From assembly GCA_039680785.1 (NCBI GenBank), contig JBDKSF010000043.1, positions 1 through 64,000 on the forward strand: a stretch of DNA of 64,000 nucleotides, in the 5' to 3' direction. Positions 1 through 64,000 of this stretch are shown here, one piece after another; within the stretch, counting starts at the first letter, position 1, and each line of letters begins with the position of its first letter. The notes beneath the pieces are model-generated. The model did not search any database. It was given only the letters and a program-made list of their open reading frames with translations, and was not told where the DNA came from. This stretch comes from Candidatus Cloacimonas sp. Its GTDB lineage: Bacteria > Cloacimonadota > Cloacimonadia > Cloacimonadales > Cloacimonadaceae. The position numbers and the translations under genes are program-made.

Positions 1-1943
1 GAGGTCCTGATGATGAGGGCTATTTGCTAAAGGATAAAAAGGGCGTAAGATCTTTTTCAGGAGTAGATTCAACCGCGGAAATAAAATCTCTATATCCTAT
101 ATTGACGAATGATTCTAATTTTTGGGCAAAGCAAGGTGGGAAAGCACAGGATAATTATGCTGGCTTAGAAAATATTATATTAGGAATGGGTTTTCGGCGA
201 TTGAGCATTTTGGAATTGAAGCCAATTGGCCATCAGCCGATGTTTGATAGAGAACTGGGCATAGCAATTTGTTTTAACGGCGAAATATATAACTATTTGG
301 AACTGCGGGAAGAACTTAAGGCAAAGGGTTATAAATTTTTCAGCAATAGTGACACGGAAGTGATTATCAAGGCATATCACTTTTGGGGTGAGAATTGTGT
401 GCAGCATTTTAACGGAATGTGGGCATTTTCTTTATGGGACGAAAACAAAAATATGCTCTTCTGCAGTCGTGATCGTTATGGCATAAAACCCTTTTATTAT
501 GCAGTTCAGGATGGAATTTTATATTGGGGCAGTGAAGTTAAACAGCTTTTGCTAACTCCTATAGACAAAAACTTAAATCAGGCAATGATTTGGCGTAGTA
601 TGAAGATAAATTCTTTGCTTGTTTATGAAGATGAGACCTATTGGCAAAATATTCGCTGTTTGAAACCCGGGCATAATTTGATTGTAACCAATGGTAAACT
701 TCATATAACTCCATATTACGATATAGACATAGCCAATTTGGAAAGTTCGCGGCTATCTTTTAACGAGGCAGTTGAACAATATAGAAGCATCTTTTTGGAT
801 TCCATTGATTTACAATTGCGCAGTGATGTAGAAATTGGAGCTACTCTTTCCGGAGGGATGGATTCTTCAGCTATTGTTTGTTCTGTAGTGCGTAAAAAGA
901 ATAAACCCATAAAGACATTTTCTTCCTATTATGCTTATCCTCCGGAATTGGATGAACGCAAATGGATAGAAAAAATCGTGCAACAGACCTCTTGCCAGTC
1001 ATTTTTGGTTTGTCCTAAAGCGGAAGATGCCATAGAGGGTTGGGAAAAATTAACTTATTATAACGATCTCCCTTTGGCGGCTGGCTTTGTATCCCAAAAT
1101 GCTGTTTTGCAAGAAGCGCATCAACAAGGAATAAAGGTTTTGCTTTCGGGACAAGGTTCCGATGAAATTTCTGCGGGATACAGACATTCTTTATATCGCT
1201 ATTTTGCCGATTTGATCAGAAGTATGCAAATAGGTAAATTAGGAAAAGAACTGCCCGGATATTTGCAAAAAGACAATAAAGCATTTCCCAAACTGGGCAA
1301 AATTATGCTTTCCACTTTTCTACCAGAATCATCACTCTATAATCTGGAATTTTCTTATTACCGTTTTGAGCCCTTTAATCGTGCTTTTACTAAGGAAACA
1401 AAGAATGCGTGTGGAGAACAAATTTTAAAAAAGATAAGCGATATTAAGGCATCTCGACTTTCCAATTTTCTCTATAATATGATTCATAACACTTCTCTTC
1501 AAACATTGTTGCATTTTGAAGATCGGATGGCGATGGCGAATTCAGTGGAAAGCAGAGTTCCTTTTTTGGACTATCGTTTGGTGGATTTTGTCTTTTCTCT
1601 GCCCTCTCGTTTTAAAGTTAACCCTCCCTATACGAAAGTGATACATCGATCTGCAATGCAAGAATTGATTCCGGAAGAGATATATAAACGCCAAGATAAA
1701 GGTATTTTTTCTTCGCCCTTTTATCAGGTCTGGATGAAAAATGAACTAAAATCATTTATTAATGATATTTTTAATGGTAGTGATTTCAGGCAGCGAGGGA
1801 TTTGGCATTTGCCCAAGATTAATGATCAGTGGCATAAATACTTAGCTGGAGATAACAGCCAAGCGGAAATGTTATTTAATGTTGTTGCTCTGGAATTGTG
1901 GTTCAGAGAATTTGTGGATAGCCCTTTAGGAGGAAATATATGA
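1..1943 (+). CDS. asnB: Asparagine synthase (glutamine-hydrolysing), 5' truncated by window edge
   Basis: Cytoplasmic enzyme that makes asparagine from aspartate, glutamine and ATP. The first bases already read in frame as RGPDDEGY, the motif about 30 residues into class II glutaminase domains, so the true start and catalytic Cys2 lie upstream of the window; the TTG at 24 is not the start. Visible are the remaining glutaminase domain (FNGEIYNY, SDTEV), then the synthetase domain with the PP-loop SGGMDSS about 285 codons in and SVESRVPFLDYRLVDF near the C-terminus. The frame is intact to the TGA. The next gene starts inside this stop codon (ATGA), so the two are probably co-transcribed. Homologues in polysaccharide loci may amidate other substrates; sequence alone does not exclude this. 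Confidence 0.93.
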   Translation, partial: GPDDEGYLLKDKKGVRSFSGVDSTAEIKSLYPILTNDSNFWAKQGGKAQDNYAGLENIILGMGFRRLSILELKPIGHQPMFDRELGIAICFNGEIYNYLELREELKAKGYKFFSNSDTEVIIKAYHFWGENCVQHFNGMWAFSLWDENKNMLFCSRDRYGIKPFYYAVQDGILYWGSEVKQLLLTPIDKNLNQAMIWRSMKINSLLVYEDETYWQNIRCLKPGHNLIVTNGKLHITPYYDIDIANLESSRLSFNEAVEQYRSIFLDSIDLQLRSDVEIGATLSGGMDSSAIVCSVVRKKNKPIKTFSSYYAYPPELDERKWIEKIVQQTSCQSFLVCPKAEDAIEGWEKLTYYNDLPLAAGFVSQNAVLQEAHQQGIKVLLSGQGSDEISAGYRHSLYRYFADLIRSMQIGKLGKELPGYLQKDNKAFPKLGKIMLSTFLPESSLYNLEFSYYRFEPFNRAFTKETKNACGEQILKKISDIKASRLSNFLYNMIHNTSLQTLLHFEDRMAMANSVESRVPFLDYRLVDFVFSLPSRFKVNPPYTKVIHRSAMQELIPEEIYKRQDKGIFSSPFYQVWMKNELKSFINDIFNGSDFRQRGIWHLPKINDQWHKYLAGDNSQAEMLFNVVALELWFREFVDSPLGGNI

Positions 1944-2824
1944 AAAATTTCTTTAAGTTCATAGTGTTTTGGCTGCTGCTTATATCGCTTTGTTCTTGCC
2001 AACTTTTTAAAAGCCCTACAGTTACCAAAATTCAAGATGTTAAAATTGTTTCCATCACTCCTGATTTAAGCACGGTAAAAATATCGCTAATGGTCAATAA
2101 TCCTAATTGTTACAAACTAAAACTGGATAAATTAAATGTAGAACTGCTGAATAAAGACCGCCAAAAAGTGGGAACGGCTACGCTCCAAAATATGGTGGAA
2201 ATACCCAAAAAGTCAGGTATTTGTTTGGATTTTACGGTTGAGTTGGAAACCCGTCCAGTAGTGAAAATGGTTAGTTCTCTTGATCAGAAAGTGCCGTTTT
2301 TCATTACTGGCAAAGGTCACGGGAAAATTATGGGAATGAGTAAAACATTTAATTTTGATGAGCCCTACGAATTGGATATGAAGGAAGAATTGCAGAAAAT
2401 CATTCCCAAATTCACGGCTAATGGTCAGAGTTTATTTAAAATCACTAAAACTACCGTGGAAAAAATAGGCATTGGCGAAACGGAATTGCATATCCATTTT
2501 ATCGTTTTGAATCCTTATGGGCTTACTTTTAATTTAAAGAGCTTTCCGGCAGATATTTATATCAGTGATAAATTAGCGGGCAAGGGAGAGCTGAAAAATC
2601 AGCTGAAATTCAACGAAAATATTTTTTCGCAAGACGGCGTAATGGTGTTTAAATTAAATAATTTGAAATCTATCTTGGGAGCGGTGAAAGGAGCTTTTCA
2701 AGGAGAAATTAAATACAGCGTGAAAGGTAAAGTGAATATTGATGCCTTGGGAATGCAAATAAATCAGCCCTATTCCTATCAGGATGCTTTACCTGTAAAT
2801 ATTCTGGATATGTTGTTGAACTGA
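1940..2824 (+). CDS. LEA type 2 / WHy-domain lipoprotein
   Basis: A 294-residue predicted lipoprotein. The N-terminus is a hydrophobic signal with lipobox-like LCSC, so the mature protein would be lipidated at Cys20. Two successive beta-rich segments fit the LEA14-like (water stress and hypersensitive response) fold: an N-terminal one with KISLMVNNPN and a second around HIHFIVLNPYGL. Each contains the typical 'xxNPN/NPY' strand in which small extracytoplasmic LEA14 proteins alternate hydrophobic residues. Role unknown; such proteins are usually linked to envelope stress or desiccation tolerance, which is inference here. It overlaps asnB by 4 bases, so translation is probably coupled. No promoter of its own is visible. 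Confidence 0.75.
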   Translation: MKNFFKFIVFWLLLISLCSCQLFKSPTVTKIQDVKIVSITPDLSTVKISLMVNNPNCYKLKLDKLNVELLNKDRQKVGTATLQNMVEIPKKSGICLDFTVELETRPVVKMVSSLDQKVPFFITGKGHGKIMGMSKTFNFDEPYELDMKEELQKIIPKFTANGQSLFKITKTTVEKIGIGETELHIHFIVLNPYGLTFNLKSFPADIYISDKLAGKGELKNQLKFNENIFSQDGVMVFKLNNLKSILGAVKGAFQGEIKYSVKGKVNIDALGMQINQPYSYQDALPVNILDMLLN

Positions 2825-2856
2825 TGCATAAAGCAGGTCTGAAAACACGATTCTGC

Positions 2857-2884
2857 TTGACATTTAATCATAAGCGGTTATTAT
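2857..2884 (+). promoter_or_regulatory. Sigma-70-like promoter for the 2919 gene
   Basis: TTGACA at 2857-2862, a 16-base spacer, then TATTAT at 2879-2884. Start of transcription would fall near 2891, giving a short leader that carries the AAAGGAG ribosome site just before the ATG at 2919. It is one of the two best-matching promoters in the window. Confidence 0.55.
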
Positions 2885-2918
2885 GAAATAAAGAACTCTA
2901 TAGCTAAAGGAGAAAAAG

Positions 2919-4514
2919 ATGAGAAAAATTTTATTTGCCATAGCGATCTTGTTGCCTGTGTTTTTATTGGGGCAGGTAAACAATAACGAAACTGTGATCC
3001 CGGGTGACCCGATGTCTGAAACAGAAACGGAAAATCCAGAAGGAACGCAATGGGGAATGGGTGGAGCTGTCGGATCCATTACAATTGATAATCAGACCTA
3101 CTCTCAAATTCGTTTACAACCGGAATTGCAGCTGGGAAAATTTGGAGTTGGTTTGGATATTGATTTAATCATTGATTCGGAAGGCAATGTGCGAAAAGAG
3201 GATTGGGATGAATGGCAGGATTTTGTGAATAAGATATTGTATATCAGATTTGCTCAACGCAATGATCCTTTCTTTTTTAAAATTGGCAGCATTCCGGACT
3301 ATACTTTGGGCAATGGCTTGATCTTCAATAATTACTCCAATATGACGCTCTATCCAAATGTTAAAAATGTAGGTGGCTATGTAGGAATTAATACTTCCAT
3401 CTCAGGTTTGGGGTTTGAAGCATATACGCATAATGTATATAAAAATGAGATCTTAGCCGGTAGAGTTCATATTCAACCTTTGGCATCTACCAATATTCCT
3501 CTTTTAAGTAAAATGCGTTTAGGTGTTAATGCTGGCATAGATCGCGATCAGTTTGCCAAATATGAAGATGATGATGATGATAACATTCCGGATGTTTACG
3601 ATAAATTTCCCAAGGATAAAACCAGATATTTAGATACCGATAATGATCATATTGCCGATAATGACGATATAGACATCGACGGGGACGGAATTTTGGATCA
3701 TCCGGACTATAATCCTTTCGTGGCACAAAATTTCCCTGGTATTGAAAATATCGCTCAGGGCTATAATTTGGATACAATTGTTTTTCCTGATAGTGCAGCA
3801 GCTTATAGTAAAAAGAACGAAATCATCATTTACAGCGCCGATTACCAATTGCCTTTAATTGAAACCGATCGCTTTAACCTGATCAATTATGGTGAAATAG
3901 CCAAAATTGACGGCTATGGGTCTGGAATGGTTTTTCCCGGATTTAGCAGTAAATTCTTTATCTTTGATGCCCACTTGGAATTTAGAAATTTTGGCGATCA
4001 ATTCTTGCCTGGTTATTTTGACAACCAGTATGACCAACAACGAGCTCAAGTGAAACATATTACATTAGATGAAAGTGGCCGTCAATACTGGTTTTTAACC
4101 ACTAAGGAAGAAACCCTGAATGAGGTTGAATCATCCTTAGGTTGGTTTGGTTATTTAAGAGCCGATTTATTCAATTTTATGTTCGCCAAAATTGCCTACC
4201 AGGATATGTATGGGAAAAATACCAATTTGGGTAAATCGCTCTGGGGCAGCATAACAGTAAATCCGGCAATGGTTCCCAAGCTGAAAGAAGCAACCATTTA
4301 TTATTCACAAACTAATGCAAACTACTTAAACTTTAAGTATCTCCGTAATGATAACTCACACATTTTAGGCCGATTGGTTTATGCCATTTCTGAAAATGCA
4401 AATCTGGTGGGACGCTATAGTGAATTTTACACAGATATCAATGGAGACGGAAGAATTAAAGGCAGCGATGAAATTATGGAAACTTTAACCTTTGGAGTGG
4501 AATTTCAATTTTAA
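2919..4514 (+). CDS. Outer-membrane protein with thrombospondin type 3-like calcium repeats
   Basis: A 531-residue secreted protein. A signal peptide (MRKILFAIAILLPVFLLGQ) is followed by beta-strand-rich sequence and, at about residues 215-270, an Asp-rich stretch (DDDDDNIPDVYDKFP, DTDNDHIADNDD, DIDGDGILDHPDYNP) that matches thrombospondin type 3 calcium-binding loops. The C-terminal two thirds have alternating aromatic/polar strands, and the chain ends in GVEFQF, an aromatic end typical of outer-membrane barrels. I infer a barrel with a calcium-stabilised extracellular or periplasmic insert; the exact function is unknown. It has its own promoter and an AAAGGAG site. It converges on manA with a 4-base overlap of the gene ends and no terminator between them. 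Confidence 0.75.
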   Translation: MRKILFAIAILLPVFLLGQVNNNETVIPGDPMSETETENPEGTQWGMGGAVGSITIDNQTYSQIRLQPELQLGKFGVGLDIDLIIDSEGNVRKEDWDEWQDFVNKILYIRFAQRNDPFFFKIGSIPDYTLGNGLIFNNYSNMTLYPNVKNVGGYVGINTSISGLGFEAYTHNVYKNEILAGRVHIQPLASTNIPLLSKMRLGVNAGIDRDQFAKYEDDDDDNIPDVYDKFPKDKTRYLDTDNDHIADNDDIDIDGDGILDHPDYNPFVAQNFPGIENIAQGYNLDTIVFPDSAAAYSKKNEIIIYSADYQLPLIETDRFNLINYGEIAKIDGYGSGMVFPGFSSKFFIFDAHLEFRNFGDQFLPGYFDNQYDQQRAQVKHITLDESGRQYWFLTTKEETLNEVESSLGWFGYLRADLFNFMFAKIAYQDMYGKNTNLGKSLWGSITVNPAMVPKLKEATIYYSQTNANYLNFKYLRNDNSHILGRLVYAISENANLVGRYSEFYTDINGDGRIKGSDEIMETLTFGVEFQF

Positions 4515-5677
4515 CCGACGGTAGCTATATAAAGATCTGCGGTTCCGGACATACGGATTGTTTTTTCTCCATAGGGGACAAACATTGCTTGTCCTTTATT
4601 TAAAGTAAAGCCGCTTTCCGTATTCAGAGAGCCCCTAAAACAAAAAACCAGCAAGGGTTTATACTGGCTGTCCAAAATATAATTGCCATCCAGTAAAAGG
4701 CGCGCAAGGCGAAAATCTTCCGTAGGATTAGGATAAAAAATGAGTTCATTCATTTTCAAGTGAGGGTGTAAAACCCGTGGTAGATAGGGTTCAAAACGAG
4801 TGATGGAAAAAAGGATATCCCTATCTATATGTTTGGGAGTAAGCCCTCCCCTAATGACATTATCAGAATTGGTCATAATTTCTATTCCTGCACCTTGAAT
4901 GTAAGAATGTAAAATTCCCGTTTCCAGAAAAATCGCCTGACCCGGTTGGAGAGTAAAAGTATTTAACAAAAGCGGACTAATAACACCGCTGTCGTTTGGG
5001 TAAAATTCGTTTAAATGTTTACAAATCTGGCAAGTAAACTTAAGTTTGGGGCTGATTGACTCTTTACATTCTTCCATAGCAGCAAAAAATTGAGTTAACT
5101 GTGCTGAATTGCTATCCATAATTTGACTGAATAAAAGCTTCAGATTTTTTTGAGAAGGTTTTTTCTCGAAAGAGCTATATGATTGCCAAACAGCGTTTAG
5201 TTTTAGCACTGTAAAATTGCGAATGATTTCCTGATAAGGTCTGAATCCACACATTGCAATAAAAGGAGTAAGCGCACAAATAAGTTCCGGTTTAGGGTGG
5301 GGGTCTTTAAAAATGCGTTGGGGATCAGATAAAGGAATTCCTGCATTTTCTTCTTTGCGGAAACCATTTTCAGCTGTTTTTTCATCTGGATGGGTTTGCA
5401 GAGAAAGTGGTTCAGCCGCTGCCAAGACCTTGAATAAGAAAGGCAAATTATCACTGATGGCATTTCCCAGCATAGTTTCTTTATTATCTCGCAATAACAT
5501 ATCCAAAGGTATGTTACCTTGATCGGTTATGGCAAAAGAGGGTGATTGAGGATGAGCGCCAAACCATGCTTCTGCCAATGGTTTACCAATTATTCCGGGT
5601 TCACTAATCAGGTCTTGGATGTATTTTATATCACCCCAGGAATATGTCTTTAACGAGGGTTTAATTAGATAAGGCAT
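4511..5677 (-). CDS. manA: Mannose-6-phosphate isomerase, type I
   Basis: Interconverts fructose-6-phosphate and mannose-6-phosphate, the entry to GDP-mannose and related surface sugars. At 388 residues it is full length for a class I cupin enzyme. The zinc-site signature QTHPDEK, the following PELICALTPF, and the C-terminal GAGIEIMTNSDNVIRGG motif are all present. It lies 11 bases downstream of the MBOAT gene on the same strand, so it is probably the last gene of the glycan-modification operon that starts near 9.9 kb. This suggests that mannose-derived sugar is a component of the glycan being modified (inference). Confidence 0.95.
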   Translation of the reverse strand: MPYLIKPSLKTYSWGDIKYIQDLISEPGIIGKPLAEAWFGAHPQSPSFAITDQGNIPLDMLLRDNKETMLGNAISDNLPFLFKVLAAAEPLSLQTHPDEKTAENGFRKEENAGIPLSDPQRIFKDPHPKPELICALTPFIAMCGFRPYQEIIRNFTVLKLNAVWQSYSSFEKKPSQKNLKLLFSQIMDSNSAQLTQFFAAMEECKESISPKLKFTCQICKHLNEFYPNDSGVISPLLLNTFTLQPGQAIFLETGILHSYIQGAGIEIMTNSDNVIRGGLTPKHIDRDILFSITRFEPYLPRVLHPHLKMNELIFYPNPTEDFRLARLLLDGNYILDSQYKPLLVFCFRGSLNTESGFTLNKGQAMFVPYGEKTIRMSGTADLYIATVG

Positions 5678-5688
5678 AAATCATCTCC

Positions 5689-7158
5689 TTAAAATTGAAA
5701 ATAAATGAAAGGTTGGATAGCCGCCGAACGAAACTGAAAGAGAACCCAGATAAGAAATGCTAACAATAGTGATTGTAGAACCAACGGGCATTTCCGGAAG
5801 AATCTTTCCAGATAATTGTTGTATCCTTCTGGCATCCAGTGAAATATATACCCAAGCAAAATTAAAACAGCACATATATGATATTGACTGATCCATTGGA
5901 AGAATATATTTCCGTGAAAATCAGTAAAAATGCGTTTCAAAATTAACCAAGCGACGGAAAAATCGGGAGAACGGAAGAATATCCAGCCAAAACAAACAAA
6001 ATGGAAAGTTACTATCACGCCCACATATTTCATCACTTTGGTTTGCATAATTTTTAACTTTAGAATCATTTTATCCAGAACCAAAGCGATGCCATGGATT
6101 CCACCCCAAACGACAAAATTCCAGGATGCCCCATGCCACAAACCACCTAAAAGCATAGTAATCATAAGATTTAAATACTGTCTGGGTTTGCCTTTTCTGT
6201 TTCCCCCCAAAGGTATATAAAGATAATCTCTTAGCCAGGAGGAAAGTGAAATATGCCAACGCCGCCAAAAATCGGTTACCGAAGTTGCTCGATAGGGTGT
6301 TAAAAAGTTTACTGGCAAAGAAAAACCCATTAAGGCAGCTAACCCAATCGCGATATCTGAATACCCACTAAAATCACAGTAAATTTGTAAAGCATAGGCA
6401 TAAACGCCCAAAAGATTCTCTACACCGGAAAAAAGAGCTGGATTTTCAAAAATGCGATCTACAAAGTTGATGGATAGATAATCCGCAATCACGGCTTTTT
6501 TGAGTAAACCGGAAAATATTAACACCAGCGCTTTGGCTATTGTATCCTTGTCTAAACTTAGCTTCTTATGAATTTGGGGAATAAAATAGCTTGCTCGGAC
6601 AATTGGTCCTGCCACCAGTTGCGGAAAGAAAGACACGAAAAAAGTGAAATCCACGAAACTCTTAAGCGGTTCCAGCTTTCCGAAATAAATATCCAGAGTA
6701 TAACTCCAGGTTTGAAAAGTGAAAAAGGAAATTCCTACGGGTAAAATAATGTCATATAGAGGTAATTGGCCTCCGAAAATCTGATTGATGGTTGTGATGA
6801 GAAAATTGGTATATTTAAAATAGCCCAAAGTTCCCAAATTCCAAAAAACACTAATCCAGATATAAAAACGCTTCATTGCCTTACTCTTGGCATTGTAGAT
6901 GAGAGCGCCCAAACCATAGTTAATTAGAGAAGTAACTAACAATAAAATTAAGAAACTACCGCTGGTTTTGTAATAAAAATACAAAGAGACAAGCATCAGA
7001 TACCAAGTGCGGACTTTTACTTTATTCACTACCAGAGGATAAAATAGTAAAACAACTATGAAGAAAAATAGAAAGAAAGTGCTATGAAACAGTAATGGCT
7101 GTTGTGGATCGTAGGCAAAACTATTAATAATATTTTGAATTACGGGAGGCATCGTCAT
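5689..7158 (-). CDS. MBOAT-family O-acyltransferase (AlgI/DltB type)
   Basis: Multi-spanning inner-membrane protein of 489 residues that would pass an acyl group, usually acetyl, across the membrane for O-acylation of a cell-surface polymer. The AlgI-type signatures are clear: FWRRWHISLSSWLRDYLY, IPLGGNRKGK and GGLWHGASWNFVVWG, the last containing the conserved catalytic His. Ten or more hydrophobic segments are visible. The ATG at 7158 overlaps the stop of the upstream SGNH gene (ATGA). The AlgI-AlgJ-AlgX precedent implies that the two neighbouring SGNH proteins are the periplasmic partners that complete the transfer. The polymer is not identified. Confidence 0.93.
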   Translation of the reverse strand: MTMPPVIQNIINSFAYDPQQPLLFHSTFFLFFFIVVLLFYPLVVNKVKVRTWYLMLVSLYFYYKTSGSFLILLLVTSLINYGLGALIYNAKSKAMKRFYIWISVFWNLGTLGYFKYTNFLITTINQIFGGQLPLYDIILPVGISFFTFQTWSYTLDIYFGKLEPLKSFVDFTFFVSFFPQLVAGPIVRASYFIPQIHKKLSLDKDTIAKALVLIFSGLLKKAVIADYLSINFVDRIFENPALFSGVENLLGVYAYALQIYCDFSGYSDIAIGLAALMGFSLPVNFLTPYRATSVTDFWRRWHISLSSWLRDYLYIPLGGNRKGKPRQYLNLMITMLLGGLWHGASWNFVVWGGIHGIALVLDKMILKLKIMQTKVMKYVGVIVTFHFVCFGWIFFRSPDFSVAWLILKRIFTDFHGNIFFQWISQYHICAVLILLGYIFHWMPEGYNNYLERFFRKCPLVLQSLLLAFLIWVLFQFRSAAIQPFIYFQF

Positions 7159-8462
7159 TGCTTTTGTCCTGCTTTTTCACTGAGACCTTTGTAACTTTTT
7201 ATTAGTGCTTGATAAAAGAGGTAGCCATGCAGCATATATCCTTTGGGAGTGTAATGAAGCAAGTCCTTGGCAGACATTTGATTAGTTCTCCATTGTTGAA
7301 CACTGTTATTTCCTCCCATTACGGCACTCAAATCCCACCAAGCGCATTGATTATTTTTGGCATAGTTAATAATGATGTTTTCCACTTTATCCAGATCAGC
7401 ATTATGTTTACCCCACTTGTTAGAATCAGGCGGCAGAGTAAAAAGAACAGGTGTTTCAGGATTATACTGTCTTAAATTATGCATAAAAGCCGTAAGATTT
7501 TGGGTGAAAACATCATTTCTAAAATTTCCCTGGGCATCGTTTGTCCCTAAGGAGATGACAATTAAATCGGGTTTTAAAAAACCAATCTGTTCAAACAGAG
7601 CGGATTGTCCCTGCAGGGTGTAAAAACCGGCGCCGTTGATTCCTGAAGAGTGATATAGTAACCCTGGTTTTTCATTTTCCAAACACAGTCCATACAGAAT
7701 GGATGATTCCCCCGCCAAAGAAATTTTCAGAGAAGAAACTGGTTTTTCACAGGAAACGCTGCTGTAATAATAATTACCTGTTTTAAAACATAGTTCTTGG
7801 GTTTCCCCTACCGGGGATTCCACTACAGGTCTCAAACCGGGCAGGGAGGTCAACATAGATAATTTGCTGAACCTGTTGTCTCCTCCAAAAAAATTGTTGG
7901 TTGCTATTTCCAAAGAACTGCCTTCTTTTATGTTAAGCGCAAAACCGCTTAATCCGTGTTCCGCAATATTGCGATTGAAAGAACCACTGGCTGTAATTTT
8001 ATAATCGTCTGGTTGATTTGTTCCTGCCAAACGGAGAGGGAAAATCAGACCCCTTCCGGCATTGCCAAAATATTTTTGCAATGAGGTTCTTGCCGTTCCA
8101 GAAAAATAACCGGATTGAATATGGGAATCGCCAATTTGGTAGATTGTTACTTTATCTCTTAATCCGCTGCGCAATTCCAGCAATTTTTCATAAAGACCTT
8201 TCAGTGCTTTTTTATCGCCGGAAAAGTGGTTTTTATCCAGATTCAGGAATTTGAATTGATTTAAGTATTCATTACTTTCCAAAAGCAGGTAGTAGCTTTG
8301 AATGAATTCCTCAAGAGTATCCATATCGGAAGGATATTCTTCTTCGGTGAAAAGTTCTTCGCCATTTGCCAAAGTGTCTTTATCTTCTGCATTGCTACTT
8401 GAAAGCAATAAAATAAAAGTAAGAACTAAAATGCAAACAGCGATATAATAACGGTGTGCCAA
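7155..8462 (-). CDS. SGNH/GDSL-type esterase or acetyltransferase partner (second SGNH protein)
   Basis: A 435-residue exported protein with an N-terminal hydrophobic helix (YYIAVCILVLTFILLLS). The SGNH blocks are visible: block I YQIGDSHIQSGYFSG with the nucleophile Ser of GDS, block III VISLGTNDAQGN, and block V KDLLHYTPKGY with the Asp-x-x-His pair. Between blocks I and III is a long beta-rich insertion. The start is a TTG directly after the stop of the upstream gene, supported by an AAGGAAGA ribosome site. Position between another SGNH protein and the MBOAT points to polysaccharide O-acetylation, as with AlgJ/AlgX; acting as a deacetylase is the alternative. Confidence 0.85.
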   Translation of the reverse strand: MAHRYYIAVCILVLTFILLLSSSNAEDKDTLANGEELFTEEEYPSDMDTLEEFIQSYYLLLESNEYLNQFKFLNLDKNHFSGDKKALKGLYEKLLELRSGLRDKVTIYQIGDSHIQSGYFSGTARTSLQKYFGNAGRGLIFPLRLAGTNQPDDYKITASGSFNRNIAEHGLSGFALNIKEGSSLEIATNNFFGGDNRFSKLSMLTSLPGLRPVVESPVGETQELCFKTGNYYYSSVSCEKPVSSLKISLAGESSILYGLCLENEKPGLLYHSSGINGAGFYTLQGQSALFEQIGFLKPDLIVISLGTNDAQGNFRNDVFTQNLTAFMHNLRQYNPETPVLFTLPPDSNKWGKHNADLDKVENIIINYAKNNQCAWWDLSAVMGGNNSVQQWRTNQMSAKDLLHYTPKGYMLHGYLFYQALIKSYKGLSEKAGQKQ

Positions 8463-9854
8463 TTATCTTCCTTTCAAATATGCCAAAAGCATTTCAGCAA
8501 TATGATCCGCTCCTGCTTTGGTAAAATGAGTATGATCTTTTCCTGCCCAAGACGGTTTGTGATTTACATAATTGGGCATAGAACTTACTCCTCCCATTGC
8601 CGTGAATAGATTCCAAAAACCACAACCAGTTTCTTTGGCAATGCGTGATTGAGCTGTAACCAAATAAGGAATATCGGGAGAAGTAATATATTCAGACCCC
8701 TGTTTAATACTTCTGTCATGGGCGCTGATTAGCAAAATCGGAACACCCGGAAGAGCATTTTGTATGTGTTTTATGCTTCTTATCATACCCCTTTCATAGT
8801 AGCCATAATTCCTAATTTTATAGTTGGATACATTTATGCCATAATGAAGGACAACCAAATCGTAATGAAGATTCTGTTGAAATTGAGTTAAAATATCCGA
8901 TCCGATCCGTTGAAAATACATTCCGGAATAACCTCGAATAGGATAATTATCTACATAAGCTCCTTGTGGCTCATCAAAACTAACTCCGTAAAGATGTAAG
9001 GGATCGTAAGCGCTAAATTCCAGCCGAATTTTTTTACAGGTATTTACTGGGCTGAGGTCTAAAACTTGAACTCCGAGTTGGCTATTTAAAAAGCGTTTAA
9101 TAGAAGGCGCTCCATCATAAGAGACCTTTACAAAACTGCTGTCCGTTCCCAAACTGTAAAAAAGCCGAATTTTTTTAAAATTAGTAGCTCCTCCTGGAAC
9201 AGCTGAAGCGGCATATTCTACCCAAGGATTGTAGTGAACATAAAAACGGGCGCTTTCTTTTTGTGGTTTTGGGCTTGCTACCTGGGCAGTATCAGAAACG
9301 GCTAAACTATCAAGTTGCAAGGGTTCTATCACTTTTTCCGCGAGATAGTAATTGCGGGGAATATATGTATATCCTGTTATTCCCAGAGGGACAGTTTTCT
9401 TTCCGGAACTCATAAATGAAATGCTTTCCCAATTGCGCGAAAAAGTATGTTTGATCGTTTGGCGAAAGTCAGCAACGATGGAAGTAATTCCCACCATTCC
9501 GATGCCTGATCCAGAATGAGTTGATTGTAGTTCCTGGCGCAATTTTCCCGTTATTAAATCCCCTTCAATAATGGAGTCACCATAATAGGCAATCCTCAAA
9601 TTTTCCGCGGGATTGTTCATCCTTGCTATAAATGACTGTAAAGGCAATAAATCGTTGGGAATAGCAATTGCTTCTTTTACTATTGTAGTATCGGCAGCTT
9701 CCAGTGTTTTTTGCGGTTCCAACGATTCCAGCCAAGCAAGCTTTTTTACCGGTAATATTTTATTATCGGAGGCAGGAATCAATCTTGCCAAAATTTCTAC
9801 CAAGATTACAGCCAATGCCACTAAAATAAGAGGTCTGATGAAAGCTTTATTCAT
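8463..9854 (-). CDS. SGNH/GDSL-type hydrolase, membrane anchored (first SGNH protein)
   Basis: First gene of the four-gene glycan-modification operon, 463 residues from the ATG at 9854, which is preferred over the GTG at 9860 because AGGTGG sits just upstream. An N-terminal membrane anchor (RPLILVALAVILVEILA) precedes the SGNH domain: RIAYYGDSIIEGDL (block I), LVVLHYGINVSNY (block III, where Gly-Ile-Asn replaces the usual Gly-x-Asn-Asp) and KDHTHFTKAGADH (block V with Asp-x-x-His). A beta-sandwich-like insertion lies in between, as in its neighbour; the two probably arose by duplication but have diverged widely. Predicted periplasmic O-acetyl transfer or removal on a surface polymer. Confidence 0.85.
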   Translation of the reverse strand: MNKAFIRPLILVALAVILVEILARLIPASDNKILPVKKLAWLESLEPQKTLEAADTTIVKEAIAIPNDLLPLQSFIARMNNPAENLRIAYYGDSIIEGDLITGKLRQELQSTHSGSGIGMVGITSIVADFRQTIKHTFSRNWESISFMSSGKKTVPLGITGYTYIPRNYYLAEKVIEPLQLDSLAVSDTAQVASPKPQKESARFYVHYNPWVEYAASAVPGGATNFKKIRLFYSLGTDSSFVKVSYDGAPSIKRFLNSQLGVQVLDLSPVNTCKKIRLEFSAYDPLHLYGVSFDEPQGAYVDNYPIRGYSGMYFQRIGSDILTQFQQNLHYDLVVLHYGINVSNYKIRNYGYYERGMIRSIKHIQNALPGVPILLISAHDRSIKQGSEYITSPDIPYLVTAQSRIAKETGCGFWNLFTAMGGVSSMPNYVNHKPSWAGKDHTHFTKAGADHIAEMLLAYLKGR

Positions 9855-10201
9855 ATCCACCTAAGCATACAGTATTTTTTTTAAGCAATCCAGAAGGTTA
9901 ATATCAGCGAGAATCCCATCACAAGCATCATCAGTAACCGCACACCTTTACGGAAACTATCTAATTCTTATAGCGGCGAAATTACAAGTAACTATTCTTC
10001 CAGATTATAGAAGCCAATTTTTAGATAGCAGTCAATCGTCAAGATTTATTTGGTTTTTTTATTTTTATGCTTTATTATATTTATAGAGATGCAAGAATTG
10101 TGGAATATCCTTTACTCCAGTTTCAATTGGGATGTTTCTTAAGTATTTTTATAGTATTAGATAGGTAACTTATGGATTGTCAATAAGGTTGGTAAGAAGT
10201 A
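9855..10201. other. Divergent intergenic region, glycan operon / sensor kinase
   Basis: About 350 bases between divergent genes. It is AT-rich with no ORF. On the minus strand a TATAAT lies at 10009-10004, but the nearest TTGACT is 20 bases away, so I do not assign a promoter. No convincing promoter is seen for the plus-strand kinase. No terminator or named riboswitch was recognised. Confidence 0.5.
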
Positions 10202-11890
10202 ATGCTATTTAATGGTAACTTCTCTAAGACGGGGAAGGCGTCATATTGGAAAAGAATATGTTGTATCCTTCTATGTCTTTTATATTCGAGTTTTCTTATT
10301 TCCGAATCCAGAACCGTAAAAGTGGGAATTTCTCCCAATGAACCCAAGATGTTCATTGATTCAGAAGGCAAAGCTGCAGGTATTTTTATAGATATTTTGG
10401 AGGACATTGCCGCAAAAGAGGGCTGGAAGTTAGAATATTATGAGGGCAGTTTTGACGCCATATTTTATCGGACCGTAAATGGCGATATAGACCTTATGCC
10501 TGATGTTGCTATTACTCCTGAACGGGAAAAAGTATTGGACTTTCATAAAGAACCAGTGCTTTCCTCTTGGTCTGAAATTTATGCTCGCAAAGGGATGGAA
10601 ATAAACTCGGTGCTTGATTTAAACAATCATTCAATTGCCGTTCTGGAAAAATCCGTTCAGCAAAGAACAATAGAGTCCTGGATAAAAGGTTTTGACCTCA
10701 CTACTAAGCTGGTAAAAGTTCATAGTTTTGACGCCGCTTTTCAAACTGTAGCTGAAGGTAAAGCAGATTGTGCCGTCTCCAATTATTTATTTGGCAGAAG
10801 GCATTTCAAACAATATGGTCTGGAAAATACCGGAATCGTTTTTGAACCTTCCACTTTATTTTTTGCCACAGCCAAAGGTAGAAATAGTGATTTGCTGGCA
10901 GCGATAGACAAACATTTGAAAACAATGAAACATCTGCCCAAGTCAACATATTATACTTCTTTGCAACGCTGGATTTCTCACGAAGAGGGCTTTAAATTTC
11001 CTCCTTGGTTGAAAATTACCGTTTCCGTAATCATCTTAGCCCTAATTTTAACAACTATATATGGCATCATTTTAAAGCATCAGGTCAATATTCGCACCAA
11101 AGAATTGCGAGAAAGCAATCTGGAAATGGAAAAAAGAATTATTGAACGCACGGCAGAATTGGAAAAAGCAATGGTGAAAGCTCAAGAAGCCGATATGTTA
11201 AAATCGGCATTTCTGGCTACTATGTCACATGAATTACGCACTCCCCTAAATTCCATAATCGGATTTACGGGCATTTTACTTCAAGAACTTCCAGGACCCT
11301 TAAATGAAGAGCAACATAAACAGCTTAATATAGTTCAGAACAGTGCACATCATCTGCTGGATTTGATTAACGACATTTTAGACCTTTCCAAAATTGAAGC
11401 CGGTCAACTGGAACTGCATTATGAATCATTTTGGTTGAATGAGTCCATAGAAAAAACCCTAAAAATTATTATGCCTCAGATAGAAAAGAAAGGTCTGAGA
11501 TTGGAAACTGATATATCACCCCCAATTTTACAGGTCTATAGTGATAAACGCAGGTTGGAACAAGTGATTTTGAATCTGCTAAGTAATGCGATCAAATTTA
11601 CCGAAAAGGGCTATATAAAGTTAAAGACCTTTTTAAGAAATGGGAAATGTGTTATCCAAGTTCAGGATACGGGCATAGGTATTTCCGCAGAAAATATGGA
11701 TACATTATTTCAACCTTTCCGTCAGATAGATTCAGGACTAACTCGTCAATATGAAGGAACCGGTTTGGGCTTGAACATTTGTGCTCGCTTAATAGACAAA
11801 ATGGGAGGAACCATAACCGTGGATAGCACTGTGGGTGAAGGAAGTTCTTTTACGGTCACTATACCATATTTAAAAGAGGAGATGGGATGA
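10202..11890 (+). CDS. Sensor histidine kinase with periplasmic solute-binding (SBP_bac_3) domain
   Basis: A 562-residue membrane kinase. A signal/anchor helix lies at about residues 17-34, an extracellular-solute-binding family 3 domain at 38-258 (VKVGISPNEPKMF, DLMPDVAITPERE), and a transmembrane helix at 270-292. A coiled coil follows, then the HisKA box ATMSHELRTPLNSIIGF with phospho-His343, and the HATPase domain with NLLSNAIKF, DTGIGI and GTGLGLNI. The sensor probably binds a small ligand such as an amino acid (family inference). Its output presumably goes to the receiver encoded next, which starts within this gene's stop (ATGA). Confidence 0.9.
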   Translation: MLFNGNFSKTGKASYWKRICCILLCLLYSSFLISESRTVKVGISPNEPKMFIDSEGKAAGIFIDILEDIAAKEGWKLEYYEGSFDAIFYRTVNGDIDLMPDVAITPEREKVLDFHKEPVLSSWSEIYARKGMEINSVLDLNNHSIAVLEKSVQQRTIESWIKGFDLTTKLVKVHSFDAAFQTVAEGKADCAVSNYLFGRRHFKQYGLENTGIVFEPSTLFFATAKGRNSDLLAAIDKHLKTMKHLPKSTYYTSLQRWISHEEGFKFPPWLKITVSVIILALILTTIYGIILKHQVNIRTKELRESNLEMEKRIIERTAELEKAMVKAQEADMLKSAFLATMSHELRTPLNSIIGFTGILLQELPGPLNEEQHKQLNIVQNSAHHLLDLINDILDLSKIEAGQLELHYESFWLNESIEKTLKIIMPQIEKKGLRLETDISPPILQVYSDKRRLEQVILNLLSNAIKFTEKGYIKLKTFLRNGKCVIQVQDTGIGISAENMDTLFQPFRQIDSGLTRQYEGTGLGLNICARLIDKMGGTITVDSTVGEGSSFTVTIPYLKEEMG

Positions 11891-12258
11891 AAATGCAGGT
11901 TTTAATCATTGAAGATAATCCGGAAAATATGTATCTTATGCGCTATTTACTGGAAAATCAGGGTTATGAAGTAGAGGGCGTGACTTCAGGACCCGAAGGC
12001 ATCGAAATATTAGAGAGAATAAAGCCGGATGCAATTTTGCTTGATATTCAGCTACCCGGTATGGATGGTTATGAAGTTGCTCGGGAATTGAGAAAAAATC
12101 CTGAAATCAATTCCATTCCCATTATAGCGGTAACTTCTTACGCGATGGTTGGTGATAAAGAACAAGCTCTGGCAGCTGGAGCTGATGCATACATAGAAAA
12201 ACCAATCAATCCAGACACTTTTGTAGCTGAAATTGAAAAATATCTGATAAAAATTTAG
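11887..12258 (+). CDS. Single-domain response regulator (DivK-like receiver)
   Basis: A 123-residue stand-alone receiver with no output domain. Acidic pocket Glu9-Asp10, phospho-acceptor Asp53 in ILLDIQLPGMDG, the switch Thr in AVTSYAM and the conserved Lys in IEKP are all present, so it should be phosphorylatable. It overlaps the upstream kinase by 4 bases and is followed 18 bases later by the hybrid kinase, giving a three-gene phosphorelay. Without an output domain it probably acts by protein-protein contact or as a phosphate shuttle. Confidence 0.9.
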   Translation: MKMQVLIIEDNPENMYLMRYLLENQGYEVEGVTSGPEGIEILERIKPDAILLDIQLPGMDGYEVARELRKNPEINSIPIIAVTSYAMVGDKEQALAAGADAYIEKPINPDTFVAEIEKYLIKI

Positions 12259-12276
12259 TTATTTGAGGGAAGAGTA

Positions 12277-14355
12277 ATGAAAATTTTAATCGTAGATGAC
12301 CGCATTGACAATAATTATATGTTGAAATCGCTGTTTTCAGGTAAAGGACATGAAGTTTTAGAAGCTATGAACGGTAAAGAGGCACTAAATATTTTACAAA
12401 GCGAGATAGTGGATGTAATTTTTAGCGACATTTTGATGCCTGTAATGGATGGATTTACTTTATGCCGAGAAGTAAGGAAGTCCGAAAAACATAAGTATAT
12501 TCCTTTTGTTTTTTATACTGCTACCTATACCGGAGCTAAAGATGAAGAACTTGCCACGAAAGTTGGCGCCAATGCTTTTTTAGTAAAACCGGCAGATCCG
12601 AGGGTTATAATGGAAACATTAGAAAATGTAATCAAAGATAACTCTGCGGAAAGAAAGGAGATACTCGGTTCAGAGGAAAATGAACAAGAAGTGCAAAAAT
12701 TATACAGTGAGCGTTTAGTGCGGAAACTGGAACAGAAAATGTTGGAAACTGAGCAGGAGACCATAGCTCGCAAGCAGGCGATGAAAGCATTGCAACGCAA
12801 TGAAAGATTATTGAAAGCAACGCAACGAGTGGCAAATATGGGTGGCTGGGAATGGGATGTAGCTCGCAAAAAAATGTATTGGACCGATCAAGTTTTTCTC
12901 ATTCACGATCTGGATTTGGCATTACACAAAGACATAGACGATCGCACAATGTTTGATCTCTGTATGCAATGTTACACCGATACAGACAAGAAAAAAATCA
13001 AGTGTTCATTCGTTAATTGTTACCTAAATGCCATCCCTTACGCCATCGAGGGTTGGATAACAACTAAAAAAGGCAACAGAAAATATATTTGCACGGCAGG
13101 AACTCCCGTCACTAAAAATGGTAAAGTCACCAATGTGTATGGCTATTTTCAAGACCAAACAGAAAGAAAAAGTATCGAAATTGAAGAAAATAACTTGAAA
13201 GAACAGCTTACGCAAGCGCAAAAACTGATTACCATCGGACAGCTGGCTGGAGGTGTTGCTCACGATTTTAACAATATCTTAACCGTCATTTTAGGCAATG
13301 CGGAAAATGCTCTTTATCAAGTAATAGCAGATTGCCCCGTCAAAAGTGATTTGGACGAAATTATGAAGGCCGGTCAGAGAGCTTCCACCGTTACAAGACA
13401 GCTTTTAGCATTCAGTCGCAAACAGATTGTGCAGCCGGAATCTTTATTATTGAATCAAATTTTGGATGATATGTCCAAAATGATCAGACGCCTAATTGGG
13501 GAAAATATTGAAGTTGTAATAGATTGCGATAAAGACCTTGGTTATGTAAAATCGGATGTAGGACAGATGGAACAGGTTATCTTAAATTTGGTTATCAACG
13601 CCAGTGATGCTATGCCTGAGGGAGGGACTTTAACTATTTCGCTGAAGAATTATACCACCGATTCCAGCTTTCTGAAACAATATCCTAACATTCGTCCTGG
13701 CAGATATGTTTTATTAACTGTTTCCGATACGGGAATAGGTATGGATGAAGAAACCCTCAGCCATATTTTTGAACCTTTTTTCACAACCAAAGGTAACCAC
13801 AAAGGAACCGGTCTTGGGTTGGTTACGGTTTATAGAATTATTCAAAGTACCAGCGGATATGTGAAAGTGAGTTCTGTTCCAGGGAAAGGAACTTCTTTTA
13901 AAATTCTCTATCCGGTAACGGAAGAATCACCGGAAGTAGCTATTCCCGAAATACCAAAACTTAAAATTGTCGGTCATTTGGAGGCGGTTATAGTTGTGGA
14001 AGATGATGAGTCAATTAGAAATCTGACCGCCAAAACAGTTACCAAACTTGGCTACAAAGTGCTTACTTGTGTAAGTGGAGACGATGCACTCATTAAATTA
14101 GAAAAAAATGGATTAAAGCCCGATTTGATCATTTCCAATGTTATTATGCCCGGCATCAATGGCATCGCTTTTGCCGCGGAAGTAAAAAAAATGCTGCCCG
14201 GCACCAAAATTATCCTTATGTCCGGTTATTCAGATAATTTTTTGCATCAATACGGAGATATTACTCCGGATATTTATTTTTTGGCAAAGCCCTTCACGCG
14301 TTCCGAATTGGAAACCGCCATTCACAAACAATTGTCGGTGGAAGCAATGGAATAG
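12277..14355 (+). CDS. Hybrid histidine kinase, REC-PAS-HisKA-HATPase-REC, with degenerate C-terminal receiver
   Basis: A 692-residue soluble hybrid kinase with no membrane helix. Order: receiver 1-120 with Asp51 as acceptor ([13 protein letters not shown]), coiled coil 125-180, PAS 180-300, HisKA with [15 protein letters not shown] and His329, HATPase with [16 protein letters not shown] and GTGLGL, then a second receiver at 567-690. In that second receiver the acceptor position reads [12 protein letters not shown], so Asp is replaced by Asn621 (codon AAT at 14137), while the acidic pair, the Ser switch and the Lys are kept. It should fold but not take phosphate. The N-terminal receiver implies that the kinase is driven by another relay protein, plausibly the two genes just upstream. 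Confidence 0.92.
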
Positions 14356-14734
14356 CACGGTAAATGCTTTTTTAAAGAGTGTTTCATAATTATCATTATA
14401 GCATTTAGTTAGGTTATGATTCTTCAACTATAATGCAGTAGAAACTTATCCCATTCAAACTTCTGAAAATTAGCCCTAAGCATATTTTTTTGCAAGTTCT
14501 TCCTTTTTATATCTGCATTAGCTGGGTTTAGTCCATTAGTTACCTTCAGTTGATTTACCAAAAAAAAACTTGATTAGCCCATCTCCCTGAAGTGTAAAAT
14601 TTTGGGTCGCTATTATGTCTTTTCCTAATGTATTTATCTATCCTAATGCCTGTTTTACTTTCCCTCAAACTGCTTAGCGGAGGCAAGTTCCACTTTTCGT
14701 CCTTGCTTCCAAGCGTTCATCAAGTGTTTATCAC

Positions 14735-14773
14735 CCCTTAATCAAGCGTTAACAATTAACGCTTGATTAAGGG
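14735..14773. repeat. Perfect 18-bp inverted repeat with 3-base loop
   Basis: CCCTTAATCAAGCGTTAA (14735-14752), loop CAA, then its exact reverse complement at 14756-14773. No T-run follows, so it is not a classic intrinsic terminator. A 9-bp outer pair (TCCTTGCTT near 14699, AAGCAAGGA near 14800) may extend the structure. It is placed in the middle of a gene-free region. Confidence 0.85.
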
Positions 14774-15010
14774 ATGTTAGACGCTAAATAAATATCTTCA
14801 AGCAAGGAAGTTAGAAGACAAATAGGTGGTTTTTATAAGAGAAGTGACGGTAAAATTGGAAGAATGTTTCGCTGCAAAAATTATTGGGCGTCTCCTGAAT
14901 TTTGCTAAAATAGCTACAGGGCATTACATTCAGTTTTATGGGCAATAACCTTGAAATAAAAAATAGCTACCCTAATATAGTTTTTATAAATTGCAACTAA
15001 AATTATCCTC

Positions 15011-15049
15011 TTGTTTCACTTTTCCACCTTTTTCACTTTTCCACTTTTT
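15011..15049 (+). repeat. Pyrimidine-rich CACTTTTCCAC repeat
   Basis: Short tandem of CACTTTT / CCACTTTT-like words preceded by GTTTCAC. The same word order, beginning GTGTTTCACC, recurs at about 56350-56420 and 56640-56695, so this is a dispersed low-complexity family and not a coding segment. Confidence 0.6.
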
Positions 15050-15191
15050 AGCTAATCCCTTCAAAAAAAGTAGTTTTCAGTGAATTTAGCACAATTTTAT
15101 CATTGGCATTCCCTTGCCTTTCTCTTTCTTTTTAGGACAAAACCTATGCTATGATGGTTATAAGGCGATTTCCGAAGCAAATAAAAAAATC

Positions 15192-15218
15192 TTGACAAAA
15201 TTTCTTATATAATATCTA
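15192..15218 (+). promoter_or_regulatory. Probable promoter for the beta-propeller gene
   Basis: TTGACA at 15192-15197 and, 15 bases on, TATCTA at 15213-15218; the overlapping TATAAT at 15208 is too close to the -35 box. A strong AAAGGAGG ribosome site sits just before the ATG at 15247. The -10 box is uncertain. Confidence 0.35.
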
Positions 15219-15246
15219 CTGGCAAAAGAGGAAAAAGGAGGTAGAA

Positions 15247-16905
15247 ATGAAAAAGCATATTTTGCTCGTCGTCCTTTTGATTTTTGCCGGTGCCTTAATG
15301 GGCAATCCTCCCGAATGGGCTTGGATGCAAAGAACATTTTGCACCGGAAACTGTATTATCTATAACCTTAAAAGTGATTCTCAGGATAGAATTAATGTGA
15401 CCGGCTATTTTGAAGGTGAACTCAGTTTGGGAGCAATAACTCTAAATTCTGCAGGGTCAACGGATGCGTTTGTGGCTCAACTTGATGTTGAAGGTAATTG
15501 GCTGTGGGCTTGTTCAATAGGTGGAACAGGAGCTGAATATGCCCATAAAATTGCAGTGGATGCAGAAGATAATATCTATGTAGGAGGTCTTTTTAACCAG
15601 GATTTTACAGCTGGAACAGCGCTATTGGAAAATAATGGTGATAGTGATATCTTTTGTGTGAAATTATCCTCTGCAGGAAATATACTGAATGCAATAGCGA
15701 TTGGCTCCGAGGGTCAAGACACCTTAAAAGGTTTGGCTGTAACTTTAGATGGAATTGTGTTTTTAAGTGGAAATTATAGATATTCCATTACTATTGGCAG
15801 CACAAATTTAACTAATGCTTATGAGGGATTATTTATTGGCAAATGGGATAACCAGTTAAATCCTGTATGGGCTCAACAAGCAAGTAATTTATACGATTGT
15901 CCAGAATGCATAAACCTGGGAACGGACAATTTAGGAAACTGTTATATAACCGGTTATTTTCTCTATCAATGTGCATTTGGTTATCCTAATCAGGTAATTT
16001 TAACCAGTCAGGAAACAAGTGGTTATATAGTAAAACTGGATGCTAACGGCAATCCAATTTGGGGTGAAAGGATCAGTGATGGCGGAATGGGGATTGTGGA
16101 TAGCTATATTGACCCTGTTGGCAATAGTTATATTACTTGTGATATATTTTTTATTTTATTTGATAGTATGCAAAATAATCGGTTGGATGCTTCTCCTTAT
16201 TGTGGAAAATTGAATTTTAATCAAAGCTGGGAATGGTATAATGATGATTCTGCAATGGGAAATTGCATACCAACCAAAATCTGTGGAGATGAAACAGGTA
16301 ATTGCTATATGACCGGGATGTTATGGGGTAATTATACTTTTGGTGATGATACTTTAACCGGATATTATAATAATGCCAATATCTATGTAGCTGAAGCAAA
16401 TCCGCAAGGGCAATGGCAATGGGGATTACAAACCTATGATGCTGGCTATTTATTCTATCTGGGTATTGTAGATATTACCGCTTTAGAAACAGGGGGCTGT
16501 GTGATTACTGGTTCCAATTCAACTGATAGCTTATATTTTGGCGATTTTTTCATTCCGCCTTCTTCCAATAGCTATTCCTTTATAGTAAAAGTAAATGGGG
16601 AAGCCCAAGCAATTTCTGATCCTCAAATAGTGCCAGATCTATGTAGTATATCTATATATCCTAATCCTTCCCGAGGGAAAGTTCAGTTTGAATTAAAAAA
16701 CGGGCTGAAATTAACTGACGAAGCGTCTATTTATAATATCAAGGGACAATTGGTCAAACGCTTTCCTAAAGCCCAGTATAGTGGCAAAGTTGTCTGGAAT
16801 TGGGACGGCTTGAATCAAGAAGGTAAAAATGCCGGTTCCGGTATTTACATTCTAAAAATCAAAACGGAAAAAGGGGTTATCAGTAAATACTTTTCGTGTT
16901 TCTAA
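15247..16905 (+). CDS. Secreted SBBP-like beta-propeller protein with T9SS C-terminal sorting domain
   Basis: A 552-residue exported protein. A signal peptide (MKKHILLVVLLIFAGALMG) precedes repeated beta-propeller blades of the SBBP type, with the recurrent pattern 'Gly-x-Asp-x-Phe-Val-x-Lys-Leu-Asp ... Gly-Asn-x-Trp ... Asp-x-x-Gly-Asn-x-Tyr-x-x-Gly' (SSAGSTDAFVAQLDVEGNW is one). The last 80 residues form a T9SS type A / FlgD-like sorting domain: ISIYPNPSRGKVQFEL, IYNIKGQLVKRF, GSGIYILKI. I infer T9SS export to the cell surface with cleavage or anchoring of the tail. Many Cys residues are present for such a protein. Ligand or substrate unknown. Confidence 0.82.
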   Translation: MKKHILLVVLLIFAGALMGNPPEWAWMQRTFCTGNCIIYNLKSDSQDRINVTGYFEGELSLGAITLNSAGSTDAFVAQLDVEGNWLWACSIGGTGAEYAHKIAVDAEDNIYVGGLFNQDFTAGTALLENNGDSDIFCVKLSSAGNILNAIAIGSEGQDTLKGLAVTLDGIVFLSGNYRYSITIGSTNLTNAYEGLFIGKWDNQLNPVWAQQASNLYDCPECINLGTDNLGNCYITGYFLYQCAFGYPNQVILTSQETSGYIVKLDANGNPIWGERISDGGMGIVDSYIDPVGNSYITCDIFFILFDSMQNNRLDASPYCGKLNFNQSWEWYNDDSAMGNCIPTKICGDETGNCYMTGMLWGNYTFGDDTLTGYYNNANIYVAEANPQGQWQWGLQTYDAGYLFYLGIVDITALETGGCVITGSNSTDSLYFGDFFIPPSSNSYSFIVKVNGEAQAISDPQIVPDLCSISIYPNPSRGKVQFELKNGLKLTDEASIYNIKGQLVKRFPKAQYSGKVVWNWDGLNQEGKNAGSGIYILKIKTEKGVISKYFSCF

Positions 16906-16932
16906 GGGTTATAAATAGCCCCCAAAATCAGC

Positions 16933-16959
16933 AGTGATATTTTATAAAATATAGTCACT
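16933..16959. promoter_or_regulatory. AT-rich dyad between beta-propeller gene and proS
   Basis: A 16-bp perfect palindrome ATATTTTATAAAATAT (16937-16952) is extended by AGTGA and TCACT arms at 16933-16937 and 16955-16959. It could be a weak terminator for the upstream gene or an operator for proS; the sequence does not decide. Confidence 0.4.
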
Positions 16960-17122
16960 TAGGTAAAGCGACAAGGAATTCTTTATTTCTCTTTTGCATT
17001 GACAATATAGGCACAATTCAAGAATTGGCTTTGGAAATTTTACCTCTCTAATTTCATTGCTCCTTGGGGAAAAAGCAGGTAAAGAACTGAAATTATTTAG
17101 GTATGGATAGTGGAGAAATAAG

Positions 17123-18643
17123 ATGAATAATAAAAAAACGGCTATTACCCCTACCCGGGAAGAAAATTACGCTGAATGGTATCAACAAGTGATCAAAGCA
17201 GCCGATATGGCTGAAAATAGTGAAGTGCGTGGTTGTATGGTTATAAAGCCCTGGGGCTATGCAATTTGGGAAAACATTCAACATATTTTGGATGGAATGT
17301 TTCGTGAAACGGGGCATAGAAATGCCTATTTTCCTATCTTCATACCGAAAAGTTTTTTTGAAAAAGAAGCCGAACATATAGAAGGTTTTGCTAAAGAATG
17401 CGCGATAGTAACTCATAGTAAATTGGAAGCAGATGAAAAAGGCGGATTGAAACTTGGCGGAGAACTCACTGAGCCCTATATTGTTCGCCCCACCAGTGAA
17501 ACAATTATCGGCGCTTCCTTTGCCAAATGGGTAAATTCCTATCGCGATTTGCCTTTATTGATAAATCAATGGGCTAATATTGTGCGCTGGGAAATGCGTA
17601 CTCGTTTATTTTTAAGAACTACGGAATTTCTTTGGCAGGAAGGACATACTGTGCATGAAACGGAAAAAGAAGCTCGAGAAGAGACCTTAAAAATGCTAAA
17701 TGTTTATGCTACTTTTGCGCGTGATTATCTTGCTTTGCCTGTAATTCAAGGGGAAAAAACCGAAAGTGAAAAATTTCCGGGTGCCGTTACAACTTATTGT
17801 ATTGAGGCAATGATGCAGGATAGAAAAGCATTGCAATCGGGGACATCTCACTTTTTGGGACAAAATTTTGCGAAAGCATCAGGTATCAAATTCCAAAATC
17901 GGAAAGGAGAAATAGAATATGGCTGGACTACTTCTTGGGGTGTTTCCACGCGTTTGATCGGTGCTATAATTATGGCTCATAGCGATGATAACGGGCTTGT
18001 TTTGCCTCCTAAAATTGCTCCTTCTCATATTGCAATTATTCCAATTTACCGAAATGAAGAAGAAAAACAAGCAGTGATGGCTTTTGCGGAAAAAGTGCAA
18101 AACAATTTGAAATGCTTATGTTTGGATGATATTCAAGTTTATGCCGAACTGGATACCAGAGATTTAACCAGCAGCGAAAGAAATTGGGATTGGATAAAAA
18201 AAGGCATCCCTCTCCGCCTGGAAATAGGTCCTCGTGATATTATCAACAATTCTGTGATGCTTGCCCGAAGAGATAAAGAACCCAAAGAAAAAGAATCAAT
18301 TTGCGTTGACGATCTGGCAGATCATATTTTGAAGACCTTGGCAGAAATGCAGGAAGGATATTATCAACGAGCTTTGTCTTTTAAAGCAAAATGGACCGTG
18401 GAAATAAACGATAAAGAGGAATTCTACCGTTTCTTTACTTATAAAAATGATGAAGAACAAGAAATAAGCGGTGGTTTTGCCAGTTCCCATTGGTGTGGAA
18501 ATCCATCTTGCGAAGAAAAAATAAAGGAAGACCTGAAAGTTACCATCCGCTGCATTCCTTTTGACGCAAAAGAAGAAGAAGGTAAATGTATCTATTGTGG
18601 TGAAAAATCTAAGCGTAGGGTAATTTTTGCCAGGGCATACTAA
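17123..18643 (+). CDS. proS: Prolyl-tRNA synthetase, archaeal/eukaryotic (ProS type 3) form
   Basis: Charges tRNA-Pro with proline in the cytoplasm. At 506 residues it is of the short type 3 architecture: class II catalytic core (motif 2 IVRWEMRTRLFLRTTEF, motif 3 GWTTSWGVSTRLIGA), anticodon-binding domain, and a C-terminal zinc-binding extension (CGNPSCEEKI ... GKCIYCGEK) ending in a Tyr, as is typical of this form. The editing-domain insertion of the classic bacterial enzyme is absent. GGAGAAATAAG precedes the ATG. It is followed 2 bases later by cinA. A TTGACA lies at 16999-17004 but a good -10 box is not obvious. Confidence 0.95.
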   Translation: MNNKKTAITPTREENYAEWYQQVIKAADMAENSEVRGCMVIKPWGYAIWENIQHILDGMFRETGHRNAYFPIFIPKSFFEKEAEHIEGFAKECAIVTHSKLEADEKGGLKLGGELTEPYIVRPTSETIIGASFAKWVNSYRDLPLLINQWANIVRWEMRTRLFLRTTEFLWQEGHTVHETEKEAREETLKMLNVYATFARDYLALPVIQGEKTESEKFPGAVTTYCIEAMMQDRKALQSGTSHFLGQNFAKASGIKFQNRKGEIEYGWTTSWGVSTRLIGAIIMAHSDDNGLVLPPKIAPSHIAIIPIYRNEEEKQAVMAFAEKVQNNLKCLCLDDIQVYAELDTRDLTSSERNWDWIKKGIPLRLEIGPRDIINNSVMLARRDKEPKEKESICVDDLADHILKTLAEMQEGYYQRALSFKAKWTVEINDKEEFYRFFTYKNDEEQEISGGFASSHWCGNPSCEEKIKEDLKVTIRCIPFDAKEEEGKCIYCGEKSKRRVIFARAY

Positions 18644-18644
18644 A

Positions 18645-19871
18645 ATGAAATCAGCCATTATAACTATCGGTAATGAAATCCTGATGGGCAAAACCATCAA
18701 TACCAATCAGGCATATTTGGGTTCGGAACTTGCCAAATTGGGTGTGATGGTAGAATATGGCATAACTGTAAAAGATGACCCAGTCGCAATAAAACAAGCA
18801 TTGCAAGAGACCTGGAAAAAATATGACATTGTTTTTACTACCGGTGGTTTAGGCCCTACGGAAGACGATTTAACCAAATCTGCAATTTCTGATTTCTTTG
18901 GGAAAAAGCAACATTTTGATGATGCAATCTGGGAACAGATCCAAAAAAGGTTCGCTTCTCGAAATATCCCCATACCGGAAACCAATCGTTCCCAAGCAAT
19001 GGTGCCGGATGATTTTATCCCTTTGCAAAATGATTTAGGAACCGCTCCTGGTTTGTTTTATCAAGCAGGAGGTAATTTGTTCTTTGCTTTGCAGGGTGTG
19101 CCTTCCGAAATGAAACATATTTTTGAAACCCAAATACAGAAAATTATCCAAACCAACTGCCCCGAAGCCAAACCTCTATTTATTAAGACATTGAGAACTT
19201 TTGGCATAGCTGAATCCCGTTTGGCTGAATTAATTACCCTTGCTGATTTGCCAGAAGGCGTATCTTTGGCTTGGCTTCCTCAAATAGGGAGAGTTGATCT
19301 GCGTTTTTACGGATTGGACAAAATAAAAGTGGAAAAGGCATCTCAAGATGCGCTGCCCAAAATTAGGCATTATGTTTGGGGCTACGATGAAGAAAGCCCG
19401 GCGGAGGTCTTATTATCTCTGCTGTTGAAAAATTTCCACACAATAAGTGTGGCAGAGTCCTGTACCGGGGGCTTGGTTCAAAAGCTGATAACTGATGTTC
19501 CGGGTGCATCTAACTCCTTCTTGGGTGGAATAATAACATACACTAACGAATTGAAGAAAAAGATATTAAAGGTTTCCGACCAGGTCTTGGAAAATGAAGG
19601 AGCGGTTAGTGAGAGCTGTGCAATGCAAATGGCGGAGGGAATAAAAGTATTGACAAATTCTACTTATGCAATTTCCATAACTGGAATAGCTGGTCCCGAT
19701 GGTGGAACAGCAAAAAAACCTGTAGGAATGGTGTGTTTTGGCTTTATAGCCGCTGATAAACATTGGTCTGAAAAACAATTCTTTACCGGAGATAGGGAAA
19801 TTATCCGGACAAAAGCAGCTGAATTTGTTATACTTACTTTAATCCAGAAATTACAGGGAAGGAATATTTGA
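18645..19871 (+). CDS. cinA: CinA-family protein (NMN deamidase / ADP-ribose pyrophosphatase)
   Basis: A 408-residue two-domain protein. The N-terminal MoCF-like domain carries MKSAIITIGNEILMGKT and FTTGGLGPTEDDLT; the C-terminal PncC-type NMN amidohydrolase domain carries VAESCTGGLVQKLITDVPGA and ITGIAGPDGG. The family recycles nicotinamide mononucleotide in pyridine nucleotide salvage. I place the start at the ATG at 18645, two bases after the proS stop, because the TTG at 18627 would add residues absent from the family. The stop overlaps the TTG start of purD. Operon proS-cinA-purD. Confidence 0.93.
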   Translation: MKSAIITIGNEILMGKTINTNQAYLGSELAKLGVMVEYGITVKDDPVAIKQALQETWKKYDIVFTTGGLGPTEDDLTKSAISDFFGKKQHFDDAIWEQIQKRFASRNIPIPETNRSQAMVPDDFIPLQNDLGTAPGLFYQAGGNLFFALQGVPSEMKHIFETQIQKIIQTNCPEAKPLFIKTLRTFGIAESRLAELITLADLPEGVSLAWLPQIGRVDLRFYGLDKIKVEKASQDALPKIRHYVWGYDEESPAEVLLSLLLKNFHTISVAESCTGGLVQKLITDVPGASNSFLGGIITYTNELKKKILKVSDQVLENEGAVSESCAMQMAEGIKVLTNSTYAISITGIAGPDGGTAKKPVGMVCFGFIAADKHWSEKQFFTGDREIIRTKAAEFVILTLIQKLQGRNI

Positions 19872-21100
19872 ATATCTTAGTGATCGGCAGTGGAGGCAGA
19901 GAACACGCAATAGCGGAATGTTTTGCCAAAAGTAAAAGTGTAACCAGGATAATTGTGTCCCCAGGCAATCCTGGAATTGCTTCATTCTATGAATGTGTGA
20001 ATTTGCCGTCCCAGGAAGAAATAGCTAATTTTTGCCACAGGAATTTGATAGACATTGTTTTTATAGGACCCGAACAGCCAATTGCCGAGGGTTTATCTGA
20101 TTTTCTCGCAGAAAAAGGGATAGCTGTTATCGCTCCGAGTAAATTTGCCGCGCAATTGGAAACCAGCAAGGTCTTTGCCAAGAATTTGATGCAGAATAAA
20201 GGAATTCCTACTGCACGCTATAAAGTTGCCAAGGACTCTAAACAGGTCTTGGAATTAATTGATAGTTTTGGCTATCCTGCCGTGATCAAAGCTGATGGAC
20301 TGGCAGGAGGGAAAGGCGTTATTATTGTAAACAGTTTTGAGGAAGCCAAAGAAGCATTATCCCAGATCAGGATAAGCGACAAAGGAGTTATTGTAGAAGA
20401 ATATTTGTCTGGGTGGGAGGTATCTTTATTTGCCTTTACAGATGGAGTAAATTTTAAAACAACTCTGTTCGCTCAAGACCATAAACAACTTTTTGAAAGT
20501 GACAGAGGTCCTAATACTGGTGGAATGGGTGCTTATGCTCCCGTTCCTGAAGCCGAAAAATATCGTGCCCAAATTGAGGCAGAAATAATCAAACCAACGC
20601 TTTTGGCAATGCAAGAACTGGGTTATCCTTATCAAGGGATACTTTACTGTGGATTGATGATAACCAAGACAGGTCCGAAAGTGGTGGAATTCAATTGTCG
20701 CCTGGGTGATCCGGAAGCACAAGTTATTTTGCCCTTACTGGAAACGGACTTGGTGGATATTTGTGAAGCAATTTTGCATTGTGAGATAAACAATGTGGAA
20801 TTGAGATTTTCGCAGCAAACCGCTTTGGGAGTTGTTTTAGCTTCCAATGGATATCCGAATGCCTACAAAAAGGGCTTGCCTATCCAGATGCCTTCTGTTT
20901 TGGATAACGGAATTTATTTTTCAGGAGTAGCCAGAGATGAGAATGGTCTCGTAACTTCAGGAGGAAGGGTTTTATGTGCAGTTGGCATCGGAAATGATCT
21001 AAATGAGGCAAGAGCAAAAGCATACACAAAAGTTCAGCAGATAAGCTTCGAAAATAAAATTTTTCGACAGGATATTGGATTACGCAAGAATATCTTATAA
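19868..21100 (+). CDS. purD: Phosphoribosylamine-glycine ligase (GAR synthetase)
   Basis: Second step of de novo purine synthesis: joins phosphoribosylamine and glycine using ATP. The 410-residue chain has the N-terminal MNILVIGSGGREHAI, the ATP-grasp core (KADGLAGGKGVIIV), and GPNTGGMGAYAPVP plus EFNCRLGDPEAQ. The start is TTG, overlapping the cinA stop by 4 bases; the next ATG would remove the nucleotide-binding N-terminus. It is slightly shorter than most PurD proteins, but no motif is missing. The other purine gene in the window, purL, is 42 kb away. Confidence 0.95.
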   Translation: MNILVIGSGGREHAIAECFAKSKSVTRIIVSPGNPGIASFYECVNLPSQEEIANFCHRNLIDIVFIGPEQPIAEGLSDFLAEKGIAVIAPSKFAAQLETSKVFAKNLMQNKGIPTARYKVAKDSKQVLELIDSFGYPAVIKADGLAGGKGVIIVNSFEEAKEALSQIRISDKGVIVEEYLSGWEVSLFAFTDGVNFKTTLFAQDHKQLFESDRGPNTGGMGAYAPVPEAEKYRAQIEAEIIKPTLLAMQELGYPYQGILYCGLMITKTGPKVVEFNCRLGDPEAQVILPLLETDLVDICEAILHCEINNVELRFSQQTALGVVLASNGYPNAYKKGLPIQMPSVLDNGIYFSGVARDENGLVTSGGRVLCAVGIGNDLNEARAKAYTKVQQISFENKIFRQDIGLRKNIL

Positions 21101-21122
21101 GATAATGGAGATTAAATACATT

Positions 21123-24100
21123 ATGCAGACCTATAATATAGCACTGTTCAAACCCTTATCCATTTGGCATAGTATAATATTATGGCTGGCAATTTTTCTA
21201 CCGGCAATAATTATCGCTGCTCCTATTACTTTAGTTTCGGAAAGCCAAGATATGCTTTCCATTAGTTTTGAGCTGCCGGATTATGAATTGGATAATTTAT
21301 CCATAGGCGGTCAGAATTGGCAAAAAATTAACTGTGCGGATGGTTCAATTTATGGAGAAGAGGGATTTCCAGAGCTAAAAATGTTTGCTACGGCTATAGC
21401 AGTTCCGATAAATGGTGATTATAGCTTTAGCATTGAAAGCAGTGAATCCCAGACCCTGAAAAATATCAATATAGTTCCCGCGGCAACTATGTTAATGGAA
21501 GGCAAGGAACTTGGCTATAATAATAGACCAAACTTTAAAGCATATTCCAATCGTGAGCTATACCCCGTTCAAATGGTCCAAAAAGGTGAAGTTGCTTTTG
21601 TTGGTAACCGTAAATTCATCCCGCTATTTATCTATCCTTTTCAGTATAGGGCACAAACTAAGGAACTGATTATCCATAAAAGTATTTCCATCAATGTGTT
21701 TATCAATGGTTCCAAGAATGCTTCGAAAAATTGGCAACTGAATCCTAATCCTCTGGACAGTGAAGAGATGCCTTTCTTCTTAAATGAAAATAGTTCCAAG
21801 ACCTGGCGTTTGGAGAAAACGCGCGCTACTAATTATTCTGCACCTAAAAACGGAACTTCCTCAGTAAATGAAATCCAGATTATTGTGGATAAAGAAGGGA
21901 TTTATAAAGTTGATTACCATTACCTGATGGATTATATCGATTTGATGGTTGATTCCTTGCAAGTAGAAATGAACTGGACTCCTGCCAATGTTGATCCCCG
22001 TTATTTGGAATTGAACGATGAATACGGTCAAGTGCCCATTAACTTTATGGGTGAGAATGACGGTGTATTCAATCAAGGTGATTATTTTGAATTCTACGGT
22101 GAGAGGCACAAAGGTGACACATCCTATATGGATGATTATACATCTGAAAATGTCTATACCCTAAAACTGATCGATCATTTTGGTGCAAGGATGGCTGTGG
22201 AAAACGGTGGTTTAATCGAATATAATAACTTAAATTATATTGTTCCAGATGCTTATGAAGAAACTGTTCACTTTGAAGAGCAACTGGTAACCGATAAATT
22301 AGGTCAGGGTTGGAGTGCCGATAATCCTAATTATTATCGAGAAGATGTTTGGTTTTGGAAAAAGATAAATGCTCCCGATCTGGAAACAGTGCCAATCGAA
22401 TTACAATACCCGAAAGATACTACAACTCGTTATGCTTCAGCCAAAGTTTGTTTGATGGGGCTTACTTATTCCGAAACATTAACCAGTGGACAATATGACC
22501 ATGAGGCATCTATCCGATTAAACCAAGCAATGATTAATACACAAACTTGGATTGGCCAGAAAGAAAAGATATTTGAAAATAAAACCACAATTTCCAATAC
22601 TGCATTAAGGCATGGAGTAAATAACTTATATATCTCTCTATCGGGTAATACCGTTATGGGCGATGATGAACAAGTTTTATTGGACTGGGCAGAAATAAAA
22701 TATTGGCGAGAATATAAAACCGATCAAGATTATATTAAATTTACCAAACCTTCCAACCGCCCCGGTAGTTTGTATCAATTTGAAGTAAGTGGATTCAGTA
22801 ATGCTAATATATCCGTGTATAAAATTGGTTCCAGTGTGTTCAATTCTGTGCAGATAGAGCCCTTTAACATTAATGGTGATGCTCCCTGGACAGTTACTTT
22901 GCAAGATAGCGTTGCTTCCGATGCCGTAAGATATTTTGCTGTAACGGAAAATAAGAAAAAAACGCCGAAAAACATTAGGTTGAATTTTCCCAGTGATTTG
23001 AAAAATCCCTATCTTAGTGCTGATGTCGTTGTTATTACTCCCCGGCAGTTTACTGATGTGGAAGGAACTTTGCAATTAAAATCGCTGTGGGAATCGGAAG
23101 GGCACACTATCCAAATTGTGGATGTGCAAGATATCTATGACGAATTTAATTGCGGAATTACAGGCGCTGAACCAATCAAGGACTTTATTCGTTATGCTTA
23201 CAACAATTGGAGTAGTCCACAAGTAAGTCAGGTTATTTTTTTAGGAGAAGGTGTTGACGATACAAGAGATGACAGTTACTCTCGAATGTATAATCTGCTG
23301 CCGGTTAAAAAGACCTGGACATATAAACATGGCGCTACGGCAAGTGATCAATGGTATGGATGTATTATCGGAACTGATAATATTCCTGATGTATCCATTG
23401 CCAGAATTAGTGTTTGGAAGCAAGAACAAATTCTGGACTATGCCGCAAAAGCTATATCGTATAGGGAAAATCTCCAAACTTCGCGTCTTTGGAACAACCA
23501 CTTAACTTTTACTTCCGGAGGGAAAATCGAAGATGGGAATGATATTTTTGCGCAACAATCAGAACGCGTTATTAGAAAAACAATTCCTCCCGAATATAGA
23601 GTGACCAGGGTTTATACTTCTACGCAAACTGTCGGCTCGGATTATTCTGGCGGAACTTTTAACCTGAAAGACGCGATCAATTCCGGAACTCAGTATGTTC
23701 AATTTATGGGTCACGGAGGTGGAAGAATTTGGGCGGACTATAATCTTTTCAATTTCAATGATGTAGCAACGCTTAACAATCAAGTTTACCCAGTAGTTTT
23801 ATCTCTTGCCTGTTATTGTTCCGCTTTTGATACAAACGGGATGGCTTCTATCAGTGAGGCATTGGTCTTGCAGCCCGAAAAAGGAGCAATTGGAACCGCT
23901 GGTTTTACGGGTTTGGGTTATTTAGATCACGATGAGGATTGGGGCTTGGCATATTGTGAAGCACTATTTAAACATAATTTTGATAATATTGGTTTGGCAA
24001 ATATCTATGCTTTAGCCAGGTTTTATTCCACAACTTATTCCCCTGCCGCCAGATATGCTTTAATCAACGGTTTTGCTTATTTGGGTGATCCGCTCATCAA

Positions 24101-26192
24101 ATTGCGTAAGCCGATTAAGGATATTCCTGTTTCACCGGAGAACTATGTTCTAAACCCAGCAGATACTCTAATTGTAAATGCAAATTTCCCTTCCGGAGTA
24201 AATGCTGCCCGCTTATATATTATGAAGCAAAATGGAAAGGTTGTAAATATTCCTTATGATCTTCCTGTGTATCCAGATGGTCATTTTACTGCTTCTTATA
24301 CTAATACGAATCAGACAGCAAATAACTATACCAGAAAAATTATGGTTGCAGGTTACTCTGCCACAGATGAATATGTTGGCATTTCTCAATATAGTGTAGG
24401 CAGACCTAATGTTGTGCATCAAGGTTTTGTTCCCGCAGAACCTGCCTGGTCGGATTCGGTTTTATTTAAGGCAAAAGTGTTTAGTCCCTTGCCAGTTCAT
24501 AATATCTATTGTAAAGTAAGAACCGACAGCACTACGCAAGTAGTTAATTGGGTAGATTTGCCAATGCAAAGGTCGGAAACGGATAGCACTTTATATATTA
24601 CTACTACGCGTTTAGGAAGGCAACCTACCCGTAAAGAAATATTCTATAAATATATTCTGGAGACAGATGTAGGTGTTTCAGAAACCATTTTGCAAAGCTA
24701 TGTGGTGGCAGGTCCTGATTTACTTTTGAAAGACATAAAATTGGAACAAGATGGAAACAACTTGCTATTGAAAGTTTTGGGAACCAATGTTGGAAACACT
24801 CCTTCAATTACTACGGATCTAAAACTTTATACCGGCACAACGGAGAATAATTTGACTCTTTTTTCCAGCCAAAGTTATCCTCCTTTAGAAGTAAATGAAT
24901 TGCGCTGGGATAGCATTTCTCTTGCCAATTTACCTAATGCTAATTTAATATTGGAAGTAAGAGTTAATACCAGTAATACTTTTCCTGAGTGGCAAGCATA
25001 TATCAATGTAGGTAATTATATCCGCCTGCAGGTTCCTCTGAATTACTTTCTGATTGATAGTTCAGGGTCAACGCTCAGCAGTATAGATAATAATCTGCAA
25101 TGCACTATCCCTAAAGGCATTGTTCCCGAAAACAATCAAATTCTGTTTGCCGTGAATACTTTGGAGGCATTACCTCCTCTCAATCAACCTGATGTGCAAA
25201 GTATTTTATTGAATTCACCCGATGGAATGAGTGGCAATCAATATTCCATTCCTTATGAAATATTAGCGCTGGGAACTGGAGTTACAGATTCCTTAGGAGT
25301 TTTCAATGGGGGGAAAAGAATAACATTATCCTTTAATTATAGTGCTACCGATTCCCTTACGCAAGCGCAGGAAAGTAGTGATACTTATAAAATATATCGT
25401 TATAATTCACAGTATAAGAAGTGGGTTTTAATAGGCGGTTTTACGGATACCAATAATAATAAAGTTCAGTTTGAAGTGGATAGGACTGGTATATACAGCA
25501 TTTTTCGGGATACCGATTTTGCTCCTCCCTCTATAGATGTAAATGTGCAAGACCAGGAATTTACGGTTGGTGGATATATTGCCGGTAATGGCATTATTTC
25601 ATTATTGCTATCTGATGCCAATGGTATTGATGTGATAGATAATTCCATTCAACTTTTCTTAAATGGAATTCCTATTCCTGCTGAAGATTATGTTGTTTCC
25701 ATCAATATGGAAAATATCAATAGAATACCTATCAAATATCAGCTTTCATTAAGTAGAGGTATTCACGAGCTGAAAGTTCATTGTCGAGATCTGAACGGTA
25801 AACCGGCGAATCGAGATATTCAATTTACGGTAAATGATAAATTTGATGTCATCAATTTGGCAAATTATCCTAATCCAGTTTTAGGATCAGGAGGCGAAGG
25901 TGCAGCTGTTGATCCTAAAAATGAAGGGCGCACGCGTTTCACTTATGTATTGACCGATGGAGCTGATGAAGTTACTATTAAGGTCTATACTATTAGCGGC
26001 CGTTTAGTAAAGACCTTCAAAAATTTGCCGGTTGGGGTTGGTTATCATGAATATCCGCGCACAGTGTATGGTTGGGATTGTAAAGATGATGGCGGTTACA
26101 CTTTGGCTAACGGGGTTTATTTTTATCGGATTATAGCCAAAAAAGGCAGCAAAACCATAGAAAAAACCCAAAAAATGGCTATTCTGAATTAG
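21123..26192 (+). CDS. Gingipain-family (peptidase C25) protein with T9SS C-terminal domain, PorU-like
   Basis: A 1689-residue exported cysteine peptidase. N-terminal signal segment (SIILWLAIFLPAIIIAA), a beta-rich N-domain with EIQIIVDKEGIYKVDYHYL as in PorU proteins, then the C25 domain at about 628-995. The catalytic pair is visible: His864 in QFMGHGGGRIW and Cys897 in LSLACYCSAFD, 33 residues apart as in RgpB. After further beta domains the chain ends in a T9SS/FlgD-type domain (ANYPNPV, KVYTISGRLVKTF, NGVYFYRIIAKKG). The next gene is a PorV-like barrel, the gene pair of the T9SS sortase complex, so a sortase role is likely; a secreted protease is the alternative. The start at 21123 uses GGAG 12 bases upstream; ATG 21105 is also possible. 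Confidence 0.87.
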   Translation: MQTYNIALFKPLSIWHSIILWLAIFLPAIIIAAPITLVSESQDMLSISFELPDYELDNLSIGGQNWQKINCADGSIYGEEGFPELKMFATAIAVPINGDYSFSIESSESQTLKNINIVPAATMLMEGKELGYNNRPNFKAYSNRELYPVQMVQKGEVAFVGNRKFIPLFIYPFQYRAQTKELIIHKSISINVFINGSKNASKNWQLNPNPLDSEEMPFFLNENSSKTWRLEKTRATNYSAPKNGTSSVNEIQIIVDKEGIYKVDYHYLMDYIDLMVDSLQVEMNWTPANVDPRYLELNDEYGQVPINFMGENDGVFNQGDYFEFYGERHKGDTSYMDDYTSENVYTLKLIDHFGARMAVENGGLIEYNNLNYIVPDAYEETVHFEEQLVTDKLGQGWSADNPNYYREDVWFWKKINAPDLETVPIELQYPKDTTTRYASAKVCLMGLTYSETLTSGQYDHEASIRLNQAMINTQTWIGQKEKIFENKTTISNTALRHGVNNLYISLSGNTVMGDDEQVLLDWAEIKYWREYKTDQDYIKFTKPSNRPGSLYQFEVSGFSNANISVYKIGSSVFNSVQIEPFNINGDAPWTVTLQDSVASDAVRYFAVTENKKKTPKNIRLNFPSDLKNPYLSADVVVITPRQFTDVEGTLQLKSLWESEGHTIQIVDVQDIYDEFNCGITGAEPIKDFIRYAYNNWSSPQVSQVIFLGEGVDDTRDDSYSRMYNLLPVKKTWTYKHGATASDQWYGCIIGTDNIPDVSIARISVWKQEQILDYAAKAISYRENLQTSRLWNNHLTFTSGGKIEDGNDIFAQQSERVIRKTIPPEYRVTRVYTSTQTVGSDYSGGTFNLKDAINSGTQYVQFMGHGGGRIWADYNLFNFNDVATLNNQVYPVVLSLACYCSAFDTNGMASISEALVLQPEKGAIGTAGFTGLGYLDHDEDWGLAYCEALFKHNFDNIGLANIYALARFYSTTYSPAARYALINGFAYLGDPLIKLRKPIKDIPVSPENYVLNPADTLIVNANFPSGVNAARLYIMKQNGKVVNIPYDLPVYPDGHFTASYTNTNQTANNYTRKIMVAGYSATDEYVGISQYSVGRPNVVHQGFVPAEPAWSDSVLFKAKVFSPLPVHNIYCKVRTDSTTQVVNWVDLPMQRSETDSTLYITTTRLGRQPTRKEIFYKYILETDVGVSETILQSYVVAGPDLLLKDIKLEQDGNNLLLKVLGTNVGNTPSITTDLKLYTGTTENNLTLFSSQSYPPLEVNELRWDSISLANLPNANLILEVRVNTSNTFPEWQAYINVGNYIRLQVPLNYFLIDSSGSTLSSIDNNLQCTIPKGIVPENNQILFAVNTLEALPPLNQPDVQSILLNSPDGMSGNQYSIPYEILALGTGVTDSLGVFNGGKRITLSFNYSATDSLTQAQESSDTYKIYRYNSQYKKWVLIGGFTDTNNNKVQFEVDRTGIYSIFRDTDFAPPSIDVNVQDQEFTVGGYIAGNGIISLLLSDANGIDVIDNSIQLFLNGIPIPAEDYVVSINMENINRIPIKYQLSLSRGIHELKVHCRDLNGKPANRDIQFTVNDKFDVINLANYPNPVLGSGGEGAAVDPKNEGRTRFTYVLTDGADEVTIKVYTISGRLVKTFKNLPVGVGYHEYPRTVYGWDCKDDGGYTLANGVYFYRIIAKKGSKTIEKTQKMAILN

Positions 26193-26201
26193 GAGAACAA
26201 G

Positions 26202-27212
26202 ATGAAAAAGATATTTATCCTCTTCGCTCTTACAATGATTCTCTCCACACCACTTTTGGCAGGTCGTTATGCAGGTGACTTTATGATGATAGGTTCCGGA
26301 GTGCGTCCCTTAGGTATGGGGGGTGCCTTTAGTTCAATAGCAGATGATGGTTCTGCCATATATTGGAATCCAGCTGGTTTAGGTTTTATTACCGATTCCG
26401 AGGTGTCTGCTATGCACTGTTTTCTGTATAATAATCTTGCTTCTTATGACTATGTAACTTATGCTCAACCCTTGCCCAATGATGTAACTATCTGTTTAAA
26501 TGTTACTCGCTTAACGGTTAGTGACATCCCTCATTTTGATGAACGCTATTTGAACGGAACCAATGTGGATCAACGAATTAATAATAGCATATATCATTTG
26601 CCCGGAGTTCCGGACAGCCAATTTTCCAGCTACGATGATCTATATCAATTTGCTTTTTCCAAAAGGATGCATTATGATGCCAATATGGGCTGGATGTTTT
26701 TTGCGGTTCCTTTTGATTTTGGTTTTGGAGGCACTGTTAAACTTATTAAAAGGTCAATTTGGGATAGAACTGGAACTGGAACTGGCATAGATATTGGTTT
26801 TAAAGCAAAAACAGACCTGGCTGTCATTTTTGATTGGGAAGACCTGGGTAATTTGGATTTTGGCATCAATTTTCAAGATATCGGAGGGACAAATATCACT
26901 TGGGATACTCCCAGTAAGCTAAGAGATGAAGTTTTATTCAATACAAAAACGGGAGTAGCCATTGAACAACCTTTGCCCAATCTGAAGTCGGTTCTTACTA
27001 TGGCTTACGATTATGATTATGTGTATGGAGGGACAAGCCATTTTGGCTTGGACTGGGAATACGATAAAAAAGGTAATTTGCGCCTGGGTTATTATGACAC
27101 TAATTTCAGTGCGGGAGCAACTATCAAACTTTATGGAGTTTTGCTCGATTATGCATTGATCACCAATCCAATAGGTATTAGCAATCGTTTGGGTTTACGA
27201 GTTAGATTTTAG
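26202..27212 (+). CDS. PorV/PorQ-family outer-membrane beta-barrel protein
   Basis: A 336-residue outer-membrane protein of the PorV/PorQ (UPF0164, FadL-like) family. The signal peptide MKKIFILFALTMILSTPLLA is followed by the diagnostic start of the mature protein, GVRPLGMGGAFSSIADDGSA with YWNPAGLG directly after. The chain ends in RLGLRVRF with a terminal Phe. In T9SS, PorV shuttles cargo from the translocon to the PorU sortase. It is 9 bases downstream of the PorU-like gene with its own GGAG site, so the pair is almost certainly one operon. Whether it is PorV or PorQ in function cannot be told by eye. Confidence 0.88.
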   Translation: MKKIFILFALTMILSTPLLAGRYAGDFMMIGSGVRPLGMGGAFSSIADDGSAIYWNPAGLGFITDSEVSAMHCFLYNNLASYDYVTYAQPLPNDVTICLNVTRLTVSDIPHFDERYLNGTNVDQRINNSIYHLPGVPDSQFSSYDDLYQFAFSKRMHYDANMGWMFFAVPFDFGFGGTVKLIKRSIWDRTGTGTGIDIGFKAKTDLAVIFDWEDLGNLDFGINFQDIGGTNITWDTPSKLRDEVLFNTKTGVAIEQPLPNLKSVLTMAYDYDYVYGGTSHFGLDWEYDKKGNLRLGYYDTNFSAGATIKLYGVLLDYALITNPIGISNRLGLRVRF

Positions 27213-27223
27213 GGAGGAATAAA

Positions 27224-28009
27224 ATGAAAAGGATATATTTCTTACCTGCACTGTTAATGATAATCTTGCTATTTTCCTGCTCGGGAAACGATTCTCCTGA
27301 AAAGGATAAAATTCCTCCCGCAGCTCCTAATTTATTAGAACATTTGGGAGATACGGGAGATGATCCCATTACAATAGACGATGTAGAAGTAATCTTAAAT
27401 GATGATAATAATGGTATAGATACCGTACCGGATGGAAACTGGATAAAAATTCCCTGGAAAAGATTTATAGATAACGATTTAAGTCACTTAAAAGTATATC
27501 GTTTTACGGAACAAAATCCTGAACCTCAGTTAATCGATACTGTCCCTGCTGCAGAGGACTATTATCTTGATCAAAGTTATTTAGTTGAAAGGGAGTGGTA
27601 TTATTATTATATTGAACTTTACGATGCCAGTGGTAATTTTAGTGTGTCCGATACCGTTTCTTATGCCATTTTAGCTAAAAGCTCTCTCAGTTTTCCAGCA
27701 GAAGGAGCGTCTGTAAGTCCTAATAATTTAAAATTATACTGGACGATTGGAGATAGTCAGACAACTGAATTCAGAGTGTTGATTTGGGATGAGCAAACGG
27801 GAGAATTAGTATATCATATAAATTATTCTTATACGCCAAATGTAGAAAATCCTCCACCTCCCCAGGTTCCATTTCCAATTATGACTCCTGCTCCGGTAAA
27901 TGGCCAGGTTTTTCGTTGGCGAGTGGATGCCTTTGATTATGATGCTGAACATAATTTGAGTATGGGTTCAGAATCGGAAGAGCGAACTTTCGTAATTCAA
28001 TATAATTGA
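27224..28009 (+). CDS. Lipoprotein, fibronectin type III-like
   Basis: A 261-residue predicted lipoprotein: a hydrophobic N-terminus ends in the lipobox LFSC, so Cys19 would be lipidated. An Asp-rich linker (DDPITIDDVEVILNDDNNG) is followed by two beta-sandwich-like segments: one with ERE WYYYYIELYDASGN-type strands (about 125-145) and one ending in QVFRWRVDAFDYD, both fitting fibronectin III-like folds. It lies 11 bases behind the PorV-like gene with a GGAGG site. I infer an accessory surface protein of the secretion operon; the function is not known. Confidence 0.65.
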   Translation: MKRIYFLPALLMIILLFSCSGNDSPEKDKIPPAAPNLLEHLGDTGDDPITIDDVEVILNDDNNGIDTVPDGNWIKIPWKRFIDNDLSHLKVYRFTEQNPEPQLIDTVPAAEDYYLDQSYLVEREWYYYYIELYDASGNFSVSDTVSYAILAKSSLSFPAEGASVSPNNLKLYWTIGDSQTTEFRVLIWDEQTGELVYHINYSYTPNVENPPPPQVPFPIMTPAPVNGQVFRWRVDAFDYDAEHNLSMGSESEERTFVIQYN

Positions 28010-28103
28010 GTATGTTGCCTTAATATAATTCTAAATAGCATAGAAATAACTTGACTTGAACAGCCAAAAAAAGATTTTAACACAAAATAAATAAGAGGAT
28101 AAT

Positions 28104-28586
28104 GTGAAGAAAACACTGTTAGTGCTTCTGCTTGCCGGTTTTGCTATTCTTTTGTGCAGCCAGCAAACAATTAACTTTACCCCCTCATCCAACATTTCTG
28201 CCTACTCTTATGAAGGTATTCGCAGCGGAGTGGAAAAGCTGAAGATGAATAATTATATTCTGGGTCAGGTATATAAACCGGGGTTATATACTGTTCCTGA
28301 TGACACTGATTTTTTAACTTTACTTTCTTTAGCAGGCGGTCCGAGAGAAGATGCCAAGCTCACTAATATAAGAGTTGTTCGTCCTTCTTCCGAAGGTGAT
28401 AAAGTGATCTGGGTAAATTTTAAAAAATATTTAGAAACTGGCGACCCTGCTTTAATTCCTCAATTAAAACCGGGGGACACTATAATTGTCTCAGGAACAA
28501 TCTTCTATGCCGTTTCCAAAGTGGCAAGTTTCCTCTCCGATTTAACTGTAGCTCTAAGTATGTATAGCATAATAACTGGATTTTAG
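28104..28586 (+). CDS. SLBB-domain periplasmic protein of polysaccharide export type
   Basis: A 160-residue exported protein with a signal peptide (MKKTLLVLLLAGFAILLCSQ). One SLBB domain covers about residues 45-130 (ILGQVYKPGLYTVPDDTDFLT, LSLAGGPREDAK, LKPGDTIIVSG). The poly-export domain of full Wza proteins is missing. It precedes the Wzc-like kinase by 12 bases, so it probably helps couple the inner-membrane copolymerase to an export channel. The start is GTG at 28104 (the ATG two bases earlier runs into a stop) with an AAGAGGA ribosome site. Confidence 0.8.
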   Translation: MKKTLLVLLLAGFAILLCSQQTINFTPSSNISAYSYEGIRSGVEKLKMNNYILGQVYKPGLYTVPDDTDFLTLLSLAGGPREDAKLTNIRVVRPSSEGDKVIWVNFKKYLETGDPALIPQLKPGDTIIVSGTIFYAVSKVASFLSDLTVALSMYSIITGF

Positions 28587-28598
28587 GAGGGGGATTCA

Positions 28599-30887
28599 AT
28601 GCTGGAAAATGAAAACACTCAAGCTCCCATTCAGGAAGAAATAAAGCTATCCGATTATTTTAGAATAATTCTTCAATATCGTTATTTGGTAATTCTGGTA
28701 TTTTTCTTAGTGATAGTCGCCACGGTTTTTTATACGGCGCGTTTACCCAAAGTTTATTCTGCTACTTCCAGAATTTTACTGGAAGATGCCAATAAACAAT
28801 CCGATTTGATGTTTATGGCAGCTGGTGGTTTGGGTAAAAATACCTTAAATAATCAAATTGAACTTATTCGAAGTAAGCCCATTATGAAACTTGCCTGGGA
28901 AATTATGAAAAAATATCCGGATTGGGATACTTTCCCTGCTAGTAAAGAACCTGATCCTGTTGCCAATTTGGATAAGATGAAAGTAGAATCCAAGCGAGAA
29001 ACGGATGTTTTAACCATAAGTTATGAATCCACCAATCCCACAGAAGCAATGGCAGCCGTTAATTCCATAGCGGAAGCAATTCAGCAACAAAATACTCAAT
29101 ATGCCCGGTTGGAATATACCACCATTCGTGAATTTTTGGAAACTCAGCTGGATGCTATTTCGCGTCGGTTACAGAGCTCGGAAAACGATTTAAGAGAGTT
29201 CAAGAATCTGAATCGTCTAACTGAACTAACCGAAGAAACCAAAAAATTGATTGAAAAGGCAGCCGATGTTGAAGCAGAATATGAATCCGCCTTAACCGAT
29301 CAAGCGGTAAAAGCAAAAACCCTTGATATGTTGAATCGTCAATTAAGTGAACAGGACTCTTTACTGGTAAATGTGGATAATATTTTAAAAACACCCTATA
29401 TTGATGAACTGCGTAAACAAATTGTTGAGACACAATCGCTCATAACTAAATTAATCACTAAGAATGAATATCCGCTTGATCATCCTCAAATTCAGCTCCT
29501 TTACCGCGAAATAGAAAATGCCAAAGAAACATTGAACAGAGAAATCCGCAAGCTGGTAAATTTATCTATCAATAATGATCCTCTCAAGACGCGTAATGAC
29601 CTCTTAGCCAAAATTATTCAAGCGAATGTAGATTTGGAAATGGCCAGAGCCAAAGTTTCCGGTTTGGAACAAACCAAAGAAATGTATAATCAACGCCTAA
29701 TTGCCATTCCCAATACTGAACTGGAACTGGCAAGATTAACGCGTAATCTATTACTGGATGAAAAAATCCATGGTATGATGATGGAAAAATATGAAGATGC
29801 CAAAATTGCCGAGCAAGCAAAAATCGGAAATATTCGGATCATCGATTATGCCGAACTTCCTACCGTTCCCATCAAACCGCGCGTTTCTATGAATATTTTG
29901 GTAGGTTTGATTCTGGGCTTGGGTTTAGGCATTGGGTCTGCCTTTTTAGTTCATTCTCTGGATACTAAGTTACGCACTCTGGAAGATATGGAGAATTTTG
30001 TCCGCTTACCCATTGCTGGAACAATTCCTGTTATTCGCGAAACGGAATCCAAACTTCAGGAATTTAACGATATGATTAATTCTGCCACTGGAGAAAATCG
30101 TGAACAGTTAACTCGTTCAATGCATTATGTGATGATGCAACTTGTTTCGCATTATGCCCCCAAATCTCCCATCGCAGAAGCATATAGAACTTTGAGGACC
30201 AATATCTTAGCTAAAAAAGGGGAAGGTAGTGTTTCGATGTTAGTCACTTCTTCCGGTCCCAAAGAAGGTAAATCAACTTCCATATCCAATCTTGCCATTA
30301 CATTAGCACAGATGAACAGTAAGGTCATTTTAATTGATATGGACTTGCGTAGGCCTACCATTCACACTAAATTTGATTTGGAAAAAGAAAACGGCAGCAG
30401 TGATTTTCTGATTGATCCGGATGTTAGTATTGAACAAGTTATTAAACCCTCAGGCATTGCCAATCTGGATGTAATCACCAGTGGATTTATACCTCCCAAT
30501 CCTTCTGAATTAATTGCTTCCGCCAGAACAGATACATTGATTGCAGAATTAAAAATGCGTTATGACTTCATCCTCTTTGATTCTCCGCCATTAATTGCCG
30601 TTACGGATGCTCTTATTTTAACCAAGAAAGTGGATATGACCTATCTTGTTGTCCGCTGTGGATTTACTGACAAGGGTATAATCAGACGGACCAAAGAACT
30701 GATGGAAAATGTGGAAGGCAGAATAGACGGTATCATCGTCAACGGCATCTATGTCCAAAAGTATTATAGCAAACAGAATTATTACTACTATTACTACTAT
30801 TACTATTATTACTATGGTGACGAGGTTCCGCAAAAACAAAAGAAGAATGTTAGCCGCTTCTTGCGCAAAAATAAATCTGTTTCTTGA
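28599..30887 (+). CDS. Wzc-type polysaccharide copolymerase / bacterial tyrosine autokinase with 12-Tyr tail
   Basis: A 762-residue inner-membrane protein controlling length and export of a surface polysaccharide. Wzz domain with a first membrane helix at about 33-53 and a second at 432-452, between them a long periplasmic coiled coil with the Pro-rich exit KPRVSMNI. The cytoplasmic BY-kinase domain has Walker A SGPKEGKSTS (Gly553 region), Walker A' LIDMDLRRPT and Walker B FILFDSPPLI. The C-terminus holds a tyrosine cluster with 12 Tyr in a row (codons 30780-30815) plus flanking Tyr, the expected autophosphorylation site. The last 41 bases overlap ispE. AGGAGGGGG precedes the ATG. Confidence 0.93.
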   Translation: MLENENTQAPIQEEIKLSDYFRIILQYRYLVILVFFLVIVATVFYTARLPKVYSATSRILLEDANKQSDLMFMAAGGLGKNTLNNQIELIRSKPIMKLAWEIMKKYPDWDTFPASKEPDPVANLDKMKVESKRETDVLTISYESTNPTEAMAAVNSIAEAIQQQNTQYARLEYTTIREFLETQLDAISRRLQSSENDLREFKNLNRLTELTEETKKLIEKAADVEAEYESALTDQAVKAKTLDMLNRQLSEQDSLLVNVDNILKTPYIDELRKQIVETQSLITKLITKNEYPLDHPQIQLLYREIENAKETLNREIRKLVNLSINNDPLKTRNDLLAKIIQANVDLEMARAKVSGLEQTKEMYNQRLIAIPNTELELARLTRNLLLDEKIHGMMMEKYEDAKIAEQAKIGNIRIIDYAELPTVPIKPRVSMNILVGLILGLGLGIGSAFLVHSLDTKLRTLEDMENFVRLPIAGTIPVIRETESKLQEFNDMINSATGENREQLTRSMHYVMMQLVSHYAPKSPIAEAYRTLRTNILAKKGEGSVSMLVTSSGPKEGKSTSISNLAITLAQMNSKVILIDMDLRRPTIHTKFDLEKENGSSDFLIDPDVSIEQVIKPSGIANLDVITSGFIPPNPSELIASARTDTLIAELKMRYDFILFDSPPLIAVTDALILTKKVDMTYLVVRCGFTDKGIIRRTKELMENVEGRIDGIIVNGIYVQKYYSKQNYYYYYYYYYYYYGDEVPQKQKKNVSRFLRKNKSVS
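30780..30815 (+). repeat. TAT/TAC trinucleotide tract coding 12 tyrosines
   Basis: Twelve consecutive TAY codons (TATTACTAC repeated, then mixed TAT/TAC). It is an in-frame microsatellite inside the kinase tail. Slippage by whole triplets would change the number of tyrosines without a frameshift. It ends 31 bases before the ispE start. Confidence 0.9.
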
Positions 30888-31683
30888 GCTAATAGGCAAG
30901 CTCCCCGATAACTATCATCAGGTCAATACTGTTTTTTGCAGTATTGACCTGTTTGATTATCTGAGCTATGAAGTCACTGAATCGCAGGAAGTTACCATTT
31001 TATGTAGCAATAAGGAACTGGCTAATGAAAATAATCTTGTTTATAAAGTGGCGGTTTATTTACAAAATGTTTATAGTATTTCCAAGGGAATTGTAATTAA
31101 GCTGGAAAAGCATATTCCAATTGCCGCTGGATTAGGAGGGGGCAGTAGCAATGCAGCCAATTGTTTATGTGCTTTAAATGAACTCTGGCAGCTGAATTTA
31201 TCGCAAACTGAATTGCATCAAATCGCAGCTAAATTTGGTAGTGATATCAATTTTTTTCTTACAGGAGGAACGGCTAAAGGAGAGAATAGGGGAGAGAAGA
31301 TTACCAAAATGCCGGACATTTTATTGAATAACATACTTTTAGTAAACCCAGGCATACCAATCTCAAGTTCAGAAGCATATAAACTTGCTACTCTTCCTTC
31401 GTTACAAGAACAACACCATTTTGAGCTAAATAATATTTATAATTCCTGTTTTAATCGTCTAGAAGCAGGTGTCAGAAAAGCATATCCGGTTGTGGATGAA
31501 GTAATTAACACGCTGGAAAAGTTTCAACCGAAAGTTGCAATGCTCAGTGGCAGCGGATCAACCTGTTTTGGCATTTTTGCAGATAAGGAATCAATGTTAA
31601 ACTGCCGAAATTATTTTATGGATAAAGGTTTCTGGACATTCCAAGCAAAAACTATAACTGGTAAAGATAGTAATTCTAAATAA
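30847..31683 (+). CDS. ispE: 4-diphosphocytidyl-2-C-methyl-D-erythritol kinase
   Basis: GHMP-family kinase of the MEP isoprenoid pathway: phosphorylates CDP-ME with ATP. 278 residues from the ATG at 30847, chosen because the family motif AKINLFLELIGKLPDNYHQ then begins at residue 7; the longer frame upstream is an off-frame reading of the tyrosine tract. The GHMP glycine loop PIAAGLGGGSSNAAN and the C-terminal MLSGSGSTCFG are intact. It overlaps the 3' end of the upstream kinase gene by 41 bases in another frame, so its translation is probably coupled to that gene. The pathway partner ispG is the next gene. Confidence 0.93.
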   Translation: MLAASCAKINLFLELIGKLPDNYHQVNTVFCSIDLFDYLSYEVTESQEVTILCSNKELANENNLVYKVAVYLQNVYSISKGIVIKLEKHIPIAAGLGGGSSNAANCLCALNELWQLNLSQTELHQIAAKFGSDINFFLTGGTAKGENRGEKITKMPDILLNNILLVNPGIPISSSEAYKLATLPSLQEQHHFELNNIYNSCFNRLEAGVRKAYPVVDEVINTLEKFQPKVAMLSGSGSTCFGIFADKESMLNCRNYFMDKGFWTFQAKTITGKDSNSK

Positions 31684-32169
31684 TCCGATTGCGAAATAAA
31701 TAAGCCCTTATTAGCAAGCCCAAATAATGACGCAACAACCACTTGTGCAAAGAGTTACCTTATTCATTATGGGCGAATTTCAGAAGGGACTTAGAGCAAA
31801 AATAGGACTTTACCAAATTGGGTCTTAAAGAAAGAAATGAGACGCCTACTTATCTCTGCTGCATCATTTATTTCCTATCGTTAGCGGCTTTGTAACTATC
31901 AACATTCTCTGATGACCAAGTAACAATTCCGTAACAATTCTCTAACGGCATTAGAGCAGTGTTACGCAAGTGTTAGGTAGTCATAAGATAATCAACTATG
32001 TTGCAACTACTTATGTAACATTGGGCGTTTCAGACAAAAGATATGGATAAAATATTTAAATATTAGTAAGTTAAGCTATATTTGTAGGTAACTTCTACTT
32101 TCATTTGAAAAAAGTAATTCTCGCATTAAAATAGATTGACGATTTAACCCTTGATGAGAATTTTGGGAT
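31684..32169. other. Gene-free region between ispE and ispG
   Basis: About 490 bases with no ORF. It holds one copy of the GTAACA quasi-palindromic element at 31919-31977. Nearer ispG there is an imperfect -35 box (TTGACG near 32137) but no clear -10 box. No terminator was recognised. Confidence 0.5.
31919..31977. repeat. GTAACA quasi-palindromic dispersed element, copy A
   Basis: Begins AGTAACAATTCCGTAACA and continues ATTCTCTAACG; the first 29 bases match copy B at 44779 in 27 positions. A second half (TTAGAGCAGTGTTACGC, then AAGTGTTAG) is roughly its inverse, giving imperfect dyad symmetry. It lies in gene-free DNA. Confidence 0.7.
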
Positions 32170-33237
32170 ATGAATAAGAAAAAGCGTAACTCAACACGGC
32201 GTATAATGTTAGGTAACATCCCCATTGGTGGCGGAGCCCCAATTAGTATCCAATCGATGCTATCCGTAAAGACCTCTAATTTAGCGGAAGCAACTAAACA
32301 AATTCAAGAACTGGTTTCCGCTGGATGCGACATAATTCGTTGTTCTGTGATGGATTTAAGTGATGCCAATGCAATTTTGGAGCTGAAAAAAATAGCTAAG
32401 GCACCTTTGGTGGCAGACATTCATTATGACTATCGTTTAGCGCTTGCCGCCATAGAAAATGGAATTGATGGATTGCGTATAAACCCTGGAAATATTGGAA
32501 ACATAGAGGGGGTGCAAAGATTAGTTGCCGCTGCCAAAGAAAGAAATATTCCCATAAGAATTGGGGTAAATAGTGGTTCTTTGCCAAAGGACTTGCTTCA
32601 AAAATATGGAGTTAGCTCTAAAGCAATGGTGGAAGCGGCATTAAGGCATATAAAAATATTGGAGGACTTGGGATTTTATGAAATTAAAATATCCGCTAAG
32701 GCATCTTCAATTCCTTTAATGATAGAAAGTTACAGAGAGTTAAGCAAGGCCTGTAATTATCCTCTTCATCTGGGTGTTACTGAAGCGGGGACAATTTTAA
32801 AGGGCTCCATAAAAAGCTCTATTGCTTTGGGTATATTACTGGAAGAAGGAATTGGCGATACAATCAGGGTCTCTTTAACTGCCGATCCCGTTCAAGAAGT
32901 GATAGTTGCCCAAGAAATTTTAAAGGACTTGGGCTTAAGAAAGGGTTTGAATATTATCTCCTGTCCTACCTGTGGACGCACTCGCATAGATTTGATCCAC
33001 CTTACGGAAAAAGTGGAAAAAGCGTTGGAACCTTATAAAAATTACCCATTGTCAATAGCAGTGATGGGCTGTGCCGTAAATGGTCCCGGAGAAGCAAAAG
33101 AAGCCGATTTTGGCATAGCCGGAGGTATCAACGAAGGTTTGCTGTTTGCCAAAGGGGAGATTGTGAAAAAAGTTCCAGAAGACAATTTGGTTGAAGAACT
33201 GCTTTCCTTAATTAAACAATATATAAACAATCAATAA
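32170..33237 (+). CDS. ispG: 4-hydroxy-3-methylbut-2-enyl-diphosphate synthase (HMBPP synthase)
   Basis: [4Fe-4S] enzyme of the MEP pathway that reduces and opens the cyclic diphosphate MEcPP. The 355 residues match the compact bacterial form: a TIM-barrel with PISIQSMLSVKTSN, VADIHYDYRLAL and GLRINPGNIG, and a C-terminal cluster domain with SCPTCGRTRIDL and VMGCAVNGPGEAKEAD, which supply the three Cys and one Glu iron-sulphur ligands. The electron donor is not encoded nearby. It follows ispE after 486 bases of non-coding DNA and is followed after 2 bases by the chromate transporter pair. Confidence 0.95.
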   Translation: MNKKKRNSTRRIMLGNIPIGGGAPISIQSMLSVKTSNLAEATKQIQELVSAGCDIIRCSVMDLSDANAILELKKIAKAPLVADIHYDYRLALAAIENGIDGLRINPGNIGNIEGVQRLVAAAKERNIPIRIGVNSGSLPKDLLQKYGVSSKAMVEAALRHIKILEDLGFYEIKISAKASSIPLMIESYRELSKACNYPLHLGVTEAGTILKGSIKSSIALGILLEEGIGDTIRVSLTADPVQEVIVAQEILKDLGLRKGLNIISCPTCGRTRIDLIHLTEKVEKALEPYKNYPLSIAVMGCAVNGPGEAKEADFGIAGGINEGLLFAKGEIVKKVPEDNLVEELLSLIKQYINNQ

Positions 33238-33239
33238 GC

Positions 33240-33773
33240 GTGCTCTTAAAACTATTTCTAACTTTCTTTAAAATTGGTGCTTTTACCATTGGAGGCGCCT
33301 ATGCAATGATTCCTCTAATCAAAAGAGAGGTGTGTCAAAAAAATCAATGGTTGAGCGAGGAAGAATTTTTAGATGGCTTAGCTGCGGCGCAAAGTTGCCC
33401 GGGCCCGATTGCGATAAACTTAAGTATCTATATCGGTTACCATATTCATAGAGGTAAAGGTATGGCAATTGCCGTTTTAGGAACAATTCTGCCTTCTTTT
33501 ATTTCCATTTTGTTAATTGCTCTGCTTTTTCAACAATTTTCCGAAATAACTATTGTGCGTAAAGCATTTCATTCGCTTAGAGCCGCTGTTGTGGCTTTAA
33601 TAGCAGTTCCGCTTTTGCAAATGAGTCGCCAGGCAGGTTTGAAACTTGCCAATGTTTGGTTTCCTTTAGCCATTGCTATTTTGGTTGGTTTTTTCAGTGT
33701 AAGTCCTATTTACCTAATAGTGATAACAATTGCCTTTGCCGTTTACCAAGGAATCAAAAAACAAAAAGTATGA
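33240..33773 (+). CDS. Chromate transporter family protein (CHR), first half
   Basis: A 177-residue membrane protein forming one CHR domain: FFKIGAFTIGGAYAMIPL, then AAAQSCPGPIAINLSIYIG, the signature Pro-Gly-Pro. About five hydrophobic helices. GTG start two bases after the ispG stop. Its own stop overlaps the start of a second CHR domain (ATGA). Two single-domain proteins on one mRNA are the known 'short-chain' arrangement and probably assemble as a heterodimer. Transport of chromate itself is not shown by sequence; sulphate or another anion is possible. Confidence 0.88.
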   Translation: MLLKLFLTFFKIGAFTIGGAYAMIPLIKREVCQKNQWLSEEEFLDGLAAAQSCPGPIAINLSIYIGYHIHRGKGMAIAVLGTILPSFISILLIALLFQQFSEITIVRKAFHSLRAAVVALIAVPLLQMSRQAGLKLANVWFPLAIAILVGFFSVSPIYLIVITIAFAVYQGIKKQKV

Positions 33774-34288
33774 TTTATCTTAACTTATTCTGGACTTTTT
33801 TCAAAATCGGGCTCTTCAGTTTTGGCGGTGGTTATGCGATTTTAGCGATGATTCGTCAGGAAGTGGTCTTAAAAAATGCCTGGCTTAGTTCTTCCCAATT
33901 TATGGATGTAGTGGCAATTTCACAAATGACACCGGGTCCGATAGCGATAAATGCTGCCACTTTCATCGGTTATCAAAAAGGGGGATTTTGGGGTGCCGCG
34001 ATCAGCACTTTGGGAGTTATTTTCCCTTCTTTGATTATAATGACTTTAGTAACGATAACTTATATAAAATTGAAAAAACAGCCCTGGTTCAAAAATATTT
34101 TCCAGAAACTGCGTTTGCTTTCTCTGGGTTTAATTGCCGCTGCCTTGATTATGGTGGTAGGTGATGCTTTTAGAGATCTTTTTTCTGTTCTGGTTTTTGT
34201 TGGTTCTTTTCTGGTAAGTTGGAAATTTAAACTAAATCCTTTTTATCTGCTAATCGGAGCTGCCGTGATAGGAATTATTTTTGGTTAA
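33770..34288 (+). CDS. Chromate transporter family protein (CHR), second half
   Basis: A 172-residue single CHR domain, partner of the previous gene: FFKIGLFSFGGGYAILAMI and AISQMTPGPIAINAATFIG. I start it at the ATG at 33770, inside the stop of the first half; longer readings upstream are off-frame. Five or six hydrophobic helices. The end overlaps by 4 bases the convergent glgP gene, with no room for a terminator. Confidence 0.88.
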   Translation: MIYLNLFWTFFKIGLFSFGGGYAILAMIRQEVVLKNAWLSSSQFMDVVAISQMTPGPIAINAATFIGYQKGGFWGAAISTLGVIFPSLIIMTLVTITYIKLKKQPWFKNIFQKLRLLSLGLIAAALIMVVGDAFRDLFSVLVFVGSFLVSWKFKLNPFYLLIGAAVIGIIFG

Positions 34289-36744
34289 TTTACTATCCCC
34301 CAGATATCTTTGGCGTAGCTCTTAATGGTTTCATCCGAAGAAAATATACCCATATTGGCAATATTGGCTAAAGACATCCGATTCCATTTTTGCTTATCTT
34401 GATAGGTATTCGTCGCTTCTTGATTGACCCTTAAAAAATCCGGTAAATCGGCAATCAGGCAATATCTATCTCCCTGATATAAAAGCAAATCAAGCAAAGG
34501 AGTAAACAAACCGGGACTTAAAGGATTCAGCGCTTCGGACTCAATAAAATCAAAAATCCGCTTTATATCTTCATTATGACGCATAATTTCATAAGGATGA
34601 TAGCCACTTTCCATTAAATATTGAACTTCCGCAGCCGTCATTCCAAAAAGGAAAAAATTCTCCTCTCCCACCGCGTCTCTAATTTCTATGTTCGCTCCAT
34701 CCAAAGTTCCGATGGTAAGTGCTCCATTTAAAGCAAATTTCATATTTCCGGTTCCGGATGCCTCTGTCCCTGCAAGGGAAATTTGACGCGATATTTCTGC
34801 TGCAGGAATAATTCTCTCAGCTAAAGTTACCCGGTAATTGGGTAAAAAGGTAACGGATAGATAGCGGGAAAGTTCTTTATCCTTTTCTATGTAGTCACCC
34901 AAAGCACAAATAAAACGAATGATCAATTTGGCAATATAATAGCCCGGAGCTGCTTTACCGGCAAAAAAGAAACTTTGCGGAGTAGGAGTTTTACCATCTC
35001 GAATTTGATTGATTAAGTGTATAATTCCCAATGCATTAAGTAGCTGACGCTTATATTCGTGAATCCGCTTTGCCTGAAAATCAAAAATTGCCTCAGGATT
35101 CAATTGCCGGTTATGAACTTCCTCATAATAATTACAAAAATCCATTTTGTTCTGATGTTTTACATCTGCCAAATCTTCCAAGAAAGCACTGTCATTTTTA
35201 TATTTATTCAGTTCAGAAAGTTGTTTCAGATCTGTTTGCCAGGCATTTCCTATCGCCTTGGTAATTAATTTACTCAAGTGAGGATTACATAACATTAACC
35301 ATCGCCGAGGAGTGATGCCATTGGTCTTATTGTTGAATTTTTCAGGCATTAAGGCATAAAAATCCTTAAAAACCAGATGCTTTAAAATATCCGTATGCAA
35401 TGCTGAAACTCCATTGATGCTATGCGTTCCGACGATAGCCAAATTTGCCATGCGTACACTTTTTACTGGTTCTTCTTCGATCAACGAAACCCGACGGATA
35501 AAATCATCATCTACATTACCATTAATTTTTAATGCGGAAAGAAAGCGGTGATTGATTTCATAAATAATCTGCAAATGCCGCGGAAGAACTTTCTCAAACA
35601 ATTGCACTGTCCATTTCTCCAATGCCTCAGGCAAAATTGTGTGGTTGGTATAAGCAAGACATTTATTAGTAATATCCCAGGCGACATCCCAAGGCAAATT
35701 TCTCTCATCTACTAAAATACGCATCAGCTCTGCTACAGAAATAACAGGATGAGTGTCATTTAACTGAAGAGTGACTTTTTCGGGAAGTTTACGCAAGTCC
35801 TTCTCTTTTTTAAAAAAGCGGCGCAAAATATCCTGTAAAGTGGCACAAACGAAGAAATACTCTTGTTTCAAACGCAATTCTTTGCCCTGCATTTTGTTAT
35901 CATTCGGATACAGGACTTTGGAGATTATTTCGCCGTGATTTTTATCGGCAACCGCTTGCACATAATCCCCTTCATTAAAATAACTTAAATTAAATTCTCG
36001 GCTGCTTTTCGCACTCCATAAACGCAAGGTATTGATATAGTTATTTTGATAACCTGGAATCAAATAGTCATAAGCCATAGCCATAACCGTCTCATTGGGT
36101 ATCCAATGTTGTTTTTTGGAACCATCTTCATTGCTGATTTCTTTTACAATGCCACCAAAATTGACAGGAAAAATGCGCGCCGGGCGAGGAATTTCCCAAA
36201 CGGAACCATATCTTAACCAGTTATCAGGTGTTTCAACTTGCTCGCCATTGATAATGTGTTGAAAGAAAATACCATACTCATAACGAATCCCGTAACCATA
36301 AGCCGGTATTTTTAAAGAAGCCAGAGAATCCAAAAAACAGGCAGCTAAACGACCTAATCCTCCGTTTCCTAAACCGGCGTCCCATTCCAAATTACTTAGC
36401 ATAGATAAATCAAAACCAATGTCCGAAAGGGCTTTGATACTTTGTTGTTGTATATCCAGATTGAGAATGGCGTTATTTAAAGACCGGCCTATTAAATACT
36501 CCAAGGATAAATAATATACCCTCTTCCGCTGTAAAGCATATTCCTGGGGCTGAGTTATCAGCCAGCGATCCAGCAAAATATCTTTTATAGCGGACGCAAA
36601 ACTGACATAGCAATCATAGGGAGAGGCAGAATATTGATCTTTACCGAGGTCATATTTTAAATGCTCCAAAAAACGCAAAACTATATCTTCTGCCGTGCCC
36701 TCAATCTTAAAACTGGAGAGCTTTTCGCAAAATTTCTTATTCAT
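34285..36744 (-). CDS. glgP: Glycogen/starch/maltodextrin phosphorylase
   Basis: Releases glucose-1-phosphate from alpha-1,4-glucans with phosphate, using pyridoxal phosphate. 819 residues, full length for the plant/E. coli-type family. Visible are the N-terminal GLGNGGLGRLAACFLDS, the active-site loop QLNDTHPVISVAELMR, and the PLP lysine motif EASGTGNMKFALNGAL followed by IGTLDGANIEI. A GGGAGTG ribosome site precedes the ATG. It stands alone on its strand, with no other glycogen gene in the window. Confidence 0.95.
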   Translation of the reverse strand: MNKKFCEKLSSFKIEGTAEDIVLRFLEHLKYDLGKDQYSASPYDCYVSFASAIKDILLDRWLITQPQEYALQRKRVYYLSLEYLIGRSLNNAILNLDIQQQSIKALSDIGFDLSMLSNLEWDAGLGNGGLGRLAACFLDSLASLKIPAYGYGIRYEYGIFFQHIINGEQVETPDNWLRYGSVWEIPRPARIFPVNFGGIVKEISNEDGSKKQHWIPNETVMAMAYDYLIPGYQNNYINTLRLWSAKSSREFNLSYFNEGDYVQAVADKNHGEIISKVLYPNDNKMQGKELRLKQEYFFVCATLQDILRRFFKKEKDLRKLPEKVTLQLNDTHPVISVAELMRILVDERNLPWDVAWDITNKCLAYTNHTILPEALEKWTVQLFEKVLPRHLQIIYEINHRFLSALKINGNVDDDFIRRVSLIEEEPVKSVRMANLAIVGTHSINGVSALHTDILKHLVFKDFYALMPEKFNNKTNGITPRRWLMLCNPHLSKLITKAIGNAWQTDLKQLSELNKYKNDSAFLEDLADVKHQNKMDFCNYYEEVHNRQLNPEAIFDFQAKRIHEYKRQLLNALGIIHLINQIRDGKTPTPQSFFFAGKAAPGYYIAKLIIRFICALGDYIEKDKELSRYLSVTFLPNYRVTLAERIIPAAEISRQISLAGTEASGTGNMKFALNGALTIGTLDGANIEIRDAVGEENFFLFGMTAAEVQYLMESGYHPYEIMRHNEDIKRIFDFIESEALNPLSPGLFTPLLDLLLYQGDRYCLIADLPDFLRVNQEATNTYQDKQKWNRMSLANIANMGIFSSDETIKSYAKDIWGIVN

Positions 36745-36989
36745 CTTTTCACTCCCTTTATAAATTAAATCCTCTTATATAATAAGTGGTTTCCGAAATT
36801 AGCCAAGGAAGATGTTTTTTCCATTTCCAAACTGCTCAGGATAAATATTTGTCTAAACGAAGCCACAAAGCTTTTATGGCAAGACAAAAGCAAAAATAGT
36901 TTTCAGGGGTGCAAAAACCGCAGATAAATAACAAATTTGGAATAAATCTTGTATGCATTATATTATTGAATAGAAGTCCAGGAGGATAT

Positions 36990-39263
36990 ATGAAATTGAT
37001 GAGTAACTATCAACCAAAACTAATGGTTATCATTGCGGTTTTTTACCTGTTTTGCTTTGGTATAAGGGCTGCTGTGGTTCAGCCGGAAATTGCTTTGCTG
37101 GCTGCCAAAAATTATCTTCAGGAAACGGGATTAGCCAAATCCGTCAATACTGATGACAATCAAATTTATACTTATAGTAGCGCAGGGAAACTTGCTTCTC
37201 TGCCAAATATATATTTACAGAATGAGGATCCAGTTCTCTATTATATCCAATATAGCGATGGCAATTTTGCCGTTGTTTCGGCAGAGGATAATTTTTATCC
37301 CATTTTGGCTTATTCAAATGAAGGCGTTACTATGGTAAATGATTTGCCTCCTGCTTTTTATTATTGGCTGGATAACTATGCAGCTCAAATATGCCAAGTT
37401 AGAGAAGCTAAAACTGTTAATCCGGAGAATGTTGAACTTTGGCAGTGCCTAAGCAATAATTCCTACGCTGGCCCAAACAGAAATGAGCGTTCAGTGGAAC
37501 CTTTACTAACTGTTATGTGGAATCAAAACTGGCCCTATAATGCACTTTGTCCTGCAGACGCACAAGGACCCGGAGGCCATGTTTATGCCGGTTGTGTGGC
37601 CACTGCAATGGGGATGGTAATGAAATATTGGGATCATCCAATTTCCGGAGTTGGCAACGAATCTTACTATTGTCCTGGTTATGGTTATCAAAATGCCAGT
37701 TTTGAAACAACCACTTATCTTTGGGATCAAATGCCTGATGCAGTGGGTCCTGTATATTTACCTGTGGCAACTTTATTGTATCATTGCGGAGTGGCTGTTC
37801 ATATGGGTTATGCGGTAGATGGCTCAGGAGCTCAAAGTACCGATGCGGCTGTTGCATTTGTGGATCATTTTCGCTATCCAAATGCTCAATTTGTAAGTAA
37901 GGATGCTTATACCAATACCAATTGGAATAATTTGATGACGGCTCAAATAGATAATGGCACGCCAGTTTATTATAGCGGTTATAGTAATGAAGGAGGTCAT
38001 GCCTTCGTTTTGGACGGCTATGATACAGATACTCATTTTCATTTCAACTTTGGCTGGAGTGGCTCTGGAAACGGTTATTTTTATACTTCTAATATTTCAG
38101 GATTTACTTCCGGTCAGGGAGCCATAATCAATATTATTCCGGAGAATTATAGTATAAATAGCATTCCGGTTCGTCTTTATGCTGATGATTCTTCTGCTGG
38201 AGATAATTTTTCCCTTAGTGTAAAGACCAAGCCCATTTTGGGAAATTGGAATGTGAATCATTATGATATGATGCTTTATTATGATAATGCCAATGTGGAA
38301 TATACTGGTTACACTTTAGATGGAACTCTTTCTCAACAAGGGACCATCATTATTGAAGAAGAATCACCTGGGGTCTTAACTATAAATTGGGATAATGCCT
38401 CCACCCTAAAAGGCGGTGGCACTTTAGTAAAATTGAATTTTGTTGCCAGGGATGCAGGTGATTTTCTATTTGATATTTTAGGTATGCATTATAATACTAC
38501 TACCGTAGGCAATGTAAGTTTTGCTATGATAACTATAGGAGCCCCTGTAGAAAATATAGCCGATAGTCAAATCACTTTATCCAATATAATGCACTTAAAT
38601 TATAACACGATTGGAACCACTCAAATAAATACAACTTACTTGCTTCCTTCTTGGAATATTACGCATTATCAAATGAGTTGCAGTTATGATCCCACCAAGA
38701 TTGAATATACGGGTTTTTTAACGGAAGGAACCATTAGCGATGGAAGCGTAGTGAATGTTGACAATTCCACTTTAGGTACATTACTTATTTCTTGTGATTC
38801 CGAAAGTGCACTATACGGAAGCGGTTGTTTGTTGAAGCTTCAATTTTGTGCTATAGGAAATAGTAGCAGCATATCTTTAACTCGTATTACTACCAGCGAT
38901 TTTTACTTTAACGACATAGCCATTGCCACAGTTGGAAGTGCCAATGTTATTCTATCTGCCTATTTGGCTAATGAGGATGAAGTTATTTCTCCTGTCCAAC
39001 CCCGCCTGGAAATTTATCCTAATCCTTTCCAAGAAGTTGCGCACATAAAATTTACCGGACTCGCTAAAGAAGCCGTAAAAATCAATATCTATAACCTGAA
39101 AGGGCAATTGGTAAAGAAGTTAACGGTTAATCCTGAAGTTAAAAATGAGATTAATTGGGATGCTACAGATTTTATGGGCAGAAAATTAGCGGATGGAATT
39201 TATTTTATGCAGTGGAATCAAGGGAAAGAAAGCGGAACTAATAAGGTCTTAATAATCAAATAA
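36990..39263 (+). CDS. Secreted C10 (streptopain-like) cysteine protease with cohesin-like domains and T9SS tail
   Basis: A 757-residue exported protease. The ATG at 36990 has AGGAGG five bases upstream and starts a signal peptide; the GTG at 36909 has no such site. A Spi-like prodomain (YYIQYSDGNFAVVSAED) precedes the peptidase C10 domain with catalytic Cys202 in YAGCVATAMGMVMKYW and His337 in EGGHAFVLDGYD, and the FNFGWSGSGNGYF motif. Two similar beta domains follow (about 387-510 and 528-650), each with 'WN-x-x-HY-x-M ... YD-x-x-x-x-EYTG' strands that resemble cohesin folds. The tail (EIYPNPFQEV, IYNLKGQLVKKL, DGIYFMQW) is a T9SS sorting domain. Likely substrate of the T9SS machinery encoded at 21-27 kb. 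Confidence 0.87.
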   Translation: MKLMSNYQPKLMVIIAVFYLFCFGIRAAVVQPEIALLAAKNYLQETGLAKSVNTDDNQIYTYSSAGKLASLPNIYLQNEDPVLYYIQYSDGNFAVVSAEDNFYPILAYSNEGVTMVNDLPPAFYYWLDNYAAQICQVREAKTVNPENVELWQCLSNNSYAGPNRNERSVEPLLTVMWNQNWPYNALCPADAQGPGGHVYAGCVATAMGMVMKYWDHPISGVGNESYYCPGYGYQNASFETTTYLWDQMPDAVGPVYLPVATLLYHCGVAVHMGYAVDGSGAQSTDAAVAFVDHFRYPNAQFVSKDAYTNTNWNNLMTAQIDNGTPVYYSGYSNEGGHAFVLDGYDTDTHFHFNFGWSGSGNGYFYTSNISGFTSGQGAIINIIPENYSINSIPVRLYADDSSAGDNFSLSVKTKPILGNWNVNHYDMMLYYDNANVEYTGYTLDGTLSQQGTIIIEEESPGVLTINWDNASTLKGGGTLVKLNFVARDAGDFLFDILGMHYNTTTVGNVSFAMITIGAPVENIADSQITLSNIMHLNYNTIGTTQINTTYLLPSWNITHYQMSCSYDPTKIEYTGFLTEGTISDGSVVNVDNSTLGTLLISCDSESALYGSGCLLKLQFCAIGNSSSISLTRITTSDFYFNDIAIATVGSANVILSAYLANEDEVISPVQPRLEIYPNPFQEVAHIKFTGLAKEAVKINIYNLKGQLVKKLTVNPEVKNEINWDATDFMGRKLADGIYFMQWNQGKESGTNKVLIIK

Positions 39264-39274
39264 TTAAAAAATAA

Positions 39275-39339
39275 TGTAGCCGGAGGATGCCAATTCTCCA
39301 CAAAAAACAAATGCTGAGCATTGGTAAGCTCCGGCTACA
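39275..39339. terminator. Inverted pair of the 31-nt hairpin element, probable bidirectional terminator
   Basis: TGTAGCCGGAG (39275-39285) pairs with CTCCGGCTACA (39329-39339), and inner bases TGCCAAT/ATTGGTA extend the stem. The structure sits between two converging genes and its right arm contains the stop codon of the minus-strand acyltransferase. Each arm is itself a copy of the element repeated at 41.8 and 56.4 kb. Confidence 0.55.
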
Positions 39340-39943
39340 AATGAAATTCCTTTTCTTTATCCTCCAAGAATTGGCGAATCGCTTTTTCCACATCAGAGAA
39401 ATCTTCTTTACTATTCACATAAATGGGATCGGAATAAATCATCGTTAATTTGGTGAAGGGTTTGGGGAAGCGAAATCTGTCCCAAGAATGGAAAAGCCAT
39501 TCTTTATCAGCATTAACGGCAACTGCAACGATCGGAATTTTTGCCAAATAGGCAATTTGAAAAATACCTGAATGAATAGTATAGCAGGGTCCTTTAGGTC
39601 CATCAGGAGTTATTGCCAGCGAGATTTTTTGAGATATATTTATCATCTCTCGCATTGCCCAAGCGCCTTTTTGGGAACTGGAACCGCGAATAGGGATGTA
39701 ACCCAGTTCAGATAAGGGACCGGCAATCAATTCTCCATCTTTGGAAGAAGAAACCATAACGGCTGCCCCATGATGAATGCGTTGCAAAGTCATTAGCAGC
39801 AAATTTCTATGCCAAAACATATATATGCAGCGAATATTATTGGATGCCTCTTCGTTTATCACTTGGAATTTTAGGGTCTTACGCAACAACAACAGTAAGG
39901 ATGCCCCCAGTTTCTTTTCCAGATAAAAGAATATTTTAGCCAT
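39335..39943 (-). CDS. Lysophospholipid acyltransferase family protein (DUF374)
   Basis: A 202-residue membrane-associated protein of the DUF374 branch of the LPLAT/lauroyl-transferase superfamily. The HX4D-like segment appears as MFWHRNLLLMTL, with SSSKDGELIAGPLSELG, VPIRGSSS-type IPIRGSSSQKG and AITPDGPKGPCYTIHSG. It probably adds an acyl chain to lipid A or another lipid. It overlaps the 3' end of lpxB by 8 bases when started at the ATG at 39943 (a TTG at 39952 is possible), which supports a lipid A role. Confidence 0.85.
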   Translation of the reverse strand: MAKIFFYLEKKLGASLLLLLRKTLKFQVINEEASNNIRCIYMFWHRNLLLMTLQRIHHGAAVMVSSSKDGELIAGPLSELGYIPIRGSSSQKGAWAMREMINISQKISLAITPDGPKGPCYTIHSGIFQIAYLAKIPIVAVAVNADKEWLFHSWDRFRFPKPFTKLTMIYSDPIYVNSKEDFSDVEKAIRQFLEDKEKEFHL

Positions 39944-41081
39944 AAGTATCAAAAAGATGCTGAACGAGTTTTGGCATTTCCACCGAAGGATGTTTATCGC
40001 TCAACATCGCCTTCAGTTTGAAAAGTTGTTTACGAATTTGCAAACTATACTCAGGATCGTTCAGAATCTGGTTTCCAGTTTGATAAATATTTTCAGCTGT
40101 CATTTTAGCTTGGATCAATTCAGGGAGAACATCTTCGTCCAGCACAATGTTGGGTAAGCCAATCCGCTTAATTTTAACAAAGAAGCGTCCTATCAGATAG
40201 GAAAATAAATTTGCTTTATAGCAGATTATTAGAGGTGTTCCAATATAAGCGGCTTCCAAAGTGACAGTTCCGGAAGTGCAGACAAGCAATTCGCAATATT
40301 TCATCATATCATAGTTATAGCCATCAACCAGTTTGATCTGTTTATTATCTTCCAGATAACTCATATAGAGCTGATGGTTTACACTTCTGGATTTGGAAAA
40401 CAGCAATTCGTATTCATTTTCATTCCAATTTTTGCTTGCTTTTAAAAAAATGGGTAGCATCTTGGAAATTTCATTATTTCTGCTCCCCGGAAAAAAGCCG
40501 ATCCATTTTTTATTGACATCCAGATCAAAAAAACGGGCAAAGGAATCTCGATCGAGCTCAAATTTTATTTCCTCAGCTATCGGGTGTCCTACATAACTGC
40601 AATTAATATCGTGAATTGTCAACATTTCCTCTTCAAAAGGAAGAATACAGGCAACATAGCGAACAGAGTCCTTCAATTGATATACCCTATTATGTTTCCA
40701 AGCCCAAAATTGAGGGCAAATGAAATAGAGAACAGGTATTCTCATTTCATCCGCCATTTTAGCTATGCGTAAATTCAAACCGGGGTAATCAACCAGAATA
40801 GCAAGGTCTATTTTTTCATTGGAAAACAGTTTACTTATCTTGTATTCAACTTTCAGGAAAAATAACAGATGTTTCACCACTTCCACAAAACCCATAACGG
40901 CAAATCGTTCAAAAGGAAAGAGCGGTTTCAAACCCTGTCTTTGCATCCTGGGTCCCCCAATACCGATATGAGTTAAATTTCCGAATTTATCGTTCAATGC
41001 CTTCATAACTAATTCGGAATGAAGATCGGCAGAACTTTCACCTACCAACCAAAAAATCTTATAACTTGCTTTTTTCGTCAT
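39936..41081 (-). CDS. lpxB: Lipid-A-disaccharide synthase
   Basis: Glycosyltransferase of family GT19 that joins UDP-diacylglucosamine and lipid X to make lipid A disaccharide at the inner membrane. 381 residues from the ATG at 41081 (MTKKASYKIFWLVGESSADLH). Family motifs: GESSADLHSELV, HIGIGGPRM, VMGFVEVVKHL, ICPQFWAWKHNR, FPGSRNNEI and CTSGTVTLEA. The ATG overlaps the stop of the upstream exporter gene (ATGA). Its presence shows that the organism makes lipopolysaccharide. Confidence 0.94.
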   Translation of the reverse strand: MTKKASYKIFWLVGESSADLHSELVMKALNDKFGNLTHIGIGGPRMQRQGLKPLFPFERFAVMGFVEVVKHLLFFLKVEYKISKLFSNEKIDLAILVDYPGLNLRIAKMADEMRIPVLYFICPQFWAWKHNRVYQLKDSVRYVACILPFEEEMLTIHDINCSYVGHPIAEEIKFELDRDSFARFFDLDVNKKWIGFFPGSRNNEISKMLPIFLKASKNWNENEYELLFSKSRSVNHQLYMSYLEDNKQIKLVDGYNYDMMKYCELLVCTSGTVTLEAAYIGTPLIICYKANLFSYLIGRFFVKIKRIGLPNIVLDEDVLPELIQAKMTAENIYQTGNQILNDPEYSLQIRKQLFKLKAMLSDKHPSVEMPKLVQHLFDTYG

Positions 41082-41644
41082 ACGACCAATGTTCCCATTA
41101 GTGATAAAATTGTTACGATGATGGCAGCCAAAACTACTCCCAAAAAGATACAAAGCATTGCTCGCCAAAACTTTATGCCAAATATATTAGCAGCTAAAGC
41201 ACCTGTCCAACCACCGGTTCCAGGAAGTGGAATACCCACAAAAATGGCTAAACCGATTGCTTCATATTTCTCAATGGATTTGCCCTTGCGTTTTGTTCTA
41301 ATGAAAAGCCATTCCGTAATTTTACGGCCTATTTTCACTTTGCTGATGAGGGCAAAAAACCAATTGATCAATAACAAAATAAAAGGGATAGGAATCATAT
41401 TGCCGATTATGGATAAAATTGCCGCTTCCAACCAATGGATATTAAACAAAAGAATCGCTATGGGAATGCTTCCCCGCAATTCAATTACAGGTATCATCGA
41501 AATTATCACCACAATTAGTTCAGGGGCAACACCTTGTGCTTTTAACCAAGCAACTGTTTTATCGGCAGCTGTATTTCCTGACAGGGGTTGCATCATTATA
41601 AGCAGAATCAGTGTCAGCACTACTATTTTCAGTAAATTGTCCAA
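41078..41644 (-). CDS. Small multidrug export family membrane protein (COG2426)
   Basis: About 188 residues, five hydrophobic helices, of the putative small multidrug exporter family: VIISMIPVIELRGSIPIAI, GNMIPIPFILLLINW and GIPLPGTGGWTGALAANIFG with the conserved PLPGTG loop. The family name is historical; the transported substrate is unknown. The frame is open to a TTG at 41692, but a TTGACA on this strand at 41703-41698 would then fall at the start codon, so I prefer the TTG at 41644, which has GGGAG six bases upstream. Overlaps lpxB by 4 bases. Confidence 0.75.
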   Translation of the reverse strand: MDNLLKIVVLTLILLIMMQPLSGNTAADKTVAWLKAQGVAPELIVVIISMIPVIELRGSIPIAILLFNIHWLEAAILSIIGNMIPIPFILLLINWFFALISKVKIGRKITEWLFIRTKRKGKSIEKYEAIGLAIFVGIPLPGTGGWTGALAANIFGIKFWRAMLCIFLGVVLAAIIVTILSLMGTLVV

Positions 41645-41758
41645 ATTTGCTCCCAACCAAATAATTCTTAAATTCCATTTATTATCAACCAATATTTTGT
41701 CAATTCACAATTATCGGTTGTCTCTAAAAGACCGACTTTTATTTCAGGAGAAAATATG

Positions 41759-41854
41759 TGTAGCCGGAGCTCGCTGTAGCTCCGCAAAATGTGTAGTTGG
41801 AACTCGCCGTAGCTCCGCAAAATGTGTAGTCGGAGCTCGCTGTAGCTCCGCAAG
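41759..41854 (+). repeat. Three tandem 33-nt copies of the TGTAGYCGGAG hairpin element
   Basis: Units start at 41759, 41792 and 41825. Each reads TGTAG-Y-CGGAGCTCGC then a TGTAGCTCCGC half, and units 1 and 3 contain the 7-bp inverted pair CGGAGCT/AGCTCCG. They differ at a few positions (unit 2 has TTGGAACTCGCC). There are no spacers and no cas genes, so it is not a CRISPR array. Confidence 0.85.
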
Positions 41855-41912
41855 CGTCATTAATCTTTTGAGCCGTTATCTACAGTTAAACTTAAGATAT
41901 TTAATTTTTCCC

Positions 41913-41940
41913 TTGACATTATATCAAGATAGTTTATATT
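41913..41940 (+). promoter_or_regulatory. Sigma-70-like promoter for the DUF2089 operon
   Basis: TTGACA at 41913-41918, a 16-base spacer, and TATATT at 41935-41940. The start of transcription would be near 41947, followed by GGAGAAGAGG and the ATG at 41969. Confidence 0.6.
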
Positions 41941-41968
41941 GTCCTTAAGAATATTGAAGGAGAAGAGG

Positions 41969-42328
41969 ATGAATTTAACAAACTGTCCCATCTGTAAAAG
42001 TGAATTGAAAGTAAGGGAATTATACTGTCCTCATTGTGAAGTTAGTTTTAAAGGTGATTTCCAAACCAACTGGCTGGCAGATTTGAATGCGAGTCAATTA
42101 GAATTTATTCGTTTATTTGTATTGGTTCAAGGCAACTTGAAAGAACTGCAGGACAAGCTGGGAATTTCCTATCCCACAGTAAAAAATCGTCTGGCAGAAA
42201 TAATCGGCGTCATCACTAAAAAGAAACCGCAAACCGATTCGGTCATTGATGTTTTATCCGATTTGGAAGAGGGTTTCATCAATGTGGAAGAAGCCATAAA
42301 TGTGATTAAACAAAGGAGAGAAAAATGA
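41969..42328 (+). CDS. DUF2089 family zinc-ribbon / HTH regulator
   Basis: A 119-residue small protein. Two Cys pairs (NCPICKSEL and YCPHCEVSF) form a zinc ribbon, followed by a helix-turn-helix-like segment (LKELQDKLGISYPTVKNRLAEI) and a C-terminal motif VLSDLEEGFINVEEAINVI. The family is thought to regulate the gene beside it. Here it overlaps the next gene by 4 bases (ATGA), and that protein ends in the same kind of motif. The ATG at 41969 is preferred because of GGAGAAGAGG; longer readings are not supported. Confidence 0.85.
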   Translation: MNLTNCPICKSELKVRELYCPHCEVSFKGDFQTNWLADLNASQLEFIRLFVLVQGNLKELQDKLGISYPTVKNRLAEIIGVITKKKPQTDSVIDVLSDLEEGFINVEEAINVIKQRREK

Positions 42329-43701
42329 ACAAAATCAATCTGGAGAAAAAATGGGTTTTTGAACCCTTGAACAAAGTAATTATCGATAATCACTCAGCCA
42401 AATTGTATTTACGCAATAGCGCAGAGAAAGAGGTTTGCCTGGAAGGGAGCATCGTTTTTAACCACTCTCAGGATGATTTTCAAGGAGAGGATTACATTCA
42501 ATTCGATTATCAGGATGGGAAGTTATTTATAACCTTGGCTGAAATTGATGCGGATGATTTTAAAGAAGCGGTTTTTACTGTCAACCTACCGGAAGGTGTT
42601 TATCTGAGCATTAAAACAGATAACTATTCTACGAATCTGGATAACCTGGTAAACAGCATTAAAGTGCTAAATGAAAATGGTCCTATCTATTTGCAAAACT
42701 GTAAAGGTGATATGCACTTAGAGAATGAAAACGGGATGATTCGCCTGTTAAATTGTGAGGGAAATATTTTTGCCAAGTTAGAAAACGGTCCCCTGTCCGC
42801 TGCCAAAATTAGTGGCCAGTCCCTGCATCTGGAAAATGAAAACGGTCCTTTAAAAGTGCATTTGTCTGCCTTTCCGGAAGTGAATTTGTATTCCGAAAAC
42901 GGACCTCTATATTTTGTGACTGCGCCAGTGGAAAACGGCAATTTTCAATTAAAAACCGAAAATGGACCAATCGTTCTTGTTTTACCTAATGATTTGGATT
43001 TCACTTTGGAAGCAAATACACAATGGGGCAGAATCAAAACTACTTTTGATTTGCCAATATCCGCTGATGATGATACTTATACTATTATTAACGGAGAAGG
43101 AACCACTATCATAAAGGCAAGTTCCGATAATGGAACTATCAAAATCAATTCCGAAAATCGCCTGGATTTGGACTTCATAATGCGCAAATTGGAACAGCTT
43201 AGAATTTCTATGCAAAAAGTCCATACCGAGGAAGAAAAACAGAAAACAGTGGAAATGGTTAATATAATTGTTACCTATGTTAATCGCCTTGCGAGCTCCA
43301 TCAAAGAAGAAAAAATAAAAGATAAAGTAAATTCCGCCACCAGCAGATTAAAAGATTTGGTAACTAACTTTGATTTTCGCGAGACAAACGACAAAGTGAT
43401 TAAAAATGTGGAAGAAATCGGAGCTCAGATTCAAGACGGACTAAAAGAAGGCATTAAAAATATCAAAGAAAGCGTGGATGACTTCAAAAAACATCATTTT
43501 CACACCGAATCTGTATCTGCCTATATTAAGAAAATTCTGGATTCACCTCAAATTAAACCTTATCTGGGAGGAGAACACAAGAAAAAAGAAAAAGAAGATG
43601 TTACTGGCCGCAGCAGAATAAAAATACTGGAAATGTTGGAAGCCGGGAAAATTACGGCTGAAGAAGCAGAACGGCTGTTAAAAGCAATTGGGAAAGAATA
43701 A
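42325..43701 (+). CDS. DUF4097-like beta-helix protein with C-terminal SHOCT-like motif
   Basis: A 458-residue protein with no signal peptide, so probably cytoplasmic. Residues about 25-260 are a DUF4097-type right-handed beta-helix with a repeated Glu-Asn-Gly-Pro turn (LNENGPIYLQN, LENGPLSA, LENENGPLKV, YSENGPLYF, KTENGPIVLV). Residues 285-420 are charged and helical, perhaps a coiled coil. The end (IKILEMLEAGKITAEEAERL) closely matches the end of the DUF2089 protein encoded just before. The pair resembles membrane-stress or self-sensing modules, but the function is not known. Confidence 0.78.
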   Translation: MNKINLEKKWVFEPLNKVIIDNHSAKLYLRNSAEKEVCLEGSIVFNHSQDDFQGEDYIQFDYQDGKLFITLAEIDADDFKEAVFTVNLPEGVYLSIKTDNYSTNLDNLVNSIKVLNENGPIYLQNCKGDMHLENENGMIRLLNCEGNIFAKLENGPLSAAKISGQSLHLENENGPLKVHLSAFPEVNLYSENGPLYFVTAPVENGNFQLKTENGPIVLVLPNDLDFTLEANTQWGRIKTTFDLPISADDDTYTIINGEGTTIIKASSDNGTIKINSENRLDLDFIMRKLEQLRISMQKVHTEEEKQKTVEMVNIIVTYVNRLASSIKEEKIKDKVNSATSRLKDLVTNFDFRETNDKVIKNVEEIGAQIQDGLKEGIKNIKESVDDFKKHHFHTESVSAYIKKILDSPQIKPYLGGEHKKKEKEDVTGRSRIKILEMLEAGKITAEEAERLLKAIGKE

Positions 43702-43703
43702 AA

Positions 43704-43809
43704 GGTCGAGGAGTCGAGAAGTCGAGAGGTCAAAAAGTCGAGAGGTCAAAAAGTCGAGAGGTCGAGAAGTCGAGAAGTCGAGAGGTCAAAAAGTCGAGGG
43801 GTCGAGAGG
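43704..43809 (+). repeat. GTCGAGARG 9-nt tandem repeat (copy 1)
   Basis: About a dozen copies of GTCGAGAAG/GTCGAGAGG, some followed by TCAAAAA. It starts two bases after the preceding stop codon. The same unit occurs in reverse orientation at 56706-56808. Confidence 0.9.
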
Positions 43810-43818
43810 AATGTCTTC

Positions 43819-44354
43819 TGTGACTTAAAACTGGTTTTCATTGGGATGGTCAAGATTTGTATGCTTGCAGCATATCTTTTTGCCTGCCCTCTCTTTACAC
43901 TGTCAGCCCAAAGACCAGTTTTGAGTTACAGCAAGACACACTTTCACACCAATCTGACCGATCTGTGACTTAAAACTGGTTTTCTTCATACCAAGAAGAG
44001 CTTTTTACCAAGACAATATATATATATAACTTGCCTTCGCTTTACACAGTAAACCCAAAGTCCAGTTTTGAGTTACAGAAGAAAAAGCACAAATCCAGTG
44101 GATAAACCCCGGTTTTTCATCAGGCAGGTCAAGATTTGTATGCTTGCAGCATATCTTTTTGCCTGCCTTCGCTTTACACAGTTAGCCCAAAGACCAGTTT
44201 TGAGTTACAACAAGAAATATTTTCACACTAATCTGACCGATCTGTGACTTAAAACTGGTTTTCTCTTTACCAAGAAGAGCTTATTACCAAGGCAATATAT
44301 TTATAACTTGCCTTCGTTTTACACATTCAATCCAAAGACCAGTTTTGAGTTACA
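43819..44354 (+). repeat. Four-unit array of about 112-nt hairpin-forming elements
   Basis: Units at 43819-43930, 43964-44077, about 44097-44209 and 44243-44354. Each runs from TGTGACTTAAAACTGGTT to GACCAGTTTTGAGTTACA (unit 3 has a decayed left end). Types alternate A-B-A-B, and the whole is a duplication of a roughly 279-base A-B pair. In units 1 and 4 the ends pair over 18 positions, with three G-U pairs on the plus strand and no mismatch; unit 2 has one U-U mismatch. Inner stems are present too: GGCAGG/CCTGCC and TATGC/GCATA in unit 3, AAGGCAA/TTGCCTT in unit 4. No ORF. Confidence 0.85.
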
Positions 44355-45102
44355 ACAAAATTGCATTGAATTATCGGCCCCTTGACAACATTTGAATTAC
44401 CACATAAAGATATATTTCGTGACTATTTTGTAGCTGTTATAAATTATATTTTTACTTCAGTTTTTAAAAAAAAGATTATCATATAATGTAAATGTGAAAA
44501 AGCATAAAGCAGGGATTTAACAAAATCTACGAATTTGTTTTATTAGATATGACAGCTAAATTTAAGTTCAGTTTTGGAATGAAACTTTCACTATCATTCT
44601 TTGTGTAAAGTGGAATCTTATAAATGGATAAAAAATAATTTTTAAAATGATAGTTGACTAAAGGGTGCAGAGGATGTTATATAAGAGACAGCAGGAAGTT
44701 CGTTATCTAATTTCTAAACTTAATAATTCTGGTAAAGTTAAGCTACAGACAGTTCACTTAGTTCATCCATTAACGATACAGTAACATTTCCGTAACACTT
44801 CTCTAACGAGATAAGAGTAGTGTAAGAGAAGTGTTACTGGAATATAACGCAAAGCAGCAAGTTTCAATAAATTAGCAAAGTAGGGTGTAGTAGCTTGCCA
44901 AAATGGGCGATAAATATATCTAACCTCTTATTATTTAATATGGATACGCTATCTTGTTTGGCTCTTTTCTGCTTTATTTTGTTTTTTCGGAGGTGGGATT
45001 CTGGCAGTGAAATCCTTGTTATCTTCCCTAAAACCCCTTTTTTTCTATCTTGCTGTAAGTAAATATCTTAGCGCAAATAAGGGAAATCGCATCCGCAAAA
45101 AA
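44355..45102. other. Gene-free region between hairpin array and recO
   Basis: About 750 AT-rich bases without an ORF. It holds a promoter-like TTGACA (44382-44387) with TAAAGA 17 bases later and no gene downstream, and the GTAACA element copy B at 44778-44845. Nothing else was recognised. Confidence 0.5.
44778..44845. repeat. GTAACA quasi-palindromic dispersed element, copy B
   Basis: ACAGTAACATTTCC, then GTAACACTTCTCT (44792-44804), a 20-base centre, and the exact reverse complement AGAGAAGTGTTAC (44825-44837). The most symmetrical of the three copies. No T-run follows it. Confidence 0.75.
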
Positions 45103-45858
45103 TCAAGCATTGTAAAATTGAGCTAAAACGGATAGTCCTTTTAGATGCAATGCCTGTTTATGATGTGCCTGCCAATAGAGTTCAAAAACGGTGTTGATTT
45201 CGTTGACAACTGCCCTATTTATTTTTATATCTTCCAGGTGATTAGCTATTTCAGGCAATAAAGTTAAGATATTTCTTGCCGGGGGTGAAAGAATCATTAA
45301 TGCGTTATCTGGATTGATTTCTGGCAAACATTTCTCACAAACCAGTCCACCTTTTGTTTTGAGATAGGCGATGGGAACGGAGAGGGGCTTTTTGCATAAA
45401 CAACAATAACTTAAAGGATTTCCGATGCCACTTAGGATGGTAATTCTGTTTAAAAACCGCCAAAAAATTAAAATTGCATTATTATTCACTTTTTGCAAAT
45501 ATGTGAGGCAGGAAATGGTAAGATCATAAATTGTGGCTATATCTTCTTGAGATATAATAAGTTGGCTTACTAATTCCAGACAGGTTTCCGCAGCCGTCCA
45601 AGTTGCAGAATTGGCATAAACGGAAAAATCCCGTATTAGAAATGCCTCGCTAAATAGCCATAAACCTTGTTCTTTCGGTTCGTAGGCAATAAGCTCATAT
45701 TCACAAAGAGGGAGTAATTGTTGTTTTTCGTTATTTTTCAGTATGCCTTTGGCGAGAACTCCGATATGTCCAAATTCGCGGCTGAAAAATTGCAGGATTA
45801 AACTGCTTTCGCTATACTTGCTTTGCTTGACAAGAATTGCGCGTAATTTGTTCTTCAA
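45103..45858 (-). CDS. recO: DNA repair protein RecO
   Basis: RecFOR-pathway mediator that loads RecA on single-strand DNA coated with SSB. 251 residues: N-terminal OB fold (RAILVKQSKYSESSLILQFF), helical domain, and a four-Cys zinc site (CCLCKKP ... LVCEKCLP). The start overlaps the stop of the upstream NFACT gene (ATGA). The end falls beside the repeat-rich gap at 43.7-45.1 kb; no terminator was identified. Confidence 0.9.
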   Translation of the reverse strand: MKNKLRAILVKQSKYSESSLILQFFSREFGHIGVLAKGILKNNEKQQLLPLCEYELIAYEPKEQGLWLFSEAFLIRDFSVYANSATWTAAETCLELVSQLIISQEDIATIYDLTISCLTYLQKVNNNAILIFWRFLNRITILSGIGNPLSYCCLCKKPLSVPIAYLKTKGGLVCEKCLPEINPDNALMILSPPARNILTLLPEIANHLEDIKINRAVVNEINTVFELYWQAHHKQALHLKGLSVLAQFYNA

Positions 45859-47255
45859 GAAAGGATATCCTTAATTTCTCTCAAGCTCATTGGCTTGGCA
45901 TAAACGCTTTTAAAATTCGTGTAAGTAACGAAGCCGGGGGGGCTTTTATGTGGTTTTCGCACATAGCGTATTTGAGTGTAATCCACTGGAACATTGGCAG
46001 AAAACTTGGCTTTGGAATACCAAGCGGCTAAATTGCAGCAAAGTTCAATCAATTGTGGACTGGGCTCGGTTTTTTTTAAACATTTCAGTAAAATATGCGC
46101 TCCGTGATAGATGCGGCTGTGAAACCAATAGTCATAAGGTCTTGCCAGTTTGGTAGTTATATAATCATTTTCTTTGGCACGGCGTCCAACAATAATTTGA
46201 AATTCGTCAGCTATCGTAAATTTGAGTAATTTATCGGCAAAGATAGTTTCCGGAACCAGGTTTTTCCGCTGATGCGAGGTTAAAATTATGGTTTCTGGTA
46301 GTTCGCCTTTATCTGCTTTAACGATAAGTTCTTGTATTTTAGCTATTTCGGTGTCTATTTTGGCTAAGTTTTCTCGGATGATTTTCAAACCGTTTTTTGC
46401 CTTATGATACTTTTTCAAATAAAGATGCAAATTCTCCTGCGGATTTTTATTGGGCAGCAAAGGAATTTCTATCTCCTGCAAATTAGGATCAAGGTAATTG
46501 ATTGTCTTAAAGCTTTGCATACCGGATTTAATATTATGGAGATTGGGTTTTAGCCCTTCTGCACAGGCAAGCCAAAAATCAGCTTTTTCGGCATTTTCCA
46601 AATCTTTTTGCAGCATTTTTTGCTTTTTTAGGGTCTTTTGTAGTTCTTTTTGTAAAGCGGAGTGCAATTTATGACGATTTTCTGCCTCTTCTTCTTGTTT
46701 AAATTTACCATAGTAGAGATTGCTGAAATAATCATTACAAGTGGAACTTCCGTCCGGAAAGGGAATTTTTACCGCTTCCAAAATGGGCTGAAAAGATGTT
46801 TTGGGTGGTGTGTAGATAAGACCGGGCAGAATTTGCCGCTGCGGATTATCAGAATAGCCATATTTATAGACCGCATCGATAATTTTCATATCTGCATCCA
46901 CTAAAATGGCATTGGGCTGAGGTGGCATCAATTCTGCAATAATATAGTAGATTTTATTCTGTTGATAAATATCTTTATAATGCAATTTAAGATATATAAT
47001 GCGGTCATTCTCAACCAAAGATATATGTGTAAGTTGGCTGTTAACAATGATTTGCCAAAATAGTTTTCCGCCTTGAGGCATCGGAAAATTATCCTTTCGA
47101 AACATAAAAGCATCGCGTTTGCTGAGCACAATAAATAAGGCATTTTTATCTTTTGTCTGCAGCATTAACAGCTCCGGAAACAGAATTATGTTTTCAATTC
47201 CGGACTGATAATCCGCCATATCTTGCGTCCATTCTTTAAGATAAGAATATTTCAC
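45855..47255 (-). CDS. NFACT family protein (RqcH/Rqc2-like), short form
   Basis: Ribosome quality-control factor that binds the 50S-peptidyl-tRNA complex and recruits tRNA-Ala. 466 residues, clearly shorter than the usual 550-580. The NFACT-N domain carries the conserved Asp84-Arg85 (LVENDRIIYL) needed for tailing in RqcH; a central coiled coil lies at about 195-310. The NFACT-R domain is intact (YDYWFHSRIYHGAHILLK, VDYTQIRYVRKPHKSPPGFV). The shortening is in the helix-hairpin-helix and middle region. It shares an operon with recO. Confidence 0.88.
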   Translation of the reverse strand: MKYSYLKEWTQDMADYQSGIENIILFPELLMLQTKDKNALFIVLSKRDAFMFRKDNFPMPQGGKLFWQIIVNSQLTHISLVENDRIIYLKLHYKDIYQQNKIYYIIAELMPPQPNAILVDADMKIIDAVYKYGYSDNPQRQILPGLIYTPPKTSFQPILEAVKIPFPDGSSTCNDYFSNLYYGKFKQEEEAENRHKLHSALQKELQKTLKKQKMLQKDLENAEKADFWLACAEGLKPNLHNIKSGMQSFKTINYLDPNLQEIEIPLLPNKNPQENLHLYLKKYHKAKNGLKIIRENLAKIDTEIAKIQELIVKADKGELPETIILTSHQRKNLVPETIFADKLLKFTIADEFQIIVGRRAKENDYITTKLARPYDYWFHSRIYHGAHILLKCLKKTEPSPQLIELCCNLAAWYSKAKFSANVPVDYTQIRYVRKPHKSPPGFVTYTNFKSVYAKPMSLREIKDILS

Positions 47256-47277
47256 TTTGCCTGCTTTTCCTTTTGGC

Positions 47278-47306
47278 TTGACAAAAAAACCATTTATTTT
47301 TTAGAT
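47278..47306 (+). promoter_or_regulatory. Probable promoter for the coiled-coil protein gene
   Basis: TTGACA at 47278-47283, a 17-base spacer, and TTAGAT at 47301-47306, placing the start of transcription near 47313. A TAGGAG ribosome site then precedes the ATG at 47340. Confidence 0.45.
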
Positions 47307-47339
47307 GCCAAAGATAATAAAACGATATAGGAGTCAAGC

Positions 47340-48212
47340 ATGAAAGCTACAACAGCGATTATCGTGGCAATTCTCGCTATTCTGACAATTGTTTTTGCCG
47401 TCCTTTGGATAAATTCCAACGGCAAAACAAAAGAACTGATCCAAACCAATGACGAATTAAAAAAACTGTATGAGACCTCCACTTCCACGATTGGAGATAT
47501 CCAGTCCAGCTTGGAATCGTTGGAAAAAGACCTCTCGGGGCAGCTATTTACCCAAAAAGAAATTCCCGGAACTACTCCGGAAGAACGCAAATCCAAAATA
47601 ATTTCATCCATTGCTAACATGCGAGACCAAATTGAAGCAGATAAACAAAAAATTGCTGCTTTGGAAAAACAACTTGCCACATCCAAAAGCCAATTGAAAG
47701 GCGTTCAGGAAATTGTAAATAAACTGAAAGCAAGCATTGGCGAAAAAGAAAAGATTATGAATGAACTGCAACAGCGTTTAGGTGCCTTAAGCGAAACCTT
47801 GGAAACCGAACGCAGAATTAGTGCTGAAGAAATTCAAAAACGCGAAATGACGATAAATGAAAAAGATCAAGAACTGAATCAGCAGAGCATTGAAGCAAAT
47901 ACCATTTATTATGTCTTTGGCACTCGTAAGGACTTGATGGCAAAAGGAATTATGGATAGAAAAGGTGGGCTTTTGGGAATCGGAAAGGTCTCTACGGTAA
48001 AATCCAATATTCCCGTTGACCAATTTACCTCTATGAACCTGTTAGAAACACAGCAAATAACTTTCCCTATCACTAAAAAAGGGTATTCAATTCTTACTAC
48101 GCATCCTGCCACTTCCTATAAAGTAGAAAAAATGGAAGACCAGAATGTGCTTACTATCCTTGATGCCAGCAGTTTCCGCAAGCAGAAATTCGTGGTGATT
48201 GAACTAATGTAA
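47340..48212 (+). CDS. Membrane-anchored coiled-coil protein of unknown function
   Basis: A 290-residue protein that I do not recognise by name. One N-terminal membrane helix (IIVAILAILTIVFAVLWI) leaves the rest outside the cytoplasm or in the periplasm. Residues 30-185 are heptad-rich coiled coil (KQKIAALEKQLATSKSQLK, MNELQQRLGALSETLETE). The last 100 residues form a compact beta domain (NTIYYVFGTRKDLMAKGIM, FPITKKGYSILTTHPA). Such proteins are seen in Bacteroidetes-type genomes as uncharacterised lipoprotein-like anchors. It has its own promoter and terminator, so it is a single-gene unit. Confidence 0.6.
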   Translation: MKATTAIIVAILAILTIVFAVLWINSNGKTKELIQTNDELKKLYETSTSTIGDIQSSLESLEKDLSGQLFTQKEIPGTTPEERKSKIISSIANMRDQIEADKQKIAALEKQLATSKSQLKGVQEIVNKLKASIGEKEKIMNELQQRLGALSETLETERRISAEEIQKREMTINEKDQELNQQSIEANTIYYVFGTRKDLMAKGIMDRKGGLLGIGKVSTVKSNIPVDQFTSMNLLETQQITFPITKKGYSILTTHPATSYKVEKMEDQNVLTILDASSFRKQKFVVIELM

Positions 48213-48234
48213 CGATTGTAAATTTGAACTATAC

Positions 48235-48270
48235 AAAAAAGGTGAGGTTAATGATAAACCTCACCTTTTT
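48235..48270. terminator. Bidirectional intrinsic terminator
   Basis: Stem GGTGAGGTT (48241-48249) and AACCTCACC (48257-48265) with a 7-base loop, flanked by six A on the left and five T on the right. It serves both the coiled-coil gene (plus) and the V-ATPase operon (minus), which converge here. Confidence 0.9.
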
Positions 48271-48287
48271 GTTTTGCAATTTTGTGT

Positions 48288-48803
48288 TTAAGCCAAAGTT
48301 GGAATTACTCCACCAATCAAGAAACAGGCAGCAAAAGCAATAATGGCATAAAGCTCAGGAAACACACCCAAAATAAGGGTTTTGGCAAATACATCATGTC
48401 CCGAACCAATACTTTCAATACCTGTGGCTACAATTCTGGATTGATGATACGCAGAAATAAGTTCCACGGTTCCTCCAATCAAACCTGCCGCTAAAATGGC
48501 ACAGGCCTGAAGCAGATTAATTTGAGGAGTAATATAAGCTTTCAGGATGAAGAATGAACCGAAACCATAAAGACCCTGGGTTCCTGGCAAAGCGGAAAGG
48601 ATCATACAGCTGGGAAAAATATCATCCCTTTTTTTCATTGCACCAACTGTTGCACGACCACCGATAACAGTTCCCCAGGCACTTCCGACTCCGGAAAGAG
48701 CTACCATCAGGAAAAGTCCGATCCAAGCCAAAAAATATGCTAAATTTTGGCTCGCCATAGTGGTAACAATTGGTTGGACTACTGTGTGTAAGGAATCAGG
48801 CAT
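48288..48803 (-). CDS. ntpK: V-type ATPase proteolipid subunit K, sodium-type ion site
   Basis: Rotor-ring subunit of 171 residues with two fused hairpins (four membrane helices). The ion-binding residues match Enterococcus hirae NtpK: Leu72, Thr75 and Gln76 in ALPGTQGLYGF, Gln121 in YHQSRIVATG and Glu150 in GVFPELYAI, equivalent to L61, T64, Q65, Q110 and E139 there. This predicts sodium transport instead of proton transport. It is the last gene of the operon, followed by the bidirectional terminator. Confidence 0.93.
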   Translation of the reverse strand: MPDSLHTVVQPIVTTMASQNLAYFLAWIGLFLMVALSGVGSAWGTVIGGRATVGAMKKRDDIFPSCMILSALPGTQGLYGFGSFFILKAYITPQINLLQACAILAAGLIGGTVELISAYHQSRIVATGIESIGSGHDVFAKTLILGVFPELYAIIAFAACFLIGGVIPTLA

Positions 48804-48817
48804 TTTAACCTCCCTTG

Positions 48818-50605
48818 TTATTCCTTTTTTCCAAAGGGTTTATATTCCAGCCCGGGACCTGCAAAAGCGGCATTTTTATAAAACTCTACGAAAGTGAGTC
48901 GTAAAGGATGAACAAAACCGCTAAGGCCTCCCAAGGCAATATTTAAAGTGTGGCCAAAAAGCATAAACAGCACAAAAATAATGGGACCTACAACTGGAAT
49001 TCCGTGGGCAATTTGACTGCCTATGGAATTCATCACAAAACCCAAAATGGCACTGGATACGCTTAACGCAAAAAGTCGGATGTAAGATAAAATATCTCCA
49101 AAGTAACCGGTAATAATTTGGTAAAGCAGCCAAAAACCATTGAGAATGTTTAAGATTATGTTTTTACCCGGGCTATTAAACAGCAAAATCATTGCCAAAC
49201 CGAGATAAATAGGATATTTAAGATAGGGTTGAACCTTACTGATGTCGGTTCCTAAAAGGGAAGACCCAAGAACTGTTAAACCAAACAGTAACAACCAGGT
49301 ACCAATAGTAGTAAGCCCGAATTTGAATCCGTTGTTGCGTATTGTTTTTATGGCTGAGATGGCAATTCCGAAAAGAATCTGAATGGCTCCTAAAAGCAAG
49401 GCGTAATTAAAGATCTGATTGTTATCTTTAATAAAAATCTTATCCTTTATGGCAGGAATCGTTTTCAGATCATAAGCCAAAGCGCTACCCATCACCCAAC
49501 CCATTATTATGGAAGCAGTTCCAAAGATGATTAACAGAGTCATAATGTCTTTCATACCTTTGTTTTTCATCTTCCATTTTAAGATGACAGCCAAAATGAT
49601 AATAGCTATGCCATAGCCAATGTCGGCATTGCAAAATCCGAAAAACAAAGCAAAAAAAGGAGCAAAAAAAGGAGTTAAATCAAACTCATTGTAATAGGGT
49701 AACATATACATTTTGCTGATGGGCTCAAAAAGACGAGCAAACCAATTATTTCTTAGCTTTATGGGGGGATTTTCTTCTGCTTTGGCTTCCTCGGAAACAT
49801 AAATAATGTTGTTTTTATCCAGAAAGTCCTTTAAACCCTGTTCCAAACTAATGGGAATCCAACCACTTAATAGACGAATTGTGTTTTCCGCTTCGAATTT
49901 ACCCTGCTGGAGAGCATCTTCAAATTCATATTCACGGCTAAGGCGTTTCAATTCTTCATTAAACATTTCTATGGCGGTGGGAGCTATGGAATAGAGATAA
50001 TCATCAATATCTTTCTGTTGATTTTCCAATTCCACAAGCTTATTCTCAAATTCTTGCAAAGTATGTTGATGGAAGGAAAAAGTGTCCGATTCCAAACAGG
50101 GATCTCCATCATCGGTAATAACGACAAAATATAAAATACCGCCTACTTCATTTATGATCGAAAGAGGATATTTTTCCTGCCATTCTGGTTTAAAATGATT
50201 TTTCAAGCAGGTGTGAAAACGAATGGTTAATCCTGACTCTTTCAGCTTGCGAACCAAATCGTAATCAAAATGTCCCCAAGGACTTAAATCCCGAATTTGT
50301 TTTTTAACCTGATCAATGGTATGTAGCAGTTTTTCTTTTTCTGCGCGTGCTTCATTTATCTTATTTAACAACGCTTTAGTTGGTAAAGGGCTTGCTTGTT
50401 TGGGAGCAGTGGATTTAAGCTTGGTCAGAAATTTAACGCATTCACCATATTCTTTCATCAATTCCAGGTTTTTGGTTTGGGATTCGGTTTTTTCATCGCA
50501 ACTGCGAATAATATGCACCACTCCCAATTTTTGTAATTCTGCCAAGAAGTTCTCGTAATCTTGATGATAGAGAACAAAGGTATATTTACGCATCTTTTCT
50601 ATCAT
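48818..50605 (-). CDS. ntpI: V-type ATPase subunit I (a-type stator subunit)
   Basis: A 595-residue membrane subunit that forms the ion path with the K ring. The N-terminal 300 residues are cytoplasmic with coiled coils (YEFEDALQQGKFEAENTI). About seven helices follow, including FFAPFFALFFGFCNADIGYG and the terminal segment FGHTLNIALGGLSGFVHPLR, which carries the conserved region around the essential Arg. It lies 14 bases upstream of ntpK, and its ATG overlaps the subunit D stop by 4 bases. Confidence 0.93.
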   Translation of the reverse strand: MIEKMRKYTFVLYHQDYENFLAELQKLGVVHIIRSCDEKTESQTKNLELMKEYGECVKFLTKLKSTAPKQASPLPTKALLNKINEARAEKEKLLHTIDQVKKQIRDLSPWGHFDYDLVRKLKESGLTIRFHTCLKNHFKPEWQEKYPLSIINEVGGILYFVVITDDGDPCLESDTFSFHQHTLQEFENKLVELENQQKDIDDYLYSIAPTAIEMFNEELKRLSREYEFEDALQQGKFEAENTIRLLSGWIPISLEQGLKDFLDKNNIIYVSEEAKAEENPPIKLRNNWFARLFEPISKMYMLPYYNEFDLTPFFAPFFALFFGFCNADIGYGIAIIILAVILKWKMKNKGMKDIMTLLIIFGTASIIMGWVMGSALAYDLKTIPAIKDKIFIKDNNQIFNYALLLGAIQILFGIAISAIKTIRNNGFKFGLTTIGTWLLLFGLTVLGSSLLGTDISKVQPYLKYPIYLGLAMILLFNSPGKNIILNILNGFWLLYQIITGYFGDILSYIRLFALSVSSAILGFVMNSIGSQIAHGIPVVGPIIFVLFMLFGHTLNIALGGLSGFVHPLRLTFVEFYKNAAFAGPGLEYKPFGKKE

Positions 50606-51201
50606 ACATTACTCTCCTGCTCAAAACGGGATTTGAGTATTTTTTGAGATGCCTTGGATAGATTTTCTTCATCTTCCAGATAGCGTTTTATTTTTAGAAT
50701 GGCGTCTTCGAAGGCAGGAACTTGAACTTTTTCATATAGATTCACTTTTTGCGTGGTCTTTTTACGCACCTGCTCCAAAATGTGCATTTTGCGGATAAAG
50801 AAGTCCCTTTCAATTTGCAGTTGGCAGATTTCTTTTAATAAAGCAATCCCTTCCGGATACCAAGCAGGAGCTTTAAAAAGATTATAATCCGCTATTTCAA
50901 ATTCAATGTTTTCCAATAGAGGGGTTTTTACGCCTGCAATTTTACGGGTTTTTATTTCCACATTCTTAATTTTCACAATATCTGGATCAAATTCGGTAAA
51001 CAGTTTCATAAAAGCATCCAGTTCCGCAGTGCGTTCTTTCACTTTTTGATCTAAAGTAAGTGCCTGATCGCGTGCTTTTTTAACTTCCAGGCGTAAAGCA
51101 CTTTCTTTGTTTTTCAAAGTTGGCAAAGCTCTTTGGCGAACGGAGAGCTGTTTTATCAGCTGTAACTGAGCAGTTTTATTGTATTGAAATTTCAGGTTCA
51201 T
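50602..51201 (-). CDS. ntpD: V-type ATPase subunit D (central stalk)
   Basis: A 199-residue, almost entirely helical subunit that forms the rotating shaft inside the A3B3 head. N-terminal KTAQLQLIKQLSVRQRALPT and C-terminal KMHILEQVRKKTTQKVNLYE match the family. It overlaps ntpB and ntpI by 4 bases each. Subunit F, its usual partner, is not encoded in this operon. Confidence 0.9.
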   Translation of the reverse strand: MNLKFQYNKTAQLQLIKQLSVRQRALPTLKNKESALRLEVKKARDQALTLDQKVKERTAELDAFMKLFTEFDPDIVKIKNVEIKTRKIAGVKTPLLENIEFEIADYNLFKAPAWYPEGIALLKEICQLQIERDFFIRKMHILEQVRKKTTQKVNLYEKVQVPAFEDAILKIKRYLEDEENLSKASQKILKSRFEQESNV

Positions 51202-52520
51202 CCCTTCTTCCAGTATAAATTCATAAATTCATCTTTGATTCCGATCTCAGCCCGGGTGAAATATTTCTGGAAAAGAGTCCAGGTTCTATCCAGCATTTCA
51301 TCGGTACTAATGTTAACATCAACAGCCAGAATTTTATCTGCATATTCTTTGGCAAAATCAAGCACGCGGATATCATAATCGGAGAGGTCAAAACCATTTT
51401 CCAGCTTTGTTTTGGCATTGGCGGCGTCGGCATAAAGACGCACTGCTGTATTCATAACCTGAGGATGATCCGCTCTCGTTTTTTTGCCGATGACCAATTG
51501 TTTCAAACGCGAGAGGGAACGAAAAGGATCAACAATAACTTTACCGATATCTGTATCGCGTTTCAGGAAAAGCTGTCCTTCCGTTATGTAGCCAGTATTA
51601 TCAGGAATGGCATGGGTAATGTCTCCACCCGAAAGAGTCGTAACCGCAATAATGGTTATGGAACCACCATCCGGAAATTGGACTGCCTTTTCATAGAGTT
51701 TTGCCAAATCACTATAAAGCGAACCGGGCATACTATCCTTGGAAGGAATTTGATCCATCCGGTTGGAAACGATACTTAAGGCATCACAGTAAAGAGTCAT
51801 ATCAGTTAAAAGCACCAAGACCTTTTCGTGTTTTTCCAAAGCGAAATATTCCGCAGCCGTAAGTGCCATATTAGGAACCAGCAATCTTTCCACCGTTGGG
51901 TCTTCCGTAGTATTCACGAAAGAGACGATTCTATCTATCACGCCAGCATTTTCGAAGGTATTTTTATATAGCAGATAGTCATCATTGGAAAGGCCCATTC
52001 CACCTAAAATTATCTTATCACTTTGAGCGCGCAAAGCCACCATAGCCATCACTTCATTATAGGGCTGATCGGGATCGGCAAAGAAAGGTATTTTTTGTCC
52101 AGTAACCAAAGTATTGTTCAGATCAATTCCGGCAATTCCTGTAGCAATCAATTCCGAGGGTTGTTTACGACGCACAGGATTAACGGAAGGACCGCCAATT
52201 TCAACTTCTTCGCCTTCAATTTCAGGTCCGCCATCGATTGGCTCACCATAAGCATTGAAAAATCTACCACCTAATTCATCACTAACTTTTAGGGTGGGTG
52301 CTTTTCCGAAAAAGATAACTTCGGCATCAGTTCCAATGCCTTCCGTTCCGGCAAAAATTTGCAATGTTACATTGTCACCGATAATTTTAACTACTTGAGC
52401 CAGGCGGCCTGAAACAGTTGCCAATTCATCATAACCAACACCTGTAGCTTGAACCGAACAAGTTGCTTTGGTTATTTGATTCAGTTTCGTATATATTTTT
52501 TGAAATGCTTGAGTTTCCAT
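51198..52520 (-). CDS. ntpB: V-type ATPase subunit B (regulatory head subunit)
   Basis: A 440-residue head subunit that alternates with A in the A3B3 ring. It lacks a functional P-loop, as expected. Family motifs: GRFFNAYGEPIDGGPEIEG, RKQPSELIATGIAGID, TLSGGDITHAIPDNTGYITE. The ATG overlaps the last base of the ntpA stop. Confidence 0.95.
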   Translation of the reverse strand: METQAFQKIYTKLNQITKATCSVQATGVGYDELATVSGRLAQVVKIIGDNVTLQIFAGTEGIGTDAEVIFFGKAPTLKVSDELGGRFFNAYGEPIDGGPEIEGEEVEIGGPSVNPVRRKQPSELIATGIAGIDLNNTLVTGQKIPFFADPDQPYNEVMAMVALRAQSDKIILGGMGLSNDDYLLYKNTFENAGVIDRIVSFVNTTEDPTVERLLVPNMALTAAEYFALEKHEKVLVLLTDMTLYCDALSIVSNRMDQIPSKDSMPGSLYSDLAKLYEKAVQFPDGGSITIIAVTTLSGGDITHAIPDNTGYITEGQLFLKRDTDIGKVIVDPFRSLSRLKQLVIGKKTRADHPQVMNTAVRLYADAANAKTKLENGFDLSDYDIRVLDFAKEYADKILAVDVNISTDEMLDRTWTLFQKYFTRAEIGIKDEFMNLYWKKG

Positions 52521-54274
52521 TACTTAGCTCTCCTTTCATCAACAATTTTACGCAATTCCGTTTCGTAGTTATTAAATTCCAGCGCCTGAAATTCCGTATA
52601 GTTCATCTGCTTGCAGATATTGATTAATTGTGTATAGTAAGGCATAACTTCTTCGTAACTTTCAAAGACAAAATCCGCGTTGCAAATACCCAAGATCAGT
52701 TCCAACATATATTGCTGTCTTTTCATAGGAGTGGATTGATCTACTTTATCAAAGCCGTCCTGTTGTAAAATAATTCTGTCCACAAGTTCACTTTTCCAAT
52801 ATCTGTCATGGTAGGTAAGAGGAACGCCATCGTCACCTAAAATATTAATTTGTTCCTGTGCCTCTTTTCCGCGCAAAAGAATATCTTTGGTTTTATTTAC
52901 ATCTTTCACCCAATGCGGATTTACATTTTTATTCAAATACTCTATTACTTCCGGATATTCCAGATATTTACTGTAAGAATCAATCGGATCGACTGCAGGA
53001 TAGCGTTTGCTATCTGCCCGGGCTTGAGAAAGTGCATAAAAACAGCGTGCGGATTTTTTTGTGGATTCCGTAACCGGCTCTTTCAAGTTTCCACCTGCGG
53101 GAGAAACAGTTCCAATAAAAGTTATGGAGCCAGTTGCACCGCTTTTTAAGTAAACGAATCCAGCCCGCGCATAAAAACTGGAAATAATGGCTGGAAGGTC
53201 CATTGGTAAAGCATCGGGTCCTGGCAATTCTTCCATTCTATTACTCATTTCCCTTAATGCCTGAGCCCAACGAGAAGTGGAATCAGCCAAAAGTAAAACC
53301 TTCAGCCCCATATTTCTATAATATTCCGCAATCGTCATAGCTGTATAAACAGATGCTTCACGCGCTGCGACAGGCATATTGGAAGTATTGCAAACAATGA
53401 TTGTTCTTTCCATCAATTTTCTACCGGTGCGAGGATCATCAAGTTCCGGAAATTCCACAAATAGTTCCACCACTTCATTTGCTCTTTCTCCGCAAGCAGC
53501 CATAATAATCATATCCGCATCGGCATTTTTGGAAATGGAATGTTCCAACACTGTTTTTCCTGCTCCAAAAGGACCCGGGATAAAACCTGTTCCACCTTCC
53601 ACCATAGGATTCAAAGTATCCATTGTGCGCACGCCTGTTTCCAAAAGTTTAAATGGACGCGGTTTTTCCACATAAGCAAGAATGGGGATTTTTACAGGCC
53701 ACTTTTGAATCATAGTTATATCAATATCGTTGCCCTCTTTATCTGTCAAAACGGCAATGGTATCATTTATTTTATATTCACCTTCAGGGACAACGCTTTT
53801 TACCGTGTATTCATCTTTCAGCACAAAAGGAACCATAATTTTATGAGTTACCCAACTTTCGGGAACCGATCCAAGCCAGTCACCAGCGCTTACTATATCT
53901 CCGGTTTTGGCAAGAGGAGTAAATTTCCAAATTGAATCTTCATCCAAGGGATCAGTATATTCTCCGCGCGTTAAATATACGCCTTTTCTTTTATTAAGGT
54001 CACCCTGCAGACCGTCTAAATTTTTGGAAAGCATACCCGGACCGAGTTTCACTTCCAACATATGGTTAGTAAATTCTACCGTGTCACCTGGTTTTAAACC
54101 ACGAGTACTTTCAAAAACCTGGGTATTGGCTATGTTTCCAACTACTTTGATAACTTCCGCCATCAATTTTTCTTTGCCAAGATTGATATAGCAGATTTCG
54201 TTTTGGGAAACAGGACCTGAAACTTCCACCTGCACCAGGTTGGAAATTATTCCTTTAACTATACCTGTTGTCAT
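52520..54274 (-). CDS. ntpA: V-type ATPase catalytic subunit A
   Basis: A 584-residue catalytic subunit. P-loop GPFGAGKTVLEH (Ala in place of the more usual Ser), the non-homologous insertion typical of A subunits between the N-barrel and the nucleotide domain, and LLLADSTSRWAQALREMSNR are all visible. Hydrolysis drives the rotor in the pump direction, or the reverse for synthesis. Ten bases separate it from the DUF2764 gene upstream. Confidence 0.96.
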   Translation of the reverse strand: MTTGIVKGIISNLVQVEVSGPVSQNEICYINLGKEKLMAEVIKVVGNIANTQVFESTRGLKPGDTVEFTNHMLEVKLGPGMLSKNLDGLQGDLNKRKGVYLTRGEYTDPLDEDSIWKFTPLAKTGDIVSAGDWLGSVPESWVTHKIMVPFVLKDEYTVKSVVPEGEYKINDTIAVLTDKEGNDIDITMIQKWPVKIPILAYVEKPRPFKLLETGVRTMDTLNPMVEGGTGFIPGPFGAGKTVLEHSISKNADADMIIMAACGERANEVVELFVEFPELDDPRTGRKLMERTIIVCNTSNMPVAAREASVYTAMTIAEYYRNMGLKVLLLADSTSRWAQALREMSNRMEELPGPDALPMDLPAIISSFYARAGFVYLKSGATGSITFIGTVSPAGGNLKEPVTESTKKSARCFYALSQARADSKRYPAVDPIDSYSKYLEYPEVIEYLNKNVNPHWVKDVNKTKDILLRGKEAQEQINILGDDGVPLTYHDRYWKSELVDRIILQQDGFDKVDQSTPMKRQQYMLELILGICNADFVFESYEEVMPYYTQLINICKQMNYTEFQALEFNNYETELRKIVDERRAK

Positions 54275-54283
54275 ATTTACCTT

Positions 54284-55171
54284 CTATTTTCTTTGCGTGC
54301 TTTTAATATTAAAGTCCTCAGGAAAGCTGAAACTGTTGTTCAGATCGCTCAAGATAGAATGAAAAACCTCTTTTCCGAGTTCCGGAGAGGATTTTATCCA
54401 GCGGGCCAGAATCCGCAGCTGACAATAATAACCTAAAATGCGGTCTATATTAAAGTAATTGAAGAAGTTATAATCATCAATCCAACGCCAGCGCAATATA
54501 TCATAGCCCCTTTCTCTGTAGAGGATATTGTTTTGTTCATAAATGCGAATTAAGGCATTATACAGATCATCTTCTTTGCCCAAGCCAAAATCCGCGGTAT
54601 GGCTTTTACTAAGTTTATCCACAATTTCATCTTCACCTACGAGATATTGAGCATAAGGCAAATTGAATTTATGACCGTTTATAGCGGTTAAAATATTTCT
54701 GATATGCGCATCGAAAGCATACCAGTTTTTGATAAAGTCGTTTGTTCCATTAGCAGCCCAACTATAGAACTTATTTAAGAGTTCCAGTTCGGTTTGCGAA
54801 TAGGGCTGTTTTTCTTCCTGTTTTAAAACCTGGATGATGGTTATTTTGATGAAATCAGGCAGTATTTTAAATTCAAGAGGTGTTTTTAATTCTGGATTTT
54901 CTATGGCTCCGCGCAAGAAGACCAAATATTCTTCCCAAAAATCATCCGAATAGAGACCTTCCATATTGCGTTCTTTATTAGTTTTATACACCATTCGCAA
55001 GAGGTTATCCAAATCCATTGGCAGATGCAGAATTTCCAATAAGTGATAATCTTTTTCACTCACTTGTGCGTGTGCCTCAGCTAAAAATTCTTCTGGTAAC
55101 CAGGGTAATTTTGTATCTTCTATATTTAAGTTGGGCAAACCACAAACAAAAGAATAGTAGTCCTGTTTCAT
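54284..55171 (-). CDS. DUF2764 protein, probable V-ATPase subunit C equivalent
   Basis: A 295-residue helical protein of the DUF2764 family (YYSFVCGLPNLNIEDTKLPW near the start, LRWRWIDDYNFFNYFNIDRI near the end). It sits between E and A, where subunit C is encoded in other operons, and no recognisable C subunit is present. I infer that it is the socket linking the shaft to the membrane ring. This arrangement is known from Bacteroidetes-type operons. Confidence 0.82.
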   Translation of the reverse strand: MKQDYYSFVCGLPNLNIEDTKLPWLPEEFLAEAHAQVSEKDYHLLEILHLPMDLDNLLRMVYKTNKERNMEGLYSDDFWEEYLVFLRGAIENPELKTPLEFKILPDFIKITIIQVLKQEEKQPYSQTELELLNKFYSWAANGTNDFIKNWYAFDAHIRNILTAINGHKFNLPYAQYLVGEDEIVDKLSKSHTADFGLGKEDDLYNALIRIYEQNNILYRERGYDILRWRWIDDYNFFNYFNIDRILGYYCQLRILARWIKSSPELGKEVFHSILSDLNNSFSFPEDFNIKSTQRK

Positions 55172-55177
55172 AATTTC

Positions 55178-55783
55178 CTATTTGCCAAAAAGTATTTCCT
55201 TAGTGCGAGGGCGTAAGTAATTCTTAAAGAGATTGGCAAAATCCTCTCCATCAAACATAATTTGATAGGTCTTATCTTCGGGAGCGATAACAAATCCTTG
55301 TTTCATCGTTGGGGAGAAATTAATCTGTAATTTGCCATCTAATATGTCTTTAAGTGATTTCAGATAAAAATCATCCAAAAGGGGTTTCATCTTTTCACTG
55401 ATAGTTATAATTCCAGAAGCATTGTTTTCCTTCCAAGCAGTAATTGCCTCAAGGATAATCTTTTTAACAAATTCAGCATCGTTGAAGGTCTCGGATACTT
55501 TAGCATTTAATGCTTCGGAAAGAACCAAATCGGTTATTTTTTGTTTGAGGGCGCTTAAAGTGTGATTATACGCCATATTTAAATCGGAATCAGTATTCTT
55601 TTTGAGGTCGTTGGTTTTCTTTTCCGCATCCTGTATAATTTTTTCCGCTTCCATTTTTGCCTGGGCAATTGTCTTTTCTGCTTGCTCATTGGCAGCGGAA
55701 ATTATTTTTTCTGCTTCGGCATTTGCTTTGGAAACACCTTCATCATAAACGCGTTTGAGTAAATCTTGTAACTGGTCGCTCAT
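55178..55783 (-). CDS. ntpE: V-type ATPase subunit E (peripheral stalk)
   Basis: A 201-residue peripheral-stalk subunit and first gene of the operon. The N-terminal half is an Ala/Glu/Lys-rich coiled coil (KANAEAEKIISAANEQAEKT) and the C-terminal half is the globular head-binding domain. No separate subunit G/H is seen to pair with it. A TTGACA on this strand at 55842-55837 is the likely operon promoter. Confidence 0.9.
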   Translation of the reverse strand: MSDQLQDLLKRVYDEGVSKANAEAEKIISAANEQAEKTIAQAKMEAEKIIQDAEKKTNDLKKNTDSDLNMAYNHTLSALKQKITDLVLSEALNAKVSETFNDAEFVKKIILEAITAWKENNASGIITISEKMKPLLDDFYLKSLKDILDGKLQINFSPTMKQGFVIAPEDKTYQIMFDGEDFANLFKNYLRPRTKEILFGK

Positions 55784-55814
55784 AATTCATCTCCAGTAAA
55801 ATCACTTTTGTCTC

Positions 55815-55842
55815 CAACTAAACTATTGCTTTATTTTGTCAA
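55815..55842 (-). promoter_or_regulatory. Probable promoter of the V-ATPase operon
   Basis: TTGACA (55842-55837 on the minus strand), a 16-base spacer, and TAGTTG at 55820-55815. The -10 box is poor, but the -35 box matches those of other genes here and the distance to ntpE is right. Confidence 0.4.
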
Positions 55843-55876
55843 TTAAAAATTGTGAACAGGAAATTAAAGGGGTTTT

Positions 55877-56216
55877 TAGCCACCGAAGACACCGAAAAAA
55901 ACGAGAGCACCGAAAATATATATACGCATAATACATAAATTTGTGATACAGTTATTTTTACCACTGAAAACACTGAGAACACTGAAAACACTGAGGACAC
56001 TGAGAAAACCGAGTGCACCGAAAATATATATGACTCCAATAAGTAAGTTTGTTATACAGTTATTTTTACCACTGAAAACACTGAGAACACTGAAAACACT
56101 GAGGAAACTGAGAAAACCGAGTGCACCGAAAATATTTATGGTTCCAATAAGTAAGTTTGTTATACAAGATTTTTTTAGCCACCGAAGACACCGAAAAAAC
56201 CGAGTGCACCGAAAAG
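55877..56216 (+). repeat. 108-nt tandem repeat built of CACTGARAA words
   Basis: About three copies with a period of 108-109 (GTTATTTTTACC at 55951 and 56059, with a diverged version at 56168). Inside each, CACTGAAAA, CACTGAGAA and CACCGAAAA recur every 9-10 bases. Translations of it are low-complexity and not credible genes. Confidence 0.85.
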
Positions 56217-56243
56217 GACAATTTTTATTCTACTATCTAATTT

Positions 56244-56650
56244 CACTACCTAACTGGCTTTTTTACATATCTTTTCATTCTTGCACAGTATCTTCATTAT
56301 AATATTATTATAATCTCATCTATTACAACAAATTGCAACGATATTTTCACCCTGTGTTTCACCTTTCCACCTTTTCACTTTTCCACTTTTTCACCTTTCC
56401 ACTTTTTCACTTTTTCACTTTTTTTGCGGAGGAACAGCGTCCTCCGACTACACCTTTCCACCTTTTCACTTTTCCACCCTTCCACCCTTCCACCCTTCCA
56501 CCATTCCACCTTTCCACCTTTCCACTTTTACACTACCTAACTGACTTTTTTACATATCTTTTCATTCTTGCACAATATCTTCATTATAATATTATTATAA
56601 ATCCATCTATTACAATAAATTGCAACGATATTTTCATCCTGTGTTTCACC
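56244..56650 (+). repeat. 120-nt direct repeat, 287 bases apart, with pyrimidine tracts
   Basis: 56244-56363 and 56531-56650 match with few differences and no gaps (CACTACCTAACTG to GTGTTTCACC). After each copy follow CACTTTTCCAC-type pyrimidine repeats (to about 56430 and 56705). A copy of the 31-nt hairpin element is inserted between them. Confidence 0.8.
56426..56452 (-). repeat. 31-nt hairpin element, minus-strand copy
   Basis: On the minus strand it reads TGTAGTCGGAGGACGC then TGTTCCTCCGC, matching the units at 41.8 kb at 22 of 27 positions. CGGAGGA/TCCTCCG forms a short stem. Confidence 0.75.
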
Positions 56651-56705
56651 TTTTCACTTTTCCACTTTTTCACCTTTCCACTTTTCCACTTTTCCACCTC
56701 TCCAC

Positions 56706-56808
56706 CTCTCGACTTCAAGACCTCTCGACCTCAAGACCCCTCGACCTCAAGACCTCTCGACTTCAAGACCCCTCGACTTCAAGACCTCTCGACCCCTCGA
56801 CCCCTCAA
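56706..56808 (-). repeat. GTCGAGARG 9-nt tandem repeat (copy 2, inverted)
   Basis: On the plus strand CTCTCGACTTCAAGAC and CCCCTCGACCTCAAGAC recur about eight times; the reverse complement is the GTCGAGAGGTC unit of 43.7 kb with TTGAA in place of AAAAA linkers. Confidence 0.85.
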
Positions 56809-56837
56809 CCCCTCCACCCCAAGCCCCCTCCCCACTT

Positions 56838-56924
56838 ACAGTAACATCACAGTAACAATTCTCTTACACTACTGTAATGGCATTAACTATGTGTTAGGGA
56901 AGTGTTAGAGAAATATTACGGAAC
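56838..56924. repeat. GTAACA quasi-palindromic dispersed element, copy C
   Basis: ACAGTAACATCACAGTAACA then ATTCTCTTAC; the far end (GTTAGAGAAATATTACGGAA) is the approximate inverse. The longest and most diverged of the three copies. Confidence 0.65.
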
Positions 56925-57089
56925 CAACTATGTGACAATGTGATACGCCATTATGCAAAAATGGATGGTGGAGCAGACCTGAAAATGCAATCCAGTAAAT
57001 GCAGAGTGAAAATTAGTTTAGCATAATCTGCGGGAAAAGTTCTTGCTTGACAGAAACCTATATCCTAAAATTTAGTTCAGAAAATAAAT

Positions 57090-57167
57090 CGGGATGTAGC
57101 GCAGACCGGTTAGCGCGCTCGGTTCGGGACCGAGAAGTCGGAGGTTCAAATCCTCTCATCCCGACCA
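57090..57167 (+). tRNA. tRNA-Pro (anticodon CGG)
   Basis: A full cloverleaf of 78 bases including an encoded CCA. Acceptor stem CGGGATG/CATCCCG, anticodon stem-loop CTCGG-TTCGGGA-CCGAG giving anticodon CGG, and T arm GAGGTTCAAATCCTC (the last with GAGG/CCTC pairs). C1-G72 and discriminator A73 are typical of bacterial tRNA-Pro. TTGACA at 57047-57052 lies about 40 bases upstream, but the -10 box is unclear. Confidence 0.96.
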
Positions 57168-57217
57168 GTTTTTGTTATAAATCACATAATTAATGTCAGT
57201 ATGAAAAGGTGTAAAAA

Positions 57218-58975
57218 GTGTCCGAAAGCAAGCAGTCATTCACATATTATCTAAAGCTTCTCTATCCATTTGTAAAAAAGGATATGGGGCTGCTATTATT
57301 TGGACTTTTTGCCATGCTGATAACTTCCGGCTTACGGTTGCTTAATCCCCTTATTTTGGCAAGAATCATAGACCGCAGCATACCCGATAAAAATATGGCA
57401 CAGATGTTTCGTTATGGCTTATATTTCATTGTCGTAATAATTCTATCGGGCATATTATCCTATTTACAGGTCTTATTGCTCTCGCGTTTAGGTATAAAAA
57501 TCATTACCAAATTCAAGGGTAATGTCTTCAAACATCTATTGAAGTTGCCCGTTGCCTGGTTTAATAAACAACCGGTGGGCGAACTTATTGCCCGGGTGGA
57601 AAGTGACAGTGAAAGAGTTAAAGTTCTCTTTTCAGACCTGTCTATCACTATTATTGGCAATGTGTTGTTTTTCATTGGCGGTTTTGTAGTGCTTTTCTTT
57701 CTGCAATGGCAAATTACCATTTATATTTTACCAGCCATAATACTTTGTGCAGTTGGTTATTGGTTTCTGTTTAAATACTTGAATAAATTTTTCCGTTTAA
57801 TCCGAGAACGCTATGCTGTAATTAGTGCTAAAATAACTGATTATGTTCAGGGAATCCAAATGCTGCAAGCATTAAATCAGGAAAAAAAGGCATTAAAAGA
57901 TGTGGAAAAGGCATCTCTGGAAAAGAAAAAGATTGAAGTTCACACCCAGCTGATTGAATACAGTTCTCAAAGCGTTTTCAGTTTTATTGTAAATGTAATT
58001 TTCATCATTATCGTTATTTTGGTGTCTGCACCAAAAATTATCGCCGGAACTTTAACTGTAGGAATTCTAATTGTTTTTATTCAATACATCTATCAACTTG
58101 TCTGGCCTCTTATGCAAATCTCAGAAAATGTAATGCAAATTCAGCGTTCTTTTGCTTCTTTAAAAAGGATTTTGGAACTTACGGAGCTGCCAACCGAAGA
58201 TGATAATTATAGTGGAACTTTAATGCCTGTTTTTGAACAGGAAATACGGTTCGAAAATGTGTGGTTTGCCTATAAAGAGGATGAATGGATATTGAAAGAT
58301 GTTTCGTTCACTATTCCCAAAGGTAAAAAAATTGCCCTGGTAGGTCCTTCCGGAAGTGGAAAAACCACTACCGTGAGTTTATTGTGCGGATTTTATCCGG
58401 TAGGAAAAGGTAGAATTTTAATTGATGGCGTTCCTTTAAGTGATATGGATTTTCGGGAATGGAGAAGAAAAATCGGGCTTATTTTGCAGGATGTATATTT
58501 ATTCCCGGGTAGTATTTTGGAAAATGTGCGGGTTTACAATGACCAAATTGAAGAAGAAAAAGTGCAAAAGGCAATTTCCATTGTGCAAATGGACGAATTC
58601 ATCCAAAAATTACCGGAAGGAATAAATACAGAACTGGCAGAACGCGGACAAAACATTTCCCAGGGTGAAAAACAGCTGATTAGCTTTGCCCGTGCTTTGG
58701 CTTTTGAAGCGGAAATAATTATTATGGATGAAGCCACCGCTTCCATTGATCCTCAAACTGAAGCCAAAATTCAACATTCAATGCAAAATTTGCTTGCTGG
58801 AAAAACAGCTCTCGTTGTTGCTCACAGATTAACTTCTGTCTTGGACGCAGATGAAATTTTATACTTTAGCGATGGCAAAATTGCCGCCAGAGGTAAACAC
58901 GCAGAATTACTGAAGACCTCCCCCGAATACCAAAAATTGGTGGAACTGCAAATGCTCAAGGTGCAGGATGAATAA
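57218..58975 (+). CDS. ABC exporter half-transporter 1 (consensus Walker B, degenerate signature)
   Basis: A 585-residue half-transporter: six membrane helices (about 1-310) and an ATPase domain. Walker A GPSGSGKTTT, Walker B IIIMDEATASID with catalytic Glu, and switch His in VVAHRLTSV. The signature is degenerate, ISQGEKQ instead of LSGGQ. GTG start with AAAAGGTG upstream; the nearby ATG at 57201 is out of frame. It overlaps the second half-transporter by 8 bases, so the two form a heterodimer. Substrate unknown (drug or lipid type). Confidence 0.93.
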   Translation: MSESKQSFTYYLKLLYPFVKKDMGLLLFGLFAMLITSGLRLLNPLILARIIDRSIPDKNMAQMFRYGLYFIVVIILSGILSYLQVLLLSRLGIKIITKFKGNVFKHLLKLPVAWFNKQPVGELIARVESDSERVKVLFSDLSITIIGNVLFFIGGFVVLFFLQWQITIYILPAIILCAVGYWFLFKYLNKFFRLIRERYAVISAKITDYVQGIQMLQALNQEKKALKDVEKASLEKKKIEVHTQLIEYSSQSVFSFIVNVIFIIIVILVSAPKIIAGTLTVGILIVFIQYIYQLVWPLMQISENVMQIQRSFASLKRILELTELPTEDDNYSGTLMPVFEQEIRFENVWFAYKEDEWILKDVSFTIPKGKKIALVGPSGSGKTTTVSLLCGFYPVGKGRILIDGVPLSDMDFREWRRKIGLILQDVYLFPGSILENVRVYNDQIEEEKVQKAISIVQMDEFIQKLPEGINTELAERGQNISQGEKQLISFARALAFEAEIIIMDEATASIDPQTEAKIQHSMQNLLAGKTALVVAHRLTSVLDADEILYFSDGKIAARGKHAELLKTSPEYQKLVELQMLKVQDE

Positions 58976-60725
58976 ACACATTAAATGGATTTTGGAACAA
59001 TATAAAGCGCAAAAATGGTTTGTGCTAATTATGATAGTCCTTACCCTTTTAACCTCCATTGTTTCCATTGCCTTTCCTTATGTGTTTAAAGAAATGCTGG
59101 ATCTGCTGAAAGATATATTGCACTTTCCCGAAAAATATCCTGAGCCGATGCAAGAGATATATAAAATAATCAAGCTCTTATTTGCCATTGGTTTGGCTCA
59201 ATTGATCACAGGCCTATATCCTGGAATCCGGGGATGGGTGAATATGCGCTTTGAACATTCTCTGCGCATTATGTATTTTAAGCATATACTGAACAAGGAC
59301 TATAACTTCTTTCAGAAATTTAGAACTGGAGATATCGTAACTCGCTTAACGGATGACCTTTCCGATTATCCAAGAGTAAGCTGGTTTTTGTGTTCAGGCA
59401 TTTTCCGCGCGTTTAATTCTTTCAGTATGATTGTGTTTGCGCTGATTGTGATGTTTTCTATTAATACTAAGCTTACTTTACTTTCCATAGCTCCTTTGCC
59501 TTTAATGATGCTGGTTTTTTATTTTACCGCAGATAAGGTATATACAAATTACAATCGCAATCAACAAGCCATTTCTGCCATCAATAATCAGCTGGAAATG
59601 AGTTTTTCCGGAATTCGGATCGTGAAGAGCTTTGTCAGTGAAGAAAAATATAACCGCTTTTTTGATATTGCCCTTGCCAAAAGATTTAAAACGGAAATGA
59701 GTATGGTTAAGCTCAATGCCATTCTTTCTCTTATTTGGCAATACATTGACTATTTTGCCCAGATTGGCGTTATTCTTTTTGGCGGTTACCTTGCCGTGAA
59801 GGGAGAAATCACGGTGGGAACTTTTTTCTTGTTCTATACTTATCTTTCAATGATGATATATCCGCTGATTGATTTGCCTCAACTTTTCCTTTCCGGTAAA
59901 CAGGCATTCGTAAATATAGACCGCTTGGAAGAAATGAAAAGTTATCCTACTTTTAACGAGGAATTGAAAGGACAACATCAAGTTAACGAATTCAGTTTGT
60001 TATCCTTTGAGAATGTTTCTTTTCGTTATCCTGATAAGCAAAATCCGGTGCTGCAAAATGTTAGTTTTGAACTTGGCAAAGGCGAAAGAATGTTAATTTT
60101 AGGCGCTACCGGAAGTGGTAAAACCACTATTGCCAATCTGTTATTAGGCCTCTTAAAATGTGACAGCGGCACCATAAAAATAAACGGGAAATCACTGAAC
60201 GAAATTAATATCAAGTCCCTGCGTAATATAGTTGCTTATGTTCCTCAAGAGCCCTTGCTTTTTGGTGGATCCATTAAAGATAATATTCTTTTTGCCGTGG
60301 AAAAAGCAACGGAAGGTGATTATCAAATTGCCGTAAAGACCTCTCAGCTGGAAGATGAAATTGCTTCTTTTCCTGAAAGAGACAATACATTTGTTGGCAA
60401 TAAAGGTCTTAGCGTTTCCGGAGGGCAAAAACAGCGGCTAACTATTGCCCGGGCTTTGGTAAAAAAACCACAGCTGCTTATTTTGGATGATATAACCGCT
60501 TCCCTCGATGCTGAAAACGAAGAAAAATTGTGGCAAGCGATTGAAGAAAACTATCCTAATATAGCTGCCATCGTTATTTCTCATCGACTTTCCACTTTGC
60601 GTTATGTGGATACCGTTCTTTTTATAGATTCTGAGGGCTTTGCTCACAAAGGCACTCACGATTATCTGGTGTTCAATAATAAAGAATATCACGATTTCTT
60701 GCGTGAACATTTGAAAAAGGCGTAA
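58968..60725 (+). CDS. ABC exporter half-transporter 2 (Asp at catalytic Glu position)
   Basis: Partner of the previous gene, also 585 residues with six helices and an ATPase domain. Walker A GATGSGKTTI, an intact signature SVSGGQKQR, Walker B LLILDDITASLD with Asp508 in place of catalytic Glu, and His in VISHRLSTL. Combined with the first half, one ATP site is complete and the other doubly degenerate, as in heterodimeric exporters such as TM287/288. Confidence 0.93.
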   Translation: MNKHIKWILEQYKAQKWFVLIMIVLTLLTSIVSIAFPYVFKEMLDLLKDILHFPEKYPEPMQEIYKIIKLLFAIGLAQLITGLYPGIRGWVNMRFEHSLRIMYFKHILNKDYNFFQKFRTGDIVTRLTDDLSDYPRVSWFLCSGIFRAFNSFSMIVFALIVMFSINTKLTLLSIAPLPLMMLVFYFTADKVYTNYNRNQQAISAINNQLEMSFSGIRIVKSFVSEEKYNRFFDIALAKRFKTEMSMVKLNAILSLIWQYIDYFAQIGVILFGGYLAVKGEITVGTFFLFYTYLSMMIYPLIDLPQLFLSGKQAFVNIDRLEEMKSYPTFNEELKGQHQVNEFSLLSFENVSFRYPDKQNPVLQNVSFELGKGERMLILGATGSGKTTIANLLLGLLKCDSGTIKINGKSLNEINIKSLRNIVAYVPQEPLLFGGSIKDNILFAVEKATEGDYQIAVKTSQLEDEIASFPERDNTFVGNKGLSVSGGQKQRLTIARALVKKPQLLILDDITASLDAENEEKLWQAIEENYPNIAAIVISHRLSTLRYVDTVLFIDSEGFAHKGTHDYLVFNNKEYHDFLREHLKKA

Positions 60726-60793
60726 GAAAAATAGCATTGACATCTCGGCACAATCTAAAAATGTTGATAAAGAGATTCTGAAGGGAGTAAAAA

Positions 60794-61891
60794 ATGCGAC
60801 GCGGTTTTTTGCTGATTTTGCTATGCACTTTATTTGCACTAAGTTATGCTGATGAGCTGGATGACAAAATGCGTCAATTGCGAGATATGCAAAGTCAACT
60901 GGAAAAAACTCAGCAGAAAGTGCAACAAACCCAAAGCAAAAAAAAACAAACCGAAAGTGAAATAAAACGCACTTCTTCCTTGAAACAAATAACTGAAGCG
61001 AATTTGAATAAATTACGAATAAATGAAAGGATTGTGCAGGACTCACTTAAATCGGTTTTGCAAAGAATTGAATCCACGGATATGCGCATCGGCGATTTGC
61101 AGAGAGAACAAAATGCGGAATTGGACTTGCTTATAAGAGTGGACAGATCCTACAAAAGTTTACAAATAAACCACCGCGATCAGCGTCTGCTAAAGGATTT
61201 TGTGCAAAACACAAAGCAAAAAATCGATATCCTGTCCGGCTATAAAATTACCCTTGCCCAAATTCAAGATTTGCATCGCAGAGAAGCTACCAAACTCTCT
61301 CACGGAGTAAAAGAAGAAAGCTATAAGAAAACAAGCTATGAAAAAAAGATTAAAAATCTTTCCACTCAAAGCCAAAAACTTACCAAAGAACAAACGGCAC
61401 TGCAAGCCCAAATTGAAAAATTGAAGAAAGACAGCGCTCAACTGGAAGGACTAATTGCCCAATTGATGAAACAACAGGGTAAAGAACCCTCCAGCTATCA
61501 ATTTACCGGTAAAAAAATCTCCTGGCCCCTCAGAGGCAAAATAATCAGAAATTATGGAGAAGAAACCAGAAGTTACGGGACCAGCGTTGTTAGCAATGGA
61601 ATTGAAATTGCCGCCAAAGAAGGGACAAAAGTTGTTGCCGCAGATGATGGAGAAGTTATTTTTGCCGATCGTTACGGTGGGCAGGGAAAATTGATCATAA
61701 TAGATCATAAAAATGGCTTTTTCACGCTCTATGCTTATAATAGTGAATTATTGGTAAGCCGAGGGGCAAAAGTGAAAAAGGGACAAACAATTGCCAAAAG
61801 TGGAATGACCGGTTCTGCAAGTGAACCATCCTTGCATTTTGAACTGCGCAAAGATGGGAAAGCCATAAATCCTATGCCATATTTGGAGTAA
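60794..61891 (+). CDS. EnvC-like murein hydrolase activator with degenerate LytM domain
   Basis: A 365-residue exported protein: signal peptide (RRGFLLILLCTLFALSYA), then coiled coil from about 20 to 235 (MRQLRDMQSQLEKTQQKVQQ), and a C-terminal LytM/M23 fold at 240-365. The zinc ligands of active M23 enzymes are changed: SNGIEIAA replaces the H-x-G-x-D segment, TLYAYNSELL has Asn in place of the loop His, and only one His of the HLHFE motif remains (SLHFEL). This fits an EnvC-type activator of cell-wall amidases, not an active endopeptidase. GGGAG site before the ATG. The amidase partner is not in the window. Confidence 0.87.
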   Translation: MRRGFLLILLCTLFALSYADELDDKMRQLRDMQSQLEKTQQKVQQTQSKKKQTESEIKRTSSLKQITEANLNKLRINERIVQDSLKSVLQRIESTDMRIGDLQREQNAELDLLIRVDRSYKSLQINHRDQRLLKDFVQNTKQKIDILSGYKITLAQIQDLHRREATKLSHGVKEESYKKTSYEKKIKNLSTQSQKLTKEQTALQAQIEKLKKDSAQLEGLIAQLMKQQGKEPSSYQFTGKKISWPLRGKIIRNYGEETRSYGTSVVSNGIEIAAKEGTKVVAADDGEVIFADRYGGQGKLIIIDHKNGFFTLYAYNSELLVSRGAKVKKGQTIAKSGMTGSASEPSLHFELRKDGKAINPMPYLE

Positions 61892-61900
61892 GGAGGTATT

Positions 61901-63007
61901 ATGCAAATTTTGAAAAACCCCGGTTTACGCAAACTGGAAAAATTTTTGGAAACAAATCCTTTGCAAAATTCAACCATTTTACATTGGACTGGTTCAATGT
62001 GGGGAATTGGCTGTCGGCTATCTTCAATGGAAGCGATAAATAAAATTGAAGCATTAAAACAACGCTCTGGAAAACAGGGTTTTATCGCTTTGCTTCCGGA
62101 TATCAGCTTTTTGGAGCAAGACCAAATTCCTGTTGCGCTGAAACCACTGATGCATCAATACTGGCCTGGAAATTTAACCTTGGTGTTTAACTATGCTGTT
62201 TCAGAATTTGAAAGGATAGCATTTAAAGGTAAAGTTGCTTTCAGGGTTCCTTCCGATCCTGCTTTGCGTGCTTTCATTTCTTTATTGGATGAACCGTTAA
62301 TTAGCAGCAGCGTAAATGTTTCGGGCTTGATGCCGGAAGAAAATTACGATAGAATTATGCGTAACTATAAGTCCTGGTTCGATTTTGCCTTGTTGCCTTC
62401 CGGCAGGGAGATAAAAAGTTCTTCAGAGCCATCTACCATTGTGGAATTTATCAGTTCTGCCGAAAGTGGAACCAATGAGGAAATTAAGTGTCTGCGGGAG
62501 GGCTCAATTCCTTTTTATGAAATAAAGCAAGCATTTAAATTGCCGTTAGTTATGTTTGTTTGCACGGCTAATATTTGTCGCTCGCCTATGGCTGAATATC
62601 TGTTTCGGAAAATGAGCAGGGAAAATAATTTGGCTGTAGCGACCGATTCCTGTGGATTGCTTTCAGGTGGGCAGATGATTTCGTTAAATGCTTTACAGCT
62701 ACTTTTGGAAAAAGGTGTTATTGATGCTCAAGAGCATATTTCCCAACAAGTTACGCCTCAATTGATATCTTCCAGCTGGTTAATTTTGACGATGGAAGAA
62801 AAGCAAAGAGACATCCTGCGCAATACTTATCCTAATTGCCAGCAGAGAATTATGACCTTAAATGAGATAGTGGGTGAGAAAGGTGATATTGATGATCCTT
62901 TTGGCAGTAATTTGGATTGCTATAAAAAGACCTGCGAAATTATTGAAGATCGCCTGCAACGCTTAATCGGCTTACTAAAAAATAATAAATTGGATATAAA
63001 AAGTTAA
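61901..63007 (+). CDS. Fusion of YrdC/Sua5-type domain and low-molecular-weight protein tyrosine phosphatase
   Basis: A 368-residue two-domain protein. Residues 1-190 resemble YrdC/Sua5 (threonylcarbamoyl-AMP synthase for tRNA t6A): [36 protein letters not shown]; the usual ATP-binding N-terminal KxR motif is poorly kept ([10 protein letters not shown]). Residues 215-368 are a low-molecular-weight phosphatase: P-loop [15 protein letters not shown] with Cys221 and Arg227, and general acid Asp302 in DIDDPFG. Ile225 sits where YwlE arginine phosphatases have Thr, favouring phosphotyrosine. AAGGAGG precedes the ATG. It is followed by purL after 5 bases. Confidence 0.87.
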
Positions 63008-63012
63008 ATGCT

Positions 63013-64000
63013 ATGAAAATCGATGAAATCACAAATGCAATGGTGGCTGAGCATAATCTCAGTCCGGAAGAGTATGAAAGGATAAAATCCATACTTAATA
63101 GGGAACCAACTTTGGTTGAGCTGGGTATTTTCAGTGTAATGTGGAGTGAACATGCCAGCTATAAAAATTCTGCTTTATTGCTGAAAACTCTTCCCAAAGA
63201 GGGTTCTTTCATTTTAGCCAAAGCAGGAGAAGAAAATGCTGGTTTGGTTGATATTGGACAGGGCTTGGCAATTTCTTTTAAAATAGAAAGTCATAATCAT
63301 CCTTCCGCTTTGGAACCTTATCATGGTGCCGCAACTGGCGTAGGGGGTATTTTAAGAGATATTTTCACAATGGGAGCAAGGCCTATTGCAGCTTTGGATT
63401 CCTTGCGTTTTGGCAATCCCGCAAATCCTAAAGTGCAACATTTACTGAAAGAAGTAGTTAGCGGCATAGCTGATTATGGAAATTGTTTTGGAGTTCCCAC
63501 CGTTGGGGGCGAAGTATATTTTGAAGATAGTTATGAGGGCAATCCTTTAGTGAATGCAATGGCCGTGGGAGTTGTTCAACACAATAAAATAGCGCGTTCA
63601 GCGGCTTCCGGAATTGGAAATGCAGTTTTAATCGTAGGGGCTAAAACAGGACGCGATGGCATTCATGGAGCTACTTTTGCCTCAGTTAATTTAAGCGAAA
63701 AATCAGAAGAAAAAAGAACCGCTGTCCAAGTAGGAGATCCCTTTCTGGAAAAATTATTGCTGGAAGCAACTTTGGAAGCAATTGACGCAGGACTTATTGT
63801 TGCTATTCAAGATATGGGAGCCGCGGGCTTAACTTGTTCCAGTTCAGAAATGGCTGGGAAAGGTAATGTCGGCATTGAAATTGATGTTTCACTTGTTCCA
63901 CAGAGGGAAACGAATATGACTCCCTACGAAATTATGCTTTCGGAATCGCAAGAAAGAATGTTGGTGATTGCTAAACCAGAAAATCTAAAACGCCTTCAAT
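63013..64000 (+). CDS. purL: Phosphoribosylformylglycinamidine synthase subunit PurL, 3' truncated by window edge
   Basis: Fourth step of purine synthesis: converts FGAR to FGAM with ATP and glutamine-derived ammonia. The first 329 codons are present; the frame is still open at the window end. Motifs: [18 protein letters not shown] near residue 38, [20 protein letters not shown] and [14 protein letters not shown]. The N-terminus has no extra domain, so this is the small-form PurL that works with separate PurQ and PurS. The ATG at 63013 is preferred; an overlapping ATG at 63008 is out of frame. Confidence 0.95.

What the first reader, a model, noticed from the sequence alone, without database searches (positions are those of the whole stretch)
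43819..44354. Tandem array of RNA-like hairpin elements with no known match
Four units of about 112 nt alternate A-B-A-B. In units 1 and 4 the 18-nt ends, UGUGACUUAAAACUGGUU and GACCAGUUUUGAGUUACA, pair completely on the plus strand, and their only exceptions to Watson-Crick pairing are three G-U pairs; unit 2 adds one U-U mismatch. On the minus strand the same three positions would be A-C mismatches, which suggests selection on an RNA copied from the plus strand. Inner stems (GGCAGG/CCTGCC, TATGC/GCATA, AAGGCAA/TTGCCTT) strengthen this. Types A and B differ in their middles while the ends are shared. A transposon-like (MITE) origin of the ends is the alternative.
Basis: partly seen in the sequence, partly recalled or inferred. 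Interest (0 to 1): 0.72.

Follow-up and report, generated by a model that had tools for sequence, protein, structure and literature searches.

The report
Transposase-linked long hairpin repeats in Cloacimonadota
The four hairpin units are one local array of a repeat class with well over a hundred copies in this bacterial genus; it travels with a REP-type (single-stranded-DNA) transposase gene, so it is most likely small mobile-DNA debris rather than a new RNA gene, although it is an unusually long and, as far as I could find, undescribed version.

Summary
In detail: four ~112-nt units, A-B-A-B, with 18-20-bp complementary ends. Unit 3 has a decayed 5' arm. The interpretation as an RNA is not the best one. 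The array occurs once in its own genome and at the same place, downstream of the same gene, in two sister species, with a compensated stem change (T-A versus C-G). Its end motif (GACTT-stem / stem-GAGTT, with a fixed G.T wobble) defines a repeat class with at least 24, 35, 59 and 20 exact-motif copies in four genomes of the genus and almost none elsewhere. Copies lie between genes, singly or in arrays in which two subtypes always point in opposite directions. In three genera, RAYT-like Y1 transposase genes are flanked by these same hairpins. Best reading: non-autonomous, REPIN/BIME/TIRtron-like elements recognised as folded single-stranded DNA by a TnpA-REP-type enzyme. The window array is a diverged, single-locus, same-orientation member. 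New relative to known REPs: no GTAG foot, 17-27-bp stems, a ~110-nt unit and a fixed wobble. An RNA role for this array is not excluded. Mobility was inferred, not shown.

The parts
43819..43930 (+). unit 1 (type A) hairpin element; arms 43819-43838 and 43911-43930
   Evidence: z -5.3
43964..44077 (+). unit 2 (type B); arms 43964-43983 and 44058-44077; one T-T mismatch in the stem
44097..44209 (+). unit 3 (type A); intact 3' arm 44190-44209, degenerate 5' arm (14 of 20 positions pair)
44243..44354 (+). unit 4 (type B); arms 44243-44262 and 44335-44354
   Evidence: z -8.2
43931..43963 (+). 33-nt spacer, repeated after unit 3 (44210-44242) and similar in G001 (GCAAGACA..CTGACCGAT), so the ~145-nt (unit + spacer) block or the ~279-nt A-B pair was tandemly duplicated
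42325..43701 (+). 458-aa gene upstream of the array (SHOCT-like DUF2089 C-terminal domain, weak LiaG similarity); orthologues precede the array in G001 and G008
43705..43809 (+). 8-bp tandem repeat (GTCGAGAR) directly before unit 1; shorter versions in G001 and G008

Best explanation
The units belong to a class of non-autonomous, hairpin-forming intergenic elements of the genus, cognate to a clade of RAYT (TnpA-REP) Y1 transposases. One element is about 73-116 nt: a ~17-27-bp terminal stem whose foot reads 5'-(T)TTGACTT.../...GAGTTAAA(A)-3' with an invariant G.T wobble, a stem interior that varies but stays paired, and a 20-85-nt loop. Inferred mechanism: when one strand is single-stranded (for example during replication), the element folds, the Y1 enzyme recognises the asymmetric hairpin on that strand, and cuts and rejoins it, so elements spread and form arrays of opposed pairs, as REPs, BIMEs and REPINs do. 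The window array is a diverged member (foot CTGTGACTTAAAAC) that sits at one locus in three species, has no copies elsewhere, and expanded by tandem duplication; it is probably now immobile. Shown: membership by motif and structure, pairing, dispersal, and linkage to RAYT genes. Inferred: ssDNA recognition, cleavage and mobility.
For: Orthologous arrays in G001 and G008 with a compensated stem change. Motif-only search TTTTGACTN{82,106}AGTTAAAA: 24, 35, 59, 20 and 8 hits in G000, G001, G008, G007 and G006; 0-2 in the other genomes of the 61, about the level of the reversed-pattern control. Of 121 distinct matches held, 108 pair at all 9 further stem positions that the pattern leaves free and 116 at 8 or 9; of 80 chance matches in viral contigs 1 does. 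36 distinct arm pairs: 97% of cells paired against 78% in shuffles, covariation 0.484 against 0.144, collapsing when slid by one. RAYT-like genes (PF01797; NF047646 hit by 10 of 10; profile hits TnpArep 4er8 at 1.5e-6) lie between these hairpins in G001 and G008 (one orthologous locus) and G004 (another locus, four hairpins), and beside them in two other genera, G015 and G017. More distant RAYTs in G004 and G012 are flanked by hairpins with their own motif. 148 of 149 copies lie outside ORFs of 150 aa or more; 35 of 35 mixed neighbours face opposite ways and 14 of 14 same-type neighbours are tandem. Short-loop version in G004, G006, G005 and G017 with zero control hits.
Against: No RAYT of this clade was found in the window's own genome; the best hit is a 34% partial match to a different RAYT. 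That genome is in 122 contigs, some of which end inside such arrays. The window units are all in one orientation and have no dispersed copies, unlike the mobile subtypes. No element was caught moving: the one site polymorphic between species lies in diverged intergenic DNA, so no junction could be read. NF047646 scores of the two G001/G008 genes lie below the curated cut-off. No foot motif of the known GTAG type.
Confidence: 0.74

Rival explanations
1. A structured RNA: the array is transcribed from the plus strand, for example as the 3' UTR of the upstream gene, and the hairpins act as RNA (stability elements, regulators).
For: Plus-strand wobbles and compensated change; kept downstream of the same gene in three species, co-oriented with it; REP-type repeats can act in mRNA (PMC3733652).
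Against: Class-wide opposite orientation of subtypes and RAYT linkage; unit 3 has lost its 5' arm; inner stems not conserved; no sigma-70-like promoter or terminator pattern found in 43600-45110 (weak evidence); no Rfam match.
Confidence: 0.14
2. MITEs of a classical DDE (IS630-like) transposon with terminal inverted repeats and target-site duplications.
For: Length and TIR-like ends resemble MITEs; one G007 copy lies against an IS630-type transposase fragment (read from its sequence).
Against: No consistent flanking duplication in G007 copies; stem interiors differ between subtypes but stay paired, which binding of plain TIRs does not require; the linked gene is a Y1 transposase.
Confidence: 0.06
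3. Integron-type attC sites (recombination hairpins) in a cassette array without integrase.
For: Folded asymmetric strand, GTT at the foot, tandem arrays; a toxin-antitoxin-like pair sits between arrays in G000 C99.
Against: No integron integrase above cut-off in nine genomes of the genus; no RYYYAAC/GTTRRRY core; subtypes alternate in orientation; most spacers carry no genes.
Confidence: 0.02

Closest known systems
TIRtrons / TIR repeats with TIRYT transposases (Di Nocera et al. 2013, PMC3733652)
   Same: RAYT-like gene flanked by long inverted repeats unrelated to GTAG REPs; moderately abundant dispersed copies, in dimers or clusters
   Different: Described TIRs often share GGGGWSAS, absent here. 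Whether those repeats are complete hairpins on each side with an asymmetric wobble was not checked. I found no report for Cloacimonadota in the held library.
REPINs with RAYTs (Bertels and Rainey 2011, PMC3116915)
   Same: Non-autonomous intergenic unit of two inverted ends with a spacer, forming one long ssDNA hairpin; compensatory changes; tandem clusters; linked RAYT
   Different: REPIN ends are themselves REP palindromes with a GTAG/GTGG-like foot; here the ends are not palindromic and the foot is TTTGACT/AGTTAAA
REP/BIME/REPtron (Nunvar et al. 2010, PMC2817692; TnpAREP, PMC8266576)
   Same: RAYT flanked by two inverted hairpin repeats; arrays of alternating orientation; strand-specific hairpin with conserved irregularity
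   Different: REPs are 20-50 nt hairpins with GTAG; these are 73-116 nt with long stems and no GTAG
TnpA-REP subclass 2.6 (PMC6006769)
   Same: YIHxNP tyrosine motif and NHxH motif close to those here; genes flanked by 'atypical secondary structures' without GT[AG]G, repeated in the genome
   Different: Described mostly from Bacteroidetes with weaker structures; subclass membership not tested by tree

Membership tests
RAYT (TnpA-REP) for the linked gene | Y1_Tnp domain with HUH and catalytic Tyr motif | tested here: met
   PF01797 above cut-off; invariant PNHxH and AYIHxNP in 10 of 10; profile hits 4er8 TnpArep at 1.5e-6; NF047646 hit but below cut-off for the two genes scored
REPtron / TIRtron | gene flanked by two inverted copies of a repeat also found elsewhere in the genome | tested here: met
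   G001, G008, G004:C28 both sides; G015 and G017 one side seen
canonical REP | 20-50 nt palindrome with GTAG/GTGG foot | tested here: not met
   73-116 nt, foot TTTGACT or TGTGACT
REPIN | two inverted REPs, each an imperfect palindrome, joined by a spacer into one hairpin | tested here: not met
   long hairpin present, but the arms are not palindromic by themselves and lack a REP core (direct reading)
BIME-like arrays | neighbouring repeats in alternating orientation | tested here: met
   35 of 35 t1/t2 neighbours opposed; the window array itself is same-orientation
any RAYT-mobilised element | transposase acts on the element | not testable with these tools
   needs biochemistry or excision reads
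integron attC | IntI and RYYYAAC/GTTRRRY cores | tested here: not met
   sequences
DDE MITE | target-site duplication | tested here: inconclusive
   no consistent duplication in G007 copies; no clean empty site
Rfam RNA family | covariance-model match | tested here: not met
   only a tRNA in the window

The most novel reading that the evidence does not exclude
The window array is a former transposase hairpin that has been domesticated: kept by selection on its structure at one locus in three species and working as an RNA or protein-binding array for the upstream gene, derived from a RAYT system whose enzyme reads a fixed G.T wobble and a GACT foot instead of GTAG.
Probability: 0.13. Interest if true: 0.72.

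Novelty: new variant of a known kind. Interest (0 to 1): 0.46.

Why it matters
It ties a conspicuous 'orphan RNA' candidate to a mobile-element system and gives a whole-genus data set (well over 100 copies, several subtypes, at least two independent RAYT loci with cognate hairpins) in which enzyme and hairpin foot appear to have changed together. That makes it testable how TnpA-REP enzymes choose their strand when the usual GTAG foot is missing, and it warns that covarying, plus-strand-biased hairpins are not by themselves proof of an RNA.

Tried and rejected
Integron attC: no IntI, no core motif. CRISPR or simple tandem repeat: no short direct repeats with unique spacers; spacers are duplicates. 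Phage or plasmid origin: no match; pattern matches in viral contigs do not pair. IS630 MITE: no consistent duplication. DGR link: two G007 copies lie behind FGE-type genes and one near an RT fragment, but most copies do not. L009/L010 motif hits in the own genome lie inside apparent genes and look like chance. Empty-site comparison gave one shared insertion (G000 C90 = G001 C32) and one absent site without a readable junction. Single-sequence PDB search of the RAYT found nothing; the profile did.

Full report
Check of the observation. The four units lie where stated, alternate A-B-A-B, and repeat as a 279-bp dimer at 90% identity over 192 nt. The end motif occurs seven times in the window against 0.02 expected. 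Plus-strand RNA folding is far better than dinucleotide shuffles for units 1, 2 and 4 and weaker for unit 3. Folded as DNA, units 1 and 4 also favour the plus strand slightly and unit 2 does not.

Copies of the array. In the own genome (G000, 2.07 Mb, 122 contigs) the array is unique at BLAST level. Of 60 relatives, only G001 and G008 of the same genus have it, directly after the orthologue of the 458-aa upstream gene (77% and 66% identical) and after a similar 8-bp tandem repeat. G008 has two units; G001 has two complete ones and contig breaks inside the array. The stem interior AAAACTGG/CCAGTTTT of the window is AAAACCGG/CCGGTTTT in both relatives: a change on both sides, and the wobbles stay. 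By length and sequence the relatives resemble type B; type A has a replaced middle.

A wider class. Downstream of the orthologous gene in G007 there were two hairpins with other stems but similar feet. A scan for GAC...GTT with complementary arms showed that these, the window units and many others share one plan: TTTTGACTT-stem, loop, stem-GAGTTAAAA. A motif search without any pairing condition found 24 copies in G000, 35 in G001, 59 in G008, 20 in G007 and 8 in G006, and close to none in the rest of the family and order, about equal to the reversed-pattern control. A shorter-loop version occurs in G004, G006, G005 and in another genus (G017) with no control hits.

Structure. Of 121 distinct motif matches held, 108 pair at all nine stem positions that the pattern left free (mean 8.7 of 9; 6.1 when partners are swapped among elements), with 63 G-T and 6 A-C pairs. 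Of 80 chance matches in viral contigs only one pairs at eight or more. On 36 distinct arm pairs the 17-bp helix has 97% standard pairs and strong covariation, which collapses if the partner is slid by one base. The arms in that alignment were partly selected for pairing, so the motif-only test is the cleaner one. The wobble at stem position 0 (G.T) is present in all 145 elements scored (the scan there required that foot, but the 121 pattern matches did require it as well, so its fixity is a property of the motif, not an independent test), and position 4 is often T.G. Outside these two motif positions the plus-strand excess is modest, about 11 G-T against 3 A-C in the core (counted). The strand argument therefore rests mostly on a conserved asymmetric foot, not on many independent events.

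Arrangement. 148 of 149 copies lie outside ORFs of 150 aa or more. Neighbours of different subtype always face opposite ways (35 of 35), most often with 16-17 nt between their 5' ends, and neighbours of one subtype are in tandem (14 of 14). In such pairs no single transcript can contain both elements in the well-pairing strand, whereas a single-strand DNA enzyme can meet each on its own strand.

The linked gene. In the orthologous G001/G008 locus a 192-215-aa gene sits between a type-2 and a type-1 element, whose 5' feet face it. It is a Y1 transposase (PF01797 above cut-off), and the REP-associated transposase model NF047646 matches all ten relatives, though below its equivalog cut-off for the two scored. 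A profile of the ten has TnpArep 4er8 as its only significant match among solved structures, at 1.5e-6. At a different place in G004, a 60% identical gene is flanked by four short-loop members with feet TTTGACTTA/TGAGTTAAA. In two other genera the homologues in G015 (62%) and G017 (49%) have a member beside them, while more distant ones in G004 and G012 are flanked by hairpins with another motif. Across 80 relatives in GTDB genomes, long hairpins are ten times denser near the gene than further away (0.77 against 0.077 per kb). The association with the window's motif therefore rests on at least two independent flanked loci (G001/G008 and G004) and two half-observed ones.

Interpretation. The architecture is that of REPtrons and BIMEs: an enzyme gene between inverted copies of a hairpin, plus copies of the hairpin pair without the gene. 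TnpA-REP enzymes bind folded single-stranded REP in a strand-specific way and use the foot and irregularities of the stem (PMC8266576). REPINs are long hairpin units with compensatory changes (PMC3116915). RAYT genes with long inverted repeats instead of GTAG REPs, with repeat families in dimers or clusters, were called TIRtrons (PMC3733652), and subclass 2.6 genes are flanked by atypical structures lacking GT[AG]G (PMC6006769). The present class works like these but does not meet the definition of a REP or a REPIN in foot and length. It is closest to TIRtrons and is filed as a new variant.

The window array itself. It shares the foot core GACTTAAAA/TTTTGAGTT with members flanking RAYTs in G004 and G017, but has TGT instead of TTT outside it, lies only at one locus, in one orientation, and its genome shows no cognate RAYT. 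It looks like an old insertion that multiplied in tandem and evolves in concert. One unit is already broken. Conservation of the stem in three species could be residual or could reflect a later use; transcription data were not available.

Limits. Movement, cleavage and expression were not shown. Genome handles carry no species names; G008 is a single 2,246,820-bp contig. Some array sequences are lost at contig ends. The literature search covered open papers only and found no description of these repeats in Cloacimonadota.

Noticed in passing
L131:3664-6712 (G000 C99): A pair of genes resembling a toxin-antitoxin system (385-aa XRE/ImmA-like, weak NF052239 match; 176-aa neighbour) sits between two arrays of these hairpins, as if carried or framed by them.
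   Followed up: partly
window 43705-43809 and 56357-56818: 8-bp tandem repeats (GTCGAGAR and relatives, CACCTTTC, ACCTCTCG) in two intergenic regions; the first precedes the array in three species.
   Followed up: no
G008, query part ~119-251 (L152 region): Another dispersed, self-complementary repeat of about 90 nt (GGGTAAGCAATG..) with more than 30 places in G008, hit on both strands.
   Followed up: no
L137:1720-1770 (query 1622-1669): A short repeat around GGTTTTGAACCCAGCG/ACAGTCCATTC occurs at dozens of places in G000 and G001.
   Followed up: no
L099:5238-5528 and L096/L097: In G007 two hairpins lie just behind FGE-type genes ending in ..GFRVCRVSP / ..GFRCVRVSP (diversity-generating-retroelement target-like) and one near a reverse-transcriptase fragment (GLPVGNLTSQFFANIYA).
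   Followed up: partly
L039, L040, L041, L046, L047, L048, L053, L054: In other genera of the family the orthologue of the upstream gene is followed by what looks like a tRNA gene (read from sequence) and an ABC transporter gene; in the three array-bearing species that neighbourhood is gone.
   Followed up: partly
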